Positions 1 through 31,372 of a stretch of 31,372 nucleotides of DNA are shown in pieces. Numbering within the stretch: the stretch's first letter is position 1; the number at the start of each line of letters is the position of its first letter. This stretch comes from a virus: IMG/VR virus record IMGVR_UViG_3300017767_000066, positions 1 to 31,372 of that record; one strand, 5' to 3'. The position numbers and the translations under genes were made by a program. The notes below the pieces were generated by a model. It was not told the DNA's origin. It did not search any database and saw only the letters and a program-made list of their open reading frames with translations.

Positions 1-12
1 AGGAGACAAATT

Positions 13-342
13 ATGTCAAGGTTTTCAGAAAGAAGATGGGCAATATTGCCAAAAAGCAAAATATCAGAAGTTAACTTTAGTCAAGTTCTAGAGGCAGATT
101 CAGATCATGTAATTAACAACGTTAGTGGCTCTTTGTCAGTTGTAAAGTGGGATGGGTCATTATCGATGCCAGCATCTGTAAAGGCTATAACAGGAAGAGT
201 AAGCAGCTCAAAAGATGTACATTACTTTTCAAGCGAGAGTATGGATATTACAGCATCTGGTATTAGCGGTTCTTTTAATCATGAGGAAATTCTAACAGTT
301 ATTTCTGGTAGAGAGTGGATACATCCAGACACACCACAGTAA
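13..342 (+). CDS. Small adhesion-block protein, paralogue of the gene at 6952
   Basis: A 109-residue protein of unknown function, read from an ATG preceded by a strong AGGAG ribosome binding site at the very start of the window. It has no signal peptide, membrane segment or recognisable catalytic motif, and it is rich in Ser/Thr/Val as phage appendage proteins often are. It aligns by eye with the 99-residue protein at 6952. Both have an N-terminal W-x-I, a xxQV[LI] stretch, the core NVSGSxxxVK[WY][DE]GS followed by MPxSV, and a C-terminal EIL segment followed by W. The two paralogues bracket the LamG/fibre block, so a structural or accessory role in that block is inferred, not shown. The next gene starts directly after its stop codon (TAAATG), suggesting translational coupling. 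Confidence 0.75.
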   Translation: MSRFSERRWAILPKSKISEVNFSQVLEADSDHVINNVSGSLSVVKWDGSLSMPASVKAITGRVSSSKDVHYFSSESMDITASGISGSFNHEEILTVISGREWIHPDTPQ

Positions 343-1140
343 ATGTACAGCTTAAGTCCTAAGATACCTACAAGAGGACTAGTTTTTTATGTCGATGCAG
401 CAAGCAAGTTAAGTACAGACTTTACTGATGGCAATTCTTATAATGATAATTATAATTTTTTCGACATAACAGGAAACTACCCTAGAGACTATGACATTCC
501 TAACTGTGTCAACTCACCAACATTTAGTACAGACTTTGGTGGATACTGGGCGTATGATGGTGCGACTGAATATTCTCGATACGGTGCAAGAATAAATACA
601 AATCAGTTTCTCCGTTCAGAGGATAATAATAGAAGATATTCTATCATTGCTTGGGTTAGAATTCATGATAATCATAACGGAATTATTCTTTCCGCAGATG
701 ATCCTACAAATTCATACAGATGCTTTCAGTTTAAAAAGAAGAATAACGGTTCATTTCAGCATTCTCATTTCTTTTATCAGACAGCTGATGCTACTTCAAA
801 TTCTTTTCAAACAAACTCTGCAATATCTAATAATGTATGGCTTCAAATTGCTGTAACAATGGATGGATATGCAGCGTCAGATGCATGGAATGCAGGAGGA
901 TATATTTATATAAACGGGCAGCTACATACAGACGTAAACAATGTCAACATTAATAAGAGATCAACTAATACTACAGCAAATCCAAAACTAACAATAGGAA
1001 TGCAGGAAGAGGGTGACAATACCAACCCCTTTGATGGCGATATATCAAATATAAAGCTTTATGAAAGAGTATTATCAGCAGATGAAATTAAACAAGACTA
1101 TAACGCAATAGGACCGAGATTCGGCTTCGACTCAATATAA
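343..1140 (+). CDS. LamG/concanavalin-like fold protein 1 (putative adhesin)
   Basis: A 265-residue protein with the layout of phage LamG-like (concanavalin A-like lectin/glucanase) proteins. It has an N-terminal GLVFYVDA strand, a central IIAWVRI strand followed by WLQIAVTMDG, then YINGQ, and a closing FDGDISNIKLYERVLSADEI segment. Such domains are jelly-roll sandwiches that often bind carbohydrate, so a role in host-surface recognition as an appendage or decoration protein is inferred. It is the first of three tandem genes with this fold and the most divergent. Its C-terminus (EIKQDYNAIGPRFGF) matches the end motif of the next two. It starts immediately after the upstream stop, and its own stop overlaps the next start (TAATG). 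The bound ligand cannot be predicted. Confidence 0.85.
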   Translation: MYSLSPKIPTRGLVFYVDAASKLSTDFTDGNSYNDNYNFFDITGNYPRDYDIPNCVNSPTFSTDFGGYWAYDGATEYSRYGARINTNQFLRSEDNNRRYSIIAWVRIHDNHNGIILSADDPTNSYRCFQFKKKNNGSFQHSHFFYQTADATSNSFQTNSAISNNVWLQIAVTMDGYAASDAWNAGGYIYINGQLHTDVNNVNINKRSTNTTANPKLTIGMQEEGDNTNPFDGDISNIKLYERVLSADEIKQDYNAIGPRFGFDSI

Positions 1141-1883
1141 TGGCTGCAATACACAATCCAAAAATAATAACAGATGGCTTGCAAATCTCTCTAGAAGCAG
1201 GTGACGTTAATAGCTACCCAGGTTCTGGAACAACATGGAAAAATTTAGGTCGAAAAGGTCGAGGCGGAGACGGGTCACTCACAAATGGACCTGTACATAA
1301 TGACGCCGGTTATTTTTCTTTTGATGGTACAAATGACTATTGTAATATGGGAGGAGGGGATGATTTTTTTGTTGACAATATGGTATTTACAGTTGAGTGT
1401 TGGTTTAATCCAGCAGGATACGGAGACGGTGTTTATTGTCTAGGAGCAACAAGAGGAAATGCTTCACAAAGATTATTCGATTTATCTCATGGGCTAGATA
1501 ATAATTATTACTTTCATATGACAAATGGAAGCGGTTACGCCGTTGCTGTACAAACTATGCTAGACGACTACGCATTAAATACTTGGTATAACATAACTAT
1601 GACATGGGATGGCACGACAAATTCAAACAGAGTGATAGGTTATGTAAACGGAGGAGTAGATGCACCCAATGCTGAAATAAAAACAGGAACTAGTTCAATA
1701 GCAGGATCTTCAATATTTTCAGCCTATGGAAATACTACAAAAACATTCTTTGTCGGAGCTCAATCAAATAACTCATATAGTTTTAATGGAAAAATGGGAG
1801 CATTCAGATATTATAATATAGAATTCACACCAGAAGAAGTACAGTCAAACTTTGAAGCACAAAGGCATAAGTACGGAATATAG
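1140..1883 (+). CDS. LamG/concanavalin-like fold protein 2 (putative adhesin)
   Basis: A 247-residue LamG-fold protein. Visible hallmarks are DGLQISLEAGDVNSYPGSGTTW near the N-terminus, the strand FSFDGTNDYCNMG, VECWFNP, WYNITMTWDG, and the terminal FNGKMGAFRYYN then EEVQSNFEAQRHKYGI. The N-terminal third is closely similar to the following gene (shared NSYPxSGTTW, LTNGPxH and FDGTNDY), so the two look like a tandem duplication that has diverged. The ATG overlaps the upstream stop by one base, so translation is probably coupled. It probably acts on the virion surface in carbohydrate binding; that role is inferred from family behaviour and the neighbouring fibre gene. Confidence 0.85.
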   Translation: MAAIHNPKIITDGLQISLEAGDVNSYPGSGTTWKNLGRKGRGGDGSLTNGPVHNDAGYFSFDGTNDYCNMGGGDDFFVDNMVFTVECWFNPAGYGDGVYCLGATRGNASQRLFDLSHGLDNNYYFHMTNGSGYAVAVQTMLDDYALNTWYNITMTWDGTTNSNRVIGYVNGGVDAPNAEIKTGTSSIAGSSIFSAYGNTTKTFFVGAQSNNSYSFNGKMGAFRYYNIEFTPEEVQSNFEAQRHKYGI

Positions 1884-1884
1884 A

Positions 1885-2676
1885 ATGGCAACATCAGCAG
1901 GACCAAACATCGTAGCACAGGACAGACTAGTTTTAAATCTAGATGCCAGCGACATAAACAGCTATCCGAGGTCAGGAACGACTTGGTATGACTTGTCACC
2001 GTATCAAAATCACGGAACTCTTACAAATGGTCCGTCACATGGGTTTACCCAAAAGAATGGAAACCACTATATAGACTTTGACGGAACAAACGATTATGTT
2101 GAGTTTGGCAACGACGCTTCTTTAAGCGGTTTAAATGATGATGCAGTAAACACAGCACAACAGTTTTCATTCGAGATAGTGATTGATCCTGATACTCACT
2201 CACAGGGAGTATGTATTATGGGAATGGGATCATTTTCGAGCAACACTGATGAGTTTAATCTAAATATAGGCGGAACTGGAAGCAACAGATACGGTGGAAC
2301 TGTAAGAATAACATCATCAAATTCACGAATCTATTGGACAGGAGATAATAGTCACACACCAGTAAATGGAACTCAGGGAAACTATCAGCACATAGTAATG
2401 ACAGTAGATGAGACAAATGGTATGCGTTTTTATACAAACAGTGTGTTAGCATCAAATCAGCAGAGCACAAATAGTTCATATTCTAATGTAATGGGCGGTC
2501 ACGATAATGAAACAAACACATTTAGAATAGGGCAGCTTTCATTCGGAAGTTATGTAAATTTAGGCTGGAATCTAAACGGAAGAGTATCAATAGTAAGAGT
2601 ATATAATAAATCACTAACAGCTTCGGAGATAGAACAAAATTTTAAGGCTCAACGAGCGAGATTCAATATCGTATAG
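1885..2676 (+). CDS. LamG/concanavalin-like fold protein 3 (putative adhesin)
   Basis: A 263-residue LamG-fold protein starting MATSAGPN. An in-frame ATG 33 bases further upstream lies inside the preceding gene. I chose the internal ATG because it follows that gene's stop by one base (TAGAATG), the same junction type used elsewhere here. Hallmarks are LVLNLDASDINSYPRSGTTWYDLS, FDGTNDYVEFG, FSFEIVIDP, YQHIVMTVDE and the closing LNGRVSIVRVYNKSLTASEI with terminal EQNFKAQRARFNIV. It is closest to the preceding gene. A role as tail or capsid appendage binding host glycans is inferred. A promoter-like element and the large fibre gene follow. Confidence 0.85.
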   Translation: MATSAGPNIVAQDRLVLNLDASDINSYPRSGTTWYDLSPYQNHGTLTNGPSHGFTQKNGNHYIDFDGTNDYVEFGNDASLSGLNDDAVNTAQQFSFEIVIDPDTHSQGVCIMGMGSFSSNTDEFNLNIGGTGSNRYGGTVRITSSNSRIYWTGDNSHTPVNGTQGNYQHIVMTVDETNGMRFYTNSVLASNQQSTNSSYSNVMGGHDNETNTFRIGQLSFGSYVNLGWNLNGRVSIVRVYNKSLTASEIEQNFKAQRARFNIV

Positions 2677-2680
2677 AATG

Positions 2681-2688
2681 ATATTTAT
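2681..2688 (+). promoter_or_regulatory. ATATTTAT element before the fibre gene
   Basis: ATATTTAT, in the context AGAATGATATTTATA, lies in the 30-base gap before the fibre gene. The same octamer precedes genes at 7720, 10201, 11794 and 24972. Read on the other strand it contains TATAAATA, the T4 late-promoter consensus, although all genes here are on the + strand. Promoter function is inferred from recurrence and position only. Confidence 0.4.
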
Positions 2689-2706
2689 AGAATATAGGAA
2701 ACTTAA

Positions 2707-5700
2707 ATGGCAATTATAACCAGCACAGATATTACAGCTAGTAGAGAAATCGCATCAGTAGATGTATCGGCTAGTAATGCAATAATTATTGGAACTGAAG
2801 AGTTAAGGTCAAACTTCTCATCTTCTATTGCTGCAAGAGTAGGTTCAGCAGGAGGTGGAGAAACCAATGAATATTCATTCAAGACAATATCTGTTTCAGG
2901 ACAAAGTGATGTAGTAGCTGATACAGCAACAGACACATTAACACTTGCTGCTGGTTCTAATATGACAATAACAACCAATGCAGGAGGTGATACAATTACA
3001 TTTGCATCTTCTGGCGGCGGAGGCGGCGGAGGCGGCTCAGGTATATTTGCTGCAACAGGATCTCAAGTCGCAACTACTGGAAATTTAATTATAACTGGAT
3101 CAAACTCTGGACTAGGATTTCCAGGATTGCATGTAAGCCAAAGCGTAAGCTCGTCAGTAAACGCAGTTTTAATAGAGGGATCAGGATCTAAAGTATTAGA
3201 AGTAAAAGGTACACAGGGACAACTATTTGCTGTAACAGATGAATTAAGTGGGTCTTTATTTAGTATTAACACAATTTCAGGTACACCAGTAATAGAAGCA
3301 TTTTCAGATAACAAAGTTACACTAGGATCATTTGCACAACCCTTAATTATAACAGGAAGCTCAAATGGTGGTACAGAAATATCAGCATCAGTAAACTCTA
3401 CCGCTTCATTTGGCATGATACTAGTAAACGGAACAGATGTCAGCTCAAGTCTAGGCTCCGGAGGAGGCGGCGGCGGCGGAGGAGGCGCTGTCTCTGCTGT
3501 TGCAAATGGTTCAAATAATAGGATAGCAACATTTACATCTGCTGATGCACTAACTGGTGAAGCAAATTTACTTTATGATGGTACAGCACTGATAGTTACA
3601 GGATCTAGTTCTACAAAAGGTGCTATTACTTCTTTTATGTCCTCAAATGGAATAGCTCTAGAGCTATTAGGAGACAACAAGGATATAGATTTTAGGATGG
3701 GACATGGAACCTACGCAGGCCAAACTGGAGGTTACGGATTTTACTGGAGATATCGAGGATCTAATTCTGGTGTTAATAACGACTTACAGCTATGGTCAGA
3801 AGGTGAAGGCGGCAATGATGTACAAATTTATAACATATTACAAGACGGTTCTTTTACTTTATATGGTGGCAGCAATACTGCACTAGTAGTAAACAATAGC
3901 GGAGAAATTACAAAAATAGGTCAAGACTCTCCTACTTCTGGTCAATTTTTAAAGTGGGATGGTTCTAAAGTAGTTTGGGATACCGCCGGCGGCGGAGGCG
4001 GTGGTGGAGGAAGCAGTATTTGGACAACAGCAGGCAATATAAAATATGTAAATGCCGCACTAGAATTGACAGGATCAAGTACTACAAATCCAGCTCTATT
4101 TATAAGCTCATCTGCTGTACCTGTTTCAGGCAATATACCAACATTAGAAGTACACGGATCTGGATCTGTTATGAATGTAGTAGGTATACAAGGATCAATG
4201 TTTGCTGTTGATAATAAGTACGCATACAACGCTGAAGGAATAGGCACAGGTAGTTGGTCACCAGATACACTTATGACTTCTAGCGCTGCTTTAGCAATAA
4301 ATACTACATTTGGTCTTCCAATATTTACTTTCTACGAAGACAGCACTTTAGAATGGCCTCTTGCAAAGACAACTCAAGAATTCTTCCTAAAAAGAAACAT
4401 GACAATGCATGTCTCAGGAACTACGCATCCTGCAGCAGTTTACACTGATAGTCAGGACGGAGATGCTAGTTTAAAAGTATCAGGAATAGGACAAGTATTC
4501 AATGTAGTATCAGAAGATAGGAGAAAGTCTCAATTTAGTATAGGCTCTACAGATGTTTTAGGAACAGAAGTTACAGAGCACACTTCTTCCACTGCATTTA
4601 CCGCAGTATCACCATTCGGACTTCAGCTGTTTTCTGTCCATAATGACAGTACTTTTACTATGGGGCAAGAAGATAAGAGAATCATATATCGAGAGGGTAA
4701 TTTTTTCATAAGCCAGAGCACTTATGGTATAGGTCCAGATACTGGTAGCCAAGATACATTAACAACTGATTCTACACCAACTCTAAAGTTAGAAGGAACA
4801 GGATCCCTAATAGGAGTAAGTAATCATAATTCAGTACCGATGTTTTCAGTATCTGATAGTTGGGGAGATGGACCATATCAAGGACCTGAAGCTTCAAAAC
4901 AAGTAACAGGATCTTTCTTTTCAGTTTCAACAAAATTCGGATTACCAGTTTTTGAAGCTTTTGGTGATGGATCATTTAAATTAGGTGTAGGAGGACCAGA
5001 TCCTGTAATTGATAAAGAAGGTTTTGTATTTTTCTCATCAAGTATGCAAACAGGTACTGAAAAGACAACTGCAGATCCAACTGTAAAAATGTTAGGAACA
5101 GGATCAATACTTGCTGTCGGATCAGGAGACTTAACTGTAGACGAAGTCGTTCAAAATAAACTTCAAAACTCAGAAGTCAGCCAAAGCACAAAACAAATGC
5201 CAGATCAGTTTGTAGTAGGAAGTCCTATAGGATCTGCTCCTTTAAAAGTGACAGCAAGAAATTCTGTTGAATTAGGAGACGGTGTTCCGCTAACTGTAAT
5301 AGGAACATCTGCACCCTCAGAAGAGAGAACTGCAGTTACACAAAGTGGATTTCCTACATTATCACCATTTAATACAGTTTGGGAGTTAGGACCTTATGCT
5401 AATTCTGCATGGGAATCTTCAACTAGTAGTAGTTTCGGAACTTCAAGTGCGTCTCCAGAAGCTCACGCATTTAGCGGTAAAGTTTTAAAAGTAGGAAACA
5501 CTAGTGTTTTACGTGGACAGTTATATGTCCTGCGACAAGGGCCAGGAGCACCAACAAATGGAACTTGGTACCAAGCAATAGCTTCTACAGCATTATCAGG
5601 TTCAAATAATATGTTGGCGATTGCATGCGGAACAGGAAACTCTAAAGAGGTAGGCATGTTGGTTGAAGGAATGATAAGACTTGAAGATAAAATGATGGAA

Positions 5701-5910
5701 GACACACCAGCAATTGGCGGAGGGGTTTATGTGTCAGGAACAAAATTAGGTGGATATGATATGACTGCAACTGCAACATCAGGTCACTTTGTGAGAGTGA
5801 TAGGACATGTAATACAGAAAAATGATCAAAACAACGCAGGCGGCCATACACCATACAATGACTGCTTAATTTATTTTAATCCAGATAGCACATCTGTAAC
5901 ACTGTCATAA
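2707..5910 (+). CDS. Large repeat-containing fibre-like appendage protein with poly-Gly linkers
   Basis: A 1067-residue virion appendage protein. The N-terminal ~100 residues end in a segment (SGQSDVVADTATDTLTLAAG) of a type common in marine-phage fibres. Uninterrupted glycine linkers lie near residues 103-110, 252-260 and 428-435. Between and after them are degenerate repeats of roughly 75-95 residues built on a GSGSVxxV half and an FSVxTxFGLPVFEAFxDxSFxLG half. The C-terminal ~150 residues (from about 920: GKVLKVGNTSVLRGQLYVL, then GMLVEGMIRL and HFVRVIGHVI) form a distinct domain like those capping other phage fibres or decoration proteins. The length, linkers and repeats suggest an elongated multi-domain fibre. 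It starts after a promoter-like element and an AGGAAA ribosome binding site, and the next gene begins one base after its stop. The exact attachment point on the virion is unknown. Confidence 0.8.
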   Translation: MAIITSTDITASREIASVDVSASNAIIIGTEELRSNFSSSIAARVGSAGGGETNEYSFKTISVSGQSDVVADTATDTLTLAAGSNMTITTNAGGDTITFASSGGGGGGGGSGIFAATGSQVATTGNLIITGSNSGLGFPGLHVSQSVSSSVNAVLIEGSGSKVLEVKGTQGQLFAVTDELSGSLFSINTISGTPVIEAFSDNKVTLGSFAQPLIITGSSNGGTEISASVNSTASFGMILVNGTDVSSSLGSGGGGGGGGGAVSAVANGSNNRIATFTSADALTGEANLLYDGTALIVTGSSSTKGAITSFMSSNGIALELLGDNKDIDFRMGHGTYAGQTGGYGFYWRYRGSNSGVNNDLQLWSEGEGGNDVQIYNILQDGSFTLYGGSNTALVVNNSGEITKIGQDSPTSGQFLKWDGSKVVWDTAGGGGGGGGSSIWTTAGNIKYVNAALELTGSSTTNPALFISSSAVPVSGNIPTLEVHGSGSVMNVVGIQGSMFAVDNKYAYNAEGIGTGSWSPDTLMTSSAALAINTTFGLPIFTFYEDSTLEWPLAKTTQEFFLKRNMTMHVSGTTHPAAVYTDSQDGDASLKVSGIGQVFNVVSEDRRKSQFSIGSTDVLGTEVTEHTSSTAFTAVSPFGLQLFSVHNDSTFTMGQEDKRIIYREGNFFISQSTYGIGPDTGSQDTLTTDSTPTLKLEGTGSLIGVSNHNSVPMFSVSDSWGDGPYQGPEASKQVTGSFFSVSTKFGLPVFEAFGDGSFKLGVGGPDPVIDKEGFVFFSSSMQTGTEKTTADPTVKMLGTGSILAVGSGDLTVDEVVQNKLQNSEVSQSTKQMPDQFVVGSPIGSAPLKVTARNSVELGDGVPLTVIGTSAPSEERTAVTQSGFPTLSPFNTVWELGPYANSAWESSTSSSFGTSSASPEAHAFSGKVLKVGNTSVLRGQLYVLRQGPGAPTNGTWYQAIASTALSGSNNMLAIACGTGNSKEVGMLVEGMIRLEDKMMEDTPAIGGGVYVSGTKLGGYDMTATATSGHFVRVIGHVIQKNDQNNAGGHTPYNDCLIYFNPDSTSVTLS
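3013..3036 (+). repeat. GC-rich poly-glycine tract 1 in the fibre gene
   Basis: Eight consecutive GGC/GGA glycine codons form a GC-rich island inside AT-rich DNA and encode a flexible linker between the N-terminal domain and the first repeat. Confidence 0.9.
3460..3486 (+). repeat. GC-rich poly-glycine tract 2 in the fibre gene
   Basis: Nine consecutive GGA/GGC codons form a second flexible linker between fibre modules. It shares long stretches of GGN identity with tracts 1 and 3, giving short homologies at module borders. Confidence 0.9.
3988..4011 (+). repeat. GC-rich poly-glycine tract 3 in the fibre gene
   Basis: About eight consecutive glycine codons (GGC, GGA, GGT) precede the second fibre repeat. 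It is the same linker type as tracts 1 and 2. Confidence 0.9.
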
Positions 5911-5911
5911 T

Positions 5912-6649
5912 ATGCCAGATATTGCAAAAATAGGAACTGTTGCTACTGGTAATATTTCAAAAGTTGGAACAGTAGATTATGATTCTTCTACAATGTCAAG
6001 TGTCTTAGGGGCTGACGTTCCTGATGGCGGAGGAGGAGACGGCGGCGGAGGAGACGGCGGAGGTTCTACAGTATCTGTTGGTGAGTACGGAAATGCTCAA
6101 GGCGCTGCAGGCAACAAGCTATTTACAGGAAATCAAGGTACTAGTCTGTTAACGTACACAGTAGACTTATCTTCATCAGACTACGCAAACGCATCTTTGA
6201 CAAACGGCAATACAGGACATGTATTTCTACGTTATGAATCAGGAAGCAGCTATAGGCAGGATCCTCAACTATATCGAATAGATTTTGATGACGGTGGATG
6301 GGTTAAACCGGCGCAATATAGTACTGGGACTTGGGGTTATTCAAATTGGAGAACAACATATAGAACTACAAATCAAGCATACAACCACAGCTCTTCATGG
6401 AATACTGTACTTTCAGGAACTAACCCAACAGGAAGATGGTGGAGAGACACATCGGGCACAGGATCAGGTGGTACAGGTGTAAGTAAAGATTATCATATTT
6501 ATTATGAAGGAAGTAATAGTGGCTATTATAAGGACGTCTACTTGAGATCACCAGAATTTACATTCAGTACAAATACAATCAAACTCGAAATGTATGGGTA
6601 TGGAAGCAATATGGGAACAATGTATTTAGGAATATACGTAACATCTTAA
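5912..6649 (+). CDS. Gly/Asp-linker appendage protein, unknown
   Basis: A 245-residue protein with a short N-terminal segment (MPDIAKIGTVATGNISKVGTVD), then a GGGGDGGGGDGGG linker near residues 39-51, then a ~190-residue domain rich in Tyr, Ser, Gly and Trp (for example YNHSSSWNTVLSG, GRWWRDTSGTGSGG and the closing IKLEMYGYGSNMGTMYLG). The final domain reads as an all-beta sandwich of the kind used in phage adhesins, but I do not recognise the family. It begins one base after the fibre gene stop and is followed two bases later by the next gene, so it is co-translated with the adhesion block. A receptor-binding or fibre-tip role is plausible and unproven. The Gly tract in DNA (6026-6064) is another GC-rich island like those in the fibre gene. 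Confidence 0.75.
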   Translation: MPDIAKIGTVATGNISKVGTVDYDSSTMSSVLGADVPDGGGGDGGGGDGGGSTVSVGEYGNAQGAAGNKLFTGNQGTSLLTYTVDLSSSDYANASLTNGNTGHVFLRYESGSSYRQDPQLYRIDFDDGGWVKPAQYSTGTWGYSNWRTTYRTTNQAYNHSSSWNTVLSGTNPTGRWWRDTSGTGSGGTGVSKDYHIYYEGSNSGYYKDVYLRSPEFTFSTNTIKLEMYGYGSNMGTMYLGIYVTS

Positions 6650-6650
6650 A

Positions 6651-6968
6651 ATGTATAAAGCAAGACTATCACACAAATCTTATCCTCTAGAATGCAATGA
6701 TGGAACAGAATTATCTGCATCTATATGGCTGTGCGACTTATCAGCATATAAGATAATATCGACTGAGCCACATGATTCAGGATCACTTCTACTTACAGCA
6801 TCTAGTCATTCTATAGCAGCAACCAGTTCTTATACAGACAAACCTACAGAAGAAATTCATACATTTCTGACAGGTTCTTTTTGTCCGGTATGCAAAGGAT
6901 GGTGGGACGGAACAAATACAGGACAAGATCTGTATTCACTGGAGCCGCACTATGTACACGAATCATAA
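6651..6968 (+). CDS. Small four-cysteine protein, unknown
   Basis: A 105-residue protein with four cysteines: single ones in PLECNDG and WLCDLS and a pair in FCPVCKGWW. The set could hold a metal or form disulphides, but the spacing matches no zinc-finger class I can name. The mid-region (SGSLLLTASSHSIAATSS) is Ser/Thr/Ala rich like its neighbours. Its last 17 bases overlap the start of the next gene in another frame, and it begins just after the upstream stop (TAAAATG). The position implies a structural or accessory role in the adhesion block; nothing catalytic is visible. Confidence 0.65.
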   Translation: MYKARLSHKSYPLECNDGTELSASIWLCDLSAYKIISTEPHDSGSLLLTASSHSIAATSSYTDKPTEEIHTFLTGSFCPVCKGWWDGTNTGQDLYSLEPHYVHES

Positions 6969-7251
6969 ATGGGTAATTTTTAGTACAGCAGAGACAGGCA
7001 GCCTAGATGTTACACAGGTTATTGCACTACACAAATTTCCTGGGTATAGAGAAGTAACTTCTTCAGCACAAGAATTCAACACCAATGTCTCAGGTTCTTA
7101 TACATACGTAAAATATGAAGGAAGTATGCCAAGTTCAGTAAGTAATTTAACAACAAAGTCTAAAGAATACACACAATCAGAAATATTAAGTATCTTTTCC
7201 AGCAGTAGCGACTGGTGGTCTGAAGATTCTATTTTTAATGATAATGAATAA
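6952..7251 (+). CDS. Small adhesion-block protein, paralogue of the first gene
   Basis: A 99-residue protein clearly related to the one at the window start. Shared are W-x-I near the N-terminus (KWVIF against RWAIL), a QV[LI] segment, NVSGSYTYVKYEGSMPSSV against NVSGSLSVVKWDGSLSMPASV, and a C-terminal EIL followed by W. It lacks about 15 residues of the first copy after the conserved core. The function is unknown; duplicated small proteins flanking a fibre cassette could be fibre chaperones, joining proteins or minor appendage subunits. Its start lies inside the preceding gene (17-base overlap). A bipartite promoter-like element begins immediately after its stop, so it probably ends the adhesion operon. 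Confidence 0.75.
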   Translation: MYTNHKWVIFSTAETGSLDVTQVIALHKFPGYREVTSSAQEFNTNVSGSYTYVKYEGSMPSSVSNLTTKSKEYTQSEILSIFSSSSDWWSEDSIFNDNE

Positions 7252-7287
7252 AAATTTAATTTTGAAAATTTAAGATAATATATATAA
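7252..7287 (+). promoter_or_regulatory. Bipartite promoter-like element, copy 1
   Basis: AAATTTAATTTT (7252-7263), 14 bases, then ATATATATAA (7278-7287). The same two boxes with 14 or 15 bases between them occur at 25700 and 21343. It lies just upstream of the coiled-coil gene and has the geometry of a two-box promoter. Function is inferred from the three-fold repetition in non-coding DNA. Confidence 0.55.
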
Positions 7288-7320
7288 CTGGTTATGAAAA
7301 TTAATTATGAGGAAAACAAA

Positions 7321-7632
7321 ATGTCTGAAATAAAATTTACAGAAGATGAACTTAAAAGTCTAAGAGAAACTCAAGAAGCTTATCAAAATATACAGATGAG
7401 AATGGGTAATTTAAAGATGCAACAGATACAGCATGAAAAATCAGCTGAACAACTTGAGTCTTTAGAAGAATCACTATTAGATGAGCTAAGTAGCCTTCAA
7501 GATTCAGAACAACAGCTAGCACAATCTTTTAATGAGAAGTATGGTCAAGGTCAACTAGATCCAAAGACAGGTATATTTACACCTGCTCCAGAAAAACCAG
7601 CAGCTGAAGAAGCACCAAAGCCAGCAAAATAA
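7321..7632 (+). CDS. Coiled-coil protein upstream of the sheath, unknown
   Basis: A 103-residue protein starting MSEIKFTEDEL. An in-frame ATG 27 bases upstream would add nine residues, but the chosen ATG has AGGA at a proper distance. Residues 5-75 are a long amphipathic helix rich in Glu, Gln, Leu and Ser, predicted coiled coil. A short GQGQLDPKTGIFTP turn and an Ala/Pro/Lys-rich tail (KPAAEEAPKPAK) follow. I do not recognise a named family. It sits alone between a bipartite promoter-like element and the element in front of the sheath gene, so it may be separately expressed. A structural or scaffolding role is possible. Confidence 0.75.
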   Translation: MSEIKFTEDELKSLRETQEAYQNIQMRMGNLKMQQIQHEKSAEQLESLEESLLDELSSLQDSEQQLAQSFNEKYGQGQLDPKTGIFTPAPEKPAAEEAPKPAK

Positions 7633-7653
7633 AAACAACTGCATTTTCAATGG

Positions 7654-7669
7654 TTTAATGTATATTTAT
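7654..7669 (+). promoter_or_regulatory. TTTAATG-ATATTTAT element before the sheath gene
   Basis: TTTAATGTATATTTAT, closely matching TTTAATGATATTTAT in front of the tube gene. It is followed by a similar A-rich stretch (GAATAAAAG here, GATAAAAT there). It is a promoter candidate about 50 bases upstream of the sheath start, inferred from repetition only. Confidence 0.45.
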
Positions 7670-7686
7670 TCCTGAATAAAAGTTTT

Positions 7687-7698
7687 TGTTCATGAACA
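7687..7698 (+). promoter_or_regulatory. 12-base perfect palindrome in the sheath leader
   Basis: TGTTCATGAACA is a perfect dyad between the promoter-like element and the sheath ribosome binding site (CGGAG). It could be an operator or a small RNA hairpin. It is short enough that chance is possible. Confidence 0.3.
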
Positions 7699-7719
7699 CA
7701 AAATAATCGGAGAACCATA

Positions 7720-10083
7720 ATGGCAGAGAGAATTGTCTCACCAGGCGTATTTACTCGTGAAAAAGATCTCTCCTTCTTACCGCAAGGAATAGCTGAAATT
7801 GGCGCAGCAATCGTTGGACCTACTAAAAAAGGTCCTGCTTTTGTTCCTACAATTGTACGAAATTTCAACGAATTCGCGGATATGTTTGGAGGTCTTGATC
7901 AAGATTTATACGTTCCATTTACAGTACGTGAGTACTTAAGAAGCGCTGGCTCTGTTACGATTGTTAGAGTCTTAGGTATTGGTGGATATTCTGCCAATAT
8001 GCTAAACATTGGTGCCCTTGTTTCATCTTCAATTGAACCACATGTAGTTGCTGTATTAGCTCCTAGTAATTTAAATCCAGATGCGATTTTAAATGGAACG
8101 AGTATTACAGGATCTGTTAGTTCGTTTAATATTGGAACGGGATCATACCAATTTACAGCATCACTAGACGCTACGTCGGCAACTTATATAGAGGATGTTT
8201 TTAGTTCTAACCCAATGTCAACAAAGGCACAGGGTCAGGACTCACCATTTTACCTATACAAGTTATTTCAACCAGTAACAGCAATGGCAGGAACAATAAA
8301 TGTAACAGGATCACTAGGTGCTGTTAATTTAAAGCAAGACTACCAGAATGCTGTAACACCGTTTATCACATCACAAAAGATCAATAATTCAGCTACAAAT
8401 CTTTTTAAAGTAGAATTAAGATCACACGGTGAAGTTGATACACACGGTAAGTTTAAAATAGCTATAGCAAATGTAAAACAAGCAGGGTCAATAGCAGGAT
8501 CAGACTTTGGATCATTTTCTTTACAAGTTAGAGAAATAGACCAGAGCTCTTTTAAAGAATCTGATGATGTTATTGTAGAGCAGTTTGATAACCTTAATTT
8601 AGATCCAACTTCAGCAAATTATTTTGCTAGAAAGATTGGTGATAGATATGTTACTATAGATTCAGATGGTAAGTTAACCTACAACGGTGACTGGCCAAAT
8701 ATGTCTAAGTATATTTACGTATCGAATTATGATATTATCAAAAATGGTGCACCTGCAGCATTAGTTCCTTTCGGACATGGAAAAGTCTTACAACCAGTAC
8801 CAAATGCAACAATAGGCGTTTTTGGTGCATCACCAGTTGCATCTGCATCTTATGTAACAGTACAACAAAATGCAGCGACAGGTGAAAAAGACTTCTCATC
8901 ATTTCACGGTTTTGACTTCTCAAAGAAGATCAATAGAGAATACCTATCACCGCTTCCAGTAGGAGCAGTAGCAGGTAACAACGTGACAATGAGTCTTAAC
9001 GATTTTAAAGGTCACCCATCAGCTTCGTCAGGAGACTTTGGTGGATCTTCAACATTCGTAACTAGCGCTGGTAATTTAGCATTAGGCACTTCAAACGTAG
9101 CACAGCACAAATTCGTAGTTCCATTACAAGGTGGATTCGACGGTGCCAATCCTGCTATTAAGAAGAACACAGCAGGCGACATAAGCGCAACAAACCAACA
9201 AGGTCTTGATTGCTCAAACGCTTCTGCTAGTGGGTCTGTTGCTTATAAGAGGGCAATTAATGCAGTAAGTAATCAGGATGAATTTGACATTAACTTGTTA
9301 GCTACTCCTGGTTTAATTTACAACTTGCACCCTAACCCAACCAATCATGCAATGGATATGGTAAAAAATAGAGGCGATGCTTTCTATATTTTTGATCCTG
9401 CAGCATGGGGTGATGGAATATCAGCAGCAACTAGCGCAGTATCTTCTGTAGATACAAACTATGCAGCTGCTTATTATCCTTGGGTCAAGGTACTTGATGA
9501 TAGCGTTAATCTACCAACTTGGGTACCACCTTCAGTTGTGATTCCAGGTGTTATAGCACAGAACGATAGAGTAGCACACGAATGGTTTGCACCAGCAGGT
9601 CTAAATCGTGGTGGCTTATCTAACGTTTTAGAAGCTAAGACACGTTTAACACACGCTGAAAGAGACTTGTTATATGAAGACAGGATTAATCCTATTGCTT
9701 CATTCCCAGGTCAAGGTGTAGTAGTTTTCGGACAGAAAACATTACAAGCTAAACCTTCAGCACTTGATAGAATCAATGTAAGAAGATTACTTATCAGGGT
9801 TAAGAAGTTCGTTGCAAGTTCTTCACGCTACTTATTGTTTGAAAACAATACAGTTGCTACTAGGAACAGGTTTCTGAACATCGTCAATCCTTATTTAGAA
9901 TCTATACAGTCTAATCAAGGTCTGACAGCTTTCAGAGTTGTTATGGATGACACTAATAATACACCAGATGTGATTGATCGTAACCAGCTAGTAGGACAGA
10001 TATTCCTACAACCTGCACGTTCAGTTGAATTCATTGTATTGGACTTTGTCGTACAACCTACAGGTGCTAGCTTCCCAAGCTAA
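7720..10083 (+). CDS. Contractile tail sheath protein (gp18-like)
   Basis: The 787-residue subunit of the contractile sheath that surrounds the tail tube and shortens to drive injection. The N-terminus (VSPGVFTREKDLSFLPQG, then GAAIVGPTKKGPAFVPTIV) and the C-terminal domain (RRLLIRVKKFVASSSRYLLFENN, shown as RRLLIRVKKF and SSRYLLFENN, then TRNRFLNIVNPYLE, GLTAFRVVMDDTNNTPDVID and PARSVEFIVLDFVV) are typical of T4 gp18-type sheaths. It is somewhat longer than T4 gp18, with the extra length in the central variable, surface-exposed part. It is preceded by a promoter-like element, a palindrome and a CGGAG ribosome binding site, and followed by a strong terminator. That arrangement suggests its own high-level transcript. 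The richer use of CGT arginine codons fits high expression. Confidence 0.95.
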   Translation: MAERIVSPGVFTREKDLSFLPQGIAEIGAAIVGPTKKGPAFVPTIVRNFNEFADMFGGLDQDLYVPFTVREYLRSAGSVTIVRVLGIGGYSANMLNIGALVSSSIEPHVVAVLAPSNLNPDAILNGTSITGSVSSFNIGTGSYQFTASLDATSATYIEDVFSSNPMSTKAQGQDSPFYLYKLFQPVTAMAGTINVTGSLGAVNLKQDYQNAVTPFITSQKINNSATNLFKVELRSHGEVDTHGKFKIAIANVKQAGSIAGSDFGSFSLQVREIDQSSFKESDDVIVEQFDNLNLDPTSANYFARKIGDRYVTIDSDGKLTYNGDWPNMSKYIYVSNYDIIKNGAPAALVPFGHGKVLQPVPNATIGVFGASPVASASYVTVQQNAATGEKDFSSFHGFDFSKKINREYLSPLPVGAVAGNNVTMSLNDFKGHPSASSGDFGGSSTFVTSAGNLALGTSNVAQHKFVVPLQGGFDGANPAIKKNTAGDISATNQQGLDCSNASASGSVAYKRAINAVSNQDEFDINLLATPGLIYNLHPNPTNHAMDMVKNRGDAFYIFDPAAWGDGISAATSAVSSVDTNYAAAYYPWVKVLDDSVNLPTWVPPSVVIPGVIAQNDRVAHEWFAPAGLNRGGLSNVLEAKTRLTHAERDLLYEDRINPIASFPGQGVVVFGQKTLQAKPSALDRINVRRLLIRVKKFVASSSRYLLFENNTVATRNRFLNIVNPYLESIQSNQGLTAFRVVMDDTNNTPDVIDRNQLVGQIFLQPARSVEFIVLDFVVQPTGASFPS

Positions 10084-10101
10084 GAGACACCTAATTAACT
10101 T

Positions 10102-10132
10102 AAAGGCCCGAAATAATACTTCGGGCTTTTTT
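10102..10132 (+). terminator. Rho-independent terminator after the sheath gene
   Basis: Stem GCCCGAA (10106-10112) pairs with TTCGGGC (10120-10126) around a 7-base loop and is followed by a T run. An AAAG upstream can pair with part of the T tract. It lies 18 bases after the sheath stop, in the right place to end the abundant sheath transcript. Confidence 0.9.
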
Positions 10133-10152
10133 GTTTTTGTGCTTATTTCTTT

Positions 10153-10168
10153 GTTTAATGATATTTAT
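10153..10168 (+). promoter_or_regulatory. GTTTAATG-ATATTTAT element before the tube gene
   Basis: GTTTAATGATATTTAT lies between the sheath terminator and the tube gene, matching the element in front of the sheath gene. A promoter is needed here because a terminator lies immediately upstream, which makes this the best-supported member of the ATATTTAT set. Confidence 0.55.
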
Positions 10169-10200
10169 TATCGATAAAATTGTAACACAGGAGAAATAGA

Positions 10201-10689
10201 ATGCCACAATTGATTGATCCGAACGATATAATGTTCACACAATTCGAACCGAAAGTTCAGAACCGGTTCATCATGTATATAGAAGGCATTCCTGCTTACA
10301 CTATCAAGGCTGCCAGTCGTCCAAGTATCGAGTTTGAAGAAGTTGCACTTGATCACATAAACGTAAAGCGCTATGTTAAGGGTAAAGGGGAATGGCAAAC
10401 ACTTGATATAACAATGTACGATCCAATCGTTCCTTCAGCTTCACAGGCTGTTATGGAATGGGTTCGTTTATCTCACGAGTCAGTAACAGGCCGTGATGGA
10501 TACTCAGATTTTTATAAGAAAAACGTTACTTTTAATTTACTAGGACCAGTAGGTGACGTCATTGAAGAATGGCAACTTGTTGGTGCTTATATCCAGTCTG
10601 CTTCTTTTGGAGATTTAGATTGGGGTACAAGTGATCCAGTAGAAATCACTTGCACACTTAGATACGATTACGCAGTATTACAGTTCTAA
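10201..10689 (+). CDS. Tail tube protein (gp19-like)
   Basis: The 162-residue subunit of the inner tail tube. The sequence follows the T4 gp19 family. The N-terminus NRFIMYIEGIPAYTIKAASRPS is typical (NRFIMYIEGI, then TIKAASRPS). A beta segment VALDHINVKRYVKGKGEWQTLDITMYDP (given here in pieces: VALDHINVKRYVKG, EWQTLDITMYDP), the WQLVGAYIQSASFGDLDW turn and a final ITCTLRYDYAVLQF strand follow. Length and order after the sheath match contractile-tailed phages. It starts with GGAG six bases ahead of the ATG, behind its own promoter-like element. Stacked hexamers of this protein would form the DNA channel whose length is set by the tape measure gene downstream. Confidence 0.93.
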   Translation: MPQLIDPNDIMFTQFEPKVQNRFIMYIEGIPAYTIKAASRPSIEFEEVALDHINVKRYVKGKGEWQTLDITMYDPIVPSASQAVMEWVRLSHESVTGRDGYSDFYKKNVTFNLLGPVGDVIEEWQLVGAYIQSASFGDLDWGTSDPVEITCTLRYDYAVLQF

Positions 10690-10741
10690 GAGTACTATAT
10701 CAAACATCAGTTTATGAATGTGGCATTCTGTGTTGATGGTC

Positions 10742-10749
10742 GATAAATA
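10742..10749 (+). promoter_or_regulatory. T4-late-like GATAAATA element
   Basis: GATAAATA on the + strand, 33 bases before the gp26-like start, matches the NATAAATA late-promoter consensus of T4-like phages. It is the only forward-oriented match I noted in an intergenic gap of this window. A short AT-rich motif can occur by chance. Confidence 0.35.
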
Positions 10750-10781
10750 GTTGTAGTTAAAAAATAGAAAAAGGAGTTATA

Positions 10782-11546
10782 ATGCCTAAAGAACAACCTA
10801 AGTTCCCGACTGAGGCAGTGGATCTGCCTAGCAAGGGACTTTTATATCCTAAAGGACATGCATTGTCTGAAGGATCGATAGAAATAAAATACATGACAGC
10901 AAGAGAAGAAGACATACTGACTTCTCAAAACCTTATTAAGAAAGGCGTTGTTATTGATCAGCTTTTGAAATCTTTAATAATTTCAAAAGTAAGCCTAGAT
11001 GAATTATTAATAGGTGATAAAAATGCAATAATGTTGGCAGCTAGAATACTAGGATATGGAAAAACATATGCTACAGATACAACATGTACTCATTGCGGTG
11101 CAGTAGAGAAAGAGTGCGAATATGATTTGACACTTTTTGAACACAAACCTATAGATGAAAACCAGTTTAAAGGTGAAAATAAGTTTGAATTTAAACTACC
11201 TAATTCTGGTAGAGTCATAGAATATAAATTTATGACACATAAAGATGAGCAAGATGCTGCTATAGAAGTTGATAGAATGAAGAAAGCAATGGGTGGTAGA
11301 ACTCAAGAAGTTACTACAAGGCTAAGGAAACAAATAGTTTCTGTTGATGGAAATGAAGACAAAGAGTTTATTAATAACTTTATTAACAATGAGTTCTTTG
11401 CTATGGATTCTAGAGCTTATAGAGAACACTATTCAGAATCACAGCCAGACATAGACTTCAGTACAGTCTTTTCTTGCCCTTCTTGCGGTGAAAATTCAGA
11501 TGTTGATTTGCCAATATCAGTAAATTTCTTCTGGCCCTCCCGGTAA
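10782..11546 (+). CDS. gp26-like T4_baseplate family protein / probable tail assembly chaperone, short form
   Basis: A 254-residue protein with the signature start of the T4 base-plate (gp26-like) family: AVDLPSKGLLYPKGHALSEG followed by IEIKYMTAREEDILTSQNLI. Two CxxC pairs (CTHCG near residue 105 and CPSCG near the C-terminus) suggest a zinc-binding ribbon. It ends VNFFWPSR. T4 gp26 is described as a baseplate-hub assembly component. Here the gene sits between the tube gene and the tape measure, the slot that tail assembly chaperones occupy in other long-tailed phages. A slippery heptamer six codons before the stop probably makes a longer product in a fraction of translations (next entry). 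The ribosome binding site AAGGAG is strong. Confidence 0.85.
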   Translation: MPKEQPKFPTEAVDLPSKGLLYPKGHALSEGSIEIKYMTAREEDILTSQNLIKKGVVIDQLLKSLIISKVSLDELLIGDKNAIMLAARILGYGKTYATDTTCTHCGAVEKECEYDLTLFEHKPIDENQFKGENKFEFKLPNSGRVIEYKFMTHKDEQDAAIEVDRMKKAMGGRTQEVTTRLRKQIVSVDGNEDKEFINNFINNEFFAMDSRAYREHYSESQPDIDFSTVFSCPSCGENSDVDLPISVNFFWPSR

Positions 11547-11737
11547 CCCCTGAATACCGGCCCATAGTACACGAGGGCATATTTCAGCTTATATACTTTT
11601 CAGAGGGAGGATTTACATTTAGTGATGTATATGGTATGCCTATCTATCTTCGTAAATTCTACATGAACAAGTTAGCTGAACAAAAAAAGAAAGAGCAAGA
11701 AAAGATAGATAAAGCATCTAGATCTAGAAAGAAGTAG
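10782..11737 (+). CDS. Probable -1 frameshift product of the gp26-like gene (318 residues)
   Basis: Shifting back one base at AAATTTC (11522-11528) joins the first 249 residues of the gp26-like protein to a 69-residue extension ending at TAG 11735-11737. The extension reads as a real protein: PVTPEYRPIVHEGIF, then LIYFSEGGFTFSDVYGMPIY, LRKFYMNKL and a charged helical tail. The extension frame is open from 11507 but has no ATG, GTG or TTG before 11636, by which point half the conserved-looking sequence would be lost, so independent initiation does not explain it. The short/long product pair between tube and tape measure recalls lambda gpG/gpGT and P2 E/E+E'. The frameshift is inferred from sequence and has not been measured. 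Confidence 0.7.
11522..11560 (+). promoter_or_regulatory. Programmed -1 frameshift site: slippery heptamer plus stem-loop
   Basis: The heptamer A AAT TTC fits X XXY YYZ in the zero frame of the gp26-like gene; slippage re-pairs Asn and Phe tRNAs on AAA TTT. Downstream, CCGGTA (11540-11545) pairs perfectly with TACCGG (11555-11560) around a 9-base loop, and GGCC at 11533 and 11559 offer an alternative pairing. The 11-base spacer is slightly longer than usual. Confidence 0.7.
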
Positions 11738-11756
11738 CACAAAAGCTATTTTTCTA

Positions 11757-11787
11757 ATATTTATCATTAAGAAAGTATTAACTGGAG
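11757..11787 (+). promoter_or_regulatory. ATATTTAT element with ATTAACTGGAG leader
   Basis: ATATTTAT (11757-11764) is followed by ATTAACTGGAG (11777-11787), which includes the ribosome binding site of the next gene. The same octamer and the identical 11-base leader occur together before the gene at 24972, indicating a shared expression signal. Confidence 0.45.
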
Positions 11788-11793
11788 GCTACT

Positions 11794-12084
11794 ATGTCCA
11801 AAGAGATAAATGAAATATCCAACCTTGCAAAAACTATTGCAGCTTATATTGGAACAAGAGCTGTCTTGTCCAATTCAGATAAAATAAAAAAAGCACTAGG
11901 TTTTAAAGACAAAGATGCTGCGTCAGATGCAGCAATACGAGACTTAGGTAAAGCAATGGACAAAGTTGAAAAGTCTATTGAAAGAAGGCTTAACAAAATG
12001 GATCCAGAAAAAAGAGCTGATATAGAAAGAAGGTCAGACAATCTCAAGCAGATGACAGCTAAGATGAGAAAGTCAAAGTCTTAA
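11794..12084 (+). CDS. Small charged helical protein upstream of the tape measure
   Basis: A 96-residue, Lys/Asp/Glu/Ala-rich protein, almost entirely predicted helical. An N-terminal stretch (ISNLAKTIAAYIGTRAV) is moderately hydrophobic, and the C-terminal half (MDKVEKSIERRLNKMDPEKRADIERR, shown as MDKVEKSIERRL and DPEKRADIERR) is probably coiled coil. I do not recognise a family. It lies between the frameshifting gp26-like gene and the tape measure, preceded by a clear GGAG site and an ATATTTAT element. The position suggests a role in tail-tube or tape-measure assembly, but the sequence itself does not show it. Confidence 0.7.
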   Translation: MSKEINEISNLAKTIAAYIGTRAVLSNSDKIKKALGFKDKDAASDAAIRDLGKAMDKVEKSIERRLNKMDPEKRADIERRSDNLKQMTAKMRKSKS

Positions 12085-12096
12085 TCGGATTTTTAA

Positions 12097-14734
12097 ATGG
12101 CTCAGAATAAAGATCTTAAAACAGCAGTACAACTTAAAAGAGAATATACAAAACTCTTAAAAGAACAGACAGCAATGGAGTCGAAACTACTCCGTTATCA
12201 GCAAGAAGGTATAGATCTTACAGGTGAAGAAAAAAGAGAATTTGTAGATTTAAAAAAAGCTACAGAAGAAGCAGGAAAAGCTGCTGCAAAAGCAGCTGAT
12301 AAAAGAACAAAAGCAGGAAAAAAAAGCAAAGAAAGCTTCAGAAGACTACGCACAATCATTAGACAGGAAACTAGCATCAGCATTATCAAGTGTTTCAGAA
12401 AAAGAAGAAGAACTTTTTTTAAAAGGATCTAAAGGATTTACAGGCCTTACAAAACTAGCAGAGGAATATTCAAGTAGCTCAAAAAAAGGCGCAGATAAGG
12501 CAACTGAATTAATAGACACAATAGTTGACTTGCAAACAGAAGTTATTGAAGCAGGCGCAGGCTTTAGGAACTTATCAGATGATCAAGCTCAAGCACTAAA
12601 TGACAAAATAAAAGAAATAGAAAAATCTGCAGATGATGTATTTAAAGGCGCATTTAAAGAAGGCGGAGATAGGACAAAAGATATATTTGAAGGAATGAAA
12701 GGTACTGCATCAGCAGGAAAATCATTTTCAGAATATGCATCAGACTTCCAAGATGCACTAGGCATATCTTCATCGTTATCAGAGGCATTAGGCGCAGCAA
12801 TTGTTTTTATATCATCAAAAATGGCAGATGCAGCAGAGGAAGCACAAAAATTTCAAGATAATTTAGGGGTTACAAATGCAACTGCATTAGGCCAAATCTT
12901 CAGTAGAGAATCACTAGCATTTAGTATATTAGGAATAAATGATGAGCTAACAGAGGCAAGCACACAATTAGGACTTGCATCAAACAACTTAAGCTTGGCA
13001 TCTAATAGATCCGGACAAGTAGCAGTAAACTTAGCACAAATTTCAAAAGATACAGGTGCATCTGCATCAACACTTGCAACTGTAAACCAATTATTTCAGA
13101 ACTCAGCAGGTGCAACAGCAGAGCAAGCTTCACAGCTACAGCTAGGACTCGCTTCAATGTCAGAAATGGCAGGTGTAATTCCAAGCCAAGTACTAGAAGA
13201 TATGGCAACCAATGCAGAAATGTTAGCAAAGTTTTCAGATGGGACTGCAGAAGGCATGGCAAGGGCAGCAATACAGGCACAAAAATTAGGAATAAACTTA
13301 TCTAAAGCAGGGCAGATCGCTGACAGCTTATTAAACTTAGAATCTTCAATAGCAAGTGAATTTGAAGCATCTGTTCTTATTGGACGCGATTTAAATTTTG
13401 ATAGAGCAAGAAATCTTGCACTAAACAATGACATTGAAGGCGCAATGAAAGATATCGTTGATCAGCTTGGAAGTGAAGAAGAATTTAATAGACTTAATGC
13501 AATACAAAGACAGGCGCTTGCAGATTCAATTGGTGTAGGAGTCGAAGATCTTGCAGCTATGGTTAGAAGGGGTGGTGAAGGTGCTGCTGATTTAGACATA
13601 GGCCTTAAGCTGCAAAAACAATCAAATAAAACACTATTTGACATCTTATTTGCATTGACGCCCGCTAAATTAGGATCTGCATTTAGTATAGCAGGAGGTG
13701 CAATAGCCGGAGCAGTTACAGCCTCTTCTAAAACTATTGCAAAATTTACAGCGCCATTAAAAGGAATGGCAAAAAGCATTGCAAAAAGAATCGGAATTGG
13801 GAAATTTCTCGGATCAGGAAGTATGTTAGGAAAGACAATGGCCAACATCTCAAAATTTTTCAGGCCAATGTTAGGATTTTTAAGTAAGTTATCATTGTTT
13901 CTTGCACCTTTAGTTGATATGCTGTCATTTGCATTTGGTGGTAAAGATACAAAAGAAAATGCGCTGACTAGTATAGGGTTTGGAGGAATTGGTGCAGGGA
14001 TAGGCGCAATTTTTGGTGGACCAGTCGGAGCAGCAATAGGCTACGGAATCGGAAGTATAGTAGGAATGCTAGTAGACACTGTATTTCCAAAAGTAGGCGA
14101 AATGCTATCAAACGGAATTTCAGGATTAATAAGCGGATTTGGAAGCGTGTTATCAGGCGCTGGAGCCCTTGCAACTGGAGCATTTAATGCAGGAATGACA
14201 GGTTTAGAAGATTTAGGGGTTGCACTGACATCTTACTTTAGTGGTCTAGGCAATGCAGTGATGAATGGTGTAAATTCATTTAAAGATAGCGCAGTAAATG
14301 TTTATTCCTCGGTAACTTCTGCATTTTCAAATTTAGGTCAAGTTGTGGTCGACGGAATAACCAGCGTATTTGATGCACTTGTTGAGCAGGCAAAAGAACT
14401 AATAGCAAGCGCAATGGATTTTGGTGGAAAGTTTGCTGATTTCTTTGGTCTTGGAGGCGATAAACCAAGTGGAGTTGTATCACAAGATTTTGTAATGAGA
14501 CCAGGACAAGGAATACAAAGATTTTCATCAGCAGATACAGTCGTCGGTGTAAAAGATCCAGGCGTTTTATCAGCACTAGCTGGTAACAGAGGAATGAATG
14601 ACTCCGGAACAAAACAAGTTGCATTATTACAGGCACTCGTAAATAACTCTAATGCACAAATGTCAGAAATTATAAGAACAAATAAAGAAATTACTGCAGC
14701 AGTTAACAACATAGGCAGATCTAAAGGAGCTTAG
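12097..14734 (+). CDS. Tail tape measure protein, frame interrupted by one base
   Basis: The protein that sets tail length and is threaded through the tube before DNA exit. The frame from the ATG runs 111 codons to a stop. The +1 frame is open from 12254 and continues, with clearly coding sequence (KKASEDYAQSLDRKLASALS), through the whole 734-residue downstream frame to 14734. Dropping one A from the eight-A run at 12318-12325 restores one 878-residue protein. It has a Lys/Glu/Ala-rich helical N-terminus, Ala/Ser/Gln-rich helices, a membrane-like Gly/Ala/Ile/Phe-rich part around residues 525-665 (GGIGAGIGAIFGGPVGAAIG) and a helical end. Length, composition and position after the tube and gp26-like genes fit a tape measure. 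The break may be a sequencing error, a mutation or slippage on the A run. Confidence 0.85.
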
Positions 14735-14735
14735 T

Positions 14736-17198
14736 ATGAGTTTAAAAGACTTTGACGCATCCAAGTTAAGAAATTTTAGATATGACTCAATAGGAGCAGA
14801 GACTGATACTGCACAAACATTTGATGACGGTCATTCCGGAACAACTGTAACTGGTGAAAGAGATAAAATTCTAGAACAATTTTTAAATCCTGGTGAACCA
14901 ATAACAGTTAACACCGCAGCAACAGTTTTTGATGATACAAACCCACCAACTCCTCAAGTCTATACAATATCACATGCAGGTGGTGAGGCAACAATATCAG
15001 GATTAAAAGGTTCTGTTTCATTTAGCGGATTAGATGATTTAAAGTCAAAAAGTATTTTAGTATCTACATGGGCAGATTCAGTAGACAATCAAGATCTTTT
15101 TAGTTATATGAAAAGGCCTCAATTAGAGGGTTATCCTGGACTTGATGATAGTCTGGCAAACTCTTATTATTTTGGACAACAGTCTGCAGAAGAAGGCCCT
15201 TTTAGACCAGTTGGTCAAAATCCTTTAATAGGGTATACTGTTCAGTTACAAAGAGGAGGGAGCAATGCAGATAGATCAGCTGATAGACACTTAGAATTAG
15301 TAAGGGATTCAGGTGATATGTACAATAGGTTTATAAATAAGAGAACTTCAAGACAAGCACTATATCACGTAATGCAAGGTGCAGCTGATCCGAGTGCTGA
15401 CCAATTTGAAGGGCTTCCTGCAGAATTTGGAACATTTGATGCAATAGGCTTGCAAGCAGGATTTTATCCAGGTGTTAGAGGAGTATCTATAGGAAGTGTA
15501 ATATTTGGAAAGCCTTCTTATTTAAAGAATACACCAAGAATAGATACTAATACATACAGTGCCGATGTTATCACAGACATGTCTTTCATAAAGCAGCAGA
15601 AAGGAGATAAATTTGATCAAGAGACAGATTCAAAAATGCTTTATCTATATAAAAACTTTATACTAACTGATACTTCTGAACAAGGGCCTGGTGGATTTTG
15701 GGCAGCAGCATTTTCATTATTTAAAAACACAGCAAATGAGTTCATAAATCCAATTGTACCGTCCTTAAACGTTGTAAATTCAATTCCCTATCTGCCAGAA
15801 ACTAATTACTGGCATGGAGGAACAGCTTCCGTATTAGGAACTAGAAAATATATCAAAGATGCTTTTAATGAAGAATTGGAGATAGGTGGAGATAAAATAT
15901 TAAAAGCAGGATATGCATCAAAAGGAATGCCTGAGGATTACTATTTTGATTCTAAGTTTAAAGCAACTAATTTGCAGTATAATCGCTTAGAAGATAAATT
16001 ACAACCAACACCTATAGGAAGTTTAAGAGAAAAATTTGAAGATTTTGATAATGAAGATCGTGTTAAAGAATTTTTCCACGACCCAACAAAACTAATATTA
16101 GACAGATCTATAGAAGGTGAAAATTATGTACAGAAATATGAAAAAGAGACTTCACAAGGACTAGCACATAAATATAGCACACTTGGCTATCAACAACTTG
16201 ATCAAATAAATAAATATGAAGACAACCTTCTCACACCTAAAGAGCTTAATAGCAAGCAGTGGAAAATCAACTTAAAAGATACAGGAGTACTTGATCATGC
16301 AGATGATGTACCAGAAGGAGAAAATGCTGTAGCTTTCCCAATGGAAGGTAAAAGACTAGAAGGCAGAAATAAAGTTTATGCAATAGGAAGACAAGGGCTT
16401 CAAGCAAGATTTTTAGACGGTCCAGGTAATAAGACTTTTGGTGATGCACTTGTTTATAAGAATGACGCCAATAAACTTTTATATGACGGTGTAGACAAAG
16501 TAAACGCACAAAAAGTTACTGAAAGAAAAGAGAACACTCCAAACGAAGGTGGTGCACAAACAATAGGATTGGCATCAAATGACTTTATACCGTTAAATTT
16601 TTATGACATTCACAATAATACTGATATACCTTTTAGGGCAAGTTTTGACGGAGACATTGAAGACTCAATTCAGCCTACTTGGAGTCCTACATCTTTTGTA
16701 GGAAGGCCAGTATCTTCATACACCTATCAAGGGACTGAGAGGTCACTATCATTTAGCTTTGTTGTTTATCCAAAGACAAAACAAGAATTTCCTGCACTAT
16801 TAGAGAAAGTAAATTATCTTGTGGGCTTATGCTATCCAAATTTAGACTCATTTTACAGGATGTCTGGGCCAATGATAAGAATGACAGTAGGTGATATTAT
16901 TCATGATCAAATGGGATTCTTGACAGAGTGTTCAATATCATTTCCACAAGATAGTACATGGGAAACAGATGCTGGATTAATGTTTACAAAGCGAATAAAT
17001 GTATCTGTTGGTTTTCAATATATTGGCGATAATTTGCCACTAAATAGAGGTACACATTATAACTTAAAATGGCTAAATAACAACGGAGCAGGTCAAACTT
17101 ACGAAGACTTGCAAAATACTGATGGTAAACAATCAGGTGCTTTAAGGAACGAATCAAACCCAATAGGCGCTTTCTTAGATCGTGAGTCAGTAATATAA
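14736..17198 (+). CDS. Baseplate/tail-tube initiator-like structural protein
   Basis: An 820-residue protein starting one base after the tape measure stop. The first ~600 residues are unfamiliar and rich in Asp, Asn and Tyr. The C-terminal ~150 residues (from PFRASFDGDIEDSIQPTWSP, through FVGRPVSSYTYQGTERSLSFSF, shown as FVGRPVSSYTYQGTERS, then LLEKVNYLVGLCYPN, MSGPMIRMTVGDI and LTECSISFPQDS) have the pattern of phage proteins that cap or start the tail tube next to the baseplate (R-x-hydrophobic strand, a Leu-rich helix around xLVGLCYPN, then GPxxRxxxGD). Its place between tape measure and LysM baseplate protein supports that. The assignment rests on pattern and synteny. It might equally be a baseplate wedge or hub component. 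Confidence 0.55.
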   Translation: MSLKDFDASKLRNFRYDSIGAETDTAQTFDDGHSGTTVTGERDKILEQFLNPGEPITVNTAATVFDDTNPPTPQVYTISHAGGEATISGLKGSVSFSGLDDLKSKSILVSTWADSVDNQDLFSYMKRPQLEGYPGLDDSLANSYYFGQQSAEEGPFRPVGQNPLIGYTVQLQRGGSNADRSADRHLELVRDSGDMYNRFINKRTSRQALYHVMQGAADPSADQFEGLPAEFGTFDAIGLQAGFYPGVRGVSIGSVIFGKPSYLKNTPRIDTNTYSADVITDMSFIKQQKGDKFDQETDSKMLYLYKNFILTDTSEQGPGGFWAAAFSLFKNTANEFINPIVPSLNVVNSIPYLPETNYWHGGTASVLGTRKYIKDAFNEELEIGGDKILKAGYASKGMPEDYYFDSKFKATNLQYNRLEDKLQPTPIGSLREKFEDFDNEDRVKEFFHDPTKLILDRSIEGENYVQKYEKETSQGLAHKYSTLGYQQLDQINKYEDNLLTPKELNSKQWKINLKDTGVLDHADDVPEGENAVAFPMEGKRLEGRNKVYAIGRQGLQARFLDGPGNKTFGDALVYKNDANKLLYDGVDKVNAQKVTERKENTPNEGGAQTIGLASNDFIPLNFYDIHNNTDIPFRASFDGDIEDSIQPTWSPTSFVGRPVSSYTYQGTERSLSFSFVVYPKTKQEFPALLEKVNYLVGLCYPNLDSFYRMSGPMIRMTVGDIIHDQMGFLTECSISFPQDSTWETDAGLMFTKRINVSVGFQYIGDNLPLNRGTHYNLKWLNNNGAGQTYEDLQNTDGKQSGALRNESNPIGAFLDRESVI

Positions 17199-17210
17199 TA
17201 GAGAGATCTT

Positions 17211-17513
17211 ATGTTTAACAGATATAAAGACACAAAGATAAAAATATCAAGCAATAAAGACAGATACTTTAAGCCAACACTATACCCTGCAATACCAGAG
17301 AGAGATACTGATATAATGCATAATGTTGTTCAGGGTGAAAGATTAGACTTGTTAGCACACAAATATTATGGTGACGTTAATTATTGGTGGATAATAAGTA
17401 AGGCAAACGGACTAAACCCATCAGATATAGGGCTAGATCCGGCAACACAATTAAGAATACCTACAGACATAGGAGAAGTTTTAAGAGCATTCAATTCTGA
17501 AAACTTAAAATAG
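17211..17513 (+). CDS. LysM-domain baseplate protein (gp53-like)
   Basis: A 100-residue protein. The first 30 residues carry a RYFKPTLYPAIPERDTDIMH segment, followed by a compact LysM-type domain: VVQGERLDLLAHKYYGDVNYWW, shown as VVQGERLDLLAHKYYGD, then IISKANGLNPSDIGLDPATQLRIPTD (in pieces IISKANGLNPSD and LDPATQLRIP). In contractile tails small LysM proteins (T4 gp53, Mu and P2 gpX types) sit in the baseplate wedge/hub region and help bind the tube-sheath junction. Neighbours on both sides are large baseplate-like proteins, which supports this. The ribosome binding site is weak (AGAGAG), suggesting coupling to the upstream gene that ends 12 bases before. Confidence 0.8.
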   Translation: MFNRYKDTKIKISSNKDRYFKPTLYPAIPERDTDIMHNVVQGERLDLLAHKYYGDVNYWWIISKANGLNPSDIGLDPATQLRIPTDIGEVLRAFNSENLK

Positions 17514-17514
17514 A

Positions 17515-20500
17515 ATGGCAGGTTTTAGGCACAACATACACCCGAATATTAAGCAAGGTTTGGATGCACGCGTTAAAGCAATTTCTGAGTATGCTGGACA
17601 AGAATTAAGATCTTCACTGTTAGCAGAATCTCAAGCAAGTGAAGACTTTGTATTGACAAGAGAAGGACAAGTTTCTAAGAATTGTTACATAAGAATGATC
17701 TCTCCAGGAACAAGAAAGACAAATATTATCTATGGAATGTTTAATATTGATGATGCAAGAATTACAGGAGAAGTGCCTGGTGCAGATGGAGGAGAAGACT
17801 ACTTCCAGTCATTAGGATCTAGGGTAAAAGGCGCAGCTGATGCATTTTATGATACAGTACCTAACAAAGGACATGATCACCCTCATCAGCAACAAGTATC
17901 AGTACCAGGAATAAGACCGATTGCAGGAATAAATAATGTCTCTGTTGAATATACAGGATACGGTGGAGCTGTTAGAAAAGCAACTATAAATTGGACATGC
18001 TTTACACTAGAACAATTAGAGATGTATCAAAAAGGATCTTTTCTTTCATCAGGCCAAAACATAATATTAGACTTTGGTTGGGTAAGATCACAAAAACCTT
18101 CAGGTAGAGCAGGTGACATACCAAAATTTATGATGGGTGAAGGTCAGCATGCGAAAATAAATCAAGACTTATTTAAAGATACAATAGATATTGTAGACGG
18201 TGTAGAAAGAAAAACTGTAGATGCTCAGTGGGATAAATTAGAGATAGAATATTTTGGAGACTGGTCAGGACTAATAGGGCCAATTACAAAATTTACATGG
18301 GCACAAAGATCTGATGGAGGATTTGATTGTGTAACAGAAATGATATCGAGAGGATCAAATATCTTCGATAAGTCTTTGACAGCTCTACAAAACACACCTC
18401 CTGAATTAAAGACATTTCCCGTAAAACAGCCTACATTTGAAGAATTTGCTGACGAGCTAATAAAAGACGTTATGACAAAAGACGGTGATAATAACGATAA
18501 TTACGGAGTAGGCAGGCAGTTTACAAAAGAATTTAGTCTCCCTGACAGAATTGCATCATTAGATATAGAAATTCTAATGAAATATTTTAAAAATTATTTA
18601 GATAAAAAAGATGATCAATTAGAACTGAATAAAGGTGTAAATGTTGCTGTGTCATTTGATAAGAATGTAGTTGCAATATTGAGAGATACAGGAAAAGATG
18701 GTTCTGACAGACCTGTTCTTTTTGAGAAAGAATTAGATAATGATGGTGAAGAAACACAAACACTAAAAAGAGCAAGAGATTTTTCTAACGAAATCTGGGT
18801 TAGGTGGGGTTGGTTTGAAGACAATATCGTGTCTTTTTACACAAGATCGGATAAGTCAGATGGAAAAGTACTTGCAGACTTTAGATCATTGGACAGAGTA
18901 GGAGGAGCAGTAGGCCAGCTAAGATCAGTAAAAATAAAGAATGACCCTGAACTTTACACTTATGATCCTTCAAAATTTATTCTACCAGGACAATTTCCTT
19001 CTTCATTTTTTGCAAAAGTAGGAGAAAAGTCTGATACAAAGTCTGCATACAGACTTCTTGCAGAATCAATAGAGGCAGAAGTAATAACAGAAGATAGATT
19101 CTTGTTTGCAACAGATGATAAGAAGACAGAAGGTTACTTAAGAAACGTTTATATAAATTTAAATCAAATAAAATCTGTGTTCTCTACATCAGGTGCTACG
19201 ATACAGAGCTCTATGATAAAGCTAGCAAATGTTATAAATGGTGATGTAAAGTTGTGGAATTTTACTATTGACAAAGCAGATAATATTACAGGTGCAATAT
19301 CTACATTTAGAGTAGTTGCAGAACAATCTTCAGAAGGTGCTGAAACAGGCGATGCTGCAGACACAAGCCCAAAAAATTCTTACGTATTTGACAACTTTGG
19401 TTTTAATTCACTAGTTAAAGATATATCACTTCAGTCAACAATACCTGATAAGTTTGCGATTACTGCAGGATTTACAGGAGCTAGACAGGCAGGTGAAAAA
19501 GACTCAAATGAAGATGCAATAAGCAAATATTTTAAAGATGGGACTGATGATGTTGATGAAGATAAATTTAAAGCTGCAGGAGAATTCTTTCAAGATCCAG
19601 CAAATATAGGACTATTTCAAGTCAAAACAGAGGCAACAAAAGATCCTGACTACGGAAATCCATTTGAATTTGCTCATATAGAAGTGTCTACACCAGAATT
19701 ATCTAAAGGAGGACTTTCACACTCTGCAGCTACAGGACCTAATGGAGATAGATGGAGCCATACAATACCACCAATTTTAGAAAAAGTATCTTCTAATGCA
19801 GCTACAACAAAATTTTTAGATCAATTTAAGAAGAAACACGAACAAGAAAGGCGTAAACTAGAAACTAAGGCATGGCAACAAGTAAAGGCAGGAAAAGCTA
19901 AGGCTGAAGACATATCTAATTTATTTATGTATGATGTAGAGCCAAACGGACAAAAAGTCTACAGAATGCCTTATAACCCAGAAGGCGAAATGATTGAATC
20001 ATTTAAAAGAGCAATGAAATGGTTCTTGACTGAGTCACCACTTACTAGGTTTTCTGCAAACAATCAAGGGCCATTGACAATGCCAATAAACATTGACATG
20101 ACAATAGAAGGTTGTGGTGGTATTTATCCAGGTGATATGTTTAGATTATCTTATCTTCCAGAAATATACGGTCAAGTAGACTACTCAATTAGAAAGCCTG
20201 CTTATGTAAAGCCGAATGACATTATGCCAAAAACATATTTCTCTGTAATGGGATTGACCCACACAATAAGTAGTGACGGATGGGATACACAGATAACAGC
20301 GGTCACAAATAAGTCAAAAGATGACGTATATGAGGAAGAGGCAACTAAAAAATCAAGAGATATAGTAAGACAAGTATACAAAGAAAAAATAAGCAATTTT
20401 ATTAAAGCAGAGCCTGATATTCCTCCAATAGGACCACCAGCACCAATACCACAACCTGCTGCGGGAGGAGCACCTCCAGGACCACCTCCTGTTAATGACT

Positions 20501-20781
20501 CTTATCCTGCACCAGCAGAAGTAGTGATAATTGAGCCAGACGATCAAATTAAACAATCAATTTTTTATGACCCTGCAGAAGAAGACTCGTATCATAGAAT
20601 AGGAGATAGTAATTCATCATTCAGCATTGGTAATACAACACTGTTTGAATATGATAATTTAGATGACTTTATGAATCCTGACAAAACATTAGATGTCAAC
20701 AGGAATGTATTTGAAGAAACACAGAATATAGGTAGGGCAACAAGATTTCCAGGTAGACCAAGAGGATCAGGAGGATATTAA
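17515..20781 (+). CDS. Large baseplate hub-like protein
   Basis: A 1088-residue protein, long for a hub protein. An N-terminal region around residues 140-200 (VSVEYTGYGGAVRKATINW, then LEMYQKGSFLSSGQNIILDF) and a region near residues 855-935 (INIDMTIEGCGGIYPGDMF, LSYLPEIYGQV, YFSVMGLTHTISSDGWDTQI) resemble hub/late-control-type proteins, where a final beta domain ends with a gW-x-T-x strand. Residues ~965-1005 are a Pro-rich linker (PPIGPPAPIPQP), followed by an ~80-residue acidic tail ending in FPGRPRGSGGY. No lysozyme or peptidase motif is evident. It follows the LysM gene by one base (TAGAATG), completing a baseplate operon. Gp27-like hub is the best guess; the family match is by pattern and position only. 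Confidence 0.55.
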   Translation: MAGFRHNIHPNIKQGLDARVKAISEYAGQELRSSLLAESQASEDFVLTREGQVSKNCYIRMISPGTRKTNIIYGMFNIDDARITGEVPGADGGEDYFQSLGSRVKGAADAFYDTVPNKGHDHPHQQQVSVPGIRPIAGINNVSVEYTGYGGAVRKATINWTCFTLEQLEMYQKGSFLSSGQNIILDFGWVRSQKPSGRAGDIPKFMMGEGQHAKINQDLFKDTIDIVDGVERKTVDAQWDKLEIEYFGDWSGLIGPITKFTWAQRSDGGFDCVTEMISRGSNIFDKSLTALQNTPPELKTFPVKQPTFEEFADELIKDVMTKDGDNNDNYGVGRQFTKEFSLPDRIASLDIEILMKYFKNYLDKKDDQLELNKGVNVAVSFDKNVVAILRDTGKDGSDRPVLFEKELDNDGEETQTLKRARDFSNEIWVRWGWFEDNIVSFYTRSDKSDGKVLADFRSLDRVGGAVGQLRSVKIKNDPELYTYDPSKFILPGQFPSSFFAKVGEKSDTKSAYRLLAESIEAEVITEDRFLFATDDKKTEGYLRNVYINLNQIKSVFSTSGATIQSSMIKLANVINGDVKLWNFTIDKADNITGAISTFRVVAEQSSEGAETGDAADTSPKNSYVFDNFGFNSLVKDISLQSTIPDKFAITAGFTGARQAGEKDSNEDAISKYFKDGTDDVDEDKFKAAGEFFQDPANIGLFQVKTEATKDPDYGNPFEFAHIEVSTPELSKGGLSHSAATGPNGDRWSHTIPPILEKVSSNAATTKFLDQFKKKHEQERRKLETKAWQQVKAGKAKAEDISNLFMYDVEPNGQKVYRMPYNPEGEMIESFKRAMKWFLTESPLTRFSANNQGPLTMPINIDMTIEGCGGIYPGDMFRLSYLPEIYGQVDYSIRKPAYVKPNDIMPKTYFSVMGLTHTISSDGWDTQITAVTNKSKDDVYEEEATKKSRDIVRQVYKEKISNFIKAEPDIPPIGPPAPIPQPAAGGAPPGPPPVNDSYPAPAEVVIIEPDDQIKQSIFYDPAEEDSYHRIGDSNSSFSIGNTTLFEYDNLDDFMNPDKTLDVNRNVFEETQNIGRATRFPGRPRGSGGY

Positions 20782-21341
20782 TGATTATTGAAATGCAAGA
20801 AGGTCCTCTAAAAACTAAAATAGGTGAATTCTACGACAGTAGAGGAATACAAATTAGAAGAGGCCAAGAGTACATGATTTATTACAAAGATGATAAATCT
20901 GCTACTTATGTTTTAAGAGCAACAGATGAAATAATATACAGGCTAAAAAAGCTTAATAAAGAAGTTTACTACCTTCTCAAACCTACAAAAAATAGAGACG
21001 TCTATCCTAAGATAAAGTATTCTACAAAAAAAGATCTTCCATTTGACAGCCTGTTTATGACAAGATATTTTGCAATAAGCAAGCTAGAAGAAACACCTAA
21101 GATTATTGAAATTGAAAAGCCTACAAAAACTAATCTCTATAGATTTGTTAAGCTGGAATGGCAAATAGGCGGATCAACAGAGCAAGCAGAAATACATAAC
21201 TCTAAACAGTTAAGGATTGCAGAGAAAAAGATATTAGGAATATCAGAAGCAATTCCCACACTTCAGCTACACCAATCAAAGTTTGAAGATGATAGAAACT
21301 TAGGAGAATTATTGCTACAGAATCCAACTTACGCGGAGTAA
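20781..21341 (+). CDS. Unknown protein at the end of the tail operon
   Basis: A 186-residue protein with mixed charge and no recognised domain. The N-terminal half looks beta-rich (GIQIRRGQEYMIYYKDDKSA, TYVLRATDEIIYRLKKLNKE) and the C-terminal quarter helical (AEIHNSKQLRIAEKKILGI). The start overlaps the hub-like gene stop (TAATG) and follows AGGAGG, so it belongs to the tail operon. A bipartite promoter-like element begins two bases after its stop, marking the operon end. A structural or baseplate role is inferred from position alone; a regulatory role is not excluded. Confidence 0.7.
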   Translation: MIIEMQEGPLKTKIGEFYDSRGIQIRRGQEYMIYYKDDKSATYVLRATDEIIYRLKKLNKEVYYLLKPTKNRDVYPKIKYSTKKDLPFDSLFMTRYFAISKLEETPKIIEIEKPTKTNLYRFVKLEWQIGGSTEQAEIHNSKQLRIAEKKILGISEAIPTLQLHQSKFEDDRNLGELLLQNPTYAE

Positions 21342-21342
21342 C

Positions 21343-21379
21343 AAATTTAATTTTTCACAAATACAAGTGATATATATAA
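21343..21379 (+). promoter_or_regulatory. Bipartite promoter-like element, copy 2
   Basis: AAATTTAATTTT (21343-21354), 15 bases, then ATATATATAA (21370-21379), in the gap before the polymerase gene. The second box ends only 15 bases before the TTG start. A normal initiation point would therefore leave almost no leader, which is a caution about its exact mode of action. Confidence 0.5.
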
Positions 21380-21394
21380 ACAAAGGTTATACAA

Positions 21395-22696
21395 TTGGTT
21401 ATAGAAAGCAGACAACAATATAAAGATCTGGTTAGTAAACTAAACAATAAGAATGTATTTGCAACAGCAGTATCTGATGACTTTAGATACCACCCGGCAG
21501 AGTGTGATCCAATTGTAGTAACAATAAAATATAACAGCGAAGTCTATAATATAGTACTAGATCATACAGAGTCAGAAAGCTGGCCAAAGAGAAATGATAT
21601 AGACTTGCAAGATCTAAGCAAAGTTAAAAGATTTTTTGTAGATGATGCAAAAGAATTTTATCATTTAACAGGATTAAAAAACTGTTATGATAGTAAATTG
21701 TTATCTTACTTTAATAATGAGAAATTAGAAAAGCCTGTGTTACCGTATGTTTTTGAACATCTAGGCGCTTCAAAGAAGCAAGGTATTAACAGACTAGTTC
21801 CGCTAACAAAAGTAATACAGTATTCAGAATCTAAATTAAACACTATAAGCCAGCCAAAAAATATTACAAAGCCGTACTTGAAATATAATAAATCACTAAA
21901 GACATTTGCAGCATTAGAAAAGTCAGGACTTAAAATTACAATGGGTCCTTTCAAAAGGGTTTTTAAGAATGGTTACGCATATTCAAACTTTAATATATTG
22001 ACAACAACAGGTAGGCCTTCAAACACATTTAGAGGAATAAATCTAGGCGCATTAAATAAGAATGACGATACTAGAAATCAAATAGTAACTAGACACAAAC
22101 CGGGAATGCTAGTTGAATTTGATTATGATGCATATCATTTAAGGCTTTTGGCAAAGATATTGAAGTATGATGTGCCTTCTGATGTATCACTACACCAATA
22201 CTTTGCAGATACAATTTACAAGTCTTCATATGATGAAGCAAAAAGAATATCATGGCAAATACTATACGGTAATGTTAAGGTAACAGAAAAAGAAAACCCG
22301 TTTTTCTATAAAGTTGATAAAATGTCAGATGCATTATGGGGTTATTTTAAAAAGCATAAACATTTTAAATCGCATATTTATAGACGACAGTTTGCGTCAA
22401 GTAATGTTCCTGATGCAAATAAAAATAAAGTATTGAACTATTTTATTCAATCGTATGAAACGGAGCAGAATATAGAGACTATAAGGAAAATACAAGATTT
22501 TTTAAAGTCTCGTAGCACTAACATGATATTATATACGTATGATAGTTTTCTGTTTGATCTAGATAGGACAGAGGGATTAGAAGTGATACTACGGTTAAAG
22601 AAAATATTAAATGCAGGTTCCTTTCCTGTTAAGGTAAAAGCAGGTTTAAACTATGGGGAAATGCAAGATATAACGGAGAGAATAAATGGACATTAA
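21395..22696 (+). CDS. Short divergent family A DNA polymerase
   Basis: A 433-residue protein with the polymerase core of the PolA family. TTTGRPSNTFRGINLGAL precedes motif A FDYDAYHLRLLA (Asp243 the metal ligand). Motif B is AKRISWQILYG (Lys283, Tyr291), and motif C is YTYDSFLFD (Asp383). Compared with E. coli Pol I, the Glu710 position is His248, Phe762 is Trp287 and the Arg754 position is Tyr279. The N-terminal ~120 residues resemble a 3'-5' exonuclease fold (YDSKLLSYF) but lack a visible DxE motif, so proofreading is probably absent. At 433 residues it is far shorter than T7 or E. coli enzymes. The start is TTG with AAAGG upstream; no in-frame ATG lies nearby. It is probably the phage replicative or accessory polymerase, made from the promoter-like element just upstream. 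Confidence 0.8.
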   Translation: MVIESRQQYKDLVSKLNNKNVFATAVSDDFRYHPAECDPIVVTIKYNSEVYNIVLDHTESESWPKRNDIDLQDLSKVKRFFVDDAKEFYHLTGLKNCYDSKLLSYFNNEKLEKPVLPYVFEHLGASKKQGINRLVPLTKVIQYSESKLNTISQPKNITKPYLKYNKSLKTFAALEKSGLKITMGPFKRVFKNGYAYSNFNILTTTGRPSNTFRGINLGALNKNDDTRNQIVTRHKPGMLVEFDYDAYHLRLLAKILKYDVPSDVSLHQYFADTIYKSSYDEAKRISWQILYGNVKVTEKENPFFYKVDKMSDALWGYFKKHKHFKSHIYRRQFASSNVPDANKNKVLNYFIQSYETEQNIETIRKIQDFLKSRSTNMILYTYDSFLFDLDRTEGLEVILRLKKILNAGSFPVKVKAGLNYGEMQDITERINGH

Positions 22697-23897
22697 CAAA
22701 GTTATAAGTGAAGCTGTTGACAAAGTCTCACTAAAGACAGCAAACGGAATGGTAAGCTTAGATGATTCATATCATCTTTATATGGTTCAAGAAGAACTAA
22801 AAAAACACGTACCAGCAGAAATCGTAGAAAGCTTATTTGACAAAAGTATGATTAATGAAGCAAAATCATACGCAAAATTTAAAAATGCTACAATATGGGA
22901 AGAAAATGGAAGCGACAGTGAAAAAGCAAAATTTGAGTCTTTTTATAAAAAGCTGCCAACAGGTGCACCTCTAAAAGCAGCAATTAATGTACTAGGAACG
23001 CTATCTTCAAAAGAAGTTCAGCAATTTTACAAAGGTCTAGGAAGCAGAGGAAAAAGCATAAAGCCAAGAACATTGAGTAGCGGACTCGAGACAAAAATAT
23101 TTGATATTGACGCAAAAGGTATTGGTAAAGGAGAAATTTATTTAGCATGGGTTATTGATGGCGGAGAAATACAAGGTGGGAATACAAGTTTTGATATAAA
23201 GGCAGACACAAATTATGAAGTAAAAGACTACACAGCAAAAAATAATAGTGCTGCAATAAGAGCAGGAGTTGAAGCATCTGTAAGTAAATTCACTTTTTGG
23301 AAAGAAGTTTTAAGAACAATAGAGACATTAAAAAAGATGGAGTCAGATGATGCGTGGGATGTTTTGTCAGCATCATCTCCTGCATTTGCGCCAGTAATTC
23401 AATTAAAAGACTATTTACTAGACAGAGTACAGAATCAATTAAAAATAGTCAATGGTGAATATAATAAAGAAGACACAAGAGTGACAAGAGAGTTTTATAC
23501 AATAATGTCTAGCTTGCTCGGTGAATCTGATAATTCTGTAAACCAAGTAATATTTCAAGGACCAGGTGTTAAGCCGATGTCGTATGAAATAGAGCCAATA
23601 AATGCAAATGATATAAAGTCAGGTGTAAAAATAGACTTTTCGTCTTCAAAAGGTTCGATAACTCAAGCAACAATTTTTAATTATCTTAAAAAATTAAAGT
23701 ATATAAGAGATCCAAAAGGATTTGACAAAGACATACAATCAGCAATAGATGAAATTATAGAAGGCGGGCAAGCTAAATACTGGGTAATATTCAGAGGAAA
23801 GTCCTCACCTCAGATGAAAGTTATTCCTGCTAAAGGTAAGAATTTTAACTATTCTGTAATTAGTCAAAATGGAATTAAATTTAAAGAATTAGAATAA
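22686..23897 (+). CDS. Candidate PD-(D/E)XK nuclease-like protein with CTS-like N-terminus
   Basis: A 403-residue protein of no family I can name. Residues 148-181 read GKGEIYLAWVIDGG, then NTSFDI and YEVKDY. Glu150, Asp170, Glu178 and Lys180 are arranged like the E...D...ExK core of PD-(D/E)XK nucleases, with hydrophobic strands around them. The N-terminus MDINKVISEAVD ends in VISE, resembling the T4 prohead-protease cleavage pattern (hydrophobic-x-x-Glu then Ala), as in its neighbours. It overlaps the polymerase end by 11 bases with GGAG upstream, so expression is coupled. A nuclease acting in replication, or a virion-packaged enzyme, are both possible; neither is shown. Confidence 0.6.
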   Translation: MDINKVISEAVDKVSLKTANGMVSLDDSYHLYMVQEELKKHVPAEIVESLFDKSMINEAKSYAKFKNATIWEENGSDSEKAKFESFYKKLPTGAPLKAAINVLGTLSSKEVQQFYKGLGSRGKSIKPRTLSSGLETKIFDIDAKGIGKGEIYLAWVIDGGEIQGGNTSFDIKADTNYEVKDYTAKNNSAAIRAGVEASVSKFTFWKEVLRTIETLKKMESDDAWDVLSASSPAFAPVIQLKDYLLDRVQNQLKIVNGEYNKEDTRVTREFYTIMSSLLGESDNSVNQVIFQGPGVKPMSYEIEPINANDIKSGVKIDFSSSKGSITQATIFNYLKKLKYIRDPKGFDKDIQSAIDEIIEGGQAKYWVIFRGKSSPQMKVIPAKGKNFNYSVISQNGIKFKELE

Positions 23898-24151
23898 TGA
23901 TAAAACTAAAAGACATATTGTTAGAGGCAAAGTGGGATAACATTGCAGGAAGAGTCTGGGACTATATCATTAGCAATGAGATTAAAGTGTCACAAGAAAA
24001 ATTAAAAGAAATATCAGATGATGTCGCAAAGCAGAGTAAGATTAGTAAAGATGGGTTATATGATGCAGTTAAAAGAGTGGGTGAGGAAAAGAACTGGTTT
24101 ACTAATTTTATTATGACGACTGGCAAGAAAGGAGCTGGAGTCTTTAAATGA
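23897..24151 (+). CDS. Small basic protein with capsid-targeting-like N-terminus
   Basis: An 84-residue Lys-rich helical protein. It begins MIKLKDILLEAK, nearly the same as the next gene (MIKLKDLIVENK); at DNA level the first 20 bases of the two genes differ at two or three positions. The leader length and the LxxE-Ala junction resemble T4 capsid targeting sequences (MKTYQEFIAEA), which are removed by the prohead protease. The remainder is small and basic like T4 internal proteins. The start overlaps the preceding stop (TAATG), and the stop overlaps the next start (ATGA). Internal head protein is a hypothesis; the sequence does not rule out an ordinary small cytoplasmic protein. Confidence 0.65.
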   Translation: MIKLKDILLEAKWDNIAGRVWDYIISNEIKVSQEKLKEISDDVAKQSKISKDGLYDAVKRVGEEKNWFTNFIMTTGKKGAGVFK

Positions 24152-24552
24152 TAAAATTAAAAGATTTAATAGTAGAAAATAAAGAAATGAATACTGCTGG
24201 CATAATTTTAAGAGATCCAATCGCAGGAGTTGTATTGGTTAAAGATGCAACTGATGCGTATGAATGGGGAATACCAAAAGGTAAAGTGGAGCCTGGTGAA
24301 GAACCAATCGATGCAGCATGTAGAGAGACAATAGAAGAAGTTTCTATTCTCGTCAAAAAAGAAGGATCTCATTTAAACAGTCCAGTCGAACTAAAAGCCA
24401 CAAAGAAAAATTCAAGAAATGGCAATTATTATATTTACGAGACAAGAATGAAGATGGCTGTTATACCAACTAAAAGTTTAGAGCACGAAGAAGTGCGGTG
24501 GTTCAAAGAACTACCAGACAGAACAGATCCACGATTAAAGGATTTAATCTAA
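24148..24552 (+). CDS. Nudix hydrolase with the same N-terminal leader
   Basis: A 134-residue Nudix family enzyme, which hydrolyses a nucleoside diphosphate linked to another group. The Nudix box runs GKVEPGEEPIDAACRETIEEV at about residues 47-67 (given as GKVEPGEEPID and AACRETIEEV), with the metal-binding RExxEE intact. The Gly near the end of the box is Ser (VSI). The fold starts GIILRDPIAGVVLVKD and ends with an EHEEVRWF strand typical of MutT-like enzymes. The first 12 residues (MIKLKDLIVENK) duplicate the leader of the preceding small protein and lie outside the Nudix fold. The substrate cannot be told from sequence; dNTP cleansing, (di)nucleotide or ADP-ribose hydrolysis, or RNA decapping are options. 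Overlaps of 4 bases upstream and 1 base downstream place it in one operon. Confidence 0.88.
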   Translation: MIKLKDLIVENKEMNTAGIILRDPIAGVVLVKDATDAYEWGIPKGKVEPGEEPIDAACRETIEEVSILVKKEGSHLNSPVELKATKKNSRNGNYYIYETRMKMAVIPTKSLEHEEVRWFKELPDRTDPRLKDLI

Positions 24553-24941
24553 TGAAAACACAATTATTATGCACATTTTGTACAAAACAAGATTTTGATG
24601 ACACAATACAATTAATTAGTATGGCATCAGAAATAGTATTTAATAAAATATATGTCTTTGAAAATGTAGATGACAGCAATTCGTTAATATCTACTTATAA
24701 TGTAGAGAAGACAGAAGACTTTATACAGAACAATAAGACTATGGCAATCCATAGAAAGAAAGAGACAAATACACTATACACAATCAATGCTTTAAATGAA
24801 GCAATAAGAAAAGAGAATAACGGTATATTGGATAAGTCTTATTCACTAAACTGGGAAAGCTATAGAAATTCACTGCTTCTTACAAATGATGCAGGATTGA
24901 ATGTGATAAGAACAAAACTATATAAAATAATAAACGTTTAA
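24552..24941 (+). CDS. Conserved-looking small protein, unknown
   Basis: A 129-residue protein starting MKTQLLCTFCTKQDF. A longer in-frame form would begin 54 bases earlier inside the Nudix gene. I prefer the ATG that overlaps the Nudix stop (TAATG). It looks alpha/beta with a regular pattern (IVFNKIYVFENV, LISTYNVEK, HRKKETNTLYTINALNEAI, SLLLTNDAGLNVI) and ends VIRTKLYKIINV. I do not recognise the family. No catalytic motif is evident, and the CTFC pair is at residues 7-10. It is last in the polymerase-Nudix operon; the next gene has its own promoter-like element. Confidence 0.7.
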   Translation: MKTQLLCTFCTKQDFDDTIQLISMASEIVFNKIYVFENVDDSNSLISTYNVEKTEDFIQNNKTMAIHRKKETNTLYTINALNEAIRKENNGILDKSYSLNWESYRNSLLLTNDAGLNVIRTKLYKIINV

Positions 24942-24964
24942 TATTTATATAAAATTAACTGGAG
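24936..24964 (+). promoter_or_regulatory. GTTTA-ATATTTAT element with ATTAACTGGAG leader
   Basis: GTTTAATATTTAT (24936-24948) is followed by ATTAACTGGAG (24954-24964), ending in the ribosome binding site of the next gene. It matches the arrangement before the small gene at 11794 and the octamers before the sheath and tube genes. It suggests the following gene is expressed with the structural genes. Confidence 0.5.
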
Positions 24965-24971
24965 TGAACTA

Positions 24972-25541
24972 ATGAAAAAATTTAACTGGCCACCAAAAAA
25001 AGGATCTTTTAAAAAGATTCAGGAGAGCTATTTTAAGAAACAAGTCTTGAAAGAAGAAGCATCTCCAGAGCAAGAAGCACTTGCAAAAAAATATCCGTTT
25101 TCAACTGGTGCTGATGATGTAGATCCTGCTTGGATAAAGAAAAATAGAATGGAAAAAGTATGGAGCAGAAAAGGTATCGATTCAAGAGTGAAGAAAACAG
25201 CAAATGAGTTTTCAAAAGCAATTAAACAATTAGGCGGCGTTTCTGGTGACGACGGCAAGATGAAGCAGCTAGAAGACATGATGAAAAAACATGTCTCTAA
25301 AGGAAAAGGATGGATGTATGGTGACCCTTTCGATGATGTTATTAAACTTCAGGGTATAAGTATTTATCAAAACGAACCTGACTGGATAGGAGTTGTTGAT
25401 CATGCTGCTAGAAAAGACATACAAGTATCTTTAAAAGACGGCAAGATAAAAGTATCAGGCGGCGGAATGGGAGGCTGGGGAAATCCAGCAGCAAATGCAA
25501 AAGAAGCTGATGAAGGACAAATGACCGGATACATAATTTAA
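24972..25541 (+). CDS. Unknown lysine-rich protein under a structural-gene-type signal
   Basis: A 189-residue protein with a very basic N-terminus (MKKFNWPPKKGSFKKIQ), a helical middle (VKKTANEFSKAIKQLGG, MKQLEDMMKKHVSKG) and a Gly-rich beta-like end (KVSGGGMGGWGNPAAN). A QVLKEEAS stretch near residue 30 again resembles a prohead-protease site. No family is recognised. It is separated from the upstream operon by an ATATTTAT element, shares its leader with a tail gene and is followed by the long non-coding region. Head-internal protein, DNA-binding protein or unknown accessory are all possible; only the composition and regulation are visible. Confidence 0.7.
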   Translation: MKKFNWPPKKGSFKKIQESYFKKQVLKEEASPEQEALAKKYPFSTGADDVDPAWIKKNRMEKVWSRKGIDSRVKKTANEFSKAIKQLGGVSGDDGKMKQLEDMMKKHVSKGKGWMYGDPFDDVIKLQGISIYQNEPDWIGVVDHAARKDIQVSLKDGKIKVSGGGMGGWGNPAANAKEADEGQMTGYII

Positions 25542-25594
25542 AAAATATATATAAAAACTGATTTTTGGGTCTTTAACAGTATATATATTATTGC

Positions 25595-25701
25595 TTATTA
25601 AAAATGCTATTAAAATAAAGGCCCGAACGATTTTTAGTTTCCACTATATTAAAAGCTTAAAAACAGCTGTGGCCTTTATTTTATTAAAAATGTTATAAAA
25701 A
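25595..25701. repeat. Pair of 21-base direct repeats flanking a hairpin
   Basis: TTATTAAAAATGCTATTAAAA (25595-25615) and its copy at 25681-25701 match at 19 of 21 positions, 86 bases apart. The only differences are C/T and T/A. They overlap the two arms of the hairpin between them. The repeats could be duplicated regulatory sites or scars of an insertion; AT-richness lowers their significance somewhat. Confidence 0.7.
25612..25682 (+). ncRNA. Candidate structured RNA: long hairpin upstream of the SSB gene
   Basis: AAAATAAAGGCC (25612-25623) is perfectly complementary to GGCCTTTATTTT (25671-25682). Inside, TTTTTAG (25631-25637) can pair with TTAAAAA (25657-25663), leaving a symmetric 7x7 internal loop and a 19-base apical loop. 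No ORF covers it. It may be a small RNA, a leader structure of the SSB gene or an unusual terminator with its U-rich arm inside the stem. The 11-base string AAAGGCCCGAA is shared with the sheath terminator. The strand is assumed from the surrounding genes. Confidence 0.5.
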
Positions 25702-25735
25702 ATTTAATTTTAAAAATGTTTCGCAATATATATAA
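25700..25735 (+). promoter_or_regulatory. Bipartite promoter-like element, copy 3
   Basis: AAATTTAATTTT (25700-25711), 14 bases, then ATATATATAA (25726-25735), identical in both boxes and spacing to the copy at 7252. It lies 45 bases before the SSB start. A lone second box also occurs at 25545-25554, before the hairpin. Confidence 0.55.
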
Positions 25736-25780
25736 GCGTATTAATTGAATAATGAACACTTAACTAAGGAGTAATGACAC

Positions 25781-26533
25781 ATGGACTTATCCGTAATAAA
25801 ATCCAGGTTATCACAACTACAATCAACCAACAACAGAACCTCAAATCTATGGAAACCTTCACCAGGTAAGACACAGATTAGAGTTGTACCTTATAAATTT
25901 AATAAGGATAATCCTTTCATTGAGTTATATTTCCATTATGACATGGGCGATAAAAATTACTTATCTCCAATTTCATTTGGACGTCCTGACCCAATTGAGG
26001 AGTTTGCAACTAAGCTAAAAACTTCTGGTAATAAAGAAGACTACAAGCTTGGTAAGAAAATCGAAGCTAAGATGCGTACCTACGCTCCTGTCATCGTAAG
26101 AGGTGAAGAGAACGAAGGCGTAAAATTCTGGGGCTTTGGAAAAATGGTATATCAGGAACTACTTTCTGTTATCGCAGATCCAGACTATGGCGATATTACC
26201 GATCCAGTAAACGGACGTGATATTGTTGTTGAGTTTAAGACCAGCGAAGAAACAGGACGTGCTTTCCCAATGACGTCTATTAGAGTTAAACCTAATCAGA
26301 CGCCTCTCACAGAGAATGCCGACGTTATGAAGACTGTTAAAGATACACAGAAACCAATTACTGACATCTATTCTGAATTAGAGTATGATGATCTTCAAAA
26401 AGCACTAGAAGGCTGGTTAAGCCAAGAAGGTGATGTTGAAGACAGTCAGGTTACTGATCCAGCAGTTGGAGCTAAAGCAGCTACAGCTACGGAAGACGTA
26501 TCTTCAGCATTCGACGATCTATTTAATTCATAA
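25781..26533 (+). CDS. Single-stranded DNA-binding protein (gp32-like)
   Basis: A 250-residue protein of the T4 gp32 type, which coats single-stranded DNA during replication and recombination. The start MDLSVIKSRLSQLQ is the basic-hydrophobic cooperativity segment. Then come WKPSPGKTQIRVVPYKF, YFHYDMGDKNYLSPISFGRP, KMRTYAPVIVRGEENEGVKFW and YGDITDPVNGRDIVVEF. The acidic C-terminal third ends SSAFDDLFNS and would dock partner proteins. No cysteine is present, so the Cys/His zinc site of T4 gp32 is absent. Strong AAGGAG upstream, a promoter-like element and a hairpin-bearing leader region precede it, and the RecA gene follows 15 bases later. It probably works with the polymerase, RecA and helicase encoded nearby. 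Confidence 0.9.
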   Translation: MDLSVIKSRLSQLQSTNNRTSNLWKPSPGKTQIRVVPYKFNKDNPFIELYFHYDMGDKNYLSPISFGRPDPIEEFATKLKTSGNKEDYKLGKKIEAKMRTYAPVIVRGEENEGVKFWGFGKMVYQELLSVIADPDYGDITDPVNGRDIVVEFKTSEETGRAFPMTSIRVKPNQTPLTENADVMKTVKDTQKPITDIYSELEYDDLQKALEGWLSQEGDVEDSQVTDPAVGAKAATATEDVSSAFDDLFNS

Positions 26534-26548
26534 ACTTAGGAGAACGCA

Positions 26549-27655
26549 ATGAGCGAGAGACGAGATGTCCTTGCTAGCGAGCTAGCAGATAGTCTAAACT
26601 CTAAAATTAAAGGGCAAAAAGTTGCTTTTTTCTTAGATGGATCAGACGACACACCGACAGACATTAATGACTTTATATCTACAGGGTCATCTTTACTGGA
26701 CTTAGCAATATCAAATAGGCCGAATGGCGGAATAGCAGTGGGAAGAATAACTGAAATCAATGGACTTCAGGCTTCCGGAAAATCACTGCTTGGTGCACAT
26801 ATACTTGCTGAAACACAGAAAAAAGGTGGTATTGGGATCTACATTGATACAGAAACTTCAGTTAGTAAAGAGTTTTTGGACGCAATTGGAGCTGATACTC
26901 AAAATATCCTGTATCTTCATATGGAAACTGTTGAAGATATATTTCAAGGCATTGAAGACATCGTAACTAAAGTAAGAGAAACTAACAAAGACAAACATGT
27001 AACAATACTTGTTGATAGTCTTGCAGCTGCTTCTACTAAGGTTGAAATGTCGTCTGATTATGACAAAGACGGATGGGCTACGTCAAAAGCTATCATTATT
27101 TCTAAGGCTATGCGTAAAATTACGCAGATGATTGGTCGTCATAAAATAACACTAGTATTTACTAACCAGTTACGTCAAAAGATGGGAGTCATGTTTGGTG
27201 ATCCTTATACAACAAGTGGCGGATTGGCTCTACCTTTTCATGCATCAACACGTATTAGATTATCAAATATGGGTATGATTAAAGATAAGGAAGGCAACGT
27301 AATTGGACATAAGTGCCGTGCTAAAATCGTTAAAAACCGTATTGGACCTCCATTAAGAATTTCAGACTATGAAATGTATTTTGATAGAGGAATTGACGAT
27401 GAAGGTGGTTGGCTTGCGCAATTAAAAAATCTTAAAATTGCACAAACAGCAGGCGCTTGGTATACTATAGACTACAAAGGAAAGCCAATTAAATTCTTAT
27501 CAAAAGACTTTGCTGATAAGCTTGCAGAAAATGAAGGACTCAAAGATTATCTTTACGAAAAGATATGTGATGAAAGCATACTGCAATATGAAGACAAGCG
27601 AGGTATCGATGATGTTGAATTTACAGATGAAGTAGTGGATGGCGACCTTGCTTAG
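26549..27655 (+). CDS. RecA/UvsX-like recombinase
   Basis: A 368-residue ATPase that forms filaments on single-stranded DNA and pairs homologous strands. The Walker A motif is GLQASGKS (residues 72-79), and Walker B lies in VTILVDSLAA near residue 155. YIDTETSVSKEFL and LVFTNQLRQKMGVMFGDPYTTSGG (shown as LVFTNQLRQKMG and DPYTTSGG) give the L2-type region found in RecA and UvsX. The C-terminus is acidic (DDVEFTDEVVDGDLA). It starts with AGGAG upstream, 15 bases after the SSB stop, and its end overlaps the next gene by 17 bases. In T4-like phages such a protein drives recombination-dependent replication with SSB and helicase, all present here. Confidence 0.95.
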   Translation: MSERRDVLASELADSLNSKIKGQKVAFFLDGSDDTPTDINDFISTGSSLLDLAISNRPNGGIAVGRITEINGLQASGKSLLGAHILAETQKKGGIGIYIDTETSVSKEFLDAIGADTQNILYLHMETVEDIFQGIEDIVTKVRETNKDKHVTILVDSLAAASTKVEMSSDYDKDGWATSKAIIISKAMRKITQMIGRHKITLVFTNQLRQKMGVMFGDPYTTSGGLALPFHASTRIRLSNMGMIKDKEGNVIGHKCRAKIVKNRIGPPLRISDYEMYFDRGIDDEGGWLAQLKNLKIAQTAGAWYTIDYKGKPIKFLSKDFADKLAENEGLKDYLYEKICDESILQYEDKRGIDDVEFTDEVVDGDLA

Positions 27656-28664
27656 CAAGCGATATAGTGAAATACTGAAGCAGATAGGCAATGAAGCCAA
27701 CAAAGAGCGAGACGTAAATGATCACGTCCTGGTAATTGACGGACTAAACAATTTTATCAGGACGTGGGCTGTCTCACCCGCAACTAATGCAAATGGACAA
27801 CATATAGGTGGTATCGTAGGATTCTTACAGACAATAGCTCTTGCAATCCGGACGTTATCACCTACCAGGGTTATTATTGCGTTTGATGGTAAAGGTGGCT
27901 CTGCTCGTAGAAAGAAAATCTATCCTGATTATAAGGCAGGTAGAAAACCACTTAAAAGGCCAAATAGAATCGAGGGTGTTAATGATGTAAATGAAGCTGA
28001 AAATATGAGAATGCAGTTTTCACGCTTAATTGAATATCTTGACGTTTTGCCCGTTACGTTTATTACAGTTGAAAATATAGAAGCAGACGACACAATTGCC
28101 TATATTGCAAATCAAGTTTTAAAGACATCTAAAATAACAGTAATGTCGACAGATAAAGACTTCTACCAAATGGTTAATGATAGAGTAGCAGTCTGGTCGC
28201 CTACTAAAAAGGTTTTATATGATAGAAAACGTCTTGAAGATGAATTTGAAATATTAGCAGAGAACTTTGTTTTCTACAGGATTATAGATGGGGATAAGTC
28301 AGATAATATCCCGGGAGTAAGAGGACTAGGTCTAAAAACAATTAGGAAAAAATTTCCTCTTTTGACAGATACAGAAATAGTTAATATAGATGAGTTTTTA
28401 AATGTTACAAAATTAGATGAACACAAAGATTTACTTGAAAGAAACTACGACTTAATGCAACTTAAGGATGTAGATATTGCTGGAAATGCAAAGTTACAAA
28501 TAATTGATCAAGTAAACAATGGTTCTGGAAGACTAGTAAAATATAAAATTCATAAAATGTTTTTAGAAGATACAATTGATCATGCAATCAGAAATCCTGA
28601 CGTCTGGCTGCAAGACAGTTTTAACAAATTAGAATTAATATTACAAAATGCCACCAATAAATGA
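27639..28664 (+). CDS. 5'-3' exonuclease (RNase H/FEN family)
   Basis: A 341-residue structure-specific 5' nuclease of the FEN/PolA 5'-exonuclease/T4 RNase H family, which removes RNA primers and flaps. Metal-site motifs are visible in order: LVIDGLNNFIR (residues ~31-41), IAFDGKGGSARRKKIYPDYKAGRK (shown as IAFDGKGGSARRKK and IYPDYKAGRK), NIEADDTIAY, STDKDFYQM and DGDKSDNIPGVRGLGLKTI with the helix-three-turn DNA-binding loop. The start lies within the end of the RecA gene, and its own end overlaps the helicase start by 17 bases, giving a tightly coupled replication operon. The polymerase at 21395 lacks a 5' nuclease domain, so this gene probably supplies that activity. Confidence 0.93.
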   Translation: MATLLSKRYSEILKQIGNEANKERDVNDHVLVIDGLNNFIRTWAVSPATNANGQHIGGIVGFLQTIALAIRTLSPTRVIIAFDGKGGSARRKKIYPDYKAGRKPLKRPNRIEGVNDVNEAENMRMQFSRLIEYLDVLPVTFITVENIEADDTIAYIANQVLKTSKITVMSTDKDFYQMVNDRVAVWSPTKKVLYDRKRLEDEFEILAENFVFYRIIDGDKSDNIPGVRGLGLKTIRKKFPLLTDTEIVNIDEFLNVTKLDEHKDLLERNYDLMQLKDVDIAGNAKLQIIDQVNNGSGRLVKYKIHKMFLEDTIDHAIRNPDVWLQDSFNKLELILQNATNK

Positions 28665-30065
28665 CGCACTAACAAAGTACGGATCAGTATTTCAGACTAA
28701 AATAATTACTAGTCTGCTAGAAGATCAACAATTCGCAGTAACAATTTATGATATGCTTCAGCCAGAATTATTAGATACAGAAGCAAAACAATGGTTGATA
28801 AAAACTATCAAAGATTATTATTACGAATATAAATTAACACCTTCACTACAGACACTAAAAATTAAACTAAATGAAGTCAATGCTGAACTACTCAGAGATT
28901 CAATAGTTGATGAGCTTCGTGAAGTAACAAAAAACTTAGAAGCACCTGACTTAGACTTTGTCAAAAATGAAACAATAACTTTTTGCAAAAATCAAACACT
29001 CAAAGCAGCAATTGTAAAGTCAGTTGATTTGCTACAAGAAGGTCAGTATGATGAGATAAAAAGACTTGTTGACAATGCAATGAGAGCAGGAACTCATAGA
29101 GACATAGGTTTAGAATATGTAAAAGAATTTGACTCTATATTAGAAGATATTAACAGAGATACAACACCAACAGGATGGGAACCAATAGATGGAATAATGG
29201 ACGGAGGTCTTGCAGGTGGAGAATTAGGTGTAGTTGTTGCACCTTCAGGAATAGGTAAGAGTTGGTTCTTACAAGCGCTTGGTGTTAATGCACTTAAAGC
29301 AGGCAAGAACGTAATTCACTACACGTTGGAGCTAAATGAAGCATACGTAGGATTAAGATTTGCAACTATATTTTCTGAAATTCCTGTAGCAAATATTAAA
29401 GACAACAAAGAAGAAGTAAAAGAAAAAATAAAGAAGATGTGTAAGGGTGATTTAATTATTAAATATTTCCCTACTAGAGGTGCAACTGTTCAGACAATAC
29501 ACACACATTTAAAGACAATAGAGCTTATGGGAAATAGTCCTGACTTAATATAGTTGATTATGCTGATTTATTAAGGGACACTAGTGCTGCAAGAGATGCA
29601 GCTGTAAGACATCAATTGGGAAACATTTACGAAGATTTAAGAGGGCTCAGTGGAGAATTTCAAATACCAGTGTGGACAGCATCACAGTCAAATAGATCAT
29701 CACTGGAAGATGAAGTAATCGGAGCAGAAAAGATAGCAGAATCGTATTCTAAAATAATGACAGCTGATTTTGTTATGTCACTTTCTAGAAAGATAGAAGA
29801 TAAAATTGCAAATACAGGACGTGTACACGTAATAAAAAATAGGTTTGGACCTGACGGAATGACCTATCCTTTGACTATGAATACATCGATTGGCAAGATG
29901 GACATATATGATTCATCTTCATCTAATGGACAAGCTGAACAGAAAAAACAAGACAATGGTAATGAGTATACAAGAAAGCTTTTAGCTAAAAAATACGAAG
30001 ACCTCAAAGGAAATAATGAAGAGAAAAAAGATGACACAAAGTGGAAAAATTTTGAGACAAATTAG
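28648..30065 (+). CDS. Replicative DnaB/gp41-like helicase, frame broken by one base
   Basis: The hexameric 5'-3' helicase of the replication fork. The Walker A motif APSGIGKSW lies at residues 198-206, with VIHYTLELNEAYVGLRF after it. The frame from the ATG stops after 301 residues (TAG 29551-29553), inside what should be the Walker B strand. Adding one base before the TAG gives LIIVDYADLLRDTSAARDAAV and continues to a 472-residue protein. Further motifs follow: VWTASQSNRSSLED, DFVMSLSRK and VIKNRFGPDGM. The N-terminal 150 residues are the helical domain of DnaB/gp41 proteins, and the last ~60 are charged and disordered. I treat both parts as one gene; the break is probably a sequencing deletion, since a helicase without Walker B would be inactive. 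Confidence 0.88.
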
Positions 30066-30124
30066 TTATATCTTCTTATTTAGAATAGCAAAATATAAAC
30101 ATGTTACTAAAGGAGTAAGTTGCA

Positions 30125-31372
30125 ATGGATTCAAATAAATTTAAGCTTTCACAAGCATTCATAGACAAATATAAAAGAAAAAAAGCACCATTTGGGTTTA
30201 ATGGTTTAGGAGAATTAGTCTTTATGAGGACATATTCTAGGCTAAAAGAAAATGGTAAAAACGAAAAATGGTGGGAAACAGTACAAAGGGTTGTAGAAGG
30301 AACATACTCTATGCAAAAAGACCATATTGAATCACATCAGTTAGGTTGGAACCCGTGGCAAGCACAAAAATCTGCACAAGAAATGTTTGATAGAATATTT
30401 AACATGAAGTTTCTACCACCAGGCAGAGGGTTATGGGCAATGGGAACAGCAATAACAGAAGAAAGAAATCTATATGCTGCTCTTAATAATTGTGCATTTG
30501 TATCAACAGAAACTATAAAAGATGACGGCTCAAAACCTTTCACATTTTTAATGGATGCAAGCATGTTAGGTGTGGGTGTTGGCTTTGACACAAAAGGTGC
30601 TGACCAAATAATGGTAAAAGGTCCTACAGAAAAAAGAGATCCTGAAGTAATTACAATACCAGACACAAGAGAAGGCTGGGTAGAATCAGTTGCAGCATTA
30701 ATTGATTCTTATTTTCACGGAACATCTGCAATCACATTTGATTATTCTAAAATTAGACCAGCTGGTGTACCAATCAAAGGTTTTGGGGGACAATCAAGTG
30801 GCCCTGACCCTTTAAGAGAAGTTCATGAAACTATAAGAAAAACTCTAGATGGAAATGCAGGTTCACCAATTACAATTACGACAATTGTAGACATAATGAA
30901 TCTCATCGGGAAGTGTGTAGTAGCAGGAAACGTACGTCGCACAGCTGAAATCGTATTCGGTGACCCTTATTCTGATGAATACATGGACTTAAAAGATTAT
31001 GAAGTAAACCCTCACAGAGATCAATACGGATGGACATCTAATAATTCAATATTTGCAGAGCTAGGAATGGATTATTCTGATGCTTGTAAAAGAGTTGTTA
31101 AGAATGGTGAACCAGGATTTGCATGGCTAGATAATATGCGTGAATACTCTAGAATGAAAAATGGTAAAGATAACAAAGACCATAGAGCAATGGGTGGAAA
31201 TCCTTGTTTAGAGCAAACACTGGAATCTTATGAATTATGCTGCTTAGTAGAAACATTTCCGTATAAACATGAATCATTAGAAGATTATAAAAAGACATTA
31301 AAGTATGCGTACTTATATGCAAAGACAGTTACATTAGGAAAAACACATTGGCCAGAAACAAACAGAGTTATG
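30125..31372 (+). CDS. Class II (adenosylcobalamin-dependent) ribonucleotide reductase, 5' part
   Basis: An open frame of 416 codons running off the window. It encodes a monomeric-type B12-dependent ribonucleoside-triphosphate reductase, which makes dNTPs for phage replication without a small subunit. Visible are FLPPGRGLWAMGT, ALNNCAFVST with Cys123, LMDASMLGVGVGFDT, GNVRRTAEIVFGDP and NPCLEQTLESYELCCLVE with Cys361 and Cys372. The 11-residue gap between the last two equals that of the thiyl/redox pair Cys408/Cys419 in the Lactobacillus leichmannii enzyme, and Cys123 sits near its Cys119. It starts with AAAGGAG upstream in a 59-base gap after the helicase. The C-terminal part, with the shuttle cysteines, lies beyond the window, so completeness cannot be judged. 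Confidence 0.9.
   Translation, partial: MDSNKFKLSQAFIDKYKRKKAPFGFNGLGELVFMRTYSRLKENGKNEKWWETVQRVVEGTYSMQKDHIESHQLGWNPWQAQKSAQEMFDRIFNMKFLPPGRGLWAMGTAITEERNLYAALNNCAFVSTETIKDDGSKPFTFLMDASMLGVGVGFDTKGADQIMVKGPTEKRDPEVITIPDTREGWVESVAALIDSYFHGTSAITFDYSKIRPAGVPIKGFGGQSSGPDPLREVHETIRKTLDGNAGSPITITTIVDIMNLIGKCVVAGNVRRTAEIVFGDPYSDEYMDLKDYEVNPHRDQYGWTSNNSIFAELGMDYSDACKRVVKNGEPGFAWLDNMREYSRMKNGKDNKDHRAMGGNPCLEQTLESYELCCLVETFPYKHESLEDYKKTLKYAYLYAKTVTLGKTHWPETNRVM

Follow-up and report, generated by a model that had tools for sequence, protein, structure and literature searches.

A gp26-like gene in IMG/VR record IMGVR_UViG_3300017767_000066, a virus contig whose 31,372 bases were analysed in full (the window), most probably encodes a T4-type tail assembly chaperone that is made in two forms, a short form and a minority product extended in the -1 frame by a slip on the heptamer A AAT TTC. 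We put the probability of this reading at about 0.92. The comparative evidence supports the initial annotation, which had proposed a programmed -1 shift at this heptamer giving a G/GT-like pair. As judged from the alignments, both open reading frames (ORFs) are conserved in offset frames, with a constrained slip site and homology to T4-like proteins. We infer the slip mechanism and the ratio of the two products, and, by analogy, their binding roles. The features concerned are as follows.

10201..10689, + strand: tail tube protein gp19, for context (PF06841, 2.7e-7; phrog_4542, 1.6e-27)
10782..11546, + strand: gp26-like ORF, short product, G or TAC-N (PF12322, 5e-13; phrog_150, baseplate hub, 5e-16)
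11522..11528, + strand: candidate -1 slippery heptamer A AAT TTC, of the form X XXY YYZ (AAATTTY invariant among unique -1 clade members, 36/36)
11526..11546, + strand: dual-coded stretch TTC TTC TGG CCC TCC CGG TAA (codon constraint far above background)
11529..11737, + strand: -1 frame extension (T domain), from the heptamer to its own stop (AlphaFold2 pLDDT 90; third-position substitution bias)
11534..11578, + strand: two-step stem-loop, outer GCCCTC/GAGGGC and inner CCGGTA/TACCGG, spanning the zero-frame stop (kept only in near relatives)
12097..14734, + strand: tape measure region, split in the window record, for context (phrog_167, tape measure, 4e-8 for 12530-14734)

The short-product gene and its out-of-frame extension

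The gp26-like ORF encodes 254 aa with two CxxC pairs. Its last residues read ...LPISVNFFWPSR, the C-terminus being NFFWPSR, and its zero-frame stop is the TAA at 11544-11546. The PF12322 T4_baseplate profile (T4 gp26/gp51) matches it with 49.7 bits, against a cut-off of 24.5. The gene occupies the slot between tube and tape measure to which it had initially been assigned: the gp19 tube gene lies upstream, and one small ORF and the tape measure follow. The tape measure ORF is itself broken into 12097-12432 and 12530-14734 by one extra A near 12318, found by comparison with three near-identical contigs (L002, L003 and L004). In L004 the tape measure is a single 815-aa ORF, and the extra A in the window record is probably an assembly error.

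As first described, the -1 frame has no stop before 11737 and no early start; the first ATG in it, about 41 codons along, encodes the M of MPIYLR. The initial annotation had asked whether this extension is conserved with synonymous constraint. Of the substitutions in it, 61% fall on third codon positions of the extension's own frame, in the +1 and the -1 groups of relatives alike, and the motif Y..MP..LR..Y is near invariant. For the window's own extension, AlphaFold2 predicts three helices (mean pLDDT 90). The extension is a conserved protein domain, predicted by the model to have three helices. A fold search of the T domain against viral structures gave no significant match.

At least 596 relatives are present in IMG/VR. 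Similarity and pattern searches gave a pool of 219 sequences; the gene was found by profile in 214, and the frame count covers the 208 relatives with enough DNA past the stop. The extension lies in the +1 frame in 136 of these and in the -1 (equivalently +2) frame in 70, while two were not matched by the profile: RM378, in which a +1 extension is visible by eye, and L043, which is described below. No in-frame version was found (0/208), so that the single-base sequencing error considered at the outset finds no counterpart among relatives; in single-copy genes, the G part and the T domain never share a frame. Removal of duplicates left 125 +1 genes and 37 -1 genes, the latter comprising 36 members of the window's clade and one gene from a remote huge phage (L089, LR756511). 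In that huge phage, the PF12322 gene runs 19 codons beyond the FFxP motif and is followed by a shifted-frame extension.

Proposed slip site and stem-loop in the window's clade

The heptamer A AAT TTC was recovered at exactly 11522-11528 and in the zero-frame register (xxA AAT TTC) first reported for it. We propose that most ribosomes would terminate at 11544-11546 and release the short form of 254 aa. On A AAT TTC, where tRNA-Asn and tRNA-Phe are paired, a minority would move back by one base onto AAA TTT and read on to 11737, adding the three-helix T domain (...SVNF-LLALPVTPEYRPIVHEGIF...). A junction-spanning peptide predicted for the long product is, for example, SVNFLLALPVTPEYR. By analogy with lambda gpG/gpGT, the short form (G) may coat the tape measure protein, and the T domain may recruit subunits of the neighbouring gp19 tube.

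Whether homologues keep the heptamer had been raised as a check, and within the window's clade they do, in all 36 unique members; no close relative with both ORFs in this arrangement was seen to have lost it. The clade consensus xxA AAT TT[CT] TT[CT] TGG CC[CT] TCC CRR TAR holds in 36 of 36 sequences, which share a common ancestry and so are not 36 independent events, and the invariance of its fixed downstream bases is partly by construction, since part of the clade was retrieved with a DNA pattern starting at TGG. AAATTT lies outside that pattern, and clade members found by protein similarity alone have the same AAATTT site.

The dual-coded stretch reads FFWPSR* in frame 0 and LLALPVT in the -1 frame. 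Its codon use departs strongly from background, with TCC in 36/36 sequences (background 2.8%) and CGG in 31/36 (0.3%). Among 87 invariant-residue columns with degenerate codons, only Asn AAT and Ser TCC are encoded by one codon in all 36 genes. The A of xxA is likewise invariant (36/36), even though its codon is one for Val, Thr or Ala, and codons for these residues end in A in only about half of cases. Much of the constraint 3' of the heptamer may stem from dual coding alone; the constraint on AAT and xxA is not explained in this way.

A perfect 6-bp stem with a 9-base loop had been noted past the heptamer. It is present where reported (CCGGTA/TACCGG at 11540-11545/11555-11560, 9-nt loop) and is enclosed by a previously missed outer stem (GCCCTC/GAGGGC at 11534-11539/11573-11578), giving 12 pairs in total and a minimum free energy of -18.0 kcal/mol. 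Compared with composition-matched shuffles, the stem-loop is unremarkable (z -1.42; 18/200 as good). It is kept in about a dozen of the 36 -1 clade members, all near relatives of the window. We therefore do not read the hairpin as a conserved stimulator across the -1 clade; it would be a subclade stimulator at most. Mean folding energy in 40-nt windows across the -1 clade has a second minimum (-9.0 kcal/mol) about 60-100 nt past the zero-frame stop; it sits inside the T coding region, and folding there is stronger than at the slip site.

Relatives with a +1 extension, tandem copies and T4

In the +1 group, the site is nearly always YTT T(GG/AC) CC[TA], mostly TTT TTT TGG CC. The codon that precedes YTT T is variable and never AAT; AAT stands before the FF codons in 36/36 genes of the -1 clade versus 0/125 unique +1 genes. 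Both the CTT T and the TTT T variants are compatible with a +1 slip of one tRNA and incompatible with -2. A -2 shift is accordingly disfavoured for this group, since re-pairing at -2 is impossible for the CTT T variants and the junction of the L043 fusion (below) is FFG, not FFFG.

By eye, the two groups are separated by a 7-nt indel, CGGTAAC, which is present in the window and missing from L053-type sequences. This indel turns a +1 extension into a -1 extension, suggesting that the direction of slipping was switched inside one gene lineage. In a G-part tree built without the slip columns, the window's clade (27 rows after thinning) is monophyletic with 99.9% SH-aLRT and lies among +1 lineages. 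One switch from +1 to -1 would be the most economical reading of this tree, in which the deep branches are long and their order is uncertain. Two members of the -1 clade, L183 and L189, still have TTT TTT TGG after AAAT, as might be expected of an intermediate. It is likely that the frameshift direction was reversed within an orthologous family, from an ancestral +1 (YTT T) to -1 (A AAT TTY), over the same codons, in one marine clade and together with the 7-nt indel. On this reading, phages can exchange one mode of recoding for another, or resort to gene duplication in its place, as T4 and L043 do, with both products kept.

Two tandem copies of the gene are carried by L043 (L043:2872-4744), first a gene for the short form and then one for the long form, fused in frame. 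Copy 1 ends FFWPGN* without an extension, and copy 2 is an uninterrupted 313-aa ORF reading ...NFFGITADYGPILHTEIFDLVFHGQGGFTYDAVYNMPIWIRRFY. The FFG junction of copy 2 is the exact junction predicted from a +1 slip at TTT T. The presence of both copies suggests that both products are wanted, and the arrangement resembles T4 gp26/gp51. A search for further duplications of this kind recovered L043 alone, a single contig. For folding the L043 fusion, we used aligned rows of the G part alone and left out mixed G and T rows, which were misaligned. The predicted structure has a mean pLDDT of 83, with low confidence in the T part because no aligned rows cover it. Against BFVD, this fold matches T4-like baseplate hub proteins (best E 1.7e-17). 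No significant match to the PDB was seen among the matches listed, and PDB sequence searches gave no relevant match. Two chains of the HK97 gp13 tail assembly chaperone (PDB 2OB9) have the top probability among the 50 PDB matches listed for the fold, at non-significant values (prob 0.28 and 0.23; E 1.2 and 4.0).

T4 gp26 (208 aa) and gp51 (249 aa) both belong to PF12322, and in gp51 about 48 residues extend past the family profile. In profile comparisons with the fused products, the gp51 alignment includes the extension and the gp26 alignment ends at the frameshift point. Other cultured T4-like phages, found by a search with the family, have a single gene with a -1 extension: P-SSM2 (AGT TTT TTC GTA TAA), HTVC008M (AGT TTT TTT TAA), Cr30 (GAT TTT TTT CTT TGA), KVP40 (GAT TTT TTC GTA TAA) and, with a weaker slip site, Vi01. 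These cultured -1 extensions match the gp51 C-terminus with 98% probability and the marine T domain with 92%. The direct match between the marine T domain and gp51 is weaker (51%, 36 columns), and gp51 as a single sequence had no significant match to the marine T domain. In a column-shuffle control of the profile comparisons, seven of eight fell below 1% and one reached 22%.

By these profile comparisons, the window's T domain is homologous to the gp51 C-terminus via the -1 extensions of P-SSM2, HTVC008M, Cr30 and KVP40. Together, the alignments and this homology indicate that the short form has its T4 counterpart in gp26 and the long form in gp51. T4 and the window share the PF12322 family, a short form ending at the frameshift point and, in gp51, a T-like C-terminus; however, T4 has two genes where the window has one gene and a -1 shift.

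Other readings and known chaperone systems

The long product might be explained without a slip on A AAT TTC. A slip further down in the window, for example on the FF, Pro or Arg codons, is in our view unlikely. The clade does keep TTC TTC TGG CCY TCC CGR almost without change as well, but a later slip needs neither xxA nor AAT, both of which are invariant though degenerate, and by eye the short stretch in which the T frame is open holds no other in-register X XXY YYZ heptamer. Slippage of RNA polymerase rather than of the ribosome is highly improbable as the source of the long product: most +1 relatives do have a run of seven T, from which the loss of one U would give the FFG junction too, but this run is absent from the window and most of its clade (TTCTTCTGG) and also from the +1 members immuto (TTT CTT TGG) and GXN1 (TTC TTT CGT).

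The T ORF might instead be a separate gene, translated by re-initiation or from its own start codon with no frameshifting. A T-frame ATG overlaps the zero-frame stop in Cr30 (TGATG) and KVP40 (TAATG) and lies just after it in P-SSM2, so re-initiation is possible for such cultured T4-like phages, and in Mel-JY01 T is annotated as an ORF of its own. We nevertheless consider this reading very unlikely. No T-frame ATG, GTG or TTG is found near the stop in 23/36 -1 genes and 50/125 +1 genes, ATG alone being absent there from 30/36 and 97/125, and the window has no T-frame start for about 41 codons. The normal start codon for the downstream ORF that the initial annotation had named as contrary evidence is not conserved in relatives, and covalent fusions exist in L043 copy 2 and T4 gp51. 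That a fused gene was broken by a sequencing or assembly error, or by a real frameshift mutation, deserves practically no credence. A one-base artefact is likely elsewhere in the window (the extra A in the tape measure ORF), but every independent relative, cultured phages among them, has the break at the very codons where the window has it, which refutes the error reading, and the break occurs in two frames, by clade.

We therefore retain the reading of one gene with a -1 slip on A AAT TTC. Like G/GT-type chaperones, this gene appears from its alignments to have a recognised slippery sequence conserved at the junction and a shifted downstream ORF that is conserved as protein without a start of its own. 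A Pfam search of the window gene gave no match to lambda- or P2-type families, and the lambda and P2 slip sites differ from the window's. The +1 slip of Listeria phage PSA is at a Pro codon, whereas relatives of the window gene would slip at YTT T instead. Lambda G/GT and P2 E/E' likewise stand before the tape measure and give a short and a C-terminally extended product by a -1 shift near the 3' end, as summarised in a 2016 review (PMC5009743). The same review describes tail chaperones made by a +1 shift in PSA and HSTV-2, which is the direction of most relatives of the window gene; those chaperones belong to a different protein family.

That review presents G-T frameshifting as widely conserved 'except T4' (PMC5009743), and some T4-like phages are described as having, in place of frameshifting, a pair of genes, one short and the other longer and fused (PMC10885494). 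The initial annotation regarded a link between T4_baseplate proteins and chaperones as one not usually made. It is already published: T4-like chaperone genes were identified by Vladimirov, Gautam and Davidson (2022, Virology 566:9-15), according to PMC10885494 and PMC12846349, so the general chaperone idea was known. Poly-T slippery sequences are reported for these genes (PMC12846349, citing the 2022 study); the window's site is AAATTTC, and most of its marine relatives are +1. The AAATTTY variant, the +1 majority, the direction switch and L043 were absent from the literature searched, in which the 2022 study is represented by papers citing it. As far as can be told, novelty lies in the switch from +1 to -1 and in the AAATTTY site.

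Among the members of the T4-type family that were tested, most carry an out-of-frame extension, and these include KVP40, a pelagiphage, a cyanophage and Gram-positive phages. T4, traditionally treated as the exception, encodes the two forms in a short gene and a separate long gene. As -1, +1 and duplicated-gene solutions occur in one gene family, this family gives direct access to the evolution of recoding. There is also a consequence for phage annotation practice, in which the long chaperone is missed or the T domain is split off as a separate hypothetical ORF. In Microcystis phage Mel-JY01 (L083:3737-3973), the T domain carries an annotation of its own, as a hypothetical protein, and in Flavobacterium phage immuto (L082:3848-3958), only a 36-aa hypothetical ORF is annotated in the T-domain stretch. 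The Gram-positive phages GXN1, LIS04 and SP-15 (L084, L085 and L086) have unannotated +1 extensions near TTY TTT / NCC CGA, which are homologous to the marine T domain with 96% profile probability.
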